Source: Maridesulfovibrio sp. (GTDB lineage: Bacteria > Desulfobacterota > Desulfovibrionia > Desulfovibrionales > Desulfovibrionaceae). Taken from it: DNA of 64,000 nt. Made by a program: the position numbers and the translations under genes. This document shows, piece after piece, positions 1 through 64,000 of this stretch; positions within the stretch are counted from its first letter, which is position 1; every line of letters starts with the position of its first letter. The stretch is from contig NZ_OY787459.1 in assembly GCF_963678865.1 (NCBI RefSeq), forward strand, positions 4,117,001 through 4,181,000, in the 5' to 3' direction. The notes beneath the pieces are model-generated. The model had not been told where the DNA came from. It ran no database searches and saw nothing but the letters and a program-made list of their open reading frames with translations.

Positions 1-2
1 CT

Positions 3-350
3 ACAATCCGGTTACATCTTTGGCTGGAAGGGGGGGAAGGGGTTTTCTTCGGCTACGGCAGATTGCTCCTGCTGGATAAGATTGAAACTTGCGGCTCACT
101 TAAAAAAGCATCCGAAGAACTGGGCATGTCTTACCGTGCTGCATGGGGCAAAATCAAACAGACCGAACAGGTGCTCGGATTCCAGCTTATGGAGCGGTTC
201 GGCAGCAGACGTAACGGTTATCGCCTCACTGAAGCCGGGCGTCTGGTGCGTGATAAATATCTTGAGTGGTTCAATAAGGTCGAGCAGGATGCCCGTACCC
301 GGGCGGAGGAAATCTTTCCATGGAAGTCCAAGAGCTTCGGGGAGACTTGA
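3..350 (+). CDS. ModE-like winged-helix transcriptional regulator (5' end outside window)
   Basis: The reading frame is open from the left edge of the window to a TGA at 348-350, so the true start lies upstream. The 115 visible residues form a LysR/ModE-type winged helix-turn-helix: a glycine-rich lead-in, then a helix-turn-helix with the pattern GSLKKASEELGMSYRAAWGKI and a wing around RNGYRLTEAGR. This is the N-terminal DNA-binding domain of molybdate-responsive ModE proteins. No C-terminal molybdate-binding (TOBE) domain follows, so it is a ModE_N-only regulator, a common short form. A hairpin terminator follows at once. The formate dehydrogenase genes lie 4 kb downstream; a regulatory link is only an inference. 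Confidence 0.8.
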   Translation, partial: TIRLHLWLEGGEGVFFGYGRLLLLDKIETCGSLKKASEELGMSYRAAWGKIKQTEQVLGFQLMERFGSRRNGYRLTEAGRLVRDKYLEWFNKVEQDARTRAEEIFPWKSKSFGET

Positions 351-356
351 GCTTAA

Positions 357-390
357 GTGCCGTATATGAAATTCATATACGGCACTTTTT
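357..390 (+). terminator. Rho-independent terminator after the ModE-like gene
   Basis: A perfect 14-bp inverted repeat (357-370 with 372-385) is followed directly by five T residues (386-390), seven bases after the stop codon of the ModE-like gene. There is no T-run on the other side, so it acts mainly on the plus strand. Confidence 0.85.
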
Positions 391-415
391 GTCGGTTGCG
401 GAAAAATTATTTTAA

Positions 416-2071
416 TCAGGCTTTCCAACCCGGCCCTTTAACTACAATTTCATTTAAAACCCGCGCCATTTTCGGACCATCCATCATTTCGGTTACAACT
501 TCAATATAGCATCCACTGTCTGCGCTGGCGGCTTTCTGTAATGCTTCGTCCAGCTCGCGGTTAGTGGTTACCTTTGCGCTGAACCAGCCGTCCATGCCTA
601 GTGCCTCAGGCAGTTTGCTGTAATTCCATTGGGCCAGATCATTATAATATATGTAGGGATCTTCGCAGAGCAGTCGTTCGATGAGATAGCCGTCGTTATT
701 CACGCAGATAATTATGGGCTTGAGCTTGAAGCGTGCAAACTGGCAGATCTCCTGAACTGTCATCTGGTGCGCTCCTTCTCCTGTCAGCAGCAGGGTGCGG
801 CGTTCAGGCGCTGCCAGTGCTGCCCCGAAAGCAGCCGGTGTGGCCCAGCCTATGGACCCCCAGAGCGTCTGGTTGAAGAAAACCGCATCCTCAGGCAGCC
901 GGGCATTGACCAGTCCCATGGAGGCGGTTCCGGTTTCGCCCATTATTATGTCGTTGGGTGCGAAAAAATGTTCAATGCGCGGATAGAGCGAATCAGCAGT
1001 AATTGCACCATCCGGTTCTCCTGTTGGTTTACCGAGTCCCTGCGGAGTCATGGGGATAGGCAGGGAAAGGTTTTCGATGCGGTTGCCAAGTTCTTGCAGC
1101 ACATCTTCCAGCAGCAGGTTGTGGTAAACAGCGTGCCCGATGCATACACGGTCAGGATGAACTTTGATTTCGCGGTTGGGGTCAAGATTTACGGTGAACG
1201 CTCCGGTATTGATATCGGAACGGATGGCACCGAAGCTGATTACCAGATCGGCAGATTCAACTGTCTGCTGAACTTTCTCGTCGAGAATTCGGCCATTGTA
1301 AACACCGATAAAATTGGGATGTGTTTCCGAAAGCGTGCCTTTAGCCATAAACATGGAAGTAAACGGGATGCCGGATTTATTGATGAATTCCAGCATTGGT
1401 CCGTGCAGCTCGTGGCGTCCGATAAGTGCGCCGACCATGGCGATAGCGTTTTGGGATTTTTTAAGTTTTTCAATAATCAAAGGAATTACTGTGTCGAGGG
1501 TCTCTTGATCACTGACTGGTTCGGGTTGAATATGGGGCCTGGTGCAGCCCAGTTCTTTGATGGCTTCATCCGCAGGGACTGCGATATAAGCGGGTTGTTT
1601 TTTGGCCAGCGCGGTATTGATGCAGCGTTCCACCTCGGACACGGTGTTTTCAGCGGTAAGGATGGTGCTGGCACAGACTACCGGCTGGGTCATTTTATGG
1701 AAAAGGTCGAATTCTCCGTTTCCCAGTGAATGGTGGATGAGATTGCCGTTGCGTTGTACCGAGCATTTGGGAATTCCCACGATGTGGAAGACGGGCAGGT
1801 TTTCTGCATAGCTTCCGGCTATGCCGTTAATGGCACTGAGTTCGCCCACTCCGTATGTGGTACATACAGCGGCCTTGCCTTTGATGCGGGCATAACCGTC
1901 GGCTGCATAGGCTGCGTTGAGTTCGTTGCAGCAGCCGATCCACTTGAAATCATGATCAGTACAGAAAGCATCATTTACCGGAAAAGCATAATCCCCCGGA
2001 ACCCCGAAAATATCCGTAATGCCTATTCCTTTCAGCCGTTCAAGCAGGTGTTCAATAACAGTCTGGCCCAT
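416..2071 (-). CDS. Thiamine-diphosphate-dependent pyruvate/indolepyruvate decarboxylase
   Basis: A 551-residue ThDP enzyme of the pyruvate decarboxylase / indolepyruvate decarboxylase family, close to the usual 545-560 residues. The N-terminal PYR domain has the cofactor-activating Glu in the CCNELNAAYAADGYARIKG stretch; the middle domain is present; the C-terminal PP domain has the ThDP/Mg motif as GEGAHQMT, with NNDGY about 25 residues later. The first Asp of the usual GDG motif is Glu here, as in several family members. It would decarboxylate a 2-keto acid to an aldehyde in the cytoplasm; the exact substrate (pyruvate, indolepyruvate or phenylpyruvate) cannot be told by eye. The ATG at 2069-2071 has a GGGGAT ribosome site. 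It is monocistronic, convergent with the ModE-like gene and divergent from the chemoreceptor. Confidence 0.85.
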   Translation of the reverse strand: MGQTVIEHLLERLKGIGITDIFGVPGDYAFPVNDAFCTDHDFKWIGCCNELNAAYAADGYARIKGKAAVCTTYGVGELSAINGIAGSYAENLPVFHIVGIPKCSVQRNGNLIHHSLGNGEFDLFHKMTQPVVCASTILTAENTVSEVERCINTALAKKQPAYIAVPADEAIKELGCTRPHIQPEPVSDQETLDTVIPLIIEKLKKSQNAIAMVGALIGRHELHGPMLEFINKSGIPFTSMFMAKGTLSETHPNFIGVYNGRILDEKVQQTVESADLVISFGAIRSDINTGAFTVNLDPNREIKVHPDRVCIGHAVYHNLLLEDVLQELGNRIENLSLPIPMTPQGLGKPTGEPDGAITADSLYPRIEHFFAPNDIIMGETGTASMGLVNARLPEDAVFFNQTLWGSIGWATPAAFGAALAAPERRTLLLTGEGAHQMTVQEICQFARFKLKPIIICVNNDGYLIERLLCEDPYIYYNDLAQWNYSKLPEALGMDGWFSAKVTTNRELDEALQKAASADSGCYIEVVTEMMDGPKMARVLNEIVVKGPGWKA

Positions 2072-2491
2072 GGATAATCCCCTTTTTCTCCTACTCTGCC
2101 ATTGTGGGGGATTTGTGTCTATGGGATTTGTTTTTTAGTCGGTGTTGCGCACCAGTTTGGGGTGAACGAAAAGGTTGAACAAAATGTATTCAGGATTAAG
2201 TCGATCTTTCGTTTTATATTTGTTGAATGGCTGTTCAGTTATGAACAGTTTTAGAGACTAAAATAATTAAAATGATAAAACATACTATATTTATTTTGTT
2301 TATTGTTGATTTTTTTTGGTATGTTATGTGTGGATGTTGTGATTTTCCCGGCTGCGATGAGTTTTAATATAAGTAGATTATAATTGAATGTGTATATAAT
2401 TGATTCTAGCTTCAATTCGTTTCCTAAATTTGAAATCTTTCCTTTTCTTTTCCCTTTTTTAATAAATATTCATAATTACAGGAGTGTCTTT
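2072..2491. other. 420-bp AT-rich intergenic region
   Basis: This divergent promoter region separates the decarboxylase (minus) from the chemoreceptor (plus) and is strikingly AT-rich, especially 2260-2470. It contains a 7-bp inverted repeat (2231-2237 with 2242-2248) followed by TTTT, which could be an operator or a weak terminator. I see no convincing gene; the frame open upstream of 2492 looks like untranslated leader. Confidence 0.5.
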
Positions 2492-4294
2492 GTGAAAAAA
2501 ATATCTATCCGTAAAAAATTAAGTCTTTTAATTTTTATCGCTGTTTTTACGGCGTTGGTTTCTATCGGCATCAGTGTGTACAGTTCCAGCGTACTTGCAA
2601 AGATTGAATCGGGTAAGACCGGTGACATTATGTTGGAGGACCAGAAGGAAAAAATTAAGGCCACTGTTTCCTCAATGGCTGCAGTCCTGTCCAACTCTGT
2701 TGCCGGAATGACTGATGAGCAAGAAAAGATACAAAAATTCAGAGAACTGATTAAAAATGCTTTTTTTGAAAAGGATTCGTCAGGTTATTATTATATATAC
2801 CGCGATACAGTGAATGTCGCTCACCCTGTGAAACCGGCATTACATGGGAAAGACTTGTATGATTTGAGAGGAAAGGACGGGGTTTATTCTGTGCGCGAAC
2901 TGGCACGCGTAGCAAAAGCGGGCGGTGGTTATGTTCATTTTACCTGGGATAAACCGGGTGTGGACGGCACTGTCCCCAAACTTGGATACGCGATGATGAT
3001 TCCCGGAACTGACTATTGGATAGGGACAGGCGTATACATAGACAATATTGCCAAAGAAGTTTCTAAGGTTGAACAGGAATTGGCTGATGTTGAAACAAAG
3101 GCTCTGCTTTATGAAGTAGGTATTTCAGCTTTTATCATCCTGCTGGTCCTTATCCCTCTGGGAATAAAAATTTCTGGAAGTATCATTTCTCCAGTGGTGA
3201 AAACTAAGGAAGCAGCCATGAAGATAGCTTCAGGAGACTTTGATGTTTCCCTGGATGTTACCAGTAAAGATGAGTTGGGTGAACTGCAGAACTCTTTACT
3301 TGAAATGGCAAATTCTTTGCGTGACAATATTGCTGAAATAACCGCAAAAGAACATGAAGCTTCCCAGAAAGCACAGGAAGCGATGCAGGCTAGTGCAGAT
3401 GCCCATACTGCAAATGAATTAGCTGAACGCAAAACTGCAGAATTGTTGGAAGTCGCCAGCCAGATTGATGATGTGGTGCATTCCATATCCTTAGCCTCTG
3501 ATAGTCTTATGACTCAGATTGAGCAGTGTACTGTCGGGGCTGATGAGCAGGCAAGTAGGGTTGGCGAAACTGCCAGTTCAATGGAGCAGATGAACGCTAC
3601 TGTGCTTGAAGTTGCCCGGAATGCATCAGAAGCGGCTGACATGGTCAGTAATGCTCAGGATATGGCCGGAAAAGGTGCAGATATTGTATATCAGGCAGTT
3701 GACGGCATAGAGAGTATTGCCGATCAGTCAGAAAAATTAATGAGTGATATGTCTTACCTGGGAGAACAGGCTGAAGGTATCGGTGACATAATCAATGTGA
3801 TTAACGATATCGCTGATCAGACAAATCTCTTGGCTTTGAATGCGGCTATTGAAGCGGCTCGGGCGGGTGAAGCAGGAAGAGGGTTTGCTGTTGTGGCAGA
3901 TGAAGTCCGCAAACTGGCAGAAAAAACCATGAGTGCCACTAATGATGTAGCCAGCGCTGTTAAAGTTATTCAGGATGAAGCCCATAAAAACATTAATAAT
4001 ACGGTTGAATCTGTAGATAAGATTTCTCATGTTACCAAGATGGCAAATGAAGCAGGGGAATCTCTTAAAGAAATAGTTCTTTTAGTTACTGATGTTTCCG
4101 CTGAAGTTCAGTCCATTGCTACCGCTGCGGAAGAGCATAGTGCTGCAAGTGAAGAAATTAATAGAAGTGTTGCCGATATTAATAGTATCTCAACACAGAC
4201 ATCGCAGGCTATGAATATGTCCAAAAACGTTGTAATGGATTTAACTGAGACCATCAAATCATTGAGCCATATGACTGAAAGAATGAAAAGTTAA
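2492..4294 (+). CDS. Methyl-accepting chemotaxis protein with single Cache sensor domain
   Basis: A 600-residue membrane chemoreceptor. From the N terminus: a transmembrane helix (about 9-31), a periplasmic single Cache domain (about 45-190, with the aromatic [14 protein letters not shown] and [10 protein letters not shown] strands typical of sCache_2), a second membrane helix (about 205-228), HAMP, and the cytoplasmic signalling domain with the invariant hairpin tip [18 protein letters not shown] near residues 447-465. The C terminus has no CheR/CheB-binding pentapeptide. I chose the GTG at 2492 because a CAGGAG site lies seven bases upstream; a longer frame from 2384 adds 36 residues of poor composition without a ribosome site. 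The ligand is unknown; sCache_2 domains often bind small carboxylates. A terminator follows. Confidence 0.9.
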
Positions 4295-4358
4295 ACTCTT
4301 ATCAAGACTGATATGTAATGCATTAATACTAATTGGTGTTTGGTGTGTTGTTATTCAA

Positions 4359-4397
4359 AGAACCCTGCGTAATATTTTGCGCGGGGTTCTTTTTTTA
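4359..4397 (+). terminator. Rho-independent terminator after the chemoreceptor
   Basis: An 11-bp stem with one G-U pair (4359-4369 with 4380-4390) is followed by seven T residues, 65 bases after the chemoreceptor stop. Confidence 0.85.
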
Positions 4398-4662
4398 GTA
4401 GACCTTGTTTTATAGCTACTCCTAACCTTGGTTTGGAAACATGTTTTATGCAAAGGTCAGCTTTTGCATGTTTGAGAGTAACCCCCCGGTTATTTTTATT
4501 TATGAAAACAGGTAATAAATTCATATATGTGTTTTTTCTAACACATTAGATTTATTGACTTTGTTATGCAGGTAATATTCTATGGGATTATTAAAGTAAT
4601 TGTCAGGCATTCAGTCGGTTTCTGACAATCGGTTGCCGGCCTGATTAAACTGAGGAGGTTCC
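4398..4662. promoter_or_regulatory. Leader/promoter region of the formate dehydrogenase operon with inverted repeats
   Basis: No gene is seen here. Two inverted repeats stand out: a 7-bp pair (4448-4454 with 4463-4469) and an 8-bp pair, ATTGTCAG (4599-4606) with CTGACAAT (4622-4629), centred about 48 bases before the fdhA start. The second could be an operator or a leader hairpin. A strong GAGGAGG ribosome site precedes the ATG at 4663. Promoter elements cannot be assigned by eye. Confidence 0.4.
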
Positions 4663-7600
4663 ATGAATATTTCACGGCGAGGGTTCATGAAACTTGCGGG
4701 CGTTGGTGTCGCAAGTATAGGTATGAGCCAACTGGGACTTGATCTATCCCCGACGAAGGCTTACGCCGCCGGACTGAAGATCAAGGGCGCCAAGGAAGTT
4801 ATTTCTATCTGTCCGTTCTGTTCGGTCAGCTGCCATTTCATCGCCCATGTTAAAGACGGCAAGATCGTCAGCACTGAAGGCGATCCTGATTACCCGGTAA
4901 GTGAAGGTGCTCTCTGTGCGAAGGGTGCGGCCATGCTTTCCATGCATAACAGCCATCACCGTATTGAGAAGCCTCTTTACCGTGCGCCTTACAGCACCGA
5001 GTGGGAAGAAAAGAGCTGGGACTGGGTGCTTGACCGCATCGCCCGCCGCGTAAAGGAAACACGTGATGCAGACTTCAAACGGTTCAACGACAAAGGTCAG
5101 GAAGTCAACCGTGTAGAATCAATTTTCCATCTTGGTACATCACAGATGGATAACGAGGAGTGTGCAGTTGTCCATCAGGGTGTACGCGGCCTCGGCCTGG
5201 TGCATTTTGATCACCAGGCACGTATCTGACACAGCGCAACAGTTGCGGCTCTGGCAGAGTCGTTCGGGCGCGGTGCGATGACCAACCACTGGTGCGATAT
5301 TGAAAATGCGGACTCTATCCTGATTATCGGTAGTAACGCCGCAGAGCACCATCCTATCTCCTTCAAATGGGTATTGCGGGCCAAGGACAAAGGCGCCAAG
5401 GTCATGCATGTTGACCCCAAATTCTCACGTACCTCCGCGAGAAGTGATTTCCATGTACCGCTCAGATCCGGTACCGATATCGCTTTCATGGGTGGTATGA
5501 TCAATTATGTCCTTGAGAATGACCTTTATTTCAAGGAATACGTAGCCAATTATACCAATGCGGCTTTTATTGTCGGTAAAGACTTCAAGTTCTCTCGCGG
5601 TCTGTTTACCGGATACGATAAGAAATCCCGCAAGTACGACAAGTCAAAATGGGCTTTCGAGCTGGACAAAAACGGTGTTCCCAAGCGGGATGAATCCATG
5701 AAGCATTCCCGTTGCGTACTCCAGCAGCTCAAGAAGCATTACTCTCGCTATTCCCTCTCAAAAGTGTCCAGTATCACCGGAGTCTCCAAAGACAATCTGC
5801 TCAAGGTTTACAAAGAGTTCTCCGGCACAGGCAAGCGCGATAAGGCCGGAACAATTATGTATGCTCTGGGCTGGACCCAGCACACTGTCGGCGTACAGAA
5901 CATCCGTTCCAGTGCCATACTGCAGCTTCTGCTCGGTAATATCGGCGTAGCCGGGGGCGGCATTAACGCCCTGCGCGGTGAGCCGAACGTACAGGGGTCC
6001 ACCGACCATTGTATTCTCTGGCATATCCTGCCCGGTTACCTGCCCATGCCCAAAGCGAGCATGGGGTCTTTTGAGGAATACACCAAGGCCACTACCCCGG
6101 TCTCCCATGATCCGCAGAGTGCCAACTGGTGGCAGCACAAGCCTAAGTATATGGCTTCCCTGCTCAAAGGCTGGCGCGGCGATAATGCCACAGCCGATAA
6201 CGGTTTCGGCTACCAGATGCTGCCTAAGGCAGATGACGGCGAAGACTATTCCTACCTCTTTATCTTCGACCGCATGTATCGTGGCGACATCAGGGGCGGT
6301 TTCGCTTTTGGAACCAATCCGGCCATGAGTGTGCCCAACTCCAACAAGGTCCGTAAGGCTCTCGATAACCTCGACTGGCTGGTCGTGGGGGAAATCCACC
6401 ACACCGAGACCTCGGAGAACTGGCATCGTCCGGGGGTTGATCCCACCAGCAACAAGACTGAGGTCTTTCTGCTTCCTTCTGCCCAGCGCGCGGAAAAAGC
6501 AGGGTCCATCAGTTCTTCAGGCCGCTGGTTGCTCTGGCATTATGAAGCGTGTCGTCCCATGGGTGAATCCAAGAGCATGGGGGAAATGTATGTGGACATC
6601 ATCAATCACGTACGCCGCCTCTATAACAAAGAGAACGGAGCCTACCCTGAGCCTCTGCTTTCCCTCGACTGGCCCGCGTACTACGATGCCGAAGACGTTG
6701 CCCAGCGCATCAACGGACGTTTTACCGAAGATGTTGAATTCAAGGGTAAGAAATATAAAAAAGGGCAGCAGGTTCCTTCCTTTGTAGCTCTCAAGGACGA
6801 CGGTTCCACATCATCACTTAACTGGCTTTATGCCGGTAGCTATACTGAAGAAGCAGGCAATAAGGCTAAGATCCGCAGTCTTAAACAGACTCCCATGCAG
6901 GCTAAGATCAACCTTTATCCCAACTATGCATGGTGCTGGCCTGTTAACCGCCGGATTCTCTATAACCGTGCCTCCGTCGATCTCAATGGTAAGCCTTATG
7001 CTCCTGAAAAGGCCGTTATTGAGTGGGACGGTTCCAAATGGATAGGTGACGTTCCTGATGGCGGATGGCCGCCGAATGCAACCGGTAAGGGGCGTTATCC
7101 CTTCATCATGCGCAAGGAAGGACATGGGCAGCTTTACGGTCCCGGTCTTCAGGATGGACCTTTCCCCGATCATTATGAGCCGGTGGAAACCCCCATCAAG
7201 AGTCATCCGTTCTCGAGTCAGCTGAGCAGCCCGGTTTACAAGTTCACTACCAGTGACATGGATAAACTGGCCAAGCCTGCTGATGATCGCTACCCCATCG
7301 TTTTGACTACCTACAGTCTGACCGAACACTGGTGCGGCGGTGGAGATACCCGTAACACTCCGGCTCTGCTTGAAGCTGAACCGCAGCTTTATGTGGAAAT
7401 GAGCCCTGAGCTGGCTAAGGAGAAAGGTATTGAAAACGGTGATCCGGTTATCGTGGAAAGTATCCGAGGCAGGGTTGAAGCTATTGCCATGGTTACCGTG
7501 CGTATGACTCCCTTTGAGATCAAAGGAGATACCGTACATGAAGTTGGCATGCCTTTCTGTTTCGGCTGGACCTCCCGTGGTTGCGGTGACTCTACCAACC

Positions 7601-7704
7601 GACTTACCCCGTCAGTTGGTGATCCCAACACTACCATTCCCGAGTACAAGGCCTCACTGGTGAATATTCGCAAAGCGAAGAAGCTCACCGAGATCGAAGA
7701 ATAA
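4663..7704 (+). CDS. fdhA: Formate dehydrogenase alpha (catalytic) subunit, selenoprotein with in-frame TGA
   Basis: This 1013-residue catalytic subunit of periplasmic formate dehydrogenase oxidises formate to CO2 at a Mo- or W-bis-pyranopterin site. The frame contains TGA at 5227-5229, codon 189, placing selenocysteine between HQARI and HSATVAALAESFGRGAMTNHW, exactly where FdnG/FdhA proteins carry Sec; both halves are in the same frame. The N terminus is a twin-arginine signal (SRRGFMK, residues 4-10). Cys50, 53, 57 and 85 bind one [4Fe-4S] cluster. The C-terminal region from about residue 870 is the dinucleotide-binding domain. Length matches Desulfovibrio FdhA. It should be reported as one gene, not a truncated 188-residue protein plus a second one. 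fdhB follows after 22 bases. Confidence 0.97.
5227..5265 (+). promoter_or_regulatory. Sec TGA codon and SECIS-like hairpin in fdhA
   Basis: TGA at 5227-5229 is followed about 20 bases later by a short hairpin, CTCT-GGC-AGAG, with a second small repeat (CGCAAC/GTTGCG) before it. Bacterial SECIS elements sit immediately downstream of the UGA and present a small apical loop to SelB. The exact fold was judged by eye. Confidence 0.7.
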
Positions 7705-7726
7705 ACCTGCAACCAAGGAGTAAAAC

Positions 7727-8461
7727 ATGCCTAAAGCATTCTTTGTCGATACTTCCAGATGTACGGCTTGCCGCGGTTGCCAGGTTGCCTGTAAGGAATG
7801 GCACGATCTGCCCGCAGTGAAAACCAAGCAGCGCGGTACCCATCAGAACCCGCCGGACTTGAATCCCTTTAACTACAAACTGGTCCGTTTCAGCGAGCAC
7901 CGCATCAACGGCAAGGTCGAGTGGTATTTTTTCCCCGACCAGTGTCGCCATTGCGACGTGCCTCCCTGCAAGGACATTGCTGATGCATACGTCTCCGGTG
8001 CGGTCATCAAGGATGAAGATACCGGGGCGGTCATCTTCACTGACCAGAGCAAGCGTCTTGCTGCAGACGAGTGTCAGGAAATGACCGAAGCATGCCCTTA
8101 CAACATTCCACGCCGCAATACCGGAACCGGAATGATGACCAAGTGCGACATGTGCATTGACCGTCAGCAGGCCGGTTTGATCCCTGTCTGTGTCAAGACC
8201 TGTCCCACCGGAACCATGAACTTCGGGGAACATGAAGAAATGGTCGCTCTTGCTGAAAAAGCACTTGAGCGGGTCAAGAAAGACTACCCCAATGCCCAGA
8301 TAATTGATGCTGATGAAGTCAACGTCATCTATCTGGTGCAGGATAAGCCCGAACTCTATTACGAGTACGTCACTGCAGATGCCTCAGGTACCGGCAAAGG
8401 CGTAACCCGCAAAGAGTTCCTCGCTAATCTCGCCAAGCCTGCAAAACGAGTGTTTGGATAA
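7727..8461 (+). CDS. fdhB: Formate dehydrogenase beta (iron-sulfur) subunit
   Basis: A 244-residue ferredoxin-like subunit that takes electrons from FdhA. Cys12, 15, 18 and 22 (CTACRGCQVAC) start the first cluster, followed by CRHCDVPPC, DECQEMTEACPYNIP and TKCDMC...CVKTCPTGTM, giving the four [4Fe-4S] sets of the FdnH/FdhB family. Unlike E. coli FdnH it has no C-terminal membrane helix and no cytochrome b gene follows. The enzyme is therefore predicted to be the soluble periplasmic FdhAB form that passes electrons to cytochrome c3, as in Desulfovibrio; that electron acceptor is inferred. It has no export signal of its own and would ride on the FdhA Tat signal. A strong terminator follows. 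Confidence 0.93.
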   Translation: MPKAFFVDTSRCTACRGCQVACKEWHDLPAVKTKQRGTHQNPPDLNPFNYKLVRFSEHRINGKVEWYFFPDQCRHCDVPPCKDIADAYVSGAVIKDEDTGAVIFTDQSKRLAADECQEMTEACPYNIPRRNTGTGMMTKCDMCIDRQQAGLIPVCVKTCPTGTMNFGEHEEMVALAEKALERVKKDYPNAQIIDADEVNVIYLVQDKPELYYEYVTADASGTGKGVTRKEFLANLAKPAKRVFG

Positions 8462-8467
8462 TAATGT

Positions 8468-8524
8468 GCCTCCTGCGGCTTAAACCTTTCCAAAAGGTGT
8501 AAGCCGCAGGAGGCGAAATTTTTT
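8468..8524 (+). terminator. Strong hairpin terminator between fdhB and fdhE
   Basis: A 15-bp perfect stem (8468-8482 with 8500-8514), extended inward by an ACCTT/AAGGT pairing, is followed by AAA and a T-run (8519-8524). Partial readthrough into fdhE is possible. Confidence 0.85.
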
Positions 8525-8563
8525 AAAAAAGCGCAAAGCGTATCATATATATCAGGAGCAGAA

Positions 8564-9475
8564 TTGATGAGTAACATTAAAAAGAAACATGATGTACAGG
8601 CGGGGTTGCTTGCTTTGCGTAAGAGAATGCCTGCTCTGGAAAATATTTTTGATGGATTCGGTCCGCTTGTTCTCGCACAGGAAAAAGCGGAAGAGCTTTT
8701 GGCTGATTGGGACGGATACAAGATCCCTGAACCATATGCGCCGCGCTTTGATCAGGGAGCGGCTCTGCTGGCAGATATGGAACTGCCCGATCTCGGCAAA
8801 AAATACCATGCTGTGTTTATGCTGGTGGCAAGTGCTCTGGCTGAGGGAATTCCGATTATTTCAAAGCAGGTGGACGAGATTATTGGCGCAGTAGGGGAAG
8901 TTGAAAATTTTAATGATCTTCCCAAGGCGATTTGGGATGAAGATTCCAAGCTGTTGCGTTCGCTGATTGATGAGTGGAAAGTTGACGACCAGATTCTGAC
9001 TTTTATCGGAACTCTCGCACTTAAACCGTTTATGGTCCGCATGGAGCCTGAGGCTGCAAAGGCAATTGAAAATATGGCATGGCACAAGGGGTATTGTCCG
9101 ATTTGCGGTACCTTTCCTGATCTGGCTCTGCTCAGAAAGTCCGGCGATGACAATGCCTACCTCAAATCACATGGCGGACAGCGCTGGTTGCATTGCTCCG
9201 GCTGTGGTCACGAGTGGCGCTTCAAGCGCAATACCTGTCCTTGGTGCGAGAACGAGGATCATGAAAAATTGCGTTACCTGAAAGCGGAAGAAAGCCAGAA
9301 CGAAAGGGTGGACGTCTGTAAAGCCTGCAACCATTATTTCGTAACCATCGATACCCGTGAACTTACCGATCAGCCTGACCCGCGTATTGCCCCGCTTGGG
9401 CTTGTTCATCTGGACATCAGAGCTCAGGAGGAAAGCTATTTGCCATTGGTTGAGACACCTTGGAATGTGTTGTAA
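8564..9475 (+). CDS. fdhE: Formate dehydrogenase accessory protein FdhE
   Basis: A 303-residue FdhE-family protein, matching the usual length. The C-terminal half carries four CxxC pairs (CPICG, CSGCG, CPWC, CKAC) forming the two rubredoxin-like iron/zinc sites typical of FdhE, with the WLHCSGCGHEW signature. FdhE is a cytoplasmic maturation factor that interacts with the catalytic subunit of Tat-exported formate dehydrogenases before export. The ATG at 8564 has a CAGGAG site. It lies 102 bases after fdhB, beyond a terminator, so it is probably expressed both by readthrough and from a weak internal promoter. Confidence 0.93.
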   Translation: MMSNIKKKHDVQAGLLALRKRMPALENIFDGFGPLVLAQEKAEELLADWDGYKIPEPYAPRFDQGAALLADMELPDLGKKYHAVFMLVASALAEGIPIISKQVDEIIGAVGEVENFNDLPKAIWDEDSKLLRSLIDEWKVDDQILTFIGTLALKPFMVRMEPEAAKAIENMAWHKGYCPICGTFPDLALLRKSGDDNAYLKSHGGQRWLHCSGCGHEWRFKRNTCPWCENEDHEKLRYLKAEESQNERVDVCKACNHYFVTIDTRELTDQPDPRIAPLGLVHLDIRAQEESYLPLVETPWNVL

Positions 9476-9499
9476 TTTGCATTGGGAGATTAAAAAGGA

Positions 9500-9540
9500 A
9501 ACCCGCTGCAGCTTTTAGAAGTTGCGGCGGGTTGTCATTT
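9500..9540 (+). terminator. Hairpin terminator after fdhE
   Basis: The stem AACCCGC/GCGGGTT (9500-9506 with 9526-9532) has further inner pairing and a modest T-rich tail (TCATTTCTT). It is weaker than its neighbours. Confidence 0.6.
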
Positions 9541-9664
9541 CTTAAACGTTCCCAAGTCAGCATGAGTAGTCTCATTGGCAACTATAGCTTAAATATCCGG
9601 AAAAGAAATAGATGATCAAATCTGAGGGTTCAGTAAATTAAGCTTAGGTACGGATATGTAAAAT

Positions 9665-10000
9665 TTAATTCTGGCAGCTAATCTTATTACCCGCGATCAA
9701 ATCCGAGAGTATATTTCTTCTTTCGTCAGGATTATCATTTATTAGCAGATAAATGCAGTTCCAGTTTTCATCCCATAGGCAGTCGGCTTGCGGTGGGGCT
9801 GCTATGGTTTTGCTGAAGTTTTCTGTTTCACCTGCATAGAGCATATTGACTTTGAATCCGGACCGGTGTCCGCGTGGGTGAGTGTATGAAAGTATGTAGA
9901 GTCCGCTGTGTTCAGGAATGGGACGGGTTTTGGCATATATTCCAAACGTATATTCTTTGCCAGATTCGCCTTGGAACAGCCATTCTTTTTGTTTGAACAT
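9665..10000 (-). CDS. Hypothetical protein, possible degenerate GIY-YIG-like fold
   Basis: A small orphan gene of 111 residues (118 if the GTG at 10021 is used). The central part, SGLYILSY followed about 13 residues later by MLYAGETENFSK, resembles the two short strands of a GIY-YIG nuclease core (GIY then YxG). The Arg expected on the following helix is not evident, so it may be catalytically dead or only superficially similar. The ATG at 10000 has GGTGG rather far upstream (about 13 bases). It sits alone between fdhE and the thiamine operon, and one arm of a 13-bp inverted repeat lies at its 5' edge. I do not recognise it as any named family. Confidence 0.5.
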   Translation of the reverse strand: MFKQKEWLFQGESGKEYTFGIYAKTRPIPEHSGLYILSYTHPRGHRSGFKVNMLYAGETENFSKTIAAPPQADCLWDENWNCIYLLINDNPDERRNILSDLIAGNKISCQN

Positions 10001-10018
10001 ATTTATGTCTTTACCACC

Positions 10019-10125
10019 CACCCCTGAACCGGAGCTTACGTTGCGTACATAAAAATATTAAATATATTTTTTTGCAAATCCGTTTGTATGGATTTGATGC
10101 ACGCGGTGTTTTCGGTTCAGGGGTG
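10019..10125. repeat. 107-bp segment bounded by a perfect 13-bp inverted repeat
   Basis: CACCCCTGAACCG (10019-10031) is perfectly inverted as CGGTTCAGGGGTG (10113-10125), with 81 bases between. A second inverted pair, CAAATCC (10076-10082) with GGATTTG (10091-10097), is nested inside. It lies downstream of thiE and upstream of the small minus-strand gene. It may be a miniature repeat element, a long hairpin in the thi transcript or a regulatory pair; there is no T-run typical of a terminator. Confidence 0.6.
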
Positions 10126-10157
10126 TTGTCATGTGAGTAGTTCCGATTTGAAATTTA

Positions 10158-10805
10158 TTATTTTATTGCTGCACGCAGTTTACCGATCATGCCCCCGATA
10201 TCATCCGCCCCGACAATCTCGGTAACAATAGCCACGCATTTTGCTCCCCGGTTCATGACCTCGGCAATGTTGTGTTCCTTAATTCCACCAATGGCGACAA
10301 AAGGAATTTCGATATTTTTAACCACCCAGTCGAGGTATTCGAAGCCTACCGGGTCAACTACATCATCTTTGGTGTAAGTCTTGAAAATGGGGCCGACCCC
10401 GATGTAATCCACACCTGCTTCCACTGCAGCGAGAGCTTCTTCGGGCGCATGGGTGGAGAGACCTATAGCCATATCTTCACCGATAAGCTTGCGTACGGCA
10501 TGGACAGGGAAATCTTCTTGTCCGATGTGGATTCCGTCAGCTTCAACCATCATGGCGAGATCGATGTCGTCATTGACGATGAAGGCGGCTCCGGCCTCGC
10601 GGGTCATGCGGCGGATTTCCATGCATTCTTCATATTTTTGGCCGGATTTAATTTCTTTCTCCCGGTACTGAATCAGTTTGATTCCATTATCAAGCATCTG
10701 ACGGACCACTTCTATGTTGGAGCGCCCATTGGAGAATTTCAGGGCGGTCAGGCAGTAGATATCGGTATCAAGGATATTTTGGCGGGTGATTTTTCTGGTG
10801 CTCAT
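10158..10805 (-). CDS. thiE: Thiamine-phosphate synthase
   Basis: A 215-residue TIM-barrel ThiE that joins HMP-pyrophosphate and thiazole phosphate to make thiamine monophosphate. Family marks are IQYREKE, the IVNDDIDLA strand, ADGIHIGQEDF, the DYIGVGPIFKT phosphate loop and AIGGI near the C terminus. I chose the ATG at 10803-10805, which has an AGAGGA site; an upstream in-frame start would add 19 lysine-rich residues overlapping thiF. It is the last gene of the thiSGHFE operon, 13 bases after thiF. Confidence 0.93.
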   Translation of the reverse strand: MSTRKITRQNILDTDIYCLTALKFSNGRSNIEVVRQMLDNGIKLIQYREKEIKSGQKYEECMEIRRMTREAGAAFIVNDDIDLAMMVEADGIHIGQEDFPVHAVRKLIGEDMAIGLSTHAPEEALAAVEAGVDYIGVGPIFKTYTKDDVVDPVGFEYLDWVVKNIEIPFVAIGGIKEHNIAEVMNRGAKCVAIVTEIVGADDIGGMIGKLRAAIK

Positions 10806-10818
10806 AGTTTTCCTCTTG

Positions 10819-11442
10819 TTATTCCGCTTCTTTGAATTTGTTAAGATAGTGGCTGAGCACAATATCGGCCTGTTTAGCCGCGCAGATTGCTACCCGGGGC
10901 GAGAAGGGCGGGGTCTCGGCGTTGCACTCGGTTTTCATATCTCCGACAATGTAGAAATTGTCGCGGACCTTGCGGGTTTTGATTTCATCGCTGTTGCCCG
11001 TACCCCCCATACCGGATGCTGTGACCAGCAGTTTACCCGTGGGCAGAAAGGTCTCCACCAGCGCTTTTTTGGCTGCGGCATCATCGAAGGCTTCGATGAT
11101 TACATCACAACCGTCAAAAAGATCATGCACATTTTCTCGGCTGACCTCTTTCACATGGGCAGTGATGTCGAGGTCCGGGTTGATGGATTGCAGGTTGTCG
11201 CAGAGGGCTTCAACTTTGCTTTTGCCGGTTTGCTCCATAAAATAGAACTGGCGGTTGAGGTTCGATTCCTCAATGCGGTCGAAGTCGGCGAGGACAAATT
11301 GCCTGAATCCACTGCGGACAAGGTGCATGGCGCAGTTGGAACCCAGTCCTCCCGCGCCTGCAATGCCGATGCGGATTCTCTGCAGTTGCCGCAACAGATC
11401 CTTGCCGAGATATTTTGCTATGCCTTGTTCGGCGCGGTTCAC
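10819..11442 (-). CDS. thiF: Sulfur carrier protein ThiS adenylyltransferase
   Basis: A 207-residue E1-like ThiF/MoeB-family enzyme with the nucleotide-binding GAGGLGSN motif near residue 30, the conserved RxxxxNRQFYF stretch, the Asp of the DDAAAK region and an ANxSGMGG-like turn (TASGMGG). It adenylates the C-terminal glycine of ThiS so that sulfur can be loaded. It lacks the C-terminal CxxC zinc pair of E. coli ThiF, as do other short anaerobe-type ThiF proteins. The GTG start overlaps the thiH stop as GTGA, indicating translational coupling. Confidence 0.92.
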   Translation of the reverse strand: MNRAEQGIAKYLGKDLLRQLQRIRIGIAGAGGLGSNCAMHLVRSGFRQFVLADFDRIEESNLNRQFYFMEQTGKSKVEALCDNLQSINPDLDITAHVKEVSRENVHDLFDGCDVIIEAFDDAAAKKALVETFLPTGKLLVTASGMGGTGNSDEIKTRKVRDNFYIVGDMKTECNAETPPFSPRVAICAAKQADIVLSHYLNKFKEAE

Positions 11443-12560
11443 GATGCTTCCTGCAGGGGATGCCAGTCTTTAAAAACAGGCTGATAACCGTGTCTGCGCA
11501 GTACCGCGCACATTTCGTCCACACTGCGTCCATCGCTGATGTCGAACTGGCCCACTTTTTCTTCCTCTTCGCCGGTATGACCGCCTACTTCGGTGGAAAC
11601 GCCTGCCGACATGCGGGTTACGCCCAGCGGAAGGATGTTTTCGCGGAAATCAGGGGCCTCGCGGGTGGAAATGGTGATTCCGCAGCGGGGCAGGAAAATA
11701 CGCAGGGCCAACATGTTTTGCACAAGGTCCGTGTCGCTGACGAGGGATTTCGGGGTGAATGCGTCACCAACATGGGTACGGATGCGCGGCAGGGAAACAG
11801 CTATGTCCACTTCGGGATATTTGTTCTGCAGATAGGCGGCGTGGATGCCGGTTTTCAGGGCGTCGTGCCGCCATTCATCCAGACCGAGCAGGGCACCGAT
11901 GTTGACCACGCGCATGCCAGCTTTGCAGGCCCTTTCCGGGGCATCAAGGCGGAAGCGGTAATCATGCTTGGGACCTGACGGATGCAGTTCAGGGTAAAGT
12001 TCTTCGTTGTAGGTTTCCTGAAACATGGTCATGCCGTCTACGCCAACCTCTACCTGCCGGGAATATTCTTCCTCGGTCATGGCGTATATTTCAATGGATA
12101 CGGATGGAAAATGTTTACGCAGGATTTTCACCGCGGATTCAATGTATTCCGGAGAAGATTTGGCCCGTGCATCCCCGGTAAGGATGAGCAGGTGCTTGAG
12201 TCCTGTCGCTGCTATGGCCCTGGCTTCTTTTTCAAGTTCTTCCGGCCCGAGTTGGGAGCGGGGGATGTTGTTCTTGGTGTTGAAGCCGCAGTATACGCAT
12301 CTGTTGGTGCAGAAGTTGGCCATATAAAGCGGGGTAAAAAGTTGAATAGTCCTTCCGAAGTTCTGCAGCGTCAGTTGGCTGGCTTTGGCTGCCATTTCTT
12401 CAAGAAAGGGAATTGCTGCGGGGCTTAACAGGGCAAGAAAGTCTTCCGGGCTTAAAGTTGTCTTGTTAAGGGCGCGCCTGACATCGTGTTCAGTTACGGA
12501 GCCGAATTGCTCGGCAAGGGGGGCGTCGTTGTATTCGGCGCAGATGGGGTAGAAGCTCAT
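11439..12560 (-). CDS. thiH: 2-iminoacetate synthase (radical SAM)
   Basis: A 373-residue radical-SAM enzyme that cleaves tyrosine to dehydroglycine for thiazole synthesis, the oxygen-sensitive route of anaerobes. The CTNRCVYCGF motif (Cx3Cx2C) binds the SAM [4Fe-4S] cluster. Further family blocks are LILTGDA, MTMFQETYN and the C-terminal STEVGGH region. Length matches E. coli ThiH. It lies six bases after thiG and overlaps thiF. Confidence 0.95.
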   Translation of the reverse strand: MSFYPICAEYNDAPLAEQFGSVTEHDVRRALNKTTLSPEDFLALLSPAAIPFLEEMAAKASQLTLQNFGRTIQLFTPLYMANFCTNRCVYCGFNTKNNIPRSQLGPEELEKEARAIAATGLKHLLILTGDARAKSSPEYIESAVKILRKHFPSVSIEIYAMTEEEYSRQVEVGVDGMTMFQETYNEELYPELHPSGPKHDYRFRLDAPERACKAGMRVVNIGALLGLDEWRHDALKTGIHAAYLQNKYPEVDIAVSLPRIRTHVGDAFTPKSLVSDTDLVQNMLALRIFLPRCGITISTREAPDFRENILPLGVTRMSAGVSTEVGGHTGEEEEKVGQFDISDGRSVDEMCAVLRRHGYQPVFKDWHPLQEAS

Positions 12561-12566
12561 TTTATT

Positions 12567-13343
12567 TTATCCTTCGTGCAGGAATCCGGTAAGTGGTGAG
12601 GACGCCTTGGCATGGCTGTGTTTTGCTCCGGGACCTGAGAGGTAGGCATCTCGTCCGGCTTTTACTGCCCGGCCAAAGGCTTTAGCCATCACTTTGGGGT
12701 CACTTGCGGTGGCAATGGCGGTGTTTACCAGACAGGCATCAGCTCCCATTTCCATGGCTTCGCATGCTTCGGATGGGCGTCCTATTCCGGCATCGACAAT
12801 AATCGGCAGGTCGATTTCATCGATCAGGATGCGGACCATTTCACGGGTTTTAAGGCCCCGGTTGGTTCCGATAGGAGCACCCAGCGGCATGACTGCAGCG
12901 GCTCCGGCATCAACCAGCGAACGGGCTATGTAGAGGTCCGCGTTAACGTACGGCAGAACCACGAATCCTTCCTTGGCAAGTATTTCAGTTGCCTTGGCGG
13001 TTTCGTAGCCGTCGGGAAGCAGGTACTTGTTGTCGGAAATAACTTCAATCTTGATCCAGTTGCCGCAGCCCATGGCTTTGGCGAGTCTGGCGATGCGGAC
13101 GGCTTCTTCGGCAGTGCGTGCGCCGGAAGTATTGGGCAGCAGCTGCATGTGTTTGGGAATAAAATCCATGACATTTCCGGTTTCGGATTCCAGATCAACA
13201 CGGCGCAGGGCCACGGTAATGATCTGGGAACCGGAAGCTTCACAAACATCCGGGATGATGGAATCGTCGGCGTATTTGCCTGTTCCGGTCAGCAGGCGGC
13301 TTTCAAATTCAAGACCGCCAAGTTTAAAAGAATCATTGTTCAT
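12567..13343 (-). CDS. thiG: Thiazole synthase
   Basis: A 258-residue ThiG barrel. The Schiff-base lysine region (TGTGKYAD), TVALRRVD, the [15 protein letters not shown] strand, [13 protein letters not shown] and [12 protein letters not shown] phosphate loops are all present. It builds the thiazole ring from DXP, dehydroglycine and ThiS-thiocarboxylate. The ATG at 13341-13343 has a GGAGG site; a TTG three codons earlier is less likely. It starts five bases after the thiS stop. Confidence 0.95.
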
Positions 13344-13348
13344 TTTAA

Positions 13349-13549
13349 TCAACCTCCGCCTACAAAGCGCAGTATTTCGAGGTGGTCCCCGTCATTTATT
13401 TTCGTGGAGCCGTAACTTTCCGCAGGAATGATTTCCATGTTGACTTCAACAACCACAGTCTCCGGTGCGAGATTTTTTGATTCCAGCAGTTCGAGGATGG
13501 TTATGCTAGCGGTCAGTTCGGCTTCCTTACCATTTAGTCTTACGATCAT
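13349..13549 (-). CDS. thiS: Sulfur carrier protein ThiS
   Basis: A 66-residue ubiquitin-fold carrier beginning [12 protein letters not shown] and ending in GGG; the terminal glycine is adenylated by ThiF and then thiocarboxylated. The ATG at 13547-13549 has a GGAG site. It is the first gene of the operon, directly behind the riboswitch terminator. Confidence 0.93.
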
Positions 13550-13558
13550 TTTCACTCC

Positions 13559-13589
13559 ATAAAAAAAGCTCACCACGTAGGGTGAGCTT
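13559..13589 (-). terminator. Intrinsic terminator controlled by the TPP riboswitch
   Basis: On the minus strand a 9-bp stem AAGCTCACC/GGTGAGCTT (13581-13589 with 13566-13574, loop of six) is followed by a T-run (13561-13567 as A on the plus strand). It lies between the riboswitch and thiS, so it is the likely expression platform: TPP binding favours termination. Confidence 0.88.
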
Positions 13590-13616
13590 TAGGAATAGAT
13601 ATATTAACAGAATCTA

Positions 13617-13710
13617 TTTCAGCTTCCCTACGGCGGGATTACCCGCATCAGGTTCAAAGGGACAGGCGAATTTGCCATCTCAGCCAGATAAGGCACCCCC
13701 AGCTGCCGAA
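13617..13710 (-). promoter_or_regulatory. TPP (THI-box) riboswitch
   Basis: Read on the minus strand, this element has the GGGGTGCC start, the conserved CTGAGA core (13676-13681) and the ACCTGAT...GTAGGGAAG half. These are the invariant blocks of the thiamine pyrophosphate aptamer. It lies about 70 bases upstream of thiS and controls the whole thiSGHFE operon. Confidence 0.95.
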
Positions 13711-13884
13711 GAGTCTATTCAAAAGCTATGGCTGTGTAAAGGGGAAATGATTTAAACATAATACCCGGTTCAGTTGATCGTTCTTAATAGTAATGTTTTT
13801 ATCTTGAGTTTAATTGCTGTGTAGGCTAATGGTTACGCCAATTTTTTTATATTTAACCATATAGACAGAAGGAATTGGTAAAAC

Positions 13885-14823
13885 ATGAGGTTAAGATGTT
13901 TATTTTTATGCCTTGCAGCTTCACTGGTGATGCTGGGAGGATGTTCTAAGTCGTTTAATGTAGCTCCGCCGACCCCTTCCAGTGTTGATTATTCCGCCCC
14001 GGCTGACGAGGAAGTTGTTTTTACTCTTGAAGACGTACGCAGTGGCGAGGACAGGCAGTTTTCAATTGGCACCATCACCGCCTATCTGGATATTAATAAT
14101 GAAGTCGAGTTCCTGAAGGAATATCTGGAAAAAGAATTGAAAATGCGCGGGGTGCACGTAGGCAAAGGCGGGAGTGCTGCACATCCTGTCAATCTGGAAA
14201 TCCATAAGTACCGCATAAGAAATCAGCGTACCACCGGGTTCTCGCCGTATTTCACCTTCATGACTTTCAGCGCGGATTTATATGACGGCAGTGAGACGCA
14301 CCGCATCACCAGTTATTTTAAGAATGGAAAGGTGCCAATCTGGACTTTCCGTGAGGTGGAAAATCCATGCTACAATATTCCCATTAGCCTGATGGTCAAA
14401 GAGGTTGCCTCAAAGGTCAACAGGTATGTAATGAAAAACGTGGCCTCCGACGCTGAGGTTGATCGTCTGGCCCGTGAAATTCAGGCCGATCCTGATAACG
14501 ATTATGTATATTTAAAAGTATTGGAACTTGGTTACACCAACAATCCCAAGGCTATTGCACCCCTGATGGAGCTGACCAGGCATGATGATAGCATGGTTCA
14601 GTCCTGCGCAGTAAGTGCTCTAGGGATGTTGCAGGCTGAAGATCAGCTTCCGTTCCTGATTCAGTACTACCGCGAGCACGATAATACCCAGAAGTTCATG
14701 GCCCTCAAAGCCATTGGGGATATGGATACTGAAGCATCGCATTCCTTCATGGATTCGGTCAGGAATTCAGAAGATTATAACGATGAAGAAATGATCAAGG
14801 AAGTTGTTGATCTTTACTATTAG
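13885..14823 (+). CDS. Lipoprotein with C-terminal HEAT-like repeats
   Basis: A 312-residue predicted lipoprotein. The signal peptide ends in a lipobox (MLGGC, Cys about residue 21). Residues 45-180 form an unrecognised mixed domain (YLDINNEVEFLKEYLEKEL); about 190-312 look like two HEAT/armadillo-type helical repeats (MVQSCAVSALGML, KFMALKAIGDMD), usually protein-binding surfaces. A weak ribosome site (AAGGAA) precedes the ATG. It is monocistronic and ends in a shared bidirectional terminator. Function is unknown; an envelope scaffold role would be a guess. Confidence 0.75.
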   Translation: MRLRCLFLCLAASLVMLGGCSKSFNVAPPTPSSVDYSAPADEEVVFTLEDVRSGEDRQFSIGTITAYLDINNEVEFLKEYLEKELKMRGVHVGKGGSAAHPVNLEIHKYRIRNQRTTGFSPYFTFMTFSADLYDGSETHRITSYFKNGKVPIWTFREVENPCYNIPISLMVKEVASKVNRYVMKNVASDAEVDRLAREIQADPDNDYVYLKVLELGYTNNPKAIAPLMELTRHDDSMVQSCAVSALGMLQAEDQLPFLIQYYREHDNTQKFMALKAIGDMDTEASHSFMDSVRNSEDYNDEEMIKEVVDLYY

Positions 14824-14847
14824 ACCAACTTCATCATTGAATTGAAA

Positions 14848-14881
14848 AAGGGGTGGAAACGCTATTTCGTTTCCACCCCTT
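14848..14881. terminator. Bidirectional terminator between lipoprotein gene and phoU
   Basis: A perfect 14-bp stem (14848-14861 with 14868-14881) has A-rich bases on the left and CTTTTT on the right. It serves the plus-strand lipoprotein gene and possibly the convergent phoU. Confidence 0.85.
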
Positions 14882-14902
14882 AACTTTTTAAACAAACGGG
14901 AA

Positions 14903-15571
14903 TTATTTCTTTCCGGCAAAGAACTCCGCGTATTTGATAAAGTAGATGTGCTCGGCAATGTTGGTGATGTGGTCGCCGACACGCTCAAGACAGCGCATTG
15001 TAAAGAGCAGGGAGATGAATCCCTTTCCTTCCAGCTCTTCGCAGGAAACACAATTCTTCATGCCGATCAAAGCTTCATTGTACAGTGCGTCTACGTTACT
15101 ATCGCTGTGCCAGACATCGAGTGCTTTTTCAACGCTCAGTTCCTTGAACGCTTCAAGGATTTTTTTCAGCATGGCGTCAAGTTCCTGACCCATGTGTTTT
15201 ACATAGCCCAGATGCTGGGTGTGTTCTTCGGCAAAGCCGCGTTTGCCTTTGTCGGCAATACTTTTGGCGTAGTCTGCAATACGCTCCAGATCGGAAGCGA
15301 TTTTGCTGGCAGTCAGGACATAGCGCAGATCTTCAGCTTTCGGTTCCATCTTGGTGATGATCATCAGGGACGCTTTATCTACTTCATGTTCAAGATCATT
15401 GATCTTTTCATCCATTTCAACGATAGCGTCAGCCTTTTCGGGATCGTTATCCTCGAACGTATCAACGGCTTTGTTCAACTGGTCCAGTGCCATATTGCCG
15501 AGTTTAAGGACAAGTCCCTGCAGGTCGGCAAGCTCTTGCTGATATACCTTTAGCGGGTGGTGCATATCCAT
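14903..15571 (-). CDS. phoU: Phosphate signalling regulator PhoU
   Basis: A 222-residue two-repeat PhoU helical bundle. Each repeat has the metal-binding E/DxxxD pattern: DEKINDLEHEVDKA in the first and CLERVGDHITNIAEHIYF in the second. PhoU restrains Pho-regulon signalling and high-affinity phosphate uptake. No pst or phoBR genes are adjacent, so it stands alone here. I chose the ATG at 15571 because AGGAG lies eight bases upstream; a GTG three codons earlier overlaps that site. Confidence 0.93.
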   Translation of the reverse strand: MDMHHPLKVYQQELADLQGLVLKLGNMALDQLNKAVDTFEDNDPEKADAIVEMDEKINDLEHEVDKASLMIITKMEPKAEDLRYVLTASKIASDLERIADYAKSIADKGKRGFAEEHTQHLGYVKHMGQELDAMLKKILEAFKELSVEKALDVWHSDSNVDALYNEALIGMKNCVSCEELEGKGFISLLFTMRCLERVGDHITNIAEHIYFIKYAEFFAGKK

Positions 15572-15720
15572 ATCATTCACTCCTATGCCCGAACTAGGGG
15601 CTGGTTTATATCTATAACAGTTTTCTTCAAACGTGCTTAGCAGTTAGCAATTACGTTATCTTTGTTACGAAAACATGTCGGCCCTGTTGCGGGAGAGTGG
15701 ATATGACTGTTCAAATTCGC

Positions 15721-17193
15721 TTAGTTTGCGAGCTGTCCGGTTTTTGTTTTGGAAGCACCGGCATATGAACCGAGCACAAGAGCAGTTAAAGAGGCCAGAG
15801 TTGTGGGTACAATAGCATGCACTCCGCCCATGGCTGGTTTCATTATGGTTAACACAATGAAAGTTCCCACTCCTATAACTATGGATGAGATTGCTCCGGT
15901 AGAATTGGCCTTGTCCCAGTACAGCCCGATGACGATGGGGCAGAGGAAGGCCGCTTCCAGTCCGCCGAAGGCAAAAAGGTTGATCCAGACCAGCAGGTCC
16001 GGCGGTTCGATGGCAGCGATAAAGACCATCAGCCCGACGACCACTGTACAGATCAGGCTCATCTTTTTGAGGCTGACCAGAGTCATGCGTGAGGCATCCC
16101 CTTTCAAGCGGTAGTGGATATAAAGGTCTTTGATGATGGCTGCGGAGACCAGCAGGAGCATGGAATCAACAGTGGACATGATAGCCGCCAGCGGTCCGGC
16201 AATGAAGACTCCCGCCCAGAATGGTGAAAGCAGTTCCACAATGAGTGAAGGCATGGCAAGGTCGCCTGCCGGAAGTTCGGGGAGGATTGCCCGGCCCAGT
16301 GTTCCGGCAAGGTGGGCGCAAAGGATCATGAAACCGATAAGCAGGGTACCGATGATCATGGCATCATGCATGGCTTTTGAATCGCGGTAGCCCATGCAGC
16401 GCTGGGTGGTCTGGGGCAGGCCGAGTATGCCGATACCAACCAGCACCCAGAAGGAAAGTACAAAGGGTTGTGGAACGGCATTTTTGGGTCCGGTGGGGGT
16501 GATCAGGCCGGGATCAATGGCTTTGAGCGACTGGATGCAGTTTTCTATGCCTCCGCCTGCATTGATGACCGCCAGCAGAATGACCACCACAGCTACGACC
16601 ATGACAATGCCCTGAATGGCGTCAGTGAGCACCACAGCCCTGAATCCGCCGATGGCAGTGTAAAGAACCACACTGACCCCGAAAAGAGCGAGTCCCACAA
16701 TATAAGGGTACCCGGTTACGGTCTGGAAGAGTCGTGCTCCGCCGATGAACTGGGCCAGCATTGCAGCCATGAAAAATACTATCAGGGCCACGGAGCATAG
16801 GATAACCACAGCGTCACTTTTGTAGCGGGCTCGCAGGAAATCGGTGATGGTTACGGAATCGGTGCGTCTGGCCATTATAGCAAACCGTTTACCGAGTATA
16901 CCCAGCGTGAGAAAGGTTGTCGGAACCTGAATCATTGCCAGTAGAACCCAGCTGAGGCCCAGTTTGTAGGCTACCCCCGGTCCGCCCACAAAGCTGCTGG
17001 CGCTGGTGTAGCTGGCTATGATGGTCATGGCCAGCACCATGCCGCCCATGGAGCGTCCGCCAATGAAATAATCTTCAAGGAATCCCTTGGACGATTGGGT
17101 TGATTCCGCTTTTTTACGTGCCCAGAGAGCCACGCTGAAAGACATCGCCAGATAAATAATTACGGGGATAACGGTCATAACAGTGCTGTTCAT
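15721..17193 (-). CDS. panF: Sodium/pantothenate symporter
   Basis: A 490-residue sodium:solute symporter with about 13 membrane segments. The signature ASYTSASSFVGGPGVAYKLGLSWVLLAM in the first core helices, the AIGGFRAVVLTDAIQ block and GLPQTTQRCMGYRDSK match PanF. It would import pantothenate, the coenzyme A precursor. Its ATG overlaps the yhdT stop (ATGA), so the pair is translationally coupled. The pairing with yhdT is conserved in other bacteria and supports the assignment. Confidence 0.9.
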   Translation of the reverse strand: MNSTVMTVIPVIIYLAMSFSVALWARKKAESTQSSKGFLEDYFIGGRSMGGMVLAMTIIASYTSASSFVGGPGVAYKLGLSWVLLAMIQVPTTFLTLGILGKRFAIMARRTDSVTITDFLRARYKSDAVVILCSVALIVFFMAAMLAQFIGGARLFQTVTGYPYIVGLALFGVSVVLYTAIGGFRAVVLTDAIQGIVMVVAVVVILLAVINAGGGIENCIQSLKAIDPGLITPTGPKNAVPQPFVLSFWVLVGIGILGLPQTTQRCMGYRDSKAMHDAMIIGTLLIGFMILCAHLAGTLGRAILPELPAGDLAMPSLIVELLSPFWAGVFIAGPLAAIMSTVDSMLLLVSAAIIKDLYIHYRLKGDASRMTLVSLKKMSLICTVVVGLMVFIAAIEPPDLLVWINLFAFGGLEAAFLCPIVIGLYWDKANSTGAISSIVIGVGTFIVLTIMKPAMGGVHAIVPTTLASLTALVLGSYAGASKTKTGQLAN

Positions 17194-17495
17194 GACTGCT
17201 CCTCCCCGGTCTTTGTGCTAATCATGTCATCAATTTCTTCATCAAGCGGCATGTCTTTGAATTTGAATCTGACCAGCGCCCAGAGTATAACGGTTATGAG
17301 CGGGTAACCCACGATACAGCTGTAGAAAAACCATTCCGGCAGTCCGAATACATACTTATAATTATCCGGGTCGCCGCTGCCCATGCCGTAAGCGCAGACG
17401 TACCACCAGATAAAATAAAGGGCATAGGCTCCCAGTGTCAGCAAGGCTTCTTTGTTTGCTTGTGCGAATCGCCAGTCCTTGGTCTTTTTGTCCAT
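17190..17495 (-). CDS. yhdT: YhdT family membrane protein (DUF997), PanF partner
   Basis: A 101-residue small inner-membrane protein with two membrane helices (about 20-40 and 58-80) and an acidic tail. The WRFAQANKEALLTLGAYALYFIWWY start is typical of the YhdT/DUF997 family, found directly upstream of panF. It may help PanF assemble or function, by context only. GAGG precedes the ATG by about nine bases. Confidence 0.85.
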   Translation of the reverse strand: MDKKTKDWRFAQANKEALLTLGAYALYFIWWYVCAYGMGSGDPDNYKYVFGLPEWFFYSCIVGYPLITVILWALVRFKFKDMPLDEEIDDMISTKTGEEQS

Positions 17496-17767
17496 GGTGA
17501 TCGGCCTCTATGTGAAAAGTTTATGGTTGCGTGGATTCGGCAGTCGGCCTTGATTTCGTGGAAAGCTGTGTGACCGACGCCGCGGGTTGAGTGCCTTATG
17601 GAGGGGATAAATGCAAGCCATTTGTGGATCAGCTGGAAGCTGTTCTTATGAATGAGAATTGAGGATTATAGATAAAATTTGCAGGGTTGTCTTTTTCCTG
17701 CGTTCTATTTGAGCCTGCTTATGCCGACGGATATTTTCTGCTGCGGATTCTTAATCGCCAGTATTGC

Positions 17768-18745
17768 TTATTGTACAGTTGGCTGTGCTTTATCGTCGTG
17801 AAATTTGACCTGTTTATTTGCGGTCAGGTGATGGGAAGGGATATATTTGACGATCAGGTCAGCCATCTTTTGAGTGTATTCCACCTTATATTCAGGCGCA
17901 ACGTGGTCCACAGAGTCTCCTACTTTGTTTAACGGAATGGGAACTGGAGTGGCTTTCTCAACAATAGTTCCGGAGCCTTCTAAAATCTCATTTACTTTGT
18001 TTTTATATGGGGTGGATTTTTTCAGCATGGGCTCGTACAAAGGACCATGAAAATAGACAAATGGAATGCCGTTTGTTTTACAGAGGGCTATTATCTTTTT
18101 TAAGTAGTAGACTTTTTCCTCGATTATGGATGCTGCATCCAAGCCATCAATTTTGTTCAAATGGTTCAGTTCATCGCGAATTGGTTCACTTTGTGGAAAG
18201 TAGTCTCTTGCCGGGTTAATTGTGGTCCGTGTGTCTTTATCGGTGAGTGTGTCAAAAAGTTTCTTGAAGATATCTATGTCCATGTAGATACCCCGCAATC
18301 TTATCAATTCTGAAAAAGAGGGGTTTTCCATGGTCATGGCATAGGCTCCATGTCCGACAGCGCGGGTCATCATGTCCAGAGTCTGACATAGAACGACCAA
18401 TTCCGGTTTACCTGTTTTCAGCGCCCGGCTAAGCATATTAAACGAACCTGCGTAGCCGAATGTGCCTGTAAGTGCTAATGAATACACATTTTTATTGATT
18501 AGTTTTGATAAAGTCGCAGCATTCACGGAGTTCCCGAGTGAACTGTCCCCAATGAGGATTACATCAGGATTTTTCATGTGCTCGATCTTATCAAGTTGAT
18601 ATCTGTATAAAACGCTGTATCCATCATGAACGATATTAAGTTTGTTCATAATGATTGATGTCCCGATTGTAGCCGCAAGAATAATGAATGTTGTGACTGA
18701 AAATGCGGTGATGTACCTGATATATGCTTTATGGTGGTTCGCCAT
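17768..18745 (-). CDS. SGNH-like cell-surface acyl-transfer/esterase partner of the MBOAT protein
   Basis: A 325-residue protein with one N-terminal membrane anchor (about 10-32) and a periplasmic domain. It shows an SGNH/GDSL-type block I (ILIGDSSLGNSVN, nucleophile Ser) and a late DHVAPEY that could supply the Asp-His pair. Organisation matches AlgJ/AlgX/DltD-type proteins that act with an MBOAT acyltransferase; the MBOAT gene ends 32 bases upstream. It probably moves or removes acetyl groups on an exopolysaccharide. I chose the ATG at 18745, with GGAG upstream; a longer frame to 18868 would overlap the MBOAT gene. Confidence 0.75.
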   Translation of the reverse strand: MANHHKAYIRYITAFSVTTFIILAATIGTSIIMNKLNIVHDGYSVLYRYQLDKIEHMKNPDVILIGDSSLGNSVNAATLSKLINKNVYSLALTGTFGYAGSFNMLSRALKTGKPELVVLCQTLDMMTRAVGHGAYAMTMENPSFSELIRLRGIYMDIDIFKKLFDTLTDKDTRTTINPARDYFPQSEPIRDELNHLNKIDGLDAASIIEEKVYYLKKIIALCKTNGIPFVYFHGPLYEPMLKKSTPYKNKVNEILEGSGTIVEKATPVPIPLNKVGDSVDHVAPEYKVEYTQKMADLIVKYIPSHHLTANKQVKFHDDKAQPTVQ

Positions 18746-18777
18746 CGGGGGGACTCCGTTTGAATTTGGGTACTTAT

Positions 18778-20277
18778 CTAGAACTGAAAGTATAAAAATG
18801 TTTCTGAAGTGCTCGTAATAATTCTGCTGATTGCAAAGGAAAACAGGCAGGCAGCGAATATTCCCCAAGCCATTGCCGGGTCCACTTTGTTCCAGAGAAT
18901 ATTTTGGAAAGGCCGAAACACTTTTTTATCGGTATAATTGTTGTCCGAAGGACTTGCACTCAGGAAAAGCTGTTGCACATTAGGCAGCAGCCAAGCCACC
19001 AGCAGCCCTATGACTATGGCCAGTTCAGAATTGCCGCCGCGAATCCTTTCAGATGTTTCCATACCGTTTCCGATCATGGCGTTCAGTATCACCAATGCGG
19101 AATCAATGGTATCGGCCCTGAACAGGACCCAACCGGCAACTACGCACAGAAAAGTCAGGAAACATGCGCACCCTGTTCGCAAATATTGAGGAACGGCTTC
19201 CGGGATTTTTTTCAAGCGCAGCCAGACGGAGTTGATAATCATGAATAAGCCGTGCAGCGCACCCCATGCAACAAAGGTCCAGCCTGCTCCATGCCAGATT
19301 CCGCATAAGAACATGACGATAAATAGATTAACGCATTTGCGGCTGAATCCCTTTCTGTTTCCGCCCAGTGGAATGTAGAGGTAATTGCGCAGGAAAACGC
19401 CAAGCGAAATGTGCCAGCGCCTCCAGAAGTCACCGATGTTGATGGCTTTATACGGAGAGTAGAAATTGAGTGGGATTCTTAGTCCCAGACAGAGTGCTAA
19501 TCCGATGGCCATATCTGAATAGCCGGAAAAATCATAATACAGCTGTAGCGAGTAGCAGAGTGCCGCCCGCCATGCTTCTCCTGCATCCGGTACAAAGCCG
19601 AGTGCAACTGCGTTGAAGATAGGATCGGCATACGAGCCGAGAGCATCTGCCAGAAGCACTTTTTTACCAAGTCCGACGCAGAAGATTGTCAGACCCGTGA
19701 TACATTCATCAAGTTTGAAGCGAACTTTTTTCTGCAGTTGGGGCATCATGGAATGATGGAATAGAATCGGCCCGGCTACTAGATGAGGAAAAAAAGTTAT
19801 AGTGGTGGCATAGTCCAGAAAAGTAAATGTTTGCAGTTCCTTGCGGTAGATATCGACCAGAAAAGCGATTTGGGTAAAGGTAAAGAATGAAATACCGAGC
19901 GGGAGAATTATGTGTTGCAGATTAAAATTTGAACCGACGGCCATATTGAGATTTGTAATGAAAAAGTCAGTATATTTGTAATAGCCGAGCAGGCCGAGGT
20001 TCATCAGTAGGGCTGCACTTAATACAACTTTTGATTTTGTCTTTTCTGAAATGGCGCATAAGGCTTTTCCGAAAAAAAAGTTGGCTGTAACAGAAAAGAA
20101 TATCAGCCATAAATAGTGGTAATCCCAGCAAGCGTAGAATGCTACTGAGGTCGCCAGCAGAACTATGTACGGCAGTCTTTCAAGAGGACTGTTTTTGGTG
20201 ATGTAGGCAGTAAGATAAAACGCCAGCAGTGCACAAGGGAGAAAAATAAATATAAATTCAAGTGAGTTAAAAAGCAT
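18778..20277 (-). CDS. MBOAT family O-acyltransferase (AlgI/DltB-like)
   Basis: A 499-residue polytopic membrane protein of the MBOAT family. Diagnostic stretches are DFSGYSDMAIGLAL, FWRRWHISLGVFLRNYLYIPLGGNRKG and the catalytic His region GIWHGAGWTFVAWGALHG. AlgI-type members carry acetyl groups across the membrane for O-acetylation of surface polysaccharides. It forms a two-gene unit with the SGNH-like protein. The polymer modified is not evident; no alginate genes are nearby. Confidence 0.92.
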   Translation of the reverse strand: MLFNSLEFIFIFLPCALLAFYLTAYITKNSPLERLPYIVLLATSVAFYACWDYHYLWLIFFSVTANFFFGKALCAISEKTKSKVVLSAALLMNLGLLGYYKYTDFFITNLNMAVGSNFNLQHIILPLGISFFTFTQIAFLVDIYRKELQTFTFLDYATTITFFPHLVAGPILFHHSMMPQLQKKVRFKLDECITGLTIFCVGLGKKVLLADALGSYADPIFNAVALGFVPDAGEAWRAALCYSLQLYYDFSGYSDMAIGLALCLGLRIPLNFYSPYKAINIGDFWRRWHISLGVFLRNYLYIPLGGNRKGFSRKCVNLFIVMFLCGIWHGAGWTFVAWGALHGLFMIINSVWLRLKKIPEAVPQYLRTGCACFLTFLCVVAGWVLFRADTIDSALVILNAMIGNGMETSERIRGGNSELAIVIGLLVAWLLPNVQQLFLSASPSDNNYTDKKVFRPFQNILWNKVDPAMAWGIFAACLFSFAISRIITSTSETFLYFQF

Positions 20278-20419
20278 AAATTGCCTACTTAAAAGAATAA
20301 ATAAAAGTTGATATCTGTTGTGGTTTTGGGTGTCAACTGTTGTTTTCTTATGTCTTCTTTACATAGGCAGAAAGTATGTCGGCGCTGTATTTACTTATGG
20401 TTTTTGCTGTTACGTGTTT

Positions 20420-21775
20420 TTATTCAGGTCGAAAATTAATTTTTTCCATCTTTACTGCAGCTTTGTGCACCGCTTCTGCAGGGGGAGTCTTCAGTCGCAG
20501 GGTTTCCTCGATCATTTCCGGGATGATGCCCTGTTCTGATGCCTGTGCTGCCTGCGGTATGAGTTCTCCATCAATGATGCTGAAGCTTTTGATGTTTTCA
20601 AATCCCGAAACAATTTCCCTGACTCTTTTACGCGAATACTTTTGAAAAACTCCCTGCGCATCCCGGTAGAATACCGGGCTTGAAGGTATTTTTTTCAGCA
20701 TGGGCAGCATGCCTCCGGGAACCATGTGCAGCCATGTTATGTAGGCGTCTTCCTGATAAAGGAATTCGGCGAAACGAATAGCCGCTTTTTGTTTTTTTAC
20801 GTTGCCGGTTTTGAGTAGCCCCAGTGCGTGGATAACCCCGAAAGCCGCTTTGCGGGATCCTTTAATACTTGAAACCATCCCTGTGTTTTTGAGCAGCATA
20901 TGGTCATATTTTTCCCCTTTCAATTCTTTGAAATTGTCAGGGCCGAGTGAGTTTTCGGCGATGGGGGGGATAGCAAGGTCGTCCATGATGAATGTGGAAT
21001 AAAACATCATTGCCAGCCTGCCCTGCATGTAAAAGTCGCGGCCCCGCCACCATTGCGGTCCCGGCGGGGTATAGCGGGCCAGTTCTTTGTAGAATTCAAG
21101 GGTGGCGACAGTTTCCGGGGAATCAAAGGCTACTTTGCCGTTTCGGGTGAATTCTTTCGCCCCTGCAGAAAGGGCCAGATGGGTAAAAACCTGTTCGGCA
21201 TAGGAATCATTGCGTGTTCCGATGAGAATTCCGTAACGTCCGTTTTGCGGGTCGTGGAATTTGCGCGCTGCCTTGAGGATGTTTTCCCAGCTGTTCGGCG
21301 GAGCCAGACCTTTTTCCGCAAACCAGTCCTTGCGGTACCATATTCCCTGAACCCAGCCGTTGAAGGGCAGTCCGCAGTATTTACCATCCGGCATCCTGAA
21401 TTTGTTCAGCGGAGCAGTGAAAAAATTGTCCCTGCCTATATGATCCAGAATTTGTTTTACGGCATAGCAGTTTATCCATCCCTTTTTGTTGAATGCAACT
21501 ATAAGATCGGAGGAGCAGGTGATTATGTCCGGCCCTTTGCCTTCACGTTGGGCTGTTGCCAGTGTCGCAGCAAAGTCGTTTTCCTCAACTCCCCGGACGG
21601 AGATTCTGATATTCGGATTGTGAACCTGAAAAGCCCTTATCAGATATTGAATTACGGCCAGACGGTCCTGGGCCACTTCAGTGGTCCAGAAGGATATGGA
21701 AGTGGCTGCATAAACTTTGCTGCAGGGCAGGCAGATATATATTGCCAGCAGGAGCGTTCCCAGTTTATTTGGCAT
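20420..21775 (-). CDS. Periplasmic solute-binding protein, ABC sugar type (SBP family 1), cyclase partner
   Basis: A 451-residue secreted binding protein: signal peptide to about residue 23 (KVYAATS), then the family-1 lobes with FNGWVQGIWYRKDWF and NSWENILKAARKF, typical of carbohydrate-binding MalE/UgpB-like proteins. No ABC permease or ATPase gene is near. Its ATG at 21775 lies inside the 3' end of the upstream cyclase gene, so the two are co-translated and may act together as a sensor. I chose this start for its GGGAGG site and good signal peptide. The ligand is unknown. Confidence 0.85.
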   Translation of the reverse strand: MPNKLGTLLLAIYICLPCSKVYAATSISFWTTEVAQDRLAVIQYLIRAFQVHNPNIRISVRGVEENDFAATLATAQREGKGPDIITCSSDLIVAFNKKGWINCYAVKQILDHIGRDNFFTAPLNKFRMPDGKYCGLPFNGWVQGIWYRKDWFAEKGLAPPNSWENILKAARKFHDPQNGRYGILIGTRNDSYAEQVFTHLALSAGAKEFTRNGKVAFDSPETVATLEFYKELARYTPPGPQWWRGRDFYMQGRLAMMFYSTFIMDDLAIPPIAENSLGPDNFKELKGEKYDHMLLKNTGMVSSIKGSRKAAFGVIHALGLLKTGNVKKQKAAIRFAEFLYQEDAYITWLHMVPGGMLPMLKKIPSSPVFYRDAQGVFQKYSRKRVREIVSGFENIKSFSIIDGELIPQAAQASEQGIIPEMIEETLRLKTPPAEAVHKAAVKMEKINFRPE

Positions 21776-23918
21776 TGAAGACCACCTCCCCCTGCCAGTT
21801 TTCATTCGGCGGGGTGCTTATAAATTTTCTGGCCATATTCAGGTAGTACTCAGCCAGAGGGTCCGGTCCGTTTCTTTCCAAATATGATTCAAATGATTCT
21901 GCGGCCTTCTCAAAATTGCATGAAAGCAGTATGGCAAAGTCCTTTTCCCATAGTTTGATCTTTTCTTCTGTTTGTTTGCAAACGGCAAAGGGGGCAAACT
22001 CCTCACCGGCTCCCTCGCGTGTGCCAAGCAGTTCGTAGATTCTCGTTCTTTTGGTTGTGCCTTTGGGAATTACCTTTCCTGCAAAGCGGAATACGAAATT
22101 GTCCCCGGCCAGATCTTTGGTGGTTTCGCTGACCAGAATTTCAGTTCCAAGATATTTGTTCAGCCCTTCAAGACGGGAAGCCAGATTTACAGCCGCACCA
22201 ATGGCTGTATAATCCATGCGGTCCGACGAACCTATGTTGCCGACAACGGCTTCGCCAGTATGGACTCCAAGCCGGGTAAGCATTTCCGGTTCATTACAGT
22301 CCCGGCAGCGGGAGTTGAATTCCGCAAGGGCTTTACGGCAATTAAGCGCGGCCAGACAGCCGTTGCCGGCATGTTGTTTGTCGTCCTCCGGGGCATTCCA
22401 GAAGGCCATGATGGAGTCGCCGATATATTTATCAATTGTGCCACCGTTGTTCAGGATAACCCGGCTCATGCATTTCATATAGTTGGTGATTGTGCCGGTA
22501 ATCTGTTCCGGGGTCATGGTTTCTGAAATGGCAGTAAAGTCTTTGATGTCGCTGAACAGAAAGGTGAGGTTCTTGCGTTTACCGCCTAACTCGGGGACAA
22601 TTTTGTTTACAATCATTGATTGCACCAGCGGACGGGGAATGTATTTCCCAAAGGCATTGAGTGTACCGCGCATGGTTTCCATTGCTTTGGAAAGATCGTG
22701 GACCTCTACAATGCTTGATTTTACTTCAATAGGAGTTTCAAGCTTGAATTGCTGGATATTTTTTACACTATGTGTCAGTTCAATCAGCGGTTTGCTCAAT
22801 TTTCTGGCAACCAGATGGATGATGGGCAGAAACAAGATAAGAATTCCGAGTGAAACCAACAGGGTTCTTGTTCCGATGTTTGCGATAGGTCCGGTGAAGA
22901 ATGATTCCGGTACGGTGATGGCAACAAAAAGCTCCTTGCCGTATTCTTTGGGCAGTGGGTCCACAAGCGAGATGTATTTTTTGCCTCCAACCGTCAACTG
23001 CTGGATATGAAGGTGATCGCTGACATTTTTTTCGTAGTTTGCGGCCAGCGAGTCCAATACTGGATTTTTCAGACCGGAAACTCTTGGATTTTTTCTGTTG
23101 TGCGGGTTTGAGTATATGTTTTGCCTGAGTTTTTTGATGTTATGGTAACCGTACAGATCTCCAGACTGCTCGAAGACCATGATTTCGCAATCTTCACCCA
23201 CTAATTGTTTTTTCATGAATCCGGATAGATTTGCCAGTGAAATGTCCAGACCCAAGACTCCGGGAACAGCACCGTCAAACCTGCGGGAGACAGTAATTCC
23301 GGGTTCTTTTGAAAATGCAAACAGATATATGTCACTTAAAAGAGAGATGTCTGTATGTCTGGAGTTACGGTACCATGCCCTAAGTCTCGGGTCGTAACCT
23401 GCGTTATTGTCAGAACTGGAACCTATGGTTACGAAACCTTCATCCAGATATTTGGTCAACTCATATCTCCTGCCGCTGGGGAGATGTCCTATTGTCTGGG
23501 TATACCAGCGGGCATTTGCGGGTATGTTTTTTTCTTTTTTCACCTGCTCCCGGTCCCGTAAGGAAGAGACGAGGAAAAAATCTCCATCAGCAAAGCCGAT
23601 GAAAATAGATGTGAAGTCCGGGTGTTGCTGCAGGCATTTAAAGAAAGCATGACTCATGGGATGTGAGTGCAGAGATGCTTTTTCCCCGATTTCGTTAAAG
23701 CCGACATACGTATTCACGGTCATGAATGCACCGTCGAAAATATTTTGCGTGCGTTCGCCTATTGCAGCTCCGGTCTGGCGAACCAATTGTTTCGCTGAAA
23801 AAAGGGCAATGCGCGAATTCTGGATATATCCGTATACAACAATACAGAGTACTATCGAACACGTGAGGGTCGTAAAGATGGTCAGTATGTTGATATACAG
23901 AGGTGTATTTCTTTTCAT
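21765..23918 (-). CDS. Membrane class III adenylate/guanylate cyclase with periplasmic Cache domain
   Basis: A 717-residue receptor cyclase: membrane helix (about 8-30), large periplasmic double-Cache-type domain (about 45-330, with WYRNSRHTDISLLSDIY and GVLGLDISLANL), second membrane helix (about 352-372), HAMP-like linker, then the catalytic domain from about 445. Both metal aspartates are visible (LFSDIKDF and DKYIGDSIMAFW), as is the transition-state Asn/Arg pair in AVNLASRLE. Together these predict an active enzyme making cAMP (or cGMP). A C-terminal helical tail of about 80 residues follows. The 3' end overlaps the binding-protein gene. The start has no clear ribosome site. Confidence 0.9.
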   Translation of the reverse strand: MKRNTPLYINILTIFTTLTCSIVLCIVVYGYIQNSRIALFSAKQLVRQTGAAIGERTQNIFDGAFMTVNTYVGFNEIGEKASLHSHPMSHAFFKCLQQHPDFTSIFIGFADGDFFLVSSLRDREQVKKEKNIPANARWYTQTIGHLPSGRRYELTKYLDEGFVTIGSSSDNNAGYDPRLRAWYRNSRHTDISLLSDIYLFAFSKEPGITVSRRFDGAVPGVLGLDISLANLSGFMKKQLVGEDCEIMVFEQSGDLYGYHNIKKLRQNIYSNPHNRKNPRVSGLKNPVLDSLAANYEKNVSDHLHIQQLTVGGKKYISLVDPLPKEYGKELFVAITVPESFFTGPIANIGTRTLLVSLGILILFLPIIHLVARKLSKPLIELTHSVKNIQQFKLETPIEVKSSIVEVHDLSKAMETMRGTLNAFGKYIPRPLVQSMIVNKIVPELGGKRKNLTFLFSDIKDFTAISETMTPEQITGTITNYMKCMSRVILNNGGTIDKYIGDSIMAFWNAPEDDKQHAGNGCLAALNCRKALAEFNSRCRDCNEPEMLTRLGVHTGEAVVGNIGSSDRMDYTAIGAAVNLASRLEGLNKYLGTEILVSETTKDLAGDNFVFRFAGKVIPKGTTKRTRIYELLGTREGAGEEFAPFAVCKQTEEKIKLWEKDFAILLSCNFEKAAESFESYLERNGPDPLAEYYLNMARKFISTPPNENWQGEVVFNAK

Positions 23919-24063
23919 AGTAACTGCACCGATTTTTACCCAATGAAATTGACCGTACTTTATTGTTATACAGGTGCTGTAAAGAATAACAATATTTAAT
24001 TCAGTTTCAAATCAGTCTGTGGCATATTTAGCTTTAATCAAAATCAGCATGGAGGAGTTGTAA

Positions 24064-24858
24064 ATGGGAAGCAATCGTTCCGGAATGTTTATCAAGCTGT
24101 GTTGTCTGCTGTCTGTTTTTGCTCTTGTTCTGACAGGTTGCCGTGAAGAGAAGGTAGAGCAGGAAAAAGAACTGCTGGTTTATTGCGGCATAACCATGAT
24201 TAAACCCATGACTGAAATAGCTGAGATTATAGAGAAGGAGTACGGCTGCAAAATACTCATCACCAAGGGTGGGTCCGGAAATCTCCTGAAATCCATCAAA
24301 GCAAATATGATCGGTGATCTCTATCTGCCCGGTTCCAGTTCTTATATTCAAAATTGTTTTGAAGAGGGTCTGATCACAGATACCGTACCTGTCGGATACA
24401 ATAAGGCCGCAATGATGGTGAAGAAGGGAAACCCAAAGGATATCAAAGACTCCTTGGATAGCCTTACTGATAAGAGGTTCTATGTGGCGATTGGAAATCC
24501 TGAGAGCGGCAGCATAGGACGGGAAACAAAAAAGATTCTGGATAAGAAGGGCATTTTTCATCAGGTCATCAAGAATGTGCAGATGATGACAACCGACTCC
24601 AAGGATCTCATCCGTCTTATTAAAGATGATGAGGCTGATCTGGTTGTGAACTGGTACGCTACAGCCACCTGGCCTGAAAACAGGGACAGCATAACCGTTT
24701 TGCCGATCAGCAATGAGTTTGCAGGGAAAAAGAAACTGGTACTCGGTCTTTTGCGCTTTTCCAGTTTTCCGGAAATAGCTAAGGCGTTCATGAAATACGC
24801 TTCCAGCGATAAGGGCAGGATTATTTTTAATAAATACGGATTATATGATGTTAAATAA
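24064..24858 (+). CDS. ModA-like substrate-binding lipoprotein, histidine-kinase partner
   Basis: A 264-residue lipoprotein (lipobox LTGC, Cys about 29). The fold resembles type-2 molybdate/tungstate or phosphate binding proteins: LLVYCGITMIKPMTEIAEII, GGSGNLLKSI and the GNPESGSIGRETKKIL hinge block. The gene ends inside the start of the next one (14-base overlap) and there is no transporter gene nearby, so it probably delivers a ligand signal to the kinase. Oxyanion binding (molybdate or tungstate) is inferred from fold resemblance and the Mo/W-enzyme context, not from binding residues. Confidence 0.8.
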   Translation: MGSNRSGMFIKLCCLLSVFALVLTGCREEKVEQEKELLVYCGITMIKPMTEIAEIIEKEYGCKILITKGGSGNLLKSIKANMIGDLYLPGSSSYIQNCFEEGLITDTVPVGYNKAAMMVKKGNPKDIKDSLDSLTDKRFYVAIGNPESGSIGRETKKILDKKGIFHQVIKNVQMMTTDSKDLIRLIKDDEADLVVNWYATATWPENRDSITVLPISNEFAGKKKLVLGLLRFSSFPEIAKAFMKYASSDKGRIIFNKYGLYDVK

Positions 24859-27463
24859 TAAATTGCCCGGCTTTTTCAAAGAGCAGGTTACTTCCCAGGT
24901 GCTGTTGCTCTGCCTGATGTTTTTCGTGGCTTTTACGGTCATCTATGTTCTGGACCGGGTGGAGATTAATAGTATTGCCGGATATGAGCGTGAAATTCAG
25001 AACCAGCAAGACCGTGCCGAGCTGGGCAAGGCCATCATGCACCGCTTGCTCATGATTGAGCTGGGCGTAGTCCGTATGATCGATTCTACCGACCTGCGCA
25101 AGGTGGACCTGATCATGGGCGATATTAATCACAGTTTCAATAAGCTGGGAAATATCCTGAATATTCTGCAGAATGGTGGAACATTTACAAATACTTTCCC
25201 TGCAAATTTTTATGACAAAGACGAAGTTCAGGAGAAGATTACTTTTCAGCGGAAGAAGGGGGCCGGTTATGTAATGACGGTTATTGACCTTAATCCCAAG
25301 ATTTTTGAGCTTGAGGAGGCAATAAATACTGTTTCTTTCAAAATGCGGGAATTGTTGAGCGGTGATAATGCTCCCGATCTTGAAAAGGTGCATGAAGATC
25401 TTAATTTCCGGACCATGCAGATTGATGCCCTCATTCTTCGGGCCAGAGAGTCGGCCAGCAAGATATTTCATGATACACAGACCGATATAAAGCGCTTGAA
25501 CGGGCTTAAGGCAGAAGCTTCCGACAACATGGATACTCTCAGGGCCGGTGTCTTCACCCTGACCATTCCTGTCTGTCTTTATATTTTTTTCCGTATCATG
25601 TTCAACATACGGACCATTCTGGCTGACCGTGAAAACAAGGCCAGAAATCTTGAAGAAGCCAAGTCGGCCATTGAAACCATCCTTGATTCCATCCCGGCGG
25701 GCATGGTTATCATCAATGAACATAGAGAAGTGGTCAGGGTCAATTCAGAAGCTTTGCGGATTTTTGAAGTGGATTCTGAAGAAATGGTGCTTGGGCATCG
25801 CTGTGATAAAATTTTCTGCCTTTCCGTTTCTGACGGTTGCCCTTTTGCCGGCAGCCTTGAAGATAATCTGGTAAATGAAGTTAAAATCAAGACTTCTTCC
25901 GGGTGTAATATTACTGTCTTGAAGAATGCGACTTATATTACCCTTTCCGGTGAGCGGGTGATCCTTGAAGCCTTTATGGATATCAGCCAGCGCATTGAAA
26001 TGGAAAAACGGCTTCAGGAACAGCAGGATTATGCCAATGCTGTTTTGCAGGGGGTGCAGGCCGGGGTTGTGGTGATATCTGCCAGCACCCATACCATTGT
26101 GGATATGAATGAAACTGCGGCGAAGCTCATCGGCGTAAACAGGGAGCAGGCTCTGGGAGCTGTATGCCATAAATATATCTGTCCGGCAGAAGTCGGCAAA
26201 TGTCCGGTTACTGATCTTGGTCATGAAATTGACCATACCGTGCGCAGGCTCTCCAACGGAAAATCTGTCCTTAAGACTGTAGTTCCCTTTAAAAGGGGAG
26301 ATGAAACCCTGCTGCTGGAGAGCTTTGTGGACATTACTGATCGGGTCCATACTGAAAAGCAGTTGAAAAAAGCTCTTGAGGCAGCAGATTCAGCCAGTAC
26401 GGCCAAGTCAGAATTTCTTTCCCGCATGACTCATGAATTACGTACCCCGCTGAATTCCATTGTAGGTTTTTCCGAAATTCTCCTGACCGAAGAGGAAGCT
26501 CCCCTGACAGGTAAGGTCCGGTCTCAGGTTGAGCATATTGCGGGGGCAGGTCAGCATTTATTGCAGATGATCACGGATGTTCTTGACTTTTCAATGATTG
26601 AATCCGGTGATTTTACCATCAGCTCAAAACCTGTACCTGCTTCTGAGTTAATTGAAGAATCAATAAAAATTGTCCGTCAGGATGCCGATAGGGCCGGAGT
26701 TTCGATTGATGTTGATTTCAGTATCTCATTTTTGCCGAAACTGGTGGTGGACAGGTCCAGATTCAAACAGGTCCTGATCAACCTGTTTTCAAACGGAATA
26801 AAATACAACAATAAGGGCGGAAAACTAAGCCTTTCCGGTTATGTTCGCGGCGATAAGGGTTTCATCTCTATCTCAGATACCGGTGTAGGTGTGCCGGAAG
26901 AAAAGCATGCCGATATTTTTAAGCCGTTCAGCCGTTTTGTTGAAGTTGATTCCGGTGTTGAAGGGGCCGGGGTCGGGTTGGCAATTTCCCGGCAGCTGAT
27001 AGAGGCAATGGGGGGAGATATAGATTTTACCAGTAAAGAAGGACAGGGGACAACGTTTATCCTTTCCGTGCCTGTGCAGCCCGGCAGTATGGAATACCCT
27101 GAAAGTGAGTCCGTTCAGTTGCCCTCAGTCCTGTATGTAGATGACGATTCAAGCAATATTGATGAATTGCGGAATATCGTTATCAACTGGGGCAGATGTA
27201 CGTTGACAGTCCGCGAATCAATTGAAAAGGGAATGCGGGCTTTGCCGCTGCTCAAGCCTGATGTTGTGGTTATAAGTGACGCGCTGGCCGGGGAATCTTT
27301 GGGGGAAATAATTGATGATATCCGTGCCTTGGAGTCTGATGACTGGGTGCCCTTTATCGCTGTATCCGGCAATGGCGGCCTGCAGGGTGCTGACACTGTT
27401 CTCCCTTTACCTGTAGAGCTTGGCGGACTGCAGGCAATAGTGATGGAAAGCAAGGAAAGATAG
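24845..27463 (+). CDS. Hybrid sensor histidine kinase with two Cys-rich PAS domains and a degenerate receiver
   Basis: An 872-residue membrane kinase: helix (about 16-37), periplasmic helical domain, second helix (about 236-258), two PAS domains, HisKA with phospho-acceptor His530 (MTHELRTPLNSIVGF), HATPase (N box NLFSNGIKYN, G1 DTGVGVP, G2 GAGVGLAISRQL) and a C-terminal receiver-like domain. Both PAS domains carry similar cysteine clusters (CDKIFCLSVSDGCPF and CHKYICPAEVGKCP). The receiver keeps Asp812 but has Leu where the conserved Lys should be (VLPLPVE), so phosphotransfer may be altered or lost. The start overlaps the binding-protein stop by 14 bases. Confidence 0.9.
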   Translation: MMLNNKLPGFFKEQVTSQVLLLCLMFFVAFTVIYVLDRVEINSIAGYEREIQNQQDRAELGKAIMHRLLMIELGVVRMIDSTDLRKVDLIMGDINHSFNKLGNILNILQNGGTFTNTFPANFYDKDEVQEKITFQRKKGAGYVMTVIDLNPKIFELEEAINTVSFKMRELLSGDNAPDLEKVHEDLNFRTMQIDALILRARESASKIFHDTQTDIKRLNGLKAEASDNMDTLRAGVFTLTIPVCLYIFFRIMFNIRTILADRENKARNLEEAKSAIETILDSIPAGMVIINEHREVVRVNSEALRIFEVDSEEMVLGHRCDKIFCLSVSDGCPFAGSLEDNLVNEVKIKTSSGCNITVLKNATYITLSGERVILEAFMDISQRIEMEKRLQEQQDYANAVLQGVQAGVVVISASTHTIVDMNETAAKLIGVNREQALGAVCHKYICPAEVGKCPVTDLGHEIDHTVRRLSNGKSVLKTVVPFKRGDETLLLESFVDITDRVHTEKQLKKALEAADSASTAKSEFLSRMTHELRTPLNSIVGFSEILLTEEEAPLTGKVRSQVEHIAGAGQHLLQMITDVLDFSMIESGDFTISSKPVPASELIEESIKIVRQDADRAGVSIDVDFSISFLPKLVVDRSRFKQVLINLFSNGIKYNNKGGKLSLSGYVRGDKGFISISDTGVGVPEEKHADIFKPFSRFVEVDSGVEGAGVGLAISRQLIEAMGGDIDFTSKEGQGTTFILSVPVQPGSMEYPESESVQLPSVLYVDDDSSNIDELRNIVINWGRCTLTVRESIEKGMRALPLLKPDVVVISDALAGESLGEIIDDIRALESDDWVPFIAVSGNGGLQGADTVLPLPVELGGLQAIVMESKER

Positions 27464-27486
27464 TTGATTGATCAGAAGAAGTTGCG

Positions 27487-30400
27487 TCAATCCAGCATAT
27501 TGATTTTAGAAATTACCGCTGCAACATTCACTTCGTCCAATTGATCATGGTTCATGAAGCGTTGAGCATATTCAAGATATATTCCGCTTTCGAGAAACAG
27601 CTTGAACAGGTCCGGGTCAAGCTGTTGTGATTTTACCATACCCGCCATGATGGAAATGGATTCACTTAATGTTTTGTTTTTCTTGTATGGCCTGTCGCTG
27701 GCTGTGAGGGCCTCGAAAATGTCCGCGATAGTGATGATACGGGATGGTATTGAAATTTCATCTCCCTTCAAGCCTTGTGGGTAACCCGTACCTATGAGTG
27801 TTTCATGGTGTGCTCCGGCATATTCCGGAATTCTGGCCATGTTTTTAGGTAATGGGAGGGTTTTCAGCATTCGTATAGTGATCACGATATGTTCATTAAT
27901 CTTGTCCCGTTCTTCAGGAGTCAGGGTCCCTCTGGGTATACTCAGATTGTATAGTTCTCCAAGATTATAAATAAAAACAGGTTTCTTTATAGTAAGTTCT
28001 GATGCACTGCGTGGTTGGGATGACGGTCTTGTATTGATGATCTGTTCCGGTTTATCGGAGAGCAGTTTTTCAACGCAGGGCAGGGGCCGTGATGATTCGG
28101 GATAACGTTTTAGTTCCTGCTGACTCAGGCCCAGACGGTTATCAAGTTGGCGAATCCATGTTTTCTCGCCGATGGCCCTGATTCGGTTTATTTCATTTTG
28201 CCCCATAGCTTCGCCGCCGATGTTGCAGGAAGCGATGAATGCGAAATCTTCCCGTATCTCTTCTCTTTTACGGTTCAGAAGGGTGGTCAGTTCTTTTTCA
28301 TCTCCACCGTTCAGGCGCTCTTGAAGGTATTCGATTTCAGCATCGCGAAGCAGCACTTCAAACCGGGTACGGACTTCGTGGATTCGGTTATAGATTGTTT
28401 CCAGTTTGGTTGCTTTGTCCACCACATATTCAGGTGTTGTTACTTTGCCGCAATCATGAAGCCACGCAGCGATTTTGAATTCACGCCATTGTTCTTCCGT
28501 GTTGAATGAAAAATCGGCAATTCTTCCTTCTTTGCAGTCAGAAGCAGCCTGAGCCAGCATCATGGACAGTTCAGGTACACGCGCACAATGTCCGCCTGTG
28601 TAAGGTGATTTGAAGTCGATGGCGGAAGCTATGAGCTGGATAAATGATTCAAGAAGCTCCTGCTGTGATTTCTCATGATTTTTGATGGCTGCGGCCATGG
28701 AGGTCATGGATGCGGAAAGAGCTTTTATCTCTGTTATGTTGCTCTTTACTTCTCGCACCTCATTATATCGGCGCCGAGTTACCTTTTCACTTTCCTTTGA
28801 TAAAGCACGGATAGGCTTGATGAGAATGGTTGAACCGAACCATGCAAGGGGGAACAACAGAAGCAAGGCGGAAAATGTGAAGAAGATTGCTATACGCACT
28901 TTCTTCATATAAGGCTGCATCGCAACATCCAGCGGTATAAGCATGCCCAAGAATACATGCTTGCCGTATGTTGAATCTACGCGGGCCAGATAACCGAGGA
29001 ACTGTTTTCCTTTGATATTGAGAAACTGCAGCTTGCCATGTTTGGTCTCGTCTGCGGCCAGTTCCAGAATTTTGAGTGCCTTCCGTCCCGAGGCCAGATT
29101 GCTGTCTATTTCCTGATTTCCGAACCATTTTGTGGTCAGCCACTCTTTTTCTTCCGCTGAAACAGCAGCAATTGCCTTGTTCAATATTCCTGTCAGTTGG
29201 GGAATATCAGGCCGGACAGTGAAGTGCAGCCCTTGTTCAGGGAGCGGCAACGGTGTCCCCAGACGAATAAAACCAATGAAATTAGTGTTTCCAAGGTAAC
29301 GGAGCTCTGCAAGTTTGCCTATTACCGCATCGACCTGCCCCAGAGCTACAGCTTTGGTTCCATCAAGGATATTCATATCCAATTGCTGGATGTCTGGATA
29401 CCGTTCCTTGAGGTAAATGGCGGCAAGAGTATCTTTATCAATGGCTACGCGTTTCCCATTGAGGTCGGACAGTGAAGTAGGCAGCGGAGTGTCTCGTTTA
29501 ACAGCGATTCCGTCTGAAAGGGTCGTATAGGCATCCGTAAATATACCCAGTTTTCGATTCTTGTGATTTTTAAGTTGGGAATGAAACAGGTCAGCTTTTC
29601 TTTCACTATGAGAACCGGACGGTTGGTGGTCGTACTCAAATTTTAGATTAACCTTGCGGGCAATCAAATTTAAATAATCAACAGAATAACCGGCATCGGC
29701 TGTAGTTGCCGGCAGAGAATAAGGCATGAGGAATGAACCGGAAACATGAATAACCGGATGTTCCGCAATGAAGGCCAGTTCTTCCCGGTTCAGAAAAATT
29801 TCATTGTCTCCCCTTTTGGAAGAAAGAGAATTCTGTCTGTTGGTTTTGGCAATGAGATTGCCTTGCCTATCGAAAAGGGTAACTAAACCCGATGGAGGCA
29901 GGTGCTGCTGATGGAGAAAATATGAAATACCATCCAGAGATATGTTGAGGGCCACAACACTGTTTCCGTTATCCATGCTTTTGGCATAGGTGAGTCCGGA
30001 TGTGTTGAGGTTAGCGAAGATGTACGGTCTGGTCCGGATAATTTTTTTGGATTTAAGTGCGTTTACAAACCAAGGGCGCTCAACAGGCGTGTAGTCGGTT
30101 TGTTTATGGGTTTCGGATCTGACTACGAATTTCCGGTCCACATAGGATGTGGACATTAAACGCTTACCGTTTTTTGTTTCCGTACGTAGAATTGCCCATC
30201 TGTCTTCGGGAGCTGCCTTAAGTGTAAGCCGGGCGTTAATACTGCTTTCCAAATTGACTATTTCAATGAAATCACCGTTTTTGAAACCTGTGTATACCGA
30301 TAAGACCGGCGTTTGATTCATGCATCCGGTTATGAGTGACAAAAAACGTTTGTCCAGATTTTTATGGGGGTATGTTTTCAGCTCGGGGAACTGACTGAAA

Positions 30401-30651
30401 ATTTTGATGAGATTGGCACTCTGGTTGTCCAGCGAGCGGACTCGTTCACTGACGTTTTCCGAGACGGATCTGAATGTTTTTTCTGCGGCGGTTTTAGCCA
30501 GATCCAAACTGAAATAATAATCAAGCCCTATTGCCAGACCTGCTATCAGCGCACCAATGACCATTACTACTCCCACAGCCATAAGGCGTATGGATATTGT
30601 CTGTCTTTGTCTGAGGATATCCAAGATAGATGTCATGATTGCTCTGAGCAT
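27487..30651 (-). CDS. HD-GYP phosphodiesterase with Cache and SBP family 3 sensor domains
   Basis: A 1054-residue membrane receptor. Order: membrane helix (about 22-44), Cache-type periplasmic domain, a complete family-3 solute-binding domain (about 275-505, ending EKEWLTTKWFGN), second membrane helix (about 590-612), HAMP, then HD-GYP. The HD pair is HDCGK (His732) and the GYP motif is HHETLIGTGYPQG near 945. These two halves are separated by roughly 150 extra residues compared with RpfG, including a long charged segment. Predicted role: c-di-GMP breakdown controlled by an amino-acid-like ligand. No good ribosome site is seen at 30651; a second ATG at 30636 is possible. Confidence 0.88.
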   Translation of the reverse strand: MLRAIMTSILDILRQRQTISIRLMAVGVVMVIGALIAGLAIGLDYYFSLDLAKTAAEKTFRSVSENVSERVRSLDNQSANLIKIFSQFPELKTYPHKNLDKRFLSLITGCMNQTPVLSVYTGFKNGDFIEIVNLESSINARLTLKAAPEDRWAILRTETKNGKRLMSTSYVDRKFVVRSETHKQTDYTPVERPWFVNALKSKKIIRTRPYIFANLNTSGLTYAKSMDNGNSVVALNISLDGISYFLHQQHLPPSGLVTLFDRQGNLIAKTNRQNSLSSKRGDNEIFLNREELAFIAEHPVIHVSGSFLMPYSLPATTADAGYSVDYLNLIARKVNLKFEYDHQPSGSHSERKADLFHSQLKNHKNRKLGIFTDAYTTLSDGIAVKRDTPLPTSLSDLNGKRVAIDKDTLAAIYLKERYPDIQQLDMNILDGTKAVALGQVDAVIGKLAELRYLGNTNFIGFIRLGTPLPLPEQGLHFTVRPDIPQLTGILNKAIAAVSAEEKEWLTTKWFGNQEIDSNLASGRKALKILELAADETKHGKLQFLNIKGKQFLGYLARVDSTYGKHVFLGMLIPLDVAMQPYMKKVRIAIFFTFSALLLLFPLAWFGSTILIKPIRALSKESEKVTRRRYNEVREVKSNITEIKALSASMTSMAAAIKNHEKSQQELLESFIQLIASAIDFKSPYTGGHCARVPELSMMLAQAASDCKEGRIADFSFNTEEQWREFKIAAWLHDCGKVTTPEYVVDKATKLETIYNRIHEVRTRFEVLLRDAEIEYLQERLNGGDEKELTTLLNRKREEIREDFAFIASCNIGGEAMGQNEINRIRAIGEKTWIRQLDNRLGLSQQELKRYPESSRPLPCVEKLLSDKPEQIINTRPSSQPRSASELTIKKPVFIYNLGELYNLSIPRGTLTPEERDKINEHIVITIRMLKTLPLPKNMARIPEYAGAHHETLIGTGYPQGLKGDEISIPSRIITIADIFEALTASDRPYKKNKTLSESISIMAGMVKSQQLDPDLFKLFLESGIYLEYAQRFMNHDQLDEVNVAAVISKINMLD

Positions 30652-31001
30652 TGGTGTTTAGAGCCTAAGCCGGCCCAGCATGAATATAGAATAAAAAATT
30701 GCTCGATAAATGATATGCTGCTTTGGTGGAGTGATATAACTTCACGAGAAGGAAGCGTCAACCGATTATATTCTTAGTTTTCATGCTGCGGTAAGAGTAG
30801 TGTAATTATGAAAATGAATATAAAAAATTATACAACACTCCGATAGTTTTTAAATTACAGTTCTTATTTGCTTTAGAATCAGTTCTACTACCTTGGAAAA
30901 TACTTGATGTTTATTCCAAATAATATCTACTTGTAATTTCAGAGCTATTTTAAGCGGTCTATAACATGGTTTGCTGTAACCTGTTGTATTAATGGTATAG
31001 T
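30652..31001. other. 350-bp intergenic stretch without a gene
   Basis: AT-rich DNA upstream of the HD-GYP gene (minus) and the acetyltransferase relic (plus). I see no convincing coding frame, terminator or repeat. Confidence 0.4.
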
Positions 31002-31225
31002 TGAGACATATGGCATAGCCTGCTCCATCCTACAGGGACAAGCATTGGTGACGATGCCGTCGTGGCTTCCGGAGCTGTTGTAAACAAGGATGTTGCACCG
31101 GGATAATTGTGGGGGGATCTCCTGCAAAGTTTATTAAACTGTTGCTGAGGAGGAGAAAGAAAGGTCTGAATAATTCAATTAACAAAGAAATGTTGTTTTT
31201 AGGAAAAGATACCCTTGTTTCCTAG
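31002..31225 (+). pseudogene. Relic of a hexapeptide-repeat (LbH) acetyltransferase, 3' part with two frameshifts
   Basis: Read across frames, this stretch gives SILQG / TSIGDDAVVASGAVVNKDVAPG / IIVGGSPAKFIKLLLRRRKK, the typical last coils and C-terminal signature of left-handed beta-helix acetyltransferases (usual form KDVPPYTIVGGVPAK). One missing base near 31036 and another near 31102 break the frame, and no 5' part or start codon remains. The family match is clear by eye because the IIVGGSPAKFIK motif directly continues the KDVAPG motif after restoring one base. It is a decayed gene, possibly of a surface-polysaccharide locus. Confidence 0.7.
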
Positions 31226-31314
31226 AACTGTGTAGCATTTTGGCGTTAAATATTGTACCTGAAATAATGATGTTTTAAATCTGCCCGACCAAGAAATAAC
31301 AAGGAGTATCCAGA

Positions 31315-33615
31315 ATGAAAATAACCAAACATATGTGGCCTGTCATGATTGTTTCGGCCCAGTTTGAATCCAATACGGATGAAGGTCTCAGGTTGCGGGA
31401 TTTGGAAAATGAGCTGGTCAAGGAACAGGAATGCTCCGTCTATCCTTCCTACAGTTACGAAGACGCTATTGAAATTTTCATTTCCCGCGCCGATCTGGGA
31501 GCGGTGGTTATTGATTGGGATATTTGTTTTGACAGGGAAGATGAGAAAGAGACGCCTGAACATCTTGTCAATGCAATCCGTAGAAGGAACAAGCGGATTC
31601 CTATTTTTCTGCTTACTGAAAGGGTAGCGATGAAGGATATTCCCACAGCTGTCCTTGCCCAGATCAATGAATGCCTCTGGAAAACAGCAGAAACAGCTGA
31701 ATTTCTGGCCGGGCGAATTGAGACCCGTCTGGTTGAGTATGTTCGTTCCGTATTTCCGGTCTTTTTCGGGGAGATGGTAAAATATTCCGAAGCCTACAAA
31801 TACGCATGGCATACTCCCGGCCATATGGGCGGGGAAGGCTTTCTGAAAAGTCCGGCCGGTGTGGCCATGCATAAGTTTTATGGTGAGAATGTGTTCCGGT
31901 CAGACCTTTCCATCTCCGTACCTGAACTCGGCTCGTTGCTGGACCATAGCGGGGTAGTCGGCGATGCTGAAAAGAACTCGGCCCGTATCTTCGGGGCCGA
32001 CCATACGTACTATGTTCTCAACGGTACTTCAAACGTCAACCAGATAATCTGGCGCAGCCAACTGGTGCGTGACGACATCGCCTTTGTGGACCGAAACTGC
32101 CATAAGTCCCTCAACTATGCCATGGTAATCACCGACGCCTATCCCATCTATATGGTTCCCAGACGCAATAAGCGCGGTATAATCGGTCCCTGCCGTCTGT
32201 CCGAATTTTCCGAGGAAACAATTCAGGCCAAGGTGCGCGAAAACAAGCTTATACCTGAAGAGCTGAAAAAGCAGAGTGTGCGCATGTCCGCATTGACCAA
32301 CTCCACCTATGACGGGGTCTGCTACAACGTCATCAACATTAAAAAGCAGCTTCAAAAAAGCGTTGATAACCTCCATTTTGATGAAGCGTGGTACGCTTAT
32401 GCCCGTTTCCATCCCATGTACAAAGATCATTTCGGTATGGCTGATGATGACCGTAATGAACATCATCCGCCGATTTTCTGCTCCCATTCCACCCATAAGC
32501 TGCTGACAGCATTTTCTCAGGCCTCCATGCTGCACGTGCGTGACGGAAGCGACGTTAAGATCGATCCTGATGAACTTAATGAATCTTACATGATGCACGG
32601 GTCCACTTCTCCGCAATACAGTATGATCGCTTCTCTGGATGTTGCCACCAAGATGATGGAGGATAGCGGTGAAGTGCTCATGCACGATACCATGGTCGAG
32701 GCCGTAAACCTGCGTAAAAAGGTTTCCATGATCGCCAGTGAAATGAAGGAACAGGATAGCTGGTTCTTTGAAATGTGGCAGCCTGAAAAAGTACTCGTCG
32801 GCAGGGATTACAAAAAATTTGAAGATGTCCCAACTGAATATCTCTGCACCCATCAGCATCCATGGGTCTTCTCCTCCGAAGACAACTGGCATGGTTTCGA
32901 AGACATGGAAGATGAATACGCCATGCTGGATCCCATCAAGCTGACCTTCATCACCCCCGGACTCAAACATGACGGAACCATGGAAGAGGAGGGCATCCCG
33001 GCATCAATCGTCACCGACTACCTGATCAACCATGGCATCGTCTGCGAAAAAACCGACTATTATTCCTTCCTGATGCTCAATTCTGTGGGCACCAATAAGG
33101 CCAAGCAGGGTTCCTTGCTGGCCGGTCTTCTTAAATTCAAAGAAGTTTACGATGCCAACCTTCCCCTTGACGTAGTTTTACCTGCACTGGTCAAGAGTTA
33201 CCCCAAACCATATTCCGGGGTCGGGGTGAAGGATCATTGTAACGCCATTCACCGCTATTACAAGGAACACAAACTTCTTGATAAAATGCAGGCCGCCTTT
33301 CAGGTGATCCCGGATCAGGCCATCAAGCCTTCCGAAGCCTACCATGCCGTTGTCCGCAAAAATGTGGAGTATGTGGAACTTTCCCAGATGAATGACCGTA
33401 TCCCGGCTGTAATGGTTGTTCCTTACCCTCCGGGTATTCCGGTAATTATGGGTGGTGAAATTCTTAATGACAAAGCCCGGCCCATTTTTGACTACCTCAC
33501 GGCGCGTCAGGATTTTGAAAACGTTTTTCCCGGATATGAAAGTGATATCCACGGTGTTGAACGTATCGAACGTGATGGTAAAAAATTCTTTAAAACAATG
33601 TGCTTGAAGAAATAG
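31315..33615 (+). CDS. adiA: AdiA-like Orn/Lys/Arg decarboxylase (probably arginine)
   Basis: A 766-residue PLP fold-type I decarboxylase: N-terminal flavodoxin-like wing domain (1-130), then the catalytic core with HTPGHMGG, NCHKS, TNSTYDGVCYN, LHFDEAWYAYARFHP and the Schiff-base Lys395 in SHSTHKLL. Many blocks (SLLDHSG, VPRRNKRGIIGP, YMMHGSTSPQY, the YPPGIP terminal motif) match E. coli AdiA more closely than CadA or SpeF as I recall them. It would consume a proton by making agmatine. The following transporter genes support an acid-resistance or polyamine role. GGAG precedes the ATG. Lysine or ornithine cannot be excluded. Confidence 0.85.
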   Translation: MKITKHMWPVMIVSAQFESNTDEGLRLRDLENELVKEQECSVYPSYSYEDAIEIFISRADLGAVVIDWDICFDREDEKETPEHLVNAIRRRNKRIPIFLLTERVAMKDIPTAVLAQINECLWKTAETAEFLAGRIETRLVEYVRSVFPVFFGEMVKYSEAYKYAWHTPGHMGGEGFLKSPAGVAMHKFYGENVFRSDLSISVPELGSLLDHSGVVGDAEKNSARIFGADHTYYVLNGTSNVNQIIWRSQLVRDDIAFVDRNCHKSLNYAMVITDAYPIYMVPRRNKRGIIGPCRLSEFSEETIQAKVRENKLIPEELKKQSVRMSALTNSTYDGVCYNVINIKKQLQKSVDNLHFDEAWYAYARFHPMYKDHFGMADDDRNEHHPPIFCSHSTHKLLTAFSQASMLHVRDGSDVKIDPDELNESYMMHGSTSPQYSMIASLDVATKMMEDSGEVLMHDTMVEAVNLRKKVSMIASEMKEQDSWFFEMWQPEKVLVGRDYKKFEDVPTEYLCTHQHPWVFSSEDNWHGFEDMEDEYAMLDPIKLTFITPGLKHDGTMEEEGIPASIVTDYLINHGIVCEKTDYYSFLMLNSVGTNKAKQGSLLAGLLKFKEVYDANLPLDVVLPALVKSYPKPYSGVGVKDHCNAIHRYYKEHKLLDKMQAAFQVIPDQAIKPSEAYHAVVRKNVEYVELSQMNDRIPAVMVVPYPPGIPVIMGGEILNDKARPIFDYLTARQDFENVFPGYESDIHGVERIERDGKKFFKTMCLKK

Positions 33616-33650
33616 TTTGACTGAAAGTTACAATTCAACCGGAGGGCCGT

Positions 33651-35063
33651 ATGACTGATTCAGGGGCCGGGAATAAATTATCAGTGTTTACGCTGATGAT
33701 GATTAACGTGGCTGCGATTCTGTCATTACGTGCCTTGCCGGGACTCGCAGAATATGGCTGGGGGTTGATATTCTATCTCGCTTTGGGGTCGCTGAGCTTT
33801 TTTATCCCTTCGGCACTTGTTGCTGCGGAGCTTGCTTCAGGCTGGGATGATGAAGGCGGCGTCTACTTATGGGTGAAGGAAGCCTTTGGCCCCAAATGGG
33901 GTTTTGTGGCTATCTTTATGCAGTGGGTGGAAAATCTGCCATGGTTCCCGGCTGTGCTGGCTTTTGCAGCATCGGCCGTGGCCTATATTTTTAACCCGCA
34001 GTTAGCGGAGAATAAGTGGTTCATTGTGGCGGTCATTCAGGTCAGCCTTTGGGTGGCTACCTTTTTGAACTTCCGGGATATGAAGCTGTCCGCGTTTTTC
34101 AGTTCATCGGGAGCTATCGTCGGAACTATCGTTCCCGGCATCCTGATAATTGTACTTGGGGTTGACCATGTGCTCTCCGGCGGAACTGTCCAGATACCTT
34201 TCACATCTGCAGCCCTGATGCCTGATATTGAGAGCCTGCAGGACCTTATGCTGCTGGCGGCCATGCTGATTTCCTTTACAGGCATGGAAATGTCGGCGGT
34301 GCATGTGAACGAGGTGCGTGATCCGGCGGTGAATTATCCAAAGGCTATTTTTGCGGCAAGCGCCTTGATCATAGGGCTTTCCGCATTGGGGTCGTTGGCT
34401 ATTGCCATGGTCGTTCCGGCGGACGGAGTCAGCCTTAGTGCAGGAGTTTGTCAGGCTTTTGATAAGTTGTTCCAGATTCACAAGATGGAATTCATGACTC
34501 CGGTAATTTGTCTTTTAATGGCTTACGGAGCTTTGACCATGGTCATTACCTGGATGGTAGGACCGTCCAAGGGTATTCGGGAGGTTGCCAGTGAAGGGTA
34601 TTTGCCCAAGCGTTGGCAGAAGATCAACAAATTCGGCATCCCCACGAATATTCTGATTATCCAGAGCGGCCTTTCAGCATTGGTTTCCTGCGTTATACTT
34701 TTTATGCCCACGGTTTCGAGTGCGTTTATGCTTATGAGTGCATTGGCGGTGCAGCTGTACCTGATCATGTATCTGCTTATGTTCGCTGCGGCCATCAGGT
34801 TGCGCTACACAAGACCGGACGTGAAACGTGGATATACCATTCCCGGCGGCAAGATCGGGATCTGGTGTGTGTCAGGCCTTGCCATAATAACCTGTATTTT
34901 TGTTTTTGTTTTCGGCTTTATCCCGCCCAAAGCTGTTCTTGATGAAGGATTTGCGGCCGCAGCGGGTTACATCAGTTTTCTGGTAGCAGGAATTGTGGTG
35001 TTCACTTATGTACCCATATATTTCTACAACAGAGCAATAAAAAAGCATGCAGAATTAAAATGA
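33651..35063 (+). CDS. APC-family amino acid antiporter, GadC-like
   Basis: A 470-residue 12-helix APC transporter. The start (LSVFTLMMINVAAILSLRALPGLAEYG), the AAELASGWDDEGGVYLWVKEAFG segment and FTGMEMSAVHVNEVRDP resemble the glutamate:GABA antiporter GadC branch. It lacks the C-plug tail of E. coli GadC. It lies 35 bases after the decarboxylase, with a GGAGG site, so it is in the same operon. It may exchange amino acid for amine or supply a second substrate; its true substrate is unclear. Confidence 0.85.
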   Translation: MTDSGAGNKLSVFTLMMINVAAILSLRALPGLAEYGWGLIFYLALGSLSFFIPSALVAAELASGWDDEGGVYLWVKEAFGPKWGFVAIFMQWVENLPWFPAVLAFAASAVAYIFNPQLAENKWFIVAVIQVSLWVATFLNFRDMKLSAFFSSSGAIVGTIVPGILIIVLGVDHVLSGGTVQIPFTSAALMPDIESLQDLMLLAAMLISFTGMEMSAVHVNEVRDPAVNYPKAIFAASALIIGLSALGSLAIAMVVPADGVSLSAGVCQAFDKLFQIHKMEFMTPVICLLMAYGALTMVITWMVGPSKGIREVASEGYLPKRWQKINKFGIPTNILIIQSGLSALVSCVILFMPTVSSAFMLMSALAVQLYLIMYLLMFAAAIRLRYTRPDVKRGYTIPGGKIGIWCVSGLAIITCIFVFVFGFIPPKAVLDEGFAAAAGYISFLVAGIVVFTYVPIYFYNRAIKKHAELK

Positions 35064-35074
35064 CAATCTAACAA

Positions 35075-35137
35075 CTCCGGTAGTGAGGCTTCATTTTAGT
35101 AAAAAAGGGTTCAAGTCCCCCCGCAGGGCTGCCGGAG
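35075..35137 (+). ncRNA. Structured intergenic element between the two transporter genes
   Basis: A 9-bp stem with one G-U pair (35075-35083 with 35129-35137) closes a 63-base unit that contains GGG-TTCAAGT-CCC (35107-35119), which looks like a tRNA T-arm, and a CCC/GGG mini-hairpin. It ends just before the ribosome site of the next gene. It could be a leader control element, an RNA processing site or a relic; it matches no riboswitch I recognise. Confidence 0.4.
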
Positions 35138-35150
35138 CATGGAGAAAAAT

Positions 35151-36494
35151 ATGTCAGCTGATCATAAAAAAATGGGTGTCTTTGCCTGTACAGCCGTTGT
35201 TGCCGGCAACATGATGGGCTCCGGAATTGCACTGCTTCCTGCCAATCTTGCCTCCATCGGCAGTATAACAATCATCGGCTGGGCCGTAGCTCTGGTTGGG
35301 GCCTTGGCCCTTGCCTATGTCTATTCCCGGTTGGGTATGGAAGATCCGCAGGAAGGCGGACCCATTGCTTATTCCGGGGAAGTCGCTCCTATTCTGGGCT
35401 ACCAGTCCGGTCTGCTTTATTATCACGCAAACTGGATCGGAAATCTGGCTATCGCCATTACCGGTGTTGATTACCTGTCGGTCTTTTTTCCTGCCCTGCA
35501 GGATCCCGTTTCATCAGGTATAACCTCAATTGCAATTATCTGGATTTTTACCGGAATCAATATTCTAGGTGCGGACTGGATAGGGCGGCTGGTTTCTGTA
35601 GGAGTTGTCCTGCTGCTTATCCCGGTCGTCATTACCGGGACTGCGGGCTGGTTCTTTTTTGATCCGGCCCAGTTCAATGCCAACTGGCTGGTCAAGGGGC
35701 ATACTCCGGATACAGCAGTGCTGGCAGCAATAATCCTGTGCATCTGGAGTTTTATCGGTGTGGAGAGTGCTGCTGTTAATACGGCTGTGGTAAAAGATCC
35801 CAAGCGTACCATCCCGCTTTCCACCATGATCGGTACAGCATTGGCCGGGCTGGTTTATATTCTTTCCTGCACCGCCATTTCCGGTATGTTTCCGGCAGAC
35901 AAAATGGCTGCGTCCGGAGCGCCGTTCTCTTTGGCAATGGGGCATATTTGTGCTGCGCTGCCTTTTTCGCAATATGTGTCCAAGCTTGTATCAGCTGTCA
36001 CAGCCTTCGCGTGTCTCGCGTCTTTGGGATCATGGATGATGCTGGTTTCTCAGGCTGGTGCTCGTGCTTCAAGTGATGGTACTTTACCTGAGATTTTCGG
36101 GCGTAAAAACAGTCACGGGACTCCGGTCATGGGGCTGGTCCTGTCTTCGGTCATGATGAGTATATTGCTGGTGGTGCTTATGTTTTTGTCCAAGGGCGGG
36201 AGCACCCAGTCCCTGTTTGGCAACATAGCATCCATTGCCGTGCTCCTGACCCTGCCGCCGTATTTTTACTCGGCTCTGAACCTGTTGCGCAGGTACGGAT
36301 TTCACGCCAAAAAAGCATGGCTGCAAATTATTTCTTCATTGCTGGCATGCGGTTTCTGCCTTGTTGCCCTTTCCGGGGCAGCGAAAGATGCTCTGATCGG
36401 CTGTATGATTGTTATGCTTTGTACCTTCATCTTTTATGTGGGTAAGGACCGGAACGAATTTGAACGCAGGATCAGACAAGAAACAAGTCGCTAG
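35151..36494 (+). CDS. APC-family amino acid:amine antiporter, AdiC/CadB-like
   Basis: A 447-residue 12-helix transporter. The first helix GNMMGSGIALLPANLASIG is the AdiC/CadB/PotE signature, with the GxG substrate-binding turn. Later blocks are IWSFIGVESAAVNTAVVKDP and ASLGSWMMLVSQAGARASSDG. With the decarboxylase upstream, the natural reading is an arginine:agmatine (or lysine:cadaverine) antiporter in the inner membrane. I chose the ATG at 35151 because GGAG lies six bases upstream; an ATG at 35139 falls just after the hairpin and lacks a site. Confidence 0.87.
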   Translation: MSADHKKMGVFACTAVVAGNMMGSGIALLPANLASIGSITIIGWAVALVGALALAYVYSRLGMEDPQEGGPIAYSGEVAPILGYQSGLLYYHANWIGNLAIAITGVDYLSVFFPALQDPVSSGITSIAIIWIFTGINILGADWIGRLVSVGVVLLLIPVVITGTAGWFFFDPAQFNANWLVKGHTPDTAVLAAIILCIWSFIGVESAAVNTAVVKDPKRTIPLSTMIGTALAGLVYILSCTAISGMFPADKMAASGAPFSLAMGHICAALPFSQYVSKLVSAVTAFACLASLGSWMMLVSQAGARASSDGTLPEIFGRKNSHGTPVMGLVLSSVMMSILLVVLMFLSKGGSTQSLFGNIASIAVLLTLPPYFYSALNLLRRYGFHAKKAWLQIISSLLACGFCLVALSGAAKDALIGCMIVMLCTFIFYVGKDRNEFERRIRQETSR

Positions 36495-36568
36495 ATTAGT
36501 GGGGGATATGTCATTAAAGGGCCTGAAAAAGGACAGCACTCCGTAAAGGCAAACCAAAGGATACGTAC

Positions 36569-37180
36569 ATGGTTTTGAATCAGCATAAGACAGTACCTGT
36601 GGCTATTGATTCTGTGAAAAAAATTGATGGTTTCGAGATGGCCCGCTGCACCTATTTTGTCATTCAGGCCGAGCAGCCTCACCCCATCAGTTTAGGGATT
36701 GTCGACACGAGGATTCCCCTTATGTTGCTTAATTTTATTGGTGTTGTTCTTGGTTCGCCCGAATCGGAAAATGGCCTATTCGAATCTCCAGAGGCAATTC
36801 AAGGCCTTATCGACTATGTAGAATTTGAAGATTCCCCTTATCTCGTCGATACTGAAGATATTTGGTTGCCGATCTCCTGCCTGGAGAATGTCGGGGATGT
36901 ATTCCGTGGCGCTATTTTTCGGGTTGGTTTTGATCTTTTTCTTACCGCTCTGCAATTTCGGCAAAGCCTTAGTAATATAGAAGCCTTCACATACATGGCG
37001 AAGGATTTTCAGCAAGATGTAGAATTTTCTAGGCTTGAAACAGCCGCACTGTCTGAATGGTCTCAGAATCTTATTAAAGAGGCCAAAGATGCTCACCGTC
37101 TGGAGAAGGAAAAGTCTCCTGAAAGCTTTTTGCCTCGGCGAGAGCTGGATGATGACCTTAAACCTCGGGAGGAAATTTAA
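36569..37180 (+). CDS. Hypothetical protein, operon partner of the MBL protein
   Basis: A 203-residue soluble acidic protein I do not recognise. There is no signal peptide or membrane helix; the C-terminal 60 residues are charged and probably helical (EWSQNLIKEAKDAHRLEKEK). AAAGGA precedes the ATG. The stop is three bases before the start of the metallo-beta-lactamase gene, so the two form a tight unit. It is the first gene of the accessory region. Confidence 0.7.
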   Translation: MVLNQHKTVPVAIDSVKKIDGFEMARCTYFVIQAEQPHPISLGIVDTRIPLMLLNFIGVVLGSPESENGLFESPEAIQGLIDYVEFEDSPYLVDTEDIWLPISCLENVGDVFRGAIFRVGFDLFLTALQFRQSLSNIEAFTYMAKDFQQDVEFSRLETAALSEWSQNLIKEAKDAHRLEKEKSPESFLPRRELDDDLKPREEI

Positions 37181-37183
37181 ATA

Positions 37184-38041
37184 ATGCCCAGACTCGCAAT
37201 GACACTAATCGACGTGGGCTGGGGTGACTCCCTGTTTCTGGAATTTGAGGATGATGCCGGTAGCCGTTCTTTTGGCCTCATTGATTCCAATGATACCGCT
37301 AACTACCGTTCCAGCTTCATTTATCTTAAACGTTTCTTTGAGCGCGAAAAGCTCTATGAGACCCGTGATCACATGTTTGATTTTGTACTTCTGACTCATG
37401 CCCATGCGGACCATGCTCAGGGGTTAAAGGCAATTATCAGTCATTTTGGTACAAAGCGTTTCTGGTATCCACGCAGTTTAGAATGGGGAGGCACGGCCTC
37501 TTTGCTGGCGTTTGCCAATAAGACTACAAAAAACCTTATGGGCTACGCCAGACGTTCCCGTAAAAATATCCTCAACCATCAGGCCGTTGACGCAGGTAAT
37601 CTGGCACCCAATATTAATGGAACTCAGCTGGATTTTTTATGGCCCGCTCCCAATTTTATCGACCCTCACAATGAGAACGAGAATTCTGTCGTTCTGGCAC
37701 TCAAGCTTGGGGCGGTGTCCTTCCTTCTCACCGGTGATGCTGAGGAAAAGGCATGGAAGCGTATCGCAAATCGCATCCCTGCAGATACCAGAGTGTTCAA
37801 AGTTCCTCACCATGGGTCAGATAACGGCTTCTTCGATGGTTCAAGAAAATCTCTGTGGCTGGATGATTGTCCTCAAAATACTATGTTTGCAATCAGCAGC
37901 CATGTGAGGCCTTTTTCCCATCCTGCTCCGTCGGTAGAAAAGGCGCTCAAATCTCGGGATGTATACCGTACCGACCAGCATTATCACATCACCTTTGAGA
38001 CAGACGGCAGCAGTGTTAAAGTCAAATATTCACATTGGTAG
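37184..38041 (+). CDS. Stand-alone ComEC/Rec2-like metallo-beta-lactamase-fold hydrolase
   Basis: A 285-residue cytoplasmic MBL-fold enzyme. The metal motif is THAHADHAQG (HxHxDH). NSVVLALKLGAVSFLLTGDAE and VPHHGSDNG are the later blocks specific to the ComEC/Rec2 MBL domain, here without its membrane part. ComEC-type MBL domains are nucleases or phosphodiesterases; free-standing versions often lie in variable, defence-like loci. GGAGG precedes the ATG. It forms a pair with the upstream unknown gene and is convergent with the patatin gene. The substrate is unknown. Confidence 0.82.
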   Translation: MPRLAMTLIDVGWGDSLFLEFEDDAGSRSFGLIDSNDTANYRSSFIYLKRFFEREKLYETRDHMFDFVLLTHAHADHAQGLKAIISHFGTKRFWYPRSLEWGGTASLLAFANKTTKNLMGYARRSRKNILNHQAVDAGNLAPNINGTQLDFLWPAPNFIDPHNENENSVVLALKLGAVSFLLTGDAEEKAWKRIANRIPADTRVFKVPHHGSDNGFFDGSRKSLWLDDCPQNTMFAISSHVRPFSHPAPSVEKALKSRDVYRTDQHYHITFETDGSSVKVKYSHW

Positions 38042-38075
38042 TGAAAATGATTATTTGCTGCCGCCTGTTGTCAGG

Positions 38076-39209
38076 TTATTTTAAAGGGTATTGGGGATAG
38101 GGAAGGTTTCCCATGCTCGCGCTGGTGTCTACATAGGTTCGTACTGCGGCATCAGTCAGAGCGTAGCCCCAGTTGATCAACTTTTTCTGCTCTGCGGTAC
38201 TGAAGTGGTTTAGCCGTGTACGAATATCCGCCAGCTTTCGGGTAGTTTGTCCATCCGTGGCTAAAGTTGGAGTGATGTTATAGCCGGAGATTTTAGTACG
38301 TATGCCCCAGTATGCTCCGCCTGTTACTCCTCTCTTATAATCCTCAATGAGCTTTCTCTTGCGCACTGCCCGGGCTTGATCAGTGATTATATTCAGTACA
38401 CGAACTGACTGTTGAGCCCATTCTGCAGAGGGTTTGGCATCAACGTTTAGCGGTGCACCAGCATCACTTACTAATACGTTTTTGCAACGTTTCCAGATGC
38501 TTTCCAGTCCCATATTATCATACACCCCTCCGTCCGTTAGGTGGAGCTTGGAACGCAATCCCGGTTTGTCATATAGATACGCACCATCCCACTTTTTCCA
38601 GTCATTAGGTTTGACGTTTACTTTCAAAGGCGAGAGAACCGGTGGGAATGCACTAGATGCTGCTACAGCCGTAGCCAGCGAAATTTCGGGATTAGGTATT
38701 TCACCAATTTTATAGTCTGCCAGACGTTTACGGCACATCCTTACGCTGGAACCGGTCTGTAAGCTGGTAGCATAGAATTGAAATCTTGGCGCATAGTCAG
38801 GATCATCTTTAGGTAACGATTCATTAGGAAGATCTTGCAAGGTGGCACCGTTAAAGAGGTGTTTGTCATAGCGTTTGACTATCTCATCAGAAATAGAGTC
38901 AAATATGTTTATGATGCCACTCAAGCCAGCTGACACATCAATATCACATTTGCAGAAATCCTGAATTGTATCAGCCACTTTCTGTTCAAAGTTTATTGCT
39001 ACACCATTTTGGAATATTAACTCATTCCAACGTGTAGCCAGTACTCCTGAGGTTATGGAGCCGCCTGATACGCTTGTTATGATATCCATTTTTTTCAAGT
39101 ATCCAAGTTCGTTAAGCCGCCATAGGGAGCCGAGATTAAATAATGTCGCGCGAAATCCTCCGCCTGAGAGGCCAAGTCCGTATTCTTTATCAGGAGTCCT
39201 TTCTTCCAT
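38076..39209 (-). CDS. Patatin-like phospholipase, accessory region
   Basis: A 377-residue cytoplasmic patatin-family lipase. The oxyanion-hole stretch is LSGGGFRATLFNLG, the nucleophile is in SVSGGSITSG and the catalytic Asp in LTDGGVYDNMGLE; the DGG and SVSGGS forms point to the cPLA2-like side of the family. It has no signal peptide. It lies 90 bases after the unknown gene at 39300-39962 and faces the MBL gene. Patatins act as membrane-degrading effectors in some anti-phage systems; an effector role here is inference only. I chose the ATG at 39209 for its GAGGA site; a longer frame reaches 39287. Confidence 0.82.
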   Translation of the reverse strand: MEERTPDKEYGLGLSGGGFRATLFNLGSLWRLNELGYLKKMDIITSVSGGSITSGVLATRWNELIFQNGVAINFEQKVADTIQDFCKCDIDVSAGLSGIINIFDSISDEIVKRYDKHLFNGATLQDLPNESLPKDDPDYAPRFQFYATSLQTGSSVRMCRKRLADYKIGEIPNPEISLATAVAASSAFPPVLSPLKVNVKPNDWKKWDGAYLYDKPGLRSKLHLTDGGVYDNMGLESIWKRCKNVLVSDAGAPLNVDAKPSAEWAQQSVRVLNIITDQARAVRKRKLIEDYKRGVTGGAYWGIRTKISGYNITPTLATDGQTTRKLADIRTRLNHFSTAEQKKLINWGYALTDAAVRTYVDTSASMGNLPYPQYPLK

Positions 39210-39299
39210 GGCATTTTCCTCGAAATGTTTGTTTAAATTTATACATTGCGAATTCAGGCTTGGTGTCCTGAAGCTAGGCATGGGCACCCCTTTGATATT

Positions 39300-39962
39300 C
39301 TATTCATTTTTTGGGATATATGTTGTCCCAAAAATAGAGTAGTCAATGAATACATTGCCGCTTAAGTCAGGAACTCCGTCACGCTTTCTTTCGCCATGGG
39401 GATAATGTTCAAATCTATTAAAAGACTGGTATGCAAGACCAATTTGGTCATCTTTATTGTTGAGCATTGTGTTTGCGACAGCACCAAAAATATGTTTAAC
39501 AATTGCCACGCCAGCAAGAGCAGCAGGATTTGTCGCGGCAGCAACTAACGTAAGCACATCTGTCGTGAAAGTGTCGAACTCAGGTGCATTTATGATGCTA
39601 TCAATTTGTGCCCCTAGCGCATTAATATCTTCATCAATTTCAATTAGCATTAAAGACCAATTAAAAGAGACCGGAATACTGTCTGCTGTATACAGCGCGT
39701 AACCTGTATCACCAAAAGTCATCTGATGCCCATCTTTTACGTTATCGATTTGCATCAACTCCTTTGAGCTGAGCACTGATTTTGCCGCAGTCCTTATAAG
39801 CCACCTCTTTTCTTCGATATCTGTTGTTTTTTGCAGTGCATCTAGCGCAGGAAGATTTACATCTTTTCCTGTTATAAAACTTAGTACTTTGACCTCTCCT
39901 GAAAACCACTCGCGATTATCCAGTATCTTTAACTTGTTAAGTCTAAAAACGAAGAATTCCAT
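39300..39962 (-). CDS. Hypothetical protein upstream of the patatin gene
   Basis: A 220-residue protein I do not recognise. Residues 130-165 are a hydrophobic alanine-rich stretch (TLVAAATNPAALAGVAIVKHIFG) that could be an amphipathic or membrane-active helix. The C-terminal part has RFEHYPHGERKRDGVPDLSGNVFIDYSIFG, a beta-rich, aromatic and polar region suggesting a small sandwich domain. GGAG lies eight bases before the ATG. It is the first gene of the minus-strand unit with the patatin; the pair could be partner and effector. Confidence 0.7.
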   Translation of the reverse strand: MEFFVFRLNKLKILDNREWFSGEVKVLSFITGKDVNLPALDALQKTTDIEEKRWLIRTAAKSVLSSKELMQIDNVKDGHQMTFGDTGYALYTADSIPVSFNWSLMLIEIDEDINALGAQIDSIINAPEFDTFTTDVLTLVAAATNPAALAGVAIVKHIFGAVANTMLNNKDDQIGLAYQSFNRFEHYPHGERKRDGVPDLSGNVFIDYSIFGTTYIPKNE

Positions 39963-40182
39963 ACTTACTCCTTTTTTTTTAGATTACTACTCAGTATGGT
40001 TATAGTTTGTATTACTATATCTCAATTAGATAAAGTATCAAGAATAAAATGGACGGAACACTGCGATGCAGTATTTCTAAGTATATTGACAAGTTTATAG
40101 CCAAAGAACAGAATGCGGATAACTGGATAGTTCTTCATAATATTCTTTCTTAATTTAAGCGGCCCCCTCACCACCACAAACC
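39963..40182. other. 220-bp AT-rich gap at the left edge of the plasmid-like debris
   Basis: No gene is seen here. Base composition shifts from AT-rich (39963-40155) to GC-rich at about 40160, where decayed conjugation genes begin. This suggests a junction between two separately acquired segments. Confidence 0.4.
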
Positions 40183-40386
40183 CTACCGCGCCATCCCCAT
40201 CCCCGCACTTCTCTTCTGCGAGGATTTCTTGGCGAGTATCCGAATTCCTGCAAGTTGATCCTTCACCTCGCTTAGGCCGCTGGATTGGTGAAGATCGTTG
40301 AAGTAGGTTAAGCCTTGCAGCCTTTCGGTGGCGGTGAATTTCGGGGTTATTGAGATCCCGTTAACCGCCTTGGCCGAGTTCCGCAC
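40183..40386 (-). pseudogene. C-terminal fragment of an unknown plasmid gene
   Basis: This 67-codon frame overlaps the end of the ArdC-like relic and has no credible start. It ends in KKSSQKRSAGMGMAR, a basic tail that looks like the end of a larger plasmid protein such as a relaxase or primase. The assignment is uncertain; it is probably the far side of a deletion. Confidence 0.35.
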
Positions 40387-40882
40387 TGATCATCCAGCTT
40401 GAGATTTCAGCGCACAGTTCCTCGCGTGCATACAGCTCAGAACCGAAAGGTCCGCCTTCGCGATCCAGTCTTGCGGGGTGTCCGGTTCAGTGACCGAGTT
40501 CATGCAGCGCGGTGCTGTAATATTTATCAGGACTGTCAAAGGCAGCCTTTAAAGGCATATGAATTTCATCAGTGGAAGGGCGGTAGAACGCCCGGTCGCG
40601 CTGATCGTGAATAATGTTTGCCGCGGAGTTGGTCAGTATTTTCTCGGCGCGCTCGTCAGGATTCCATGTGATTTTCCGGCCATCCCATTCCGGTATACCT
40701 TCAATCTGGCTGGCGTGGAACACATTCGCAAAACGGACAATGGGCCTTTCCAGTAGGACCGCCGTTTTTTGCTTGTTTCCATCCTCATCGAGTACAGGCT
40801 TGCCGTCATCGTCGGTGAGCGTCCTTTCCTGCGACATCTGCCAGAATACAATGGGCGGTGATTTTGAACCTCTCTTGACCTG
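40361..40882 (-). pseudogene. ArdC/TraC-type antirestriction (zincin) gene, broken
   Basis: The decoded protein runs PIVFWQM...RPIVRFANVFHASQIEGIP...AFYRPSTDEIHMPLKAAFDSPDKYYSTALHELGH, the ArdC N-terminal ssDNA-binding plus zincin domains, as in plasmid primase TraC and antirestriction proteins. Directly after HELGH the frame has TGA (40487-40489) where TGG (Trp) is expected, and beyond it the homology resumes as TGHPARLDREGGPFGSELYAREEL. A missing base near 40870 breaks the 5' side (QVK / RGSK), and the true N terminus is gone. Three lesions make it a clear pseudogene. Confidence 0.8.
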
Positions 40883-41132
40883 CCAGAACCTTGAGCAGCG
40901 GCCTGTTACCGTTCAGGCCCAGATAGTGCCGCTCAAGGGAAATTTGGAAATATGGATTTGATTCGTCGAGATTGAAGCTTACGAAGTCACCACGGGAGGG
41001 TGTTCCGGGCGTAATCTGATAAATGCCCATGGGCATGGAAGAGGTGAAGTTCACCCGGTATCCGGCTTCATGGACTATGAAGCCGACTGCCGCAGCGTGG
41101 CAGATGAATGAGATCAACAGGAGCTTTCTCAT
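40806..41132 (-). pseudogene. traF: Truncated conjugative signal peptidase TraF
   Basis: 108 codons beginning with a hydrophobic signal/anchor and the S26-family block SSMPMGIYQI (nucleophile Ser) and RPLLKVLAG (general-base Lys). TraF proteins are usually 165-180 residues; here homology stops at about 40885, where the ArdC-like sequence begins. The last 23 codons are therefore read from the wrong gene. In IncP-type plasmids traF lies in a transfer operon that also contains traC, so an internal deletion between these genes is a plausible cause. Its ATG overlaps the stop of the upstream gene (ATGA). Confidence 0.75.
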
Positions 41133-42763
41133 GCTTTCGCTCCCTGAATATTTTTGGCCCAGAATGTTTTACGCCAGCCACGTTTTGATGCGTCAGTACT
41201 CAAGGGAAGCGAGCAGCGTGCATCAATCTCGTTCAGTTCATCGTCGCTGAGTGTTGCCAGCCACGATTCGAAGTCTGCGTCCTGTGCATCCTGTTCAGCC
41301 TGTTTAATCTTCTTCTGCTCAATGGATTTTAGCTCGGTAAGGATTTCCTTTTCTTTCTTGGCATTAGCAAGGGCCTGCTCATTGGGAGTCAGGAAGCCCA
41401 CAGGCCTGCGCCAAGTTCCTTTGCTCTTCAGCGTGGCAAAGAGATAATTGCAGGGGCCTTTGCGAGCTTTCGGGAATGTGTCGTGTTCCAGTTCCCATTC
41501 AGCGGCATGCAGGGAGTTCTCGATATCAAGGATTGTTTCATCGAAGGAAAGCCGGTGCTGTATGATCTGGCGGATCTGATCCGGACCGAATCTTTCATCA
41601 TGGAGTCGGGGCCAGAGGATTTGAAATTCGTCTGTGCTGAATGAAAACAGCCTTCGCGCCCAACGTTCTTCTTCATTTTCTTCAGAACCAGATAGATTTT
41701 TTATCTGTCTATCTAATAGTACCGGGTTCTGATACCGATCAGCATTGGTATCGGACTGCGGAACGGAATTGCTCTCAACCCTTGATTGGCAAGGGGTAAC
41801 GGCTTGTTTGACAGCTAAAGCAGCATTGCTAACAGGATACCGATCATGTTTGGTATCAGGATCGGTATCATTACGCTCATGATACCGGTCATGTTCGGTC
41901 ACACCGGGCTGATACCGATCAGCATTGGTGACATTCTGAGCGGGAAAGGCTTGCAACAGCTCCTTGATACGTTCCATGGGACCGCTGTTCAGCTTGAGGA
42001 TAACGCCGAAGCGAGGGCCGCGTTCGTGCTGACGTTTAGTGTATATTCCGGCTTCGTGTCCGTGCTTGATTACCCGCCGCGCGGTTACTTCGCTGCAAGC
42101 TGCGTCTCTGGCAATAGATTGAATTACAAGGGATATTTCGTCCTGTTCGGTTTGCTCAGAAAGAGTGGAGATGATACCGAACACGCGTTTGCCCTGATCG
42201 GATAAACGGGAAAATAGCGCGTCTGTATTGTCTGAAATATTTAATGATTGGGTGCTTGGCTTTGCGTTTTGGTCTTGCTTGTTACCAAAGTTTATTTGAT
42301 ACCGGTCACTATTGGTAACACCTTGCACTTGATACCGATCATGATAGGTATCAAGCAGTAAGCCGTATTCCTGCTTGTAAAGGCTCAGGAAGAATTCGCA
42401 GCGTTCTTTATATAAGGTAATGATGCTGCCATGCCTGCGTCCGGCCTGATGATTAGTGCGCTTGAAAAGTCCTGCTTTTTCGCCCTTGGGAAGGGTGCGC
42501 AGGACGCTTAATTTGCTGCATTTTACACCATATTGCAGGCTGGAGATCACAAAAGGAAACGGCTCACCTGATTCGACAGTGCTCGGTCCGGACTGGATAA
42601 GAGCGGCAAGAATCCTTTTGCCGGTAACGGAAAGACGGTTGTAGAATCCGGCAATATCACGGCGCATAAGCTTCTTCAGATGATCGGTATCAGCAGGGAC
42701 CTGATACTGATCATCGCAGTTACCAGAGCCATAATATTTGTGTTTGTGTGCCGTTGCATTCAT
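41129..42763 (-). CDS. Replication-initiator-like protein with two similar winged-helix regions and DRYQ linker repeats
   Basis: A 544-residue DNA-binding protein. Two segments (about residues 40-120 and 185-270) appear to be repeats of one winged-helix unit: RLSVTGKRILAALIQSG...KRTNHQAGRRHGSIITL and RLSDQGKRVFGIISTLS...KRQHERGPRFGVILKL. The linkers contain DRYQ-type peptides at least six times. The C-terminal third is charged and coiled (LANAKKEKEILTELKSIEQKK). Architecture recalls plasmid or phage initiators such as lambda O, but I cannot name a family. AAGGAA precedes the ATG, and it is coupled to traF. The coding DNA holds the palindromic repeats described separately. Confidence 0.7.
   Translation of the reverse strand: MNATAHKHKYYGSGNCDDQYQVPADTDHLKKLMRRDIAGFYNRLSVTGKRILAALIQSGPSTVESGEPFPFVISSLQYGVKCSKLSVLRTLPKGEKAGLFKRTNHQAGRRHGSIITLYKERCEFFLSLYKQEYGLLLDTYHDRYQVQGVTNSDRYQINFGNKQDQNAKPSTQSLNISDNTDALFSRLSDQGKRVFGIISTLSEQTEQDEISLVIQSIARDAACSEVTARRVIKHGHEAGIYTKRQHERGPRFGVILKLNSGPMERIKELLQAFPAQNVTNADRYQPGVTEHDRYHERNDTDPDTKHDRYPVSNAALAVKQAVTPCQSRVESNSVPQSDTNADRYQNPVLLDRQIKNLSGSEENEEERWARRLFSFSTDEFQILWPRLHDERFGPDQIRQIIQHRLSFDETILDIENSLHAAEWELEHDTFPKARKGPCNYLFATLKSKGTWRRPVGFLTPNEQALANAKKEKEILTELKSIEQKKIKQAEQDAQDADFESWLATLSDDELNEIDARCSLPLSTDASKRGWRKTFWAKNIQGAKA
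41731..42724. repeat. Family of ~22-bp imperfect palindromes, GATACC(N10)GGTATC, inside the rep-like gene
   Basis: Copies start at 41731, 41836, 41881, 41911, 42298 and 42331, with a weak copy at 42703. The best are 41731-41752, 41836-41857 and 42331-42352, with perfect GATACC/GGTATC arms; the middle usually reads GATCA or GGTCA. Extra half-sites GATCGGTATC lie at 41860-41869 and 42682-42691 and encode a different peptide (DTD) from the usual DRYQ. Conservation in two coding frames suggests that the DNA itself is selected, as expected for iterons or partition sites. Confidence 0.75.
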
Positions 42764-43135
42764 GGGCTGATTCCTTGGGGATCAGGTTCAGTTGAAAAAA
42801 GAGCTTTAAGAGTCGAAAAAATCAGGGAGTTCTCCCTAACTAAAATTATTGCCACGAGGGCGGACATGAAAAAGCTTGCTTAGGTCCGTATAACTTTGGT
42901 CGGGGCTATGCTTCATGGCGGGGATGATTTTGAGAATGTTATTAAAGAGCTTGATGTTGGGTTATACATAATCTGAACGTGTCTCAGGACGCAGGAAAAG
43001 AGCACAGCGGCAGGAATCACTGTGCTTACTGGTAGTATTTCTTTACTGAAAAAAGGTGGGACAACTCCGAAAAAAGGCACAAAAAAAGGACTCACACACA
43101 ACCCTAAGATTGTTTGTAAGTCCTTGATTTTCTTG
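42764..43135. other. 372-bp region between rep-like gene and tRNA-Leu
   Basis: This is the promoter side of the rep-like gene and the right end of the accessory region. A short frame ending at 42973 (LHGGDDFENVIKELDVGLYII) could be the tail of a lost gene. The A/G-rich stretch 43050-43100 has two similar AAAAAAGG blocks. No integrase gene is visible. Confidence 0.4.
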
Positions 43136-43222
43136 TGGTACCCAGAGCGGGACTTGAACCCGCACAAGCGTAAGCTCGAGGGATTTTAAGTCCCTTGCGT
43201 CTACCAATTCCGCCATCCGGGC
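43136..43222 (-). tRNA. tRNA-Leu (anticodon TAA)
   Basis: An 87-nt class II tRNA on the minus strand, with the 5' end at 43222 and an encoded CCA at 43136-43138. The acceptor GCCCGGA pairs with TCTGGGT; the anticodon stem AGGGA/TCCCT encloses loop CTTAAAA (anticodon TAA). It has a long variable arm (CTCGAGCTTACGCTTG) and the T arm GCGGG-TTCAAGT-CCCGC. Its 3' end faces the accessory region, making it a likely old integration site. Confidence 0.96.
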
Positions 43223-43281
43223 ACGGAAAGTACTGCTTGATATACTGTGTCTTTTACGTAGTCAAGCTTATAGATAGCATA

Positions 43282-44979
43282 TTACAGAAGATTTTTCATG
43301 TCGAGATAGTTTCTGTACAGTCTTTTGCTTATTCTTGAGAATTTGTCGAGGTCGGAAACTATTTCCAGTCCGGGAATTATCGCCCTTGTTACCGGGATTT
43401 CTAGATCCTTGCGGGTCAGATCTACGTAATAGGGGGTAAATCCGTTGGTAGTCAGGGTTTTCTCGATAACCATCACGTCTCCCTCAGCGCTTCCGGTGCT
43501 CAGTTCGGGCAATGTTTCCAGTTTGCGTACCGGGAGTCCTGCGGGAATTTCTGAAGTGGGCGGACCGGGGAAAGGATAGGGAATCTCGGTCAGGGCTGAG
43601 AGCAGAGCGCGTTTGCCGGAGAGCGAACAGCCGCCGCCTTTGTTGATATCTCCGTGTTTACCCACTGCGAAGGCTGTGTAGCAAGGGATGCCAAGTTCGG
43701 ATGTCATGTCCTGAAACCAGACCTTGATGCCGCTCTGTTCCAGTGCATTGAGATGTTTTTGTACTTCCTCATCGTCGGTTTCAATGGTGAAGCATTTTTC
43801 TTTGTCAAAGGGTATTGTGGCATTGGAGTCCCGTTCAACAACCTCCAGCAGGCCGCTGAGGCGTGCTTCATGAGTGGTGTTGCCGGATGCCAGTCCGGTG
43901 GAACTGAGGCCGCTAAACAGGTTCTGCTCATCAAGGTTGCAGAAAAGAAATACATGCTGCACCGGGACTTGAGCCTGCACATACTTTTCACCATCAAATT
44001 TTTCCGCCGGCATCCACCAGATATCCTGTCCCATATATGGAGCTTCAAGACATACATCATCCGGATTGAGGGCCGGACTCTGGCTGGATATCTCCTCGTA
44101 TGATCCTTTGATTACGGGCAGGGAGGCGGTACGGTTTGCTATGCCTGATTTATTTACAGCGGCGTAGGAACTCACTCTTTCGGCTACTTCCATAGCGCAG
44201 GAGACACAGGCTTGTTCAAAGGTGAAACCGCGTCCGTAGCTGGTCTGTATGGCACGAAGAGAGTTGCTCAGGCCTCCGTTGTTAGTATGGTTTTCAACCA
44301 TCCAGTGGTGCAGCACTGCAAAGGGGCTCAGGCATCCTTTTTGGCGCATTTGCGGTCCCATGAATACGCCTGCGGCTTCTAGTTTCTTGTTGGCGTTGGC
44401 TGTGACCTCTTTAATGGGGGCACGCTCTTTTGCCGGAGGAAGTTTGGCTGCAGCTTCAAGCTCTGCACGGATGGTTGAAGCCGGGGTAAACTCTTTGGAA
44501 AGCAGATCCTCTTTACTATAAAGAGGGTCGATGCCTGCTTCTTCCAGAATGGGCAGGTCTTTATGCGTTTCTTTGTTGTCAGCAAAGAGTGCAGTCCACC
44601 GGTTATGCAGAGCCTGGTCATCAAGAAGATGTGAACGCAGGTGCAGAGTAGGACTGAATTCCTTGAGTTCTTCCGCGTCAAAAATTGTTTCTACTTCATC
44701 GCGCAGGGAGGCAAGGCGAGGGTGGGTGATGGCTGCTTCATAAATCAGGGCGGCGAGCACTTTCTTTTTGGGATCATTCTTGATTTCTTTGATCAGCTTC
44801 TGGATTTTGCGTGTGCGGTGTTTGCCCAGTTGTTCGAGCATGTGGCGGTGCATAAATTCGTCATATGGATGTGCCTCAAGGTGGCTCAGTACTTCGGAGA
44901 AGCTCAGGTTGGGACCGGGAAAAGCGGCAAAGCAGCCGGTTCCGGAAAGAGTGTCCATGAGTTTGAGTTCGTAGCGCAT
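43282..44979 (-). CDS. YcaO-domain protein
   Basis: A 565-residue cytoplasmic protein. The C-terminal 370 residues are a YcaO ATP-dependent domain: FEQACVSCAMEVAERVSSY, SGNTTHEARLSGLLEVVERDS (ATP/Mg glutamates) and the late VTRAIIPGLE block. The N-terminal 180 residues are helical and look like the region found in E. coli-type YcaO partners of RimO. No leader peptide or azoline biosynthesis genes are near, so a housekeeping role (ribosomal protein S12 methylthiolation accessory, or related thioamidation) is more likely than a natural product. It is monocistronic, 59 bases from the tRNA gene. Confidence 0.85.
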   Translation of the reverse strand: MRYELKLMDTLSGTGCFAAFPGPNLSFSEVLSHLEAHPYDEFMHRHMLEQLGKHRTRKIQKLIKEIKNDPKKKVLAALIYEAAITHPRLASLRDEVETIFDAEELKEFSPTLHLRSHLLDDQALHNRWTALFADNKETHKDLPILEEAGIDPLYSKEDLLSKEFTPASTIRAELEAAAKLPPAKERAPIKEVTANANKKLEAAGVFMGPQMRQKGCLSPFAVLHHWMVENHTNNGGLSNSLRAIQTSYGRGFTFEQACVSCAMEVAERVSSYAAVNKSGIANRTASLPVIKGSYEEISSQSPALNPDDVCLEAPYMGQDIWWMPAEKFDGEKYVQAQVPVQHVFLFCNLDEQNLFSGLSSTGLASGNTTHEARLSGLLEVVERDSNATIPFDKEKCFTIETDDEEVQKHLNALEQSGIKVWFQDMTSELGIPCYTAFAVGKHGDINKGGGCSLSGKRALLSALTEIPYPFPGPPTSEIPAGLPVRKLETLPELSTGSAEGDVMVIEKTLTTNGFTPYYVDLTRKDLEIPVTRAIIPGLEIVSDLDKFSRISKRLYRNYLDMKNLL

Positions 44980-45131
44980 ATTTTCCCCTAATTATTGTTT
45001 TCTGAAACGTAAATTTTCAGTAATTAAACTTTTAGTCGGTCAGCGTGTGTTATCCTTATCTTTGATGGATGTCACGCCAACTCCCCACTGCGAAGGTAGG
45101 GTATTTAGGTCATCAAGTGAAGAGGGAAAAT

Positions 45132-45827
45132 ATGCATTCAGAAAAATATCATTCAAAAAAAATAATCATGCATGGAGCAATCATCCTGTTTGTTGTGGGA
45201 ATGGTCTCTTTCATGGCCGAACATTATGGAGAAGGACATCTCTCAGCTATCACTGCATGGATTGAGGCCAGTGGAAATTTTGCTCCGTTCCTGTTCGTGG
45301 TCATAAATGTTGTCGGCATGGTGCTGGTTCTTCCCCAGACTCTGTTTACTGTGGTGGCCGGGGTGCTTTTTGGTGCATTAAAAGGAACGGTTATGTGTCT
45401 GGTCAGTATGGCCGTGGGGGCTTCTTTATCGTTTATTTTAGGACGGTTCGTGTTTCGGGGCCGGGTTTTCAAGAAATTCAGGGATGACCCGAATTTTATG
45501 AAAATGGAGATGCTCAGCCGCAAACACCCGATTAAAGTTTTGGCTTTGAGCAGGATTGTACCCGTGGTGCCGTATTCTATAGCCAATTACCTTTGGGCGG
45601 CTACAGGGGTGCGGTTCCTGCCCTATCTGGTTATGAGTGTCGTGTGTCTGATTCCGGAGACCATTTTTATGACAGCAGGCGGACATCTGCTATCTGCCGG
45701 GGTGCGGATGGGGACTGTTAACTGGGGGATGTTGGCCGTGCTGGCAGCAGCTGCCGCATTGATATTTCTGCTGGTCCGTGCCGTCCGCCACAGCCTCGAG
45801 GAAGATTCCAACTCCGGTTGCGGATAA
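45132..45827 (+). CDS. TVP38/TMEM64 family membrane protein
   Basis: A 231-residue polytopic membrane protein with five or six helices. The VLVLPQTLFTVVAGVLFGALKGTVMCLVSMAVGASLSFILGRFVFR block is the SNARE-associated/DedA-like core, and the re-entrant LSRIVPVVPYSIANYLWAATGVRF follows. Members are implicated in lipid scrambling or small-molecule transport; the role here is not known. I chose the ATG at 45132 with GAGGG upstream. Confidence 0.87.
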   Translation: MHSEKYHSKKIIMHGAIILFVVGMVSFMAEHYGEGHLSAITAWIEASGNFAPFLFVVINVVGMVLVLPQTLFTVVAGVLFGALKGTVMCLVSMAVGASLSFILGRFVFRGRVFKKFRDDPNFMKMEMLSRKHPIKVLALSRIVPVVPYSIANYLWAATGVRFLPYLVMSVVCLIPETIFMTAGGHLLSAGVRMGTVNWGMLAVLAAAAALIFLLVRAVRHSLEEDSNSGCG

Positions 45828-45876
45828 GGAAGTATCCGGTTAGGCCCCAACAATTTAACTGTTCGTTTATATGGGC

Positions 45877-47097
45877 TTATTCCAGCATTGTTGCCATCGA
45901 TTTTTGTTTTCCTTTTACCTGCATAATGTAGAGCGGTTTTTCTGCACTGCGGCCCTGAAAAGAAATTTTACCGCTGACACCGTCAAAGTTTTTGATTTGC
46001 CCAAGTCCGTTACGGATGGTCTCGGAAGTGGATGGCTGTTTTTGCGTTGCGGCTGCTAAAAGCATTATGGAATCAAAGCCGAGTGCCGCATATCCGGTCT
46101 GCGGTGTTTGCCCGAAAAGGGCTTTGTAGGATTCTACAAAGGAACGCACAAGAGGTGCTTCTCGGTCCATGCTGGCCTGTGAGGCATAAAAAACTGTTGC
46201 CGGGTATTCTTTCATGGATTCCTGCATTGCAATGGAATCAAAACTTGTTCCGCCAAGAACGGGAAAGATCTGCTGGTCCTGTTGCAATTGATTGAGCAGT
46301 TTTGATGCGATGCGGGCCGGGGCGAACACGACAATCCCATCCACCTGAGGTCGGGCTGGTTCGGCGTCCCGCTTCTGGATGGTTATGTCTGCGGCGCTGT
46401 CCACAAAGTCACTGACACCTACAGTGTCATCGAGGACTGTGCTGTTGGTGTTTTCGGGCGGGGTAAGTTCTTTAAGCTTTCGGCTGACAAAAGATAGGTC
46501 AGGGTCCTGTTCGGTTATGCGCATTTCAGCCATAATGTTGCCACCGTTTTGCTTGAAACGGCGGCGGAAGCTGTCCGCCTGCCTTGCGGTGCTGTCGGAG
46601 AGGTCGGAGCGAATCAACATTATGTTGTTAACCAGCATGGAACCTCCTGCAAATTCAGCGAGCAGTTGTCCGGTCCTGATATCAGGCACTGCAAGAGTAA
46701 ACACATTTGTCCCTATGTGTGGGAGCGAGTCCACTTGCGCACCGCTGCACAGGAAAGGGAGGTTTGCGGCTTGAAATGCGGGAGCGGCAGTAAGGGCGTT
46801 GTTTTCGGAAATAATGCCGGTGGCAGCTATTATCCCTTTTGATCTTGAAAGGTTATCCACTCCTTTTAGTACGTCTATGGTCTCACCGCTGACAGATTCA
46901 ACTTCAAGTTTTATTTTGTTTTGATCGCTGGATTCATTTATTTTTTTTACTGCCAGCAATGCCCCGTTCAAGGCTTCCTGAGCTGTAGGGGCCTGACTGT
47001 CTTTTATTTCAAAAATTGTTCCCAGCACAATTTCATCGGCAAAGGCCGGAGAATTCATGCAGCAGATAAAAGCCAGCAGTGCAGTAAAAAGTCTCAT
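45877..47097 (-). CDS. LivJ-like periplasmic binding protein (type 1, Peripla_BP_6)
   Basis: A 406-residue exported binding protein: signal peptide to about residue 20 (PAFADEIVLG), then a type-1 binding fold with GALLAVKKINE, GIISENNALTAAPAFQAANLPFL and GYAALGFDSIMLLAAA. Such proteins bind amino acids for ABC uptake or feed LpoA/sensor systems. No liv permease or ATPase lies nearby. Its start overlaps the patatin stop (ATGA), an unusual coupling of a cytoplasmic lipase with a periplasmic binding protein. Confidence 0.85.
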   Translation of the reverse strand: MRLFTALLAFICCMNSPAFADEIVLGTIFEIKDSQAPTAQEALNGALLAVKKINESSDQNKIKLEVESVSGETIDVLKGVDNLSRSKGIIAATGIISENNALTAAPAFQAANLPFLCSGAQVDSLPHIGTNVFTLAVPDIRTGQLLAEFAGGSMLVNNIMLIRSDLSDSTARQADSFRRRFKQNGGNIMAEMRITEQDPDLSFVSRKLKELTPPENTNSTVLDDTVGVSDFVDSAADITIQKRDAEPARPQVDGIVVFAPARIASKLLNQLQQDQQIFPVLGGTSFDSIAMQESMKEYPATVFYASQASMDREAPLVRSFVESYKALFGQTPQTGYAALGFDSIMLLAAATQKQPSTSETIRNGLGQIKNFDGVSGKISFQGRSAEKPLYIMQVKGKQKSMATMLE

Positions 47098-48248
47098 ACT
47101 CCTGACCCCCTGCGTCCTTTACGGTTTTTTACGATTTTAAAGGTACGTTTTTTTTCCGGTTCTTTGGAGTTGTATGGTTCCGAAGCCGGTTTGTTTTTGC
47201 GTCCGGTTTCGTTTTTCATTTTTTCAACCGTTTCTTCATATTTTTTTTCTTCAGCTGCAGCTTTGTCTGCAATAAGCTTCTGTTCAGCTTCCTTGAGTTT
47301 CAGTTCCTTTTCGCGCCGTTTTCTTTTCTTTTTGAAATCTGTAACAGCCTCAGTGAAATCGGTTTTCTTCTTGGTGAAGGCCACCTTCCCGGCATGCACG
47401 ATTTCAGTGAGTTTGTTGACTTCCCAGAGTTCAATGGGGCGGGGATGCTTGATGTAGACTGGAATGATTTCGTGGTGGTGCAGGTCAATGGAAAGGGGCA
47501 GTTGGCTGGTCAGTATAGAGCGTTTGAAGATGCGGGAGGTGTTAAAATAACTGGAGACGAAACTGTCCGGTTCCGGATTGCAGGCATCGTCAAAATAAAT
47601 GGCGATAATGATGTCGATCTGCCGTTTGACGCATTCCATGATCGGTACCGGAGACGAGAATGCTCCGTCAATGAGCCGCCTGCCGTCCACATTTCCGGGC
47701 GGCATGAGCGGGTAGATGGAACTGCTGGCATAGATTGCATGGGCAAGATTGCCTTTCTCCAAAATAACCGGCTTTCCGGTTTCAAGATCGGTGGTGGTGA
47801 TCAGGGTCTTGGGGCTGAGGTCGGAAATATCCGTTTTTTTAAATAGGGCTTCGTAGGTCCGGCGCAGGCAGTCGGTTTTCAGGATGCCTGATTCTGCAGT
47901 GAATCTGCCCATGCCTGTGCTGGCTATTTCCAGTACGGAGTTGTAGTCCACGTCAGTGTAAAAACGTGGGTCGACGGTTTTGGAAAATACTTCCTGAATT
48001 TGTTTTAGATTGTAGCCCGCACCCAAAAATCCGGCCAGCAGTGCTCCGCCGCTGACGCCGATTACAAGGTCGATCTTTATGTCTTCTGATTGCAGGTATT
48101 CGATAAAAGGCAGGGCACAAAAGGATTTAATCCCTTCCGAACCGATGATCAGGGCTACGGTAGGACGGTCAGGGGCTTTCGGTGCTTTCGGCCGATCGTC
48201 GGCTTTGTTATTGTTTTCAGGGGATTCGGGCTGTTTGCTCTCTTCCAT
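47094..48248 (-). CDS. Patatin-like phospholipase with basic C-terminal tail
   Basis: A 384-residue RssA/YlbK-type patatin. It has the oxyanion stretch IIGSEGIKSF (degenerate compared with DGGGxRG), nucleophile motif GVSGGALLAGF and catalytic Asp in LIDGAFSSPVP. Residues about 290-384 form a very lysine-rich coiled tail (KKKRKRREKELKLKEAEQKL) that could bind membranes or nucleic acid. The proline- and charge-rich N terminus (1-45) is probably disordered. The ATG at 48248 has GGAG six bases upstream. It is in a minus-strand run with the SGNH esterase and RdgC genes. Confidence 0.85.
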   Translation of the reverse strand: MEESKQPESPENNNKADDRPKAPKAPDRPTVALIIGSEGIKSFCALPFIEYLQSEDIKIDLVIGVSGGALLAGFLGAGYNLKQIQEVFSKTVDPRFYTDVDYNSVLEIASTGMGRFTAESGILKTDCLRRTYEALFKKTDISDLSPKTLITTTDLETGKPVILEKGNLAHAIYASSSIYPLMPPGNVDGRRLIDGAFSSPVPIMECVKRQIDIIIAIYFDDACNPEPDSFVSSYFNTSRIFKRSILTSQLPLSIDLHHHEIIPVYIKHPRPIELWEVNKLTEIVHAGKVAFTKKKTDFTEAVTDFKKKRKRREKELKLKEAEQKLIADKAAAEEKKYEETVEKMKNETGRKNKPASEPYNSKEPEKKRTFKIVKNRKGRRGSGV

Positions 48249-48327
48249 TTTTGCTCCATTATTTGGAAAAAGATACATGCCCGGCGGAAAAAAAACAATA
48301 AGAATTGAAGTCTTAAGTGGAAAGTTT

Positions 48328-48891
48328 TCAGGTTGAAACAGATTCCAGAAAGGATTTAAATGCCGGGAACATGTTTTCAATCATAACCTCTACCCCTTCG
48401 CTGTTGGGATGGACCCCGTCCGGTTGGTAGTATTGCGGCTCTTCACCTATTCCGTAGGTCAGGGATGGATAGAGGGGGATTTTGAATTTTTCGGCAACTT
48501 CAGTGAAGATGCGTTTGAATTCTGAAGAGTAGGATTGCGGGGTGAAGTTCATGGGTTTGAAGCCGAGCAGAAGAACGGGAATGCCGGCTTCCTGAAAGGC
48601 TTCGACCATACGTGACAGGTTGGCTTTAGTCTGCTCGGGGTCCACTAGCTGGAAGCAGTCGTTGGCGCCGAATTCAATGTACGCTGCGTCTGGCCCACTT
48701 TCAATCACATCGGCAAGGCGGAAGAGCCCGTCCGCGGAAGTGTCCCCGGACAGGCCGAAATTGTTTATCTCCACATGGAGGCCTTCTTCCAGCAGCCTGC
48801 GTTCAAGCTGGGCCGGAAGAGAACTGTAGGCCGGAAGTCCGAATCCCTCAGTCAGGCTGTCGCCGAATGCCGCCAATGTGATTTTTGCCAT
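48328..48891 (-). CDS. SGNH-family arylesterase/lysophospholipase (TesA-like, cytoplasmic)
   Basis: A 187-residue TesA-like SGNH hydrolase. It shows all four blocks: GDSLTEGFG (Ser10), the Gly in NFGLSGDTSADG, the Asn in FGANDCF and the Asp-His pair in DGVHPNSEG. There is no signal peptide, unlike E. coli TesA, so it should act in the cytoplasm on acyl esters or thioesters. GGGAG precedes the ATG. The upstream gene ends only two bases before it. Confidence 0.88.
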   Translation of the reverse strand: MAKITLAAFGDSLTEGFGLPAYSSLPAQLERRLLEEGLHVEINNFGLSGDTSADGLFRLADVIESGPDAAYIEFGANDCFQLVDPEQTKANLSRMVEAFQEAGIPVLLLGFKPMNFTPQSYSSEFKRIFTEVAEKFKIPLYPSLTYGIGEEPQYYQPDGVHPNSEGVEVMIENMFPAFKSFLESVST

Positions 48892-48893
48892 GG

Positions 48894-49427
48894 TTATTTT
48901 TCTCCCTCGCGCAGCCAGTTCTGGAAGCGGGCCACTTCATCTTTCCACTGCTCTGAGATGCGGATGGTGATGAATTCCTTGAAAACATGGTCGAAAAGGG
49001 TGACGCATTTTTCAATCAGGTAGATTTTTTCCAGAAATTTTGCGTCAGGATCGTCCCCTTCCTCATCCTTCATGTCCACTTTGGGGGTTTTCAGTCCGCT
49101 CATGGTGAAATCTTCGGCTTTGACCTGCATTTGCCAGAGGTTTTCGTCGATTTCCATCTTCAACTGGCAGCGGGTTACTTTCTTGCCGGTACGCAGTCCG
49201 TACAGAACTTCGGTCATATCCCCGCTGGCGGAGTTGACAGTGGCGGTGTCCACGTTTTCGCCATCGCCGCCTTGAACAGACATGCGTTGCTCCATGTAGA
49301 GCATGAAGCGTTCGCCGCTTTCCAGTTCGAACATGCCGTCCTGAATTTCGCTTTTATACCATAGCCATGTCAGAAAATCCTGTCCTAGAAGAGTATTTTC
49401 CCTTTCGGCAAGCATCATGAGGTCCAT
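48894..49427 (-). CDS. Hypothetical protein between RdgC and SGNH esterase genes
   Basis: A 177-residue soluble protein I do not recognise by name. It has an N-terminal helix (ERENTLLGQDFLTWLWYKSEI), a beta-rich middle with RCQLKMEIDENLWQMQVKAEDF and an acidic linker (DEEGDDPDAK). It is encoded 32 bases after the RdgC-like gene and likely shares its job; the context suggests a DNA-recombination or phage-derived pair. Confidence 0.75.
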   Translation of the reverse strand: MDLMMLAERENTLLGQDFLTWLWYKSEIQDGMFELESGERFMLYMEQRMSVQGGDGENVDTATVNSASGDMTEVLYGLRTGKKVTRCQLKMEIDENLWQMQVKAEDFTMSGLKTPKVDMKDEEGDDPDAKFLEKIYLIEKCVTLFDHVFKEFITIRISEQWKDEVARFQNWLREGEK

Positions 49428-49459
49428 AACTGGTGCTCCTTTGAGTAGTTCTGTTGGTC

Positions 49460-50077
49460 CTAACCTACGAAATAGGTTGGATCGAGCGATTCAAGTTTCT
49501 GTACAGCCTCTTCGCCGAGTATTTCCATAGCCAGAAAAAAAGGAGTAAGCGGTTCAAGGGTAAGTTCAAAAGTATCGGAAAAATGGTCGGTGAAGAGATC
49601 CATGACCTTGCTGTTTGTTGCTGCCAGGTAAACCCTGTTTTCCGGTACGTTCCAAACTACGTCGAATACTGCCGGAATGGGCAGGGAACGGGCGCGCAGT
49701 TTGAGTGTAACTTGTTCCTTGATTTCCCTCTTGCGGTCGCGGGAGATGAAATTTTTTCCTTCTTTCTTGGCTTCGGCCAGCTCGTGATTCAGCGCTATCT
49801 GAAAATGTTTTTTCAGCACTGCAGGCTGGATTCTGCGGGTATCAAGCCGAAGGGAAAAGGTGAAGTACTGGGCCTTTTCAGGCGGTGATACAGCCCATTT
49901 GTCATCAAGCATGTCATCCATATTTACCCAGCCAAAGGAGCGTTCCTCTGCAGTATGGTCAATATCCATGAATGCGAATTTTGCTAATTTTTCGGGGATT
50001 TCCCGGATAAGATCATCGCTGACCTCTTCCAGAATCCTGTATCTGGTAAGTCCTGTGCTGGCTGAAAGTATAGGCAA
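49460..50077 (-). CDS. RdgC-like recombination-associated protein (short form)
   Basis: A 205-residue RdgC-family protein, shorter than the 303 of E. coli. Family features are the RSFGWVNMDDM segment, the YFTFSLRLDTRRI strand, the basic stretch ISRDRKREIKEQVTLKLRARSLP and the AVFDVVWN / VYLAATNSKVMDLF strands. RdgC binds double-stranded DNA as a ring and restrains RecA. The start is a TTG with AAGGAG seven bases upstream. It is the first gene of a five-gene minus-strand run reaching 45877. Confidence 0.8.
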   Translation of the reverse strand: MPILSASTGLTRYRILEEVSDDLIREIPEKLAKFAFMDIDHTAEERSFGWVNMDDMLDDKWAVSPPEKAQYFTFSLRLDTRRIQPAVLKKHFQIALNHELAEAKKEGKNFISRDRKREIKEQVTLKLRARSLPIPAVFDVVWNVPENRVYLAATNSKVMDLFTDHFSDTFELTLEPLTPFFLAMEILGEEAVQKLESLDPTYFVG

Positions 50078-50315
50078 AATATGCTCCTTGAACCGGCTGT
50101 CACATTATTGGCACTGCCGGATTTATTTCGCTGTAGTGAAAAATCCAATCGCTAATTGTTATGTTCATTTTTTCAGGATGTAAAGAGAAAGAATTCCCAT
50201 CTTTCAGGTATGGCATGTTAGGTGCATAGTATTTATTAATTGTAGAAGATGTAAATCAGGCAACCCTTAAGGAGGACTCAGTCAGTAAGAGCTGATTAAG
50301 CTGGTGGAGGTCGCA

Positions 50316-50519
50316 ATGACTCTCATTGAAGTACGGACCGAAGGAAATTATATCGTAGTTGGTAGCCACCGTAGAAAGAAGTTAACACCTGACGGATGTA
50401 ACGAGCCGTTTAAGGATCGTTTTTGGTGTCCGCGTAAAAAATGGTTTATGAAGAGCGCATGTCCGTTCATAAACAAGCAAGAGTGCGGGAACTACCGGCA
50501 TATGTGCGGCTCTCTGTAA
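50316..50519 (+). CDS. Small cysteine-rich protein
   Basis: A 67-residue protein with five cysteines in the last 40 residues (CNEPF...FWCPRKKW...ACPF...ECGNYRHMC). The pattern suggests a small zinc- or iron-sulfur-binding fold. GGAGG lies five bases before the ATG, strongly supporting expression. I do not recognise the family. It is monocistronic. Confidence 0.7.
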   Translation: MTLIEVRTEGNYIVVGSHRRKKLTPDGCNEPFKDRFWCPRKKWFMKSACPFINKQECGNYRHMCGSL

Positions 50520-50628
50520 CGAGCTTAATTCTTACATATTTGTCGTTTTCAATTGACATATTTGTTTATATTTGATTTATTTTGTGCTGGTTTCAATATT
50601 TTTGCAGTTCGTTGGATAGGAGGATTCG

Positions 50629-50994
50629 GTGATTTCTGATAACCCATATGGATTTCTGGCAGACCGCATTGAAGGCATTGCCGTTCAGGTTCGCGAGATT
50701 GAAGCTCAAGCGTATAAGGCATTGTATGAAGATAAGGATGACCTTGCGTATAGGGAATTTATGCGCCGTAAGGCAATGACTCTGGCTGATCTGGCCGAGG
50801 ATGTGGCCGTGCATGATCTGCCGGTGACGGACTCGGTAAAAAAACGCATAAAGCGGTTTTCCTTTTCCGCAGCACAATCGCTTGAAATAGGCAGTGTCTT
50901 TTTCATGTCTGCCCTGCTTTATCCGGAAGATCATGAGGTCGGTGAGCCTAACGATCTGGATAATTTTGTGGCGGAATTAAAATCTTTGTCCTGA
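50629..50994 (+). CDS. Hypothetical small helical protein
   Basis: A 121-residue, mostly helical soluble protein starting at GTG with GGAGG six bases upstream. It has no recognised domain. The middle (REFMRRKAMTLADLAEDVAVHDLP) and the acidic C terminus suggest a protein-binding role. It lies 109 bases after the small Cys-rich gene, in the same direction. Confidence 0.7.
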   Translation: MISDNPYGFLADRIEGIAVQVREIEAQAYKALYEDKDDLAYREFMRRKAMTLADLAEDVAVHDLPVTDSVKKRIKRFSFSAAQSLEIGSVFFMSALLYPEDHEVGEPNDLDNFVAELKSLS

Positions 50995-51155
50995 TTATTA
51001 GGTTGTTAGCTTTTCTTTTTCTGTGTGGCGCGTTATTTTTCCTCTATAACGGTTGCTTTTGAAAAATTGTTGTTATATCTAGTTGCGTCGGGTCAAAATG
51101 GGGGGCGGATTGCTTTCTGCAGTCTGTTTTTTTGACTTATATACAGGATTAAACA

Positions 51156-51596
51156 ATGCTTAATGCAGAAAAGTCCGCCTGTGATGTGATACACGGCGAG
51201 GGAGCTGTTAAGCCTTTGAAAATTTTGCTTGCCGAAGACTGTGAAAACAACGTCCTTCTAGTGCAACTTTACCTGAAAAAGTTTCCGTATTCCATTGATG
51301 TAGCAGAAAATGGCAGTGAAGCTTATGAGTTGTTCCGGCATAATGAATATGATGTTGTTCTCATGGATATAGAGATGCCCGTGACCGACGGTTACGAGGC
51401 AACTTCTCTCATGCGTGATTATGAAAAAAGTAATAGCCGGGACAAGACTCCCATTGTGGCCGTTACTGCGCATGCTCTTCCTGAAAATGAACTCCGGGCC
51501 TATGAAGTGGGTTGTGATTTTTTTCTGACCAAACCGGTCCGTAAAGCGGATCTTATCTCTGTGGTTCAGAGATACGGTGCCGGAGCAGGGCTTTAG
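51156..51596 (+). CDS. Stand-alone receiver domain protein (CheY-like)
   Basis: A 146-residue single receiver. The acidic pair is in LLAEDCENN, the phospho-acceptor Asp in VVLMDIEMPVTDG, Thr/Ala in AVTAHAL and the Lys in FFLTKPVRK, so all switch residues are present. There is a 20-residue N-terminal extension and no output domain. The sequence type is that of receivers from hybrid kinases, so it could accept phosphate from one, for example the kinase at 24845-27463, whose own receiver is defective; that link is speculative. A strong terminator follows. Confidence 0.9.
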   Translation: MLNAEKSACDVIHGEGAVKPLKILLAEDCENNVLLVQLYLKKFPYSIDVAENGSEAYELFRHNEYDVVLMDIEMPVTDGYEATSLMRDYEKSNSRDKTPIVAVTAHALPENELRAYEVGCDFFLTKPVRKADLISVVQRYGAGAGL

Positions 51597-51627
51597 TGTA
51601 AATTCCAATTAAAGTTATATCATTAAA

Positions 51628-51670
51628 ACAGGGGCTGACATGATTACCATGACAGCCCCTGTTTTTTTTT
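51628..51670 (+). terminator. Rho-independent terminator after the receiver gene
   Basis: ACAGGGGCTG (51628-51637) pairs with CAGCCCCTGT (51653-51662), with inner CATG pairing, and nine T residues follow. Confidence 0.9.
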
Positions 51671-51694
51671 ATGATGTTTGGAATCTGCCGGAAG

Positions 51695-52657
51695 CTAGAC
51701 TCCGTTAACCACATTTATTGCCTTACCATCCAGAAAAGCCTTCACATTATCAACTGTAGTGCCGGTCAGTCTTGAGCGTGCCTCAAGGGTCGCCCACGCA
51801 ATGTGCGGAGTAATGGTCAGGTTCGGAGTTCCTGAAAGAGGGTTGCCCGGCAGCATGGGTTCCTTTTCGACCACATCAAGTGCGGCTCCGGCGATAATTC
51901 CCTCGGTGAGCGCTGCGGCCAGATCAGGTTCATTGATCAAAGGTCCACGGGCGGTATTGATCAGGTATGCTTCCGGCTTCATCGTCAGGAGTAAATTTTT
52001 ATTGATAAATTTTTCATTGTCAGCAGTCAGCGGACAATGCAGGGATACAACATCCGCCTTCCTGAAAAGTTCTTCAAGGGGGACGAAACTGAAGGGGCGG
52101 TAATCGGGAACCGGCTTTGGTCTCGGTGCGTAAACCATAACTTCCATACCGAGAGCATTTGCAATGCTGCCTACTTTTTTACCGATGTCGCCAAAGCCGA
52201 CGATGCCCATTTTCTTTCCGGCCAGTTCAATCAGGGGGGCGTTCCAGAAACAGAAATCTTCCTGCTGAGCCCATTGTCCATCTTTTACAGCCTGATCATG
52301 CATGGCAACCCTGTTTGCATGGTTGAGCAGCAGGGCGAATACATGTTGGGCCACAGAAGGCGGTGAATAGCCCGGAACATTTGATACCGGGATACCCTGT
52401 GCTGCTGCCGCTTCAAGATCTACTACATTATACCCGGTAGCGAGTACGGAAATAAATTTCAGCTTAGGCAGTTCTTTGATGATGTCAGCATTCAGTAAAG
52501 TTTTATTGGTCAGGATAATGTCCGCATCCAGTGATCTTTTGATTATCTGCTCCGGAGAGGTGCGGTCATAAACACTGAGATCGCATATTTCTTCCAACTC
52601 GGTCCAGGGATTGTCGCCTGGATTGAGCGTGTAGCTGTCGAGGATAACTGTTTTCAT
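51695..52657 (-). CDS. D-2-hydroxyacid dehydrogenase (glycerate dehydrogenase/hydroxypyruvate reductase type)
   Basis: A 320-residue NAD(P)-dependent dehydrogenase of the D-isomer-specific family. The nucleotide-binding motif is GIVGFGDIGKKVG; catalytic Arg in NTARGPLI, Glu in DVVEKEP and His in TPHIAWAT are all present. The length and VPGYSPPSVAQHVFALLL stretch match HprA/GyaR-type glycerate dehydrogenases. It probably reduces hydroxypyruvate or glyoxylate in the cytoplasm. It is convergent with the receiver gene. Confidence 0.9.
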   Translation of the reverse strand: MKTVILDSYTLNPGDNPWTELEEICDLSVYDRTSPEQIIKRSLDADIILTNKTLLNADIIKELPKLKFISVLATGYNVVDLEAAAAQGIPVSNVPGYSPPSVAQHVFALLLNHANRVAMHDQAVKDGQWAQQEDFCFWNAPLIELAGKKMGIVGFGDIGKKVGSIANALGMEVMVYAPRPKPVPDYRPFSFVPLEELFRKADVVSLHCPLTADNEKFINKNLLLTMKPEAYLINTARGPLINEPDLAAALTEGIIAGAALDVVEKEPMLPGNPLSGTPNLTITPHIAWATLEARSRLTGTTVDNVKAFLDGKAINVVNGV

Positions 52658-52693
52658 GTGGTCATTCCGTAATTCCCGGCTTGGAAGTCGGGG

Positions 52694-53239
52694 TTAAAGC
52701 TTGAATTTTTTGCTTGATGCCGGAGCTATTCCGCGTTTTTTCTGAGCTTCTATTTCTTTTGTCATCTCTTCTTCTGTTGTGTCCGGGCATTTACCGGAAT
52801 GTTTCTTCTGAATCATCCTTTTCTGCGCGGCGAGTATTATCTTGCTGATGACTTTGTCCTGATTTCTTTCAAGATCAGTAAATTCGCAACCAACGATTTT
52901 GGAGGTGCGGCGGGCGATTTTTAATTTCAGATTTTTGAGGATAGGTTTTCCGGACCAGATCAGGACAGCTTCAATCACCGTTCCCACCGGGAACTCTTTT
53001 GAGCTGGCAAAACCGATTCCGCTGGCGCTTATGTCCAGAATTTTGCATTTGACTCGCGGAACCCTACAGATGACGTGCATGTTGTCTACATCAATTCTGA
53101 AAGCGCGGCGGGCAGCGGGAATTTCTTTTTGCGGTTTGTAGTCAATATCCAGTGATTCAGCATTTTTCCTGCCCAGCATGCGGTCCAGCTTTGCCTTAAG
53201 TTTCCCGACCAAGCCGGTTTCCTTCTTATCCCTGCCCAT
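52694..53239 (-). CDS. PilZ-domain c-di-GMP-binding protein
   Basis: A 181-residue protein with a central PilZ domain: the RRAFRIDV start supplies the RxxxR c-di-GMP motif, DISASGIGF the D/NxSxxG motif, and VGCEF the closing strand. Flanking N- and C-terminal parts are lysine-rich. It is a likely c-di-GMP receptor, fitting the HD-GYP phosphodiesterase at 27.5-30.7 kb. I chose the ATG at 53239 with AGGGG upstream over a longer frame to 53326. Confidence 0.87.
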   Translation of the reverse strand: MGRDKKETGLVGKLKAKLDRMLGRKNAESLDIDYKPQKEIPAARRAFRIDVDNMHVICRVPRVKCKILDISASGIGFASSKEFPVGTVIEAVLIWSGKPILKNLKLKIARRTSKIVGCEFTDLERNQDKVISKIILAAQKRMIQKKHSGKCPDTTEEEMTKEIEAQKKRGIAPASSKKFKL

Positions 53240-53463
53240 TCTTTTCCCCTGATGAAAAGTATTTGGATATTTACGGTATAGTCTTTCACAACATCTCTGT
53301 ATAATTGGCGTAAATCTGACTATCACCTTTTTCTATCATATCTGTGTATGGTTGTTTGTCAATATTTATACTGAAACTAGCTCTTGACATTATTGGAAAT
53401 AATAGCGAAGAATGATCAAAATTTTGGTAATAAATCGGGTTAAATACTTGGAGGTATTTGGGA

Positions 53464-53607
53464 ATGATCGGCGAACTGATTCATAACATGGGCCACAGCA
53501 GCACTGCTGGCTTTGTAGGTGTATCACTTATTTTTATTTACCTTGCATGGATGCTGTTTATGATTTTTTGCAGGATCAATGAAGGCAAAAACGAAGGTCA
53601 CCATTAG
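53464..53607 (+). CDS. Small single-helix membrane protein
   Basis: A 47-residue protein with one strongly hydrophobic helix (about residues 15-37, FVGVSLIFIYLAWMLFMIFC) and a charged C terminus ending in HH. GGAGG lies about nine bases before the ATG and two hairpins follow the stop. The N-terminal histidines (HNMGHSS) and the tail histidines are notable. It is too small for most gene callers, and I do not recognise it. Confidence 0.65.
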   Translation: MIGELIHNMGHSSTAGFVGVSLIFIYLAWMLFMIFCRINEGKNEGHH

Positions 53608-53617
53608 AAATTTTTGA

Positions 53618-53672
53618 AAGGAGCAAAAGCTCCTTGGCAACAAAAAAAGGCGCGTATTACGCGCCTTTTTTT
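53618..53672. terminator. Tandem hairpins forming a terminator
   Basis: AAGGAGC/GCTCCTT (53618-53624 with 53629-53635) is followed by a second, perfect GGCGCG/CGCGCC hairpin (53649-53654 with 53660-53665) flanked by A and T runs, so the latter can terminate in both directions. It serves the small membrane protein and the convergent gene ending at 53685. Confidence 0.85.
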
Positions 53673-53684
53673 GTTGCCGGCAGT

Positions 53685-54170
53685 TTATTTCAATTTATGA
53701 TTTATTACAGTCAGCTGCTCCAGTACTATCTCCAGCTGGGCATCAAAAATATGAGCCAGATCCTTCACCTTCTGATCCTTGGCTTTGATGAGGATATCCC
53801 GGATGAATACTCTGCGGCGGTTGAAGTCGTTGTATGCATAACCGCATTTTCGTTTTAAAAGTTTTGCTTCCTTGCTCTCGAAATTTTTCTCTTTTTTTAC
53901 CAGATTGACTACAGAAAACAGCGAAGTCAGACTGTGGACCTGCATTTTGCTGGTTTTGCATAGATCAGCCATGTCCTGCAGGGCATAGACTCTGTCCGGG
54001 CGGGTGTCGGCTCCGGTTATTTTTTCGATTTTCATGCCCAGGGTTTTAAATGAAGATTCTGCTCCGGAAAGCTTATCAAACTGAGCTATCATATCTGTTG
54101 TCCCGCAGAATCCAGCAGCCGGAATAAGCAGCACCAGAGTTATCAGTGATGTGATGATTATTTTTTTCAT
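53685..54170 (-). CDS. Secreted hypothetical protein
   Basis: A 161-residue protein with a clear signal peptide (hydrophobic to about residue 19, cleavage near GFCGTT). The mature part is helical with three cysteines and several basic patches (KRKCGYAYNDFNRRR). It probably lies in the periplasm; the function is unknown. Its ATG overlaps the rmlA stop as TAATG, so it is coupled to rmlA, which may hint at an envelope role. Confidence 0.75.
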   Translation of the reverse strand: MKKIIITSLITLVLLIPAAGFCGTTDMIAQFDKLSGAESSFKTLGMKIEKITGADTRPDRVYALQDMADLCKTSKMQVHSLTSLFSVVNLVKKEKNFESKEAKLLKRKCGYAYNDFNRRRVFIRDILIKAKDQKVKDLAHIFDAQLEIVLEQLTVINHKLK

Positions 54171-55051
54171 TAGCTTTTCGCCTTTGCATCGTTATAAATA
54201 TCCATGAGATACTGACCGTAATCATTTTTAAGCATATCCGCAGCCATGGCTTTCAGCTCTTCAATGGTGATGTAACCCATGCGGAAAGCAATTTCCTCAA
54301 GGCAGGCCAGCATGAAGCCCTGCCTTTCCTGTACTGCTTCCACATATGAGGCCGCACGCAACAGGGATTGGTGGGTTCCCATATCAAGCCATGCATAACC
54401 ACGCCCCAGCAGTTCTACGTTGAGCTTGCCGCGTTTAAGGTATTCGTTGTTCACGTCGGTGATTTCAAGCTCACCGCGTGCAGAGGGCTTAATGCTTTTG
54501 GCGATTTCGACCACTGAATTGTCGTAAAAATAGAGTCCGGTAACAGCGAATTTGGATTTTGGTTTTTCCGGTTTTTCTTCAATGCTGATCACAGTCTGGT
54601 TTTTGTCGAATTCAACAACACCGTACCGCTTGGGATCTTTGACTGCATAAGCGAAAACCGTGCCTCCTTCTTTGAGGGTGGCAGTTTGTTGCAAAATATG
54701 CGGCAGATCATGACCGTAAAAAATGTTGTCACCGAGAATCAGGCTGACACTGTCATCGCCGATGAACTCTTCACCGATGATGAACGCCTGTGCAAGTCCT
54801 TCCGGTTTGGGCTGTTCCTTATAAGAAATATTAATGCCCAGATTGGATCCGTCACCGAGAAGGTCTTCAAACCTGTGCAAATCTTCCGGGGTGGAAATGA
54901 TCAGGATGTCCCTGATTCCAGACATCATGTGAATGGATAGCGGGTAGTAGATCATGGGTTTATCGTAGACAGGCAGAAGCTGTTTGCTGACCACCCTTGT
55001 CAGGGGATAAAGTCTTGTTCCAGAACCCCCGGCTAGAATAATTCCTTTCAT
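54170..55051 (-). CDS. rfbA: Glucose-1-phosphate thymidylyltransferase
   Basis: A 293-residue RmlA/RfbA making dTDP-glucose, the first step to dTDP-rhamnose. The nucleotidyltransferase signature [40 protein letters not shown] and [20 protein letters not shown] are all there. Length is typical. The other rml genes are not in this window, although two glycosyltransferases lie 5-7 kb away. AGGAAGG precedes the ATG. Confidence 0.95.
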
Positions 55052-55181
55052 ATTAAACCTTCCTCATGCTGTTTATATCTGATAGTTGCTAATTTAATTA
55101 GCAATAAAATCTTGTGGTGTCTGCCTTTATAGCATTAAATGGCCTGAATTTGTTCTCATCTGCAAAAAGGAGTTTCGTTCC

Positions 55182-55886
55182 ATGCGCGGCCCCATGTTTT
55201 CACTGCCCACTGTTATGTTTTTGGGCGTGATTTTTTTTATTCTCATATTCTTTTTGTTTATATTTGTACAGGTTGGTCTGGTTACCGTGGCGTTCTCCAA
55301 GTTGGGGCTGACGCCGGGGCAGGGTTTTCTGCTGCTCATAGCCACTCTTCTCGGGAGCGGGGTCAATATTCCGGTTTTCCGTTCGGAAAGGCTGGTGCCT
55401 GATGTGCGGGTCAGGCAGGTTCGTATGTTTAATCCTTATTCGCCCATGGGGGCACAGCGGGACTCCGCAACTCTTACCAATCAGGTTGTGGCGGTTAACT
55501 TCGGCGGGTGCGTCATTCCGGTGCTGCTTTCCCTTTCCCTGCTTAGCAGGGCGGGGTTCGATTTTTCCATTCTGCTCTGTGTGGCTGTGGTCAGTGCCGC
55601 CGCTTATGCTCTGGCCCGGCCCATTCCGGGAGTGGGGATCGGGATTCCGGTGCTCATTCCTCCTTTGGTTACAGCCCTGGCGGCCCTTATCCTTGTTCCG
55701 GGTGAAATGGCACCTATAGCTGCCTATGTTGCGGGCAGCCTTGGAACTCTGATAGGAGCGGACTTGTTGCATCTGGCAACTCCGGCTACCCGGCGGGTGC
55801 TTGATGCCCCAGTGGTTTCCATTGGCGGAGCCGGAACCTTTGATGGTATTTTTATTACCGGAATTATCGCCGTTCTGCTGGCTTGA
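55182..55886 (+). CDS. DUF1614 family membrane protein
   Basis: A 234-residue membrane protein with about seven helices, matching the DUF1614 family by its LLIATLLGSGVNIPVF and GAQRDSATLTNQVVAVNFGGCVIPVLLS blocks. Function is unknown. GGAG lies nine bases before the ATG. The MogA gene follows by 24 bases. Confidence 0.8.
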   Translation: MRGPMFSLPTVMFLGVIFFILIFFLFIFVQVGLVTVAFSKLGLTPGQGFLLLIATLLGSGVNIPVFRSERLVPDVRVRQVRMFNPYSPMGAQRDSATLTNQVVAVNFGGCVIPVLLSLSLLSRAGFDFSILLCVAVVSAAAYALARPIPGVGIGIPVLIPPLVTALAALILVPGEMAPIAAYVAGSLGTLIGADLLHLATPATRRVLDAPVVSIGGAGTFDGIFITGIIAVLLA

Positions 55887-55910
55887 TTTTTCTCTCAAGG
55901 AGTTATTTAG

Positions 55911-56687
55911 ATGTGTGAATGTGATTTTTCTACGATAAAAGGTGCAGGTGTTGGCAGCAGGATTATGTTAGGGGATGCAGACTTTCTGCCTGACGGATGT
56001 TTATGCGCCGGCCTCAGCGGGGAAATCTCCGGCCTGCGTGCCGGAATGGTTTTGAAGTCAGGGGAAGTGGAGTTGCTGCGGCTTGTTTCCGGTGTCTGGA
56101 CCTCCGGTACTCCGGGCGCAAAGTCGTGGACAGCTGAAGTGCTGGCTGATCTGCCTGAAGGGCGTGTTGAGCTGACTGCCGTAAAAGAGGGGTACTCGCT
56201 TGCCTATGTGACATTGAGTGATAAAGGGGCAGCCGGGGAGCGCGAGGATCAGGCCGGGCCGCTGATTGCTGAAATGATAAAAAATGCACTTCCGCTTTCC
56301 ATTGCACAGGGTTATCTCATCGCTGACGAAAGTGATGACCTCAAATCCCTGCTCATGCAATTGGCCCATGTGGACGGTTTTGATCTGATCCTGACTACCG
56401 GAGGGACCGGGGTGGGGCCCCGTGATGTTTCGCCTGAAGCAACTCTGGCGGTGATTGAGAAGAGGCTGCCCGGATTTGAAAGAGCCATTACTGCTACCGG
56501 TCTTGAGAAAACGCCTCACGCCATGATTTCGCGTGCAGTGGCCGGAACTCTGGGGAAAAGTGTTGTAATCAATTTTCCCGGCAGTCCCAAGGCCGTGCGG
56601 GAGAGTCTTGATGCTGTTATTCCCGCATTGAAACATACTGTTGATAAATTGCAGGGAGATAAAACCGACTGTGCTTTGGTTTCATAG
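55911..56687 (+). CDS. mogA: MogA/MoaB-type molybdopterin adenylyltransferase with N-terminal extension
   Basis: A 258-residue protein. The C-terminal ~165 residues are the MogA/MoaB fold: YVTLSDKGAAGEREDQAGP, ILTTGGTGVGPRDVSPEAT (the molybdopterin-binding TTGGTG loop and GPRD) and VVINFPGSPKAVRE. The N-terminal ~90 residues are an extra small beta-rich domain (GLSGEISGLRAGMVLKSGEVELLRLVSG), possibly MOSC-like, seen in some sulfate reducers. It adenylates molybdopterin before metal insertion, needed for the formate dehydrogenase cofactor. Confidence 0.88.
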   Translation: MCECDFSTIKGAGVGSRIMLGDADFLPDGCLCAGLSGEISGLRAGMVLKSGEVELLRLVSGVWTSGTPGAKSWTAEVLADLPEGRVELTAVKEGYSLAYVTLSDKGAAGEREDQAGPLIAEMIKNALPLSIAQGYLIADESDDLKSLLMQLAHVDGFDLILTTGGTGVGPRDVSPEATLAVIEKRLPGFERAITATGLEKTPHAMISRAVAGTLGKSVVINFPGSPKAVRESLDAVIPALKHTVDKLQGDKTDCALVS

Positions 56688-56800
56688 CGTTTAAAACAAA
56701 ATTGATGCTTGATTCCTTAAGCTGGAGCATCTATATAAATTGTGATTTTTGTAAATCAATTTTTTCTGAAAATAACAACCTCACGTTCAGGATGTATAGA

Positions 56801-58228
56801 ATGAAACGCAATTTTACGTTTTTATTTGTTATGATTTTTGTGTTGGCAGCTGTTCCTTTTGCCAATGCTCAGCAGTTGAAAGGGGAAAGCCCGGTAGGTG
56901 AAGCCCAAGCTCCCGTTTCTTTAGAGGAAGCAGCCACTCAGGTTCCTCAGGCGGATATTGATGAATCCGGAAACGCTGGAATGACCCTTACTCTTGAGGA
57001 CTGCGTAAAGCTGGGGCTGAAACAGAATCCCAGCATCATAGCAGCCCGTAAGGAGCTGCTGGCCGCGGAAAGTGATGTGAAGAGACAGCGCGGTGCATTC
57101 GGTGCTCCTGTTACCACAAAATATGGCTATACCCATAACGGTGATCAGCCCCGCTCCGGAAACACCCCTATTGCCTATCAGGATCAATGGGCTTTTTCCG
57201 TAAATGTAAGCCAGCCTGTTTTCAGGGGTTTTGAACTGCTTTCAAAATACCAGAAAACCAAATTGCAGAGAGCTTCAACTGAGGCCAGCCTCTACAATGC
57301 CGAGCTTTCTCTGATCAGCAGTATCCAGACTTCGTTCCTGACTCTTCTTCAGGGACGTATGGAAGTGAAGAGTAAGCAGGATTCTGTTGCCCGTCTGAAA
57401 TCCCAGCTTGATGTGATTCAGGCTTTTTATCAGGTAGGGCTCCGTCCCCGAGTCGATGTTCTGCAGGCGGAGGTGGAACTTGCAACCGCCGAGCAGGATC
57501 TGCTCATTGCCAAGAACACAGTGGACTCAAGGGCTGCCAGACTGAATACATTGCTTAATCTTCCCATCGAAGAAAATGTAAACTATTCCGGTGAACTGAC
57601 CTACCTTCCGTTCTCCATGACTCTCGACGAGTGCATTGCAAAGGCCGATAAGGCCCGTCCTGACCTCAAGATTGCCCGTAAGGCCGTTGAAATTGCGGAA
57701 AAAGATGTGACAATCGCGGAGAGTGGTTTTTATCCCGATATTTCTGCTGATTTGAACTACAGCAGTGAAGGCGGAGATCCTTCTGTCAGCAAGAACAGAT
57801 ACAACTATCAGAATCGCCCAGATTCCTGGAACGTAGGCGCAAATCTGAACTGGGAAGTTTTCAGCTGGGGGCAGACCTACTACGACACCAAGCGCGCTGA
57901 AGATAACGTTAAGAAGATCAAGGCCGAGTTTGATAATACCAAACTTGAAGCTTCCTACGAGATCAAGGATCAGCTGCTCAGTCTCAAGGCTGCGGCCGAC
58001 CGTATCGGTGTGGGACGAAAATCCGTGGAGGCCGGTCGTGAAGGTTACCGCATGGCCATGGCCCGTTATCAGGCTCAGGTCAGCACCAACAACGAAGTTC
58101 TTAACGCCCAGTCCCGTTTGAGTGACAGTGAGGCCCAGCTGATTCAGGCTTTGTCTGATTATCAGGTGGCGCTTGCCAAGCTCTACGTCGCCATGGGTGA
58201 CATGAACCCGTCCCTTAAAACCAACTAG
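56801..58228 (+). CDS. TolC-family outer-membrane efflux protein
   Basis: A 475-residue outer-membrane channel subunit: signal peptide (to about FANAQQ), a short linker, then two OEP repeats (about 60-265 and 275-465) with alternating coiled helices and strands (LEDCVKLGLKQNPSIIAARKELLAAES; LDECIAKADKARPDLKIARKA). It forms trimers that link type I secretion or RND pumps to the outside. No adaptor or pump genes are adjacent. I chose the ATG at 56801, with AGGA eight bases upstream. Confidence 0.9.
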   Translation: MKRNFTFLFVMIFVLAAVPFANAQQLKGESPVGEAQAPVSLEEAATQVPQADIDESGNAGMTLTLEDCVKLGLKQNPSIIAARKELLAAESDVKRQRGAFGAPVTTKYGYTHNGDQPRSGNTPIAYQDQWAFSVNVSQPVFRGFELLSKYQKTKLQRASTEASLYNAELSLISSIQTSFLTLLQGRMEVKSKQDSVARLKSQLDVIQAFYQVGLRPRVDVLQAEVELATAEQDLLIAKNTVDSRAARLNTLLNLPIEENVNYSGELTYLPFSMTLDECIAKADKARPDLKIARKAVEIAEKDVTIAESGFYPDISADLNYSSEGGDPSVSKNRYNYQNRPDSWNVGANLNWEVFSWGQTYYDTKRAEDNVKKIKAEFDNTKLEASYEIKDQLLSLKAAADRIGVGRKSVEAGREGYRMAMARYQAQVSTNNEVLNAQSRLSDSEAQLIQALSDYQVALAKLYVAMGDMNPSLKTN

Positions 58229-58271
58229 GAAGGCGGAATCAGATTTTAATCTGATGAATATTGCATAGATT

Positions 58272-58309
58272 AATCCGGCAGATTGCTTATGGCAATCTGC
58301 CGGATTTTT
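58272..58309 (+). terminator. Rho-independent terminator after the TolC-like gene
   Basis: A perfect 15-bp stem (58272-58286 with 58292-58306, loop of five) is followed by TTTTTA. Confidence 0.9.
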
Positions 58310-58364
58310 ATTGTAGACATGAATAAGTGATAAACTTTATATTGCCGGTAACTGGAGGGAATAA

Positions 58365-58592
58365 ATGTTTAGAGGGCGGAGCCTTTTCAATAAAGCCGCA
58401 CGCGGTGGAGAGCATGATCAGGAAAGCAGGTGCAGTGCCTGCGGCGGAAACCTGTATACTCACCGTGAATGAGGTGGTGTGTTTTTGCGCTGCGGGTCCT
58501 GCGGCCGAAAATTTAATGTTTCTGACTATTCGGAATACATAGACGATGATTTTGAAGACGAAATGGCAAACGTACCCATGAACAGGCTTTAA
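58365..58592 (+). CDS. Dual-CXXC small protein with in-frame TGA, likely selenoprotein
   Basis: Read through TGA at 58470-58472 (codon 36), this is a 75-residue protein: CSACGGNLYTHRE, then the TGA codon, then GGVFLRCGSCGRKF, ending in YIDDDFEDEMANVPMNRL. The two CxxC pairs flank the TGA, and the downstream half is clearly coding. Its GGAGG site is near-perfect. A hairpin (58489-58505, GCTGCGG-GTC-CTGCGGC with two wobble pairs) starts 16 bases after the TGA, where a bacterial SECIS belongs, and the genome already uses Sec in fdhA. As I recall, public annotation has a family called dual CXXC motif small (seleno)protein in sulfate reducers. A plain nonsense mutation cannot be fully excluded. 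Confidence 0.75.
58470..58505 (+). promoter_or_regulatory. TGA codon and SECIS-like hairpin of the small selenoprotein candidate
   Basis: The TGA at 58470-58472 is followed 16 bases later by a 7-bp stem with loop GTC (58489-58505). Spacing and small G/U-containing loop resemble the fdhA SECIS-like hairpin, but the stem contains two wobble pairs. Confidence 0.5.
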
Positions 58593-58609
58593 TGGAGTAG
58601 CAAAGTAGA

Positions 58610-59521
58610 ATGTTCAGGAAACTGGCAGTTTTAATTTTCATCATTCTTCTGGGGAATGCAGGTTTTGCCTTTACTGACGATTCCCACAGCTGGGATGCCC
58701 TTAAGGGCAGGCTTGTTGCCGACGGGTTTAACCGTGAGTATGTGGATACTGTTTTTTCCGCCAGTTCACTGGAATATGATTCAGCCATGATGGCCCGTAA
58801 GATGCGGGCTTTACTTAAACGCAGGTTTGAACCTCCTGCAAAAAAAGTAGCCCGCGAAAAGGAATTCGATGAAAGATATATCGGGCCGATCATGCTTGCC
58901 GGAGGGTATTCTTACCTGCGAGAACATTACGGGCTATTGCAAGAAATAGATAAACAGTACGGGGTTGCCCCTTCCGTTCTGGTGGCGCTCCTGCTGGTGG
59001 AAACCAAGCTCGGCTTTACCCTTGGCGAGGCTCCGGCATTCAACAATTTAGCCAATATGGCTGCCAGTCCAGATCCTCTCAAATTCTTTGATGCGCTAGG
59101 TTACGAGAGGCTGGAAGAAAAAGATATGGTCTGGCTTAAGAAAAGGACTCAAAAGAAAGCAGATTGGGCTTACAAGGAGTTGTCGGCCCTGTTGAAGTTT
59201 TCTTCTGAAAATTCCATGGTCCCCACTGAAATTCCCGGTTCTCCCTATGGAGCTTTCGGAATTTGCCAGTTTATGCCCAGCACCGCAGTGCATTATGCCG
59301 TGGACGGTGATGGAGATGGGGTTATTGATCTTTTTACCCGTGATGATGCCTTGTTCAGTATGGCCAGTTTTTTAAAAAGGCACGGCTGGAAAAATTCCCT
59401 GAGCAAGAAAAAGAAACTTAAGGTGATCTATCGTTATAACCATTCCATGGTTTATGCCCGGACCATATACGAAGTTGCCCGCAATCTGGAAAAAATACGT
59501 TCAACTTTCGGTCCTGATTAA
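58610..59521 (+). CDS. Lytic murein transglycosylase B family protein
   Basis: A 303-residue MltB-type peptidoglycan lyase: signal peptide to about residue 20 (GNAGFAFTD), then the catalytic core with Glu in LLVETKLGFTLGEAPAFNNLANMA, the substrate groove segment SPYGAFGICQFMPSTA and a DGDGDGVIDLF calcium-like loop. No lipobox is seen, so it is predicted to be soluble in the periplasm. It lies 17 bases after the dual-CXXC gene. Confidence 0.9.
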   Translation: MFRKLAVLIFIILLGNAGFAFTDDSHSWDALKGRLVADGFNREYVDTVFSASSLEYDSAMMARKMRALLKRRFEPPAKKVAREKEFDERYIGPIMLAGGYSYLREHYGLLQEIDKQYGVAPSVLVALLLVETKLGFTLGEAPAFNNLANMAASPDPLKFFDALGYERLEEKDMVWLKKRTQKKADWAYKELSALLKFSSENSMVPTEIPGSPYGAFGICQFMPSTAVHYAVDGDGDGVIDLFTRDDALFSMASFLKRHGWKNSLSKKKKLKVIYRYNHSMVYARTIYEVARNLEKIRSTFGPD

Positions 59522-59620
59522 GAATTCATCCGGTGGCCGAAGTACATTTTTTTGGGAAAAAAGATTCTCTGGCCTCTACAAATTTTTATTAGGCTTCGCC
59601 GCTTCGTTTAGAGAGAATAC

Positions 59621-59668
59621 AATTAAAAAGCCCGTAATACCTTTAACGGTATTACGGGCTTTTTAATT
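59621..59668. terminator. Strong bidirectional terminator
   Basis: A perfect 21-bp stem (59621-59641 with 59648-59668, loop of six) has A-run and T-run arms, about 100 bases after the mltB-like gene and 70 bases after the end of the convergent glycosyltransferase. Confidence 0.92.
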
Positions 59669-59738
59669 GAAAGTAGTTTTTGCAGCTATTTGCGAAGCAG
59701 ATTGAAAAGTTTATCTTCTCCAGCCGCCGGAGGAATTC

Positions 59739-60845
59739 TTAATTCAAAATACTTTGATATAAAGTCATAGTCCGTTTCAGGAAATCTTCACCTGAGAGTT
59801 GGGACATGGTTCTCTTGTGTTCTTCTATCAGTTTTTCCCTGAAATCCTGATGTTTTATTGCTTCGGTCAGTTTCAGGGAAAGTTGGTTTACATCCTGCGG
59901 CGGTACAAGTGCCTGCGGCGGTAGCAGATCCGGCATTACACCTACGGAGGTTGAAATCAACGGTCTTTCACAGACCATGATTTCCAATGCCGCCCGGGCA
60001 ATGGTTTCCGACCAGAGTGAACCGATTACCCCGATATCCATAGCTGAAATGCAGGCCGTGACGTCCTCGCATTTGCCGCTGATGGCGGTAATTTCCTGCA
60101 GTCCGTTTTCGGTCAACCATGACTCAATTTCGTGTTCGCTGGTTGCGGTGGGGAAGCCGATCAGGAAAAGTTTAATGCTTTTATCCCGTACATTGGTGCG
60201 TGTCTTGGCAAGGGCTTCGATAAGTTCTTTCTGCCCTTTTACACGGTCAAATCTGCCAAGCATACCGATAACAATATCATCATCCGCAAAACCGAATTTT
60301 TTTCTGACCTTGTTCCTGCCTTCGGGATTGAATGAGAAAATTTCCTTGTCCACACCACCGTGGATCAGCCATAGGCGGTTCTCAGCCAGCTTCATCTTTT
60401 TCAGGAAATGGTCGGCCATCCGCTTGTTGGTCACTACCACGGCATCGGCCACTTTGGAGTGCAGATAACGGTTGAAAAAATCGCTTTTGGGCAGGCGCTG
60501 GTCACCACGGGTTCTGACCAGTTTGTAGCCCATTCCTATTTTGCGCAGGATTCCCCACCAGAAAAACGCTTCACCGCGATGGCAGTTGACTACCTGCGGT
60601 TTGTGCTTTTTGATCAGGAAAAAGACTTCTGAACATGCTTTTAAAAGCTTGTGCGGGTGGGCGGAATTAAGCTCGATGGTCTCTACGTTCAGGCCCATCT
60701 CATAAGCTTTTTCTTCGGTTTCAGAACCGGGAACGGTGATGACCAGAACTTCGTGTCCCGCATCCTGCAGGAGCTTGCTTAAGTAGAGGGCATACCATGA
60801 AGTGGCATTGAACCAGCGGACGTTGATAACTTGAAAAATTTTCAT
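59739..60845 (-). CDS. Glycosyltransferase family 4 protein
   Basis: A 368-residue GT-B enzyme of family GT4. It shows NVRWFNATSWYALYLSKLLQDAGHEVLV at the N terminus, VNCHRGEAFFWWGIL, the sugar-nucleotide site GMLGRFDRVKGQKELIEAL and SETIARAALEIMVCERPLISTSVGVMPDLL. The usual EGxGxxxxE motif appears as WSETIARAALE. It probably works in lipopolysaccharide or surface glycan assembly. No clear ribosome site precedes the ATG. Confidence 0.9.
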   Translation of the reverse strand: MKIFQVINVRWFNATSWYALYLSKLLQDAGHEVLVITVPGSETEEKAYEMGLNVETIELNSAHPHKLLKACSEVFFLIKKHKPQVVNCHRGEAFFWWGILRKIGMGYKLVRTRGDQRLPKSDFFNRYLHSKVADAVVVTNKRMADHFLKKMKLAENRLWLIHGGVDKEIFSFNPEGRNKVRKKFGFADDDIVIGMLGRFDRVKGQKELIEALAKTRTNVRDKSIKLFLIGFPTATSEHEIESWLTENGLQEITAISGKCEDVTACISAMDIGVIGSLWSETIARAALEIMVCERPLISTSVGVMPDLLPPQALVPPQDVNQLSLKLTEAIKHQDFREKLIEEHKRTMSQLSGEDFLKRTMTLYQSILN

Positions 60846-61023
60846 GTGGTAAATGGCAATCCGTAAACTAATGGGTCTGCTATAATGGCCGATAACTTTG
60901 TGTACCAGCGAAAAATCAGTCTTGCACAGCTATACATAGCGTATGTTTTTTTATTAACATGATCAAATGCCATTTGGCATGGAAAATTTTTTTTATATTT
61001 ATAATACAGGTGATTGACTGTAT

Positions 61024-61896
61024 ATGGTTAAAGATACACCCAAAGTTTCTGTGATTATACCTACTTATAACCGGGCGGCACAAATCTGCCGGGCTGTGGA
61101 TTCGGTTCTGGCCCAAACTTTTAATGATTTTGAATGTATGGTGGTTGATGACGGCTCCACGGATGACACTGCCGAACGTTTGGCTGATTATGCCGATCCC
61201 CGCTTGAGGGTGTTCCGGCAGGAAAACATGGGAGTTTCAGCCGCAAGGAACAACGGTATCGCCCGTTCCGGCGGTGATTTGATAGCTCTCCTTGATTCTG
61301 ATGATGAATGGCTTGCTGATAAACTGGAGAAACAGATTCCTTTTATGGAAAAGGGCGGTTTTGAAATAAGCCAGACCGATGAAATCTGGATTCGTAAAGG
61401 CAAGCGGGTCAACCAGTGTAAAAAGCACGAAAAGCCGGAAGGATATTTTTTTGATCGTTCCCTTGCCATGTGTATGGTCAGTCCTTCCTGCGTTATTTTC
61501 AGCCGCAAATTTTGGGATGAGTTAGGACCTTTTGATGAAAAGATGCCCGCCTGTGAGGATTACGACCTCTGGCTGCGGGCCGGGCTTAAGTATCCGGTGG
61601 GGCTTTTGCGTGAAAGGTTGACCGTAAAGCACGGCGGCCGTCCAGATCAGCTTTCCAATAGTGTAGAGTGTTTGGATTTATACCGAATTTACGCTATAGT
61701 GAAGCTGATTCATTCCGGAGATATTTCCGGGAAGGAAAAGAGTTTGGCTCTTGATGAATTACAGCGCAAGGCCGGTTTTTATATCGGTGGGTGCAGGAAA
61801 AGGGGACGCGACGAGCAAGCCGCGAAGATTGAGCGGCTGGTGGAAGACATGGCTGCCGGCAATAAAGTTTCTCCTGCTGAAGTCATTTCAGGATGA
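61024..61896 (+). CDS. Glycosyltransferase family 2 protein
   Basis: A 290-residue GT-A enzyme: VSVIIPTYNRA, VVDDGSTDDT and the DxD motif in ALLDSDDEWLADKLEKQ, then CEDYDLWLRAG typical of the acceptor side. It transfers a sugar to a surface glycan, and may work with the divergent GT4. A 178-base shared promoter region separates the two genes. Confidence 0.92.
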   Translation: MVKDTPKVSVIIPTYNRAAQICRAVDSVLAQTFNDFECMVVDDGSTDDTAERLADYADPRLRVFRQENMGVSAARNNGIARSGGDLIALLDSDDEWLADKLEKQIPFMEKGGFEISQTDEIWIRKGKRVNQCKKHEKPEGYFFDRSLAMCMVSPSCVIFSRKFWDELGPFDEKMPACEDYDLWLRAGLKYPVGLLRERLTVKHGGRPDQLSNSVECLDLYRIYAIVKLIHSGDISGKEKSLALDELQRKAGFYIGGCRKRGRDEQAAKIERLVEDMAAGNKVSPAEVISG

Positions 61897-61900
61897 AACA

Positions 61901-61928
61901 GGCCGGGACTCTTGAATAAATCCCGGCC
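61901..61928. terminator. Hairpin between convergent GT2 and moaE genes
   Basis: GGCCGGGA (61901-61908) pairs with TCCCGGCC (61921-61928), five bases after the GT2 stop. T-runs are poor on both sides, so its strength is uncertain. Confidence 0.55.
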
Positions 61929-61944
61929 TTGGATAGTCCTGCAA

Positions 61945-62307
61945 TCAGGCAAAAATTTCTTTTTTGCTGAATGCTTCCGCTTTTACCCTGTCGAGCAGGC
62001 TGGCAAGACATTCTTTGACATTTTCACGAATGTCTCCGGCTACGATGAGGAAAAGCACGTCGTCACCGGGTTTGAATACGCCTTCATTGGCGTGGGTTAC
62101 GATTTTATAGATTCCGGGGAATTTTTCATGTTCCTGACGGATTTGCTCTATTTTGTCATAGTCGGCTTTGATTTCAATGCTGCTGACTTCATCATGGGTT
62201 CCCCGTGACCAGCCGCGGACGATTCCGTTGTGAACGAGGATCATGCCTACATTGTCGGCGAATTCAGGGTCCTGTTTGAGTTCTGCTATTTTTTTTGAAA
62301 TGTCCAT
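61945..62307 (-). CDS. moaE: Molybdopterin synthase catalytic subunit
   Basis: A 120-residue MoaE-family protein. NVGMILVHNGIVRGWSRG, PGIYKIVTHANEGVFKPGDDVLFLIVAGDIRENV and DRVKAEAFSKKE are the family blocks, including the catalytic-region lysines. It works with MoaD to insert the dithiolene sulfurs into precursor Z. It is shorter than E. coli MoaE (150), lacking part of the N terminus, as in related sulfate reducers. GGAGG precedes the ATG. No moaD is in the window. Confidence 0.85.
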   Translation of the reverse strand: MDISKKIAELKQDPEFADNVGMILVHNGIVRGWSRGTHDEVSSIEIKADYDKIEQIRQEHEKFPGIYKIVTHANEGVFKPGDDVLFLIVAGDIRENVKECLASLLDRVKAEAFSKKEIFA

Positions 62308-62336
62308 AATTCCTCCGCAGGTAAGGAGTTGTAGTT

Positions 62337-64000
62337 TTGTATTCGATTTCAAGCTTATTTGAAAAATTTCCCGTTGTCAGCCATTCCCGCATGGTAAACC
62401 GAGGTTTTGGTGTCTGGATGGTCTGGGGGGAAACTCTGGAAGATTCCATTGTGCGCAGCATGCGTGATTTTGGCGGCATGCCCATGAGTGAGGGATCGAA
62501 TCAGGCTTACTGGTTCTTTTTCAGCGATGATGTCTTCCGGGTTGTTGCCCGTCTTGAAATCTGGGCCAGGCTCAACCCTATGCCGGTGTTTATTCAGGTC
62601 ATGCCGGCGACTCTGCTGGTCGATTACAACCTGGATCTTTCCCTAAAGGTTGACGGTGAATTCACGAATCAGGAAACAGCTCTGCCAACTGAATTTGAAT
62701 TGTTAATTCATCCTAAACTGGCGGATTACGTCAAGGCAATTGCCGGTCTGAATCTTGAAGATGTCAGGACCCCTAGCGGAATTTCAAAATCCGGGTGGCT
62801 GGCTTTGGAGGCTGATCAGGGATTGGGGTATGACTCCCTGCAGAACTGGTATTTTATTCTCATTCCGGTGGGAAATCCTTCGGACAAGGATTTTATCAAA
62901 GGCTGGCGTTCATTTTTTTCGGAAGTGCAGGTCATGCTCCAGAAGCTGGGTATCCAGTATATCACCTCTGAGGTGAAGGTCATCCTGCCTATTGCGTCTT
63001 TTTCTTTGCTCAGGACATTTTTGCGTGAGCTGCTCATGCTCATTCACAGGGTACGAAACAGCGAACAGACGGAAGAGGTGTCATACTGGCCTTCGGTAAT
63101 GGCCCTTGTCCCGCAGATGAATATGAGTTTCAACGACGAGGTTATCCGCAAAGTTAATCTCGACTGGGATAAACTTACCCCGGATTGCCCGCATCTGCGT
63201 TACCGTGATGCTTTTCTGCTGGGCGGCGATTTTGCAGTGAACGAAGTTCGCTTCGGAAGTGAACAGGAAACTGTGGACGGCTGGTGTCATGTCAGTCTCA
63301 AGCAGGGGGTGAATGAAACGGCCTCATCGGCAATAGCTGTTACCATTTCCCGCCGTGTTTCAGTAGGGGAATACGAGGATTGTTTTTATTGCGGAATGAA
63401 AAACCACTCTCCGGCAGAGTGCCCCAGCCGTGAACTCACCGGTCTTGATTCTGCGGTCTGGAAACAGTTGGCAGCTATTGATAGCGAAAAATTTACCGAA
63501 GGGTTTCAGGGTATTGACCTTCAGATGCAGGGAAAAGAAAACGTTGTTGATGAATTTTCCCAGATTCTGCACAAAAACAAAGGGTACGAAGGTATCGTTA
63601 CTAGGGCTCTTTTTGCCATTAACGCCATTTCTCAATTAAGGACACTCTATCTGGTCTGGCGATGCCGGGGCAAGGATTGGCCGCGGGGTATAAAGGATCA
63701 GGGGCCGGAAGAGGGCGAGTTGATCTGGGCCGCCTATGAGAGCCTGTGTAAAGGTTCCCGAAACGAAGCGGAAAGTTTGATAAAAAATGCCATGATCCGT
63801 TTTAGCCGTAGCTACCAACCACGCTCGCTGATGGCCTTTTACGAATTGGAGATGGGGAATCTCGAACAGGCTTATTTTTATTGGCAGGAGGCTGAAAGGC
63901 TCTGCTATTCTCCTTTACAGCAAGGTTATTTTGTCTACCAGCAGGGCAGGATGAAGGAAGTCTTGGGGGAATTCGGTGAAGCAAGCGATCTTTACCGTAG
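62337..64000 (+). CDS. Large hypothetical protein with CCHC zinc knuckle and TPR-like C-terminal part (3' end outside window)
   Basis: The frame is open from a TTG (AAGGAG eight bases upstream, in-frame stop at 62322-62324 before it) to the right edge, at least 554 residues. The N-terminal half is a beta-rich soluble domain (VVARLEIWARLNPMPVFIQ; WYFILIPVGNPSDKDF). At about residue 350 it has CFYCGMKNHSPAEC, a perfect Cx2Cx4Hx4C zinc knuckle. After this, repeated helices (MAFYELEMGNLEQAYFYWQEAERL) look like TPRs. It is divergent from moaE, with only 29 bases between starts. I cannot name the family. Confidence 0.8.
   Translation, partial: MYSISSLFEKFPVVSHSRMVNRGFGVWMVWGETLEDSIVRSMRDFGGMPMSEGSNQAYWFFFSDDVFRVVARLEIWARLNPMPVFIQVMPATLLVDYNLDLSLKVDGEFTNQETALPTEFELLIHPKLADYVKAIAGLNLEDVRTPSGISKSGWLALEADQGLGYDSLQNWYFILIPVGNPSDKDFIKGWRSFFSEVQVMLQKLGIQYITSEVKVILPIASFSLLRTFLRELLMLIHRVRNSEQTEEVSYWPSVMALVPQMNMSFNDEVIRKVNLDWDKLTPDCPHLRYRDAFLLGGDFAVNEVRFGSEQETVDGWCHVSLKQGVNETASSAIAVTISRRVSVGEYEDCFYCGMKNHSPAECPSRELTGLDSAVWKQLAAIDSEKFTEGFQGIDLQMQGKENVVDEFSQILHKNKGYEGIVTRALFAINAISQLRTLYLVWRCRGKDWPRGIKDQGPEEGELIWAAYESLCKGSRNEAESLIKNAMIRFSRSYQPRSLMAFYELEMGNLEQAYFYWQEAERLCYSPLQQGYFVYQQGRMKEVLGEFGEASDLYR

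Follow-up and report, generated by a model that had tools for sequence, protein, structure and literature searches.

Putative iterons and an AT-rich inverted repeat within the linker codons of a Rep-like gene from Maridesulfovibrio and its relatives

A gene of Maridesulfovibrio sp. that resembles those of replication initiators is crossed by repeated DNA palindromes, and this raises the question of whether the repeats are kept for the DNA or for the peptide that they encode, and whether the gene could contain the origin at which its own product acts. We addressed this question in a window of 64,000 nucleotides, the whole stretch of DNA that was analysed, by combining codon comparisons among homologues with a structural model of the protein and with a survey of relatives on plasmids and conjugative elements.

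Palindromic sites in a Rep-like gene

The Rep-like gene is an intact open reading frame of 544 codons on the minus strand (41129–42763), for which both homologues and an AlphaFold model are available. The model consists of a winged helix at residues 31–133, a second winged helix at residues 179–272 and a helical C-terminal domain at residues 347–543. The pLDDT falls below 50 in residues 1–22, 135–171 and 279–360; these are the linkers that carry the palindromic sites, and according to the model they are disordered. No family match to the protein was found in Pfam, NCBIfam or PHROG. Structure searches with the winged helices returned generic matches (CodY, MarR, CRP, ORC and 4pt7, "Structure of initiator"), and the C-terminal domain, modelled alone with a pLDDT of 87, gave no significant match in a structure search of the PDB. 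A DnaD-like C-terminal domain, which had been guessed from the sequence, is not claimed here, as the structure search gave no usable match.

Within the gene, the palindrome GATACC-N10-GGTATC occurs in six copies, accompanied by half-sites. This confirms the six palindromes of about 22 bp with GATACC and GGTATC arms that a sequence-only reading had reported, and it compares with 0.004 perfect copies expected per 64 kb from base composition. The arms are perfect in site 1 (41731–41752, GATACCGATCAGCATTGGTATC), which is the site closest to the AT-rich element described below, in site 2 (41836–41857, GATACCGATCATGTTTGGTATC) and in site 6 (42331–42352, GATACCGATCATGATAGGTATC). Site 5 (42298–42319, GATACCGGTCACTATTGGTAAC) has one mismatch, and site 3 (41881–41902, GATACCGGTCATGTTCGGTCAC) and site 4 (41911–41932, GATACCGATCAGCATTGGTGAC) have two each. 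In two relatives (L005 and L006), the palindrome at site 6 is perfect over a full 24 bp. If up to one mismatch is allowed, the half-site TGATACCGATCA is found 11 times in the window, where 0.15 would be expected, and all 11 lie between 41730 and 42713 within the Rep-like gene.

The forward copies encode the peptides DRYQ, DRYH or DRYP. A reverse half-site at 41859–41870 (minus strand) encodes DTDP and another, ahead of winged helix 1 at 42681–42692 (minus strand), encodes DTDH, in agreement with the earlier remark that half-sites at about 41860 and at 42682 encode a peptide other than DRYQ. Close to the gene start, a half-site at 42702–42713 (plus strand) encodes DQYQ, and one within winged helix 2 (42172–42183, plus strand), which is read in another frame as VFGII, may be coincidental. 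The sites had been placed in linkers between and after the winged helices; the AlphaFold model bears this out, although sites also precede the first winged helix.

Constraint on synonymous codons and the adjoining inverted repeat

Codon usage was compared over 19 full-length sequences, namely the window gene, seventeen relatives from the genus and one from another genus, with identities to the window gene from 84% down to about 40%. In the D-R/Q/W-Y sites, CGG accounts for 83 of the 92 Arg codons, compared with 83 of 743 in the rest of these genes (Fisher 1.5e-56), and TAT accounts for 111 of the 112 Tyr codons, compared with 99 of 201 in the rest (Fisher 3.7e-24). The Thr of the partner half-site is always ACC (110/110, against 198/510 elsewhere), and the Asp of the sites, which falls on a tolerated DNA position, has no codon bias. 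Where the site Arg is swapped in homologues, it is for Trp (TGG) or Gln (CAG), which are one-base changes in the DNA but poor swaps in a protein.

As a control for relatedness, we used the codon diversity at other conserved columns of the same 19 homologues. The 99 conserved columns with four- or sixfold degeneracy have a mean of 3.4 distinct codons, and only 4 of them are invariant, compared with 6 of the 7 site Tyr columns; between the window gene and its relatives, 30–60% of fourfold third positions differ. Homologues with scrambled synonymous codons had been proposed as a refutation of constraint on the DNA. They were looked for, and the codons were found to be frozen instead, so that the claim of the sequence-only reading that conservation follows the DNA rather than the protein is borne out by the site codons of the 19 homologues. 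On the basis of these codon comparisons, selection acts on the DNA of the sites.

The gene also contains 89 repeated 9-mer pairs, compared with 22 in synonymous-codon shuffles that preserve the protein, and 30 of 39 family genes lie above all 200 such shuffles in their repeated 9-mers. No clear repeats were found by the shuffle test in L020, L023, L029, L030 and L002, and the sites are fewer or degenerate in L012, L014, L035 and L036.

Located 16 bp beyond site 1 is an AT-rich inverted repeat with the arms AGATAG...CTATCT (41690–41714, minus strand, AGATAGACAGATAAAAAATCTATCT), a candidate duplex-unwinding element. The sites of the array as first described stand, but this adjacent and conserved element had been overlooked. 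It encodes part of the peptide LDRQIKNLS, and its codons TTA, GAT, AGA, CTA and TCT are identical in 19 of 19 homologues, including one with 63% GC (L015), the mean over the columns of the element being 1.0 codons. Elsewhere in the same genes, these codons account for 13%, 69%, 13%, 7% and 18%, respectively, of the occurrences of their own amino acid. The pattern GATAGA-N-TCTATC is present in only one other place in this genome. One genus relative at 53–54% identity (L014, in G211) has eroded DRYQ sites and an intact AT-rich element, and may use a different box.

An inverted repeat that goes beyond synonymous shuffles is present before the C-terminal domain in 38 of 68 family genes, where about 3 would be expected, the best repeat in a few of them being the palindromic site itself. 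Variants with the same symmetry and other letters are GACAGACAG, GAAAGAAAG, GTAAGTAG and TAGTAGTAG. In two distant members (L079 and L080), TAGTAGTAGTAG...CTACTACTACTA arms flank an AT-rich centre and resemble DnaA-trios on both strands; that the TAGTAGTAG arms of these genes recall DnaA-trios can be taken as a lead. A clear AGTAAGTAG...CTACTTACT inverted repeat was seen in L039 and L040, which are relatives of a second family member in the window genome (L038, see below). As far as sequence can tell, the sites are real, lie in linkers and are conserved at the level of the DNA, and the AT-rich inverted repeat coupled to them is invariant.

An unnamed family on plasmids and conjugative elements

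The C-terminal domain, which has no match in Pfam, NCBIfam, PHROG or the PDB, defines an unnamed family; 30 C-terminal domains of the family were compared with Pfam and gave no match, the RepA_N domain included. Of 348 genomes of the class, 49 have the domain, as do six genomes from other parts of the phylum sample. The family is thus present in Desulfovibrionales and beyond, and it occurs on the plasmids pDMC1, pDMC2 and pDRET01 and on N. vulgaris plasmids. A full-protein scan of genome contigs for the peptide pattern gave no match, which reflects an insensitive scan, as the genome search did find homologues.

In many family proteins, a single winged helix stands between stretches of repeated peptides, which vary from one gene to the next. 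In most relatives, the linkers before and after the winged helix contain short DNA boxes (ACCGCTCA, AGCGGACA, ACCGGACA, CGAGCACC, CAGACAAA and others), with sequences that likewise differ between genes. In pDRET01, pDMC1, L021, L026 and L027 the repeats have a period of 13 bp, and successive copies therefore pass through all three reading frames, with both strands used in several of these genes; selection on a peptide would not be expected to produce such repeats. Among 24 genes, the similarity of the boxes rises with the similarity of the winged helices (Mantel p=0.02). This would be expected of a winged helix that reads the box; shared whole-gene ancestry contributes to the correlation.

A second family member in the window genome (L038, gene 3513–4541; G000:C1:2282536-2283033) has 342 aa, a single winged helix and few repeats, and its neighbours, judged by eye, are conjugation genes of the VirB6/VirB5 type. 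A 1125-aa member on a Nitratidesulfovibrio vulgaris plasmid (L043:1154-4531) has a long N-terminal part that is dense in DNA repeats of the GTCACCCC/TGAC type; the inverted-repeat element was looked for in this gene and not found.

The genus-level copies are found in conjugation clusters, without parA nearby. In intact relatives, the cluster comprises T2SSE/PilM/shufflon pilin, TrbI, T4CP, Rep, a TraF-like S26 peptidase, a topoisomerase and ArdC. In the window, the Rep-like gene is accompanied by a truncated remnant of the traF-like S26 peptidase (40806–41132, minus strand), which falls into one gene cluster (c0) with the 171-aa Peptidase_S26 of the intact elements, and by an ArdC/MPTase-PolyVal remnant (40487–40837, minus strand) of 116 aa, compared with about 800 aa in the intact elements. 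Beside them lies a tRNA-Leu(taa) (43136–43222, minus strand), a possible former integration site; a second copy of the tRNA-Leu 3' end, as an att duplication, was looked for and not found. The interval 40487–43222 can be described as a conjugative-element remnant adjoining tRNA-Leu(taa). Because the conjugative element around the gene is degraded, the present-day function of the gene is uncertain: judging from the truncated neighbours, the window copy may be a relic, and may no longer initiate replication. Compared with its nearest relative, the gene has a dN of 0.11 and a dS of 0.52, which indicates purifying selection, reflecting mostly earlier history.

A putative initiator and a probable origin in its own linkers

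We consider it probable that the gene encodes a theta-type initiator, and that the corresponding origin, consisting of cognate iterons and an unwinding element, lies inside its own linker codons. The earlier suggestion of iteron-like sites in an initiator gene gains support from the codon conservation, from the linkers in the AlphaFold model and from the plasmid relatives downstream of parA, with binding and origin activity being putative. By analogy with RepA_N, RepC and lambda O, the winged helices would bind the palindromic sites, or iterons, that are spelled by the codons of the disordered linkers. Iteron binding would then lead to melting of the AT-rich inverted repeat, which lies 16 bp away from the last site. 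Recruitment of the host replisome would be the putative role of the conserved C-terminal domain, for which no structural match was detected. Speaking against an initiator are the absence of canonical DnaA boxes around the window gene and around most relatives, the absence of parA near the genus copies and the absence of clear repeats in a few members.

The main rival to an initiator is a function in partition, in which the repeats would constitute a parS-like centromere array and the protein, as a ParB-like binder, would act together with the ParA encoded next to it. Centromeres, too, typically have direct or palindromic repeats in arrays, and on the four plasmids examined the family gene is directly downstream of parA, with no ParB or repB gene among the annotated neighbours. 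However, no other initiator candidate was found among the genes examined on pDMC2 (8.9 kb), pDRET01 has a separate ParA-ParG pair, and the genus-level copies reside in conjugation clusters that lack parA. The conserved AT-rich inverted repeat beside the array also fits an origin better, and overall we regard a purely centromeric role as unlikely, while a dual role as centromere and initiator is possible. One could also speculate that the sites serve as operators, through which the gene is autorepressed or another regulator acts, and that replication starts elsewhere. Palindromes of this size are typical of operators, but the sites extend across about 1 kb within the gene rather than being placed at a promoter, and the AT-rich inverted repeat to which they are coupled is itself conserved across the family, which makes this explanation quite improbable. 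Least credible is the notion that DRYQ is a functional peptide motif under protein-level selection and the DNA similarity a by-product of duplication: almost all sites within the genus do share one frame and the same peptide, but this is because another frame has a TGA stop and the third gives the hydrophobic IGI/IPI, and we reject the notion on the codon and frame evidence, namely synonymous codons that are frozen at orthologous positions even where protein identity falls to about 40%, the Arg to Trp or Gln swaps, the DTD encoded by reverse-strand sites, and the relatives' repeats, which occupy three frames and both strands.

An initiator with an internal origin would not be without precedent. 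The O protein of lambda is a winged-helix initiator with palindromic iterons of about 18–20 bp in a linker-coding stretch of its own gene, next to an AT-rich melting region. The sequence-only reading had invoked it as a precedent for iterons inside an initiator gene, and the likeness can be upheld, as palindromic iterons within the gene and an adjacent AT-rich region are both present here. In contrast to lambda O, the sites here are distributed over three linkers around two winged helices, the AT-rich element has the form of an inverted repeat, and the gene is carried by plasmids and conjugative elements; no homologues were found in phage records or viral contigs, and there is no PHROG or Pfam match.

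In the RepA_N replicons of Gram-positive bacteria (pSK41, pAD1), the Rep boxes lie centrally in rep, where the corresponding linker is dispensable, between a winged-helix N-terminus and a conserved C-terminal domain that contacts the host machinery (PMC5703833). The boxes described here share with these their position within the gene, between the DNA-binding and C-terminal domains, and their conservation at the level of the DNA. They differ in that there is no Pfam match to RepA_N (PF06970), that boxes are found on both sides of the winged helix together with a conserved inverted repeat, and that the hosts are Desulfobacterota; the structure search with the C-terminal domain detected no DnaD-like fold. 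In the RepABC replicons of Alphaproteobacteria, oriV lies inside the gene for RepC and includes an A+T-rich region, in which silent changes abolished replication, and RepC of p42d has no iterons; replicons with the origin inside the initiator gene are known, and are considered "uncommon but not exceptional" (PMC3155836). The likeness to RepABC is that a partition ATPase gene, here the upstream parA of the plasmids, adjoins an initiator gene, here a putative one, with an internal origin, whereas the iterons are abundant here, repB is missing among the annotated neighbours and there is no RepC Pfam match. The family also differs from the iteron initiators of the Rep_3 type (RepE, pi, TrfA), with no Rep_3 Pfam match despite two predicted winged helices. 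A prior description of the family was not found in the literature searched, where most subscription papers were not covered.

With somewhat less confidence than for the initiator itself, we lean towards an undescribed family of Desulfobacterota plasmid/ICE initiators in which the whole origin would be held in linker codons, as cognate boxes of 8–22 bp on both sides of the winged helix plus a symmetric AT-rich inverted repeat. As the boxes could diverge together with the DNA-binding domain, each compatibility type would have its own peptide-repeat shadow, and the inverted repeat, with TAG/CTA triplets that in some members resemble paired DnaA-trios, would serve as a two-sided unwinding element. 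What appears to be new, as read from the sequences, is an unnamed family of putative initiators in which boxes flank the DNA-binding domain, repeats pass through three frames and an inverted-repeat element is conserved. Repetitive peptides can thus be the shadow of selection at the level of the DNA, the repeats of several relatives passing through all three reading frames. The arrangement offers a compact and testable origin for a plasmid family whose gene, on the four plasmids examined, is annotated just as "hypothetical" or as an HTH protein. If it is confirmed, a single gene could provide sulfate reducers with a shuttle replicon, and compatibility would be predictable from the sequence of the repeats.
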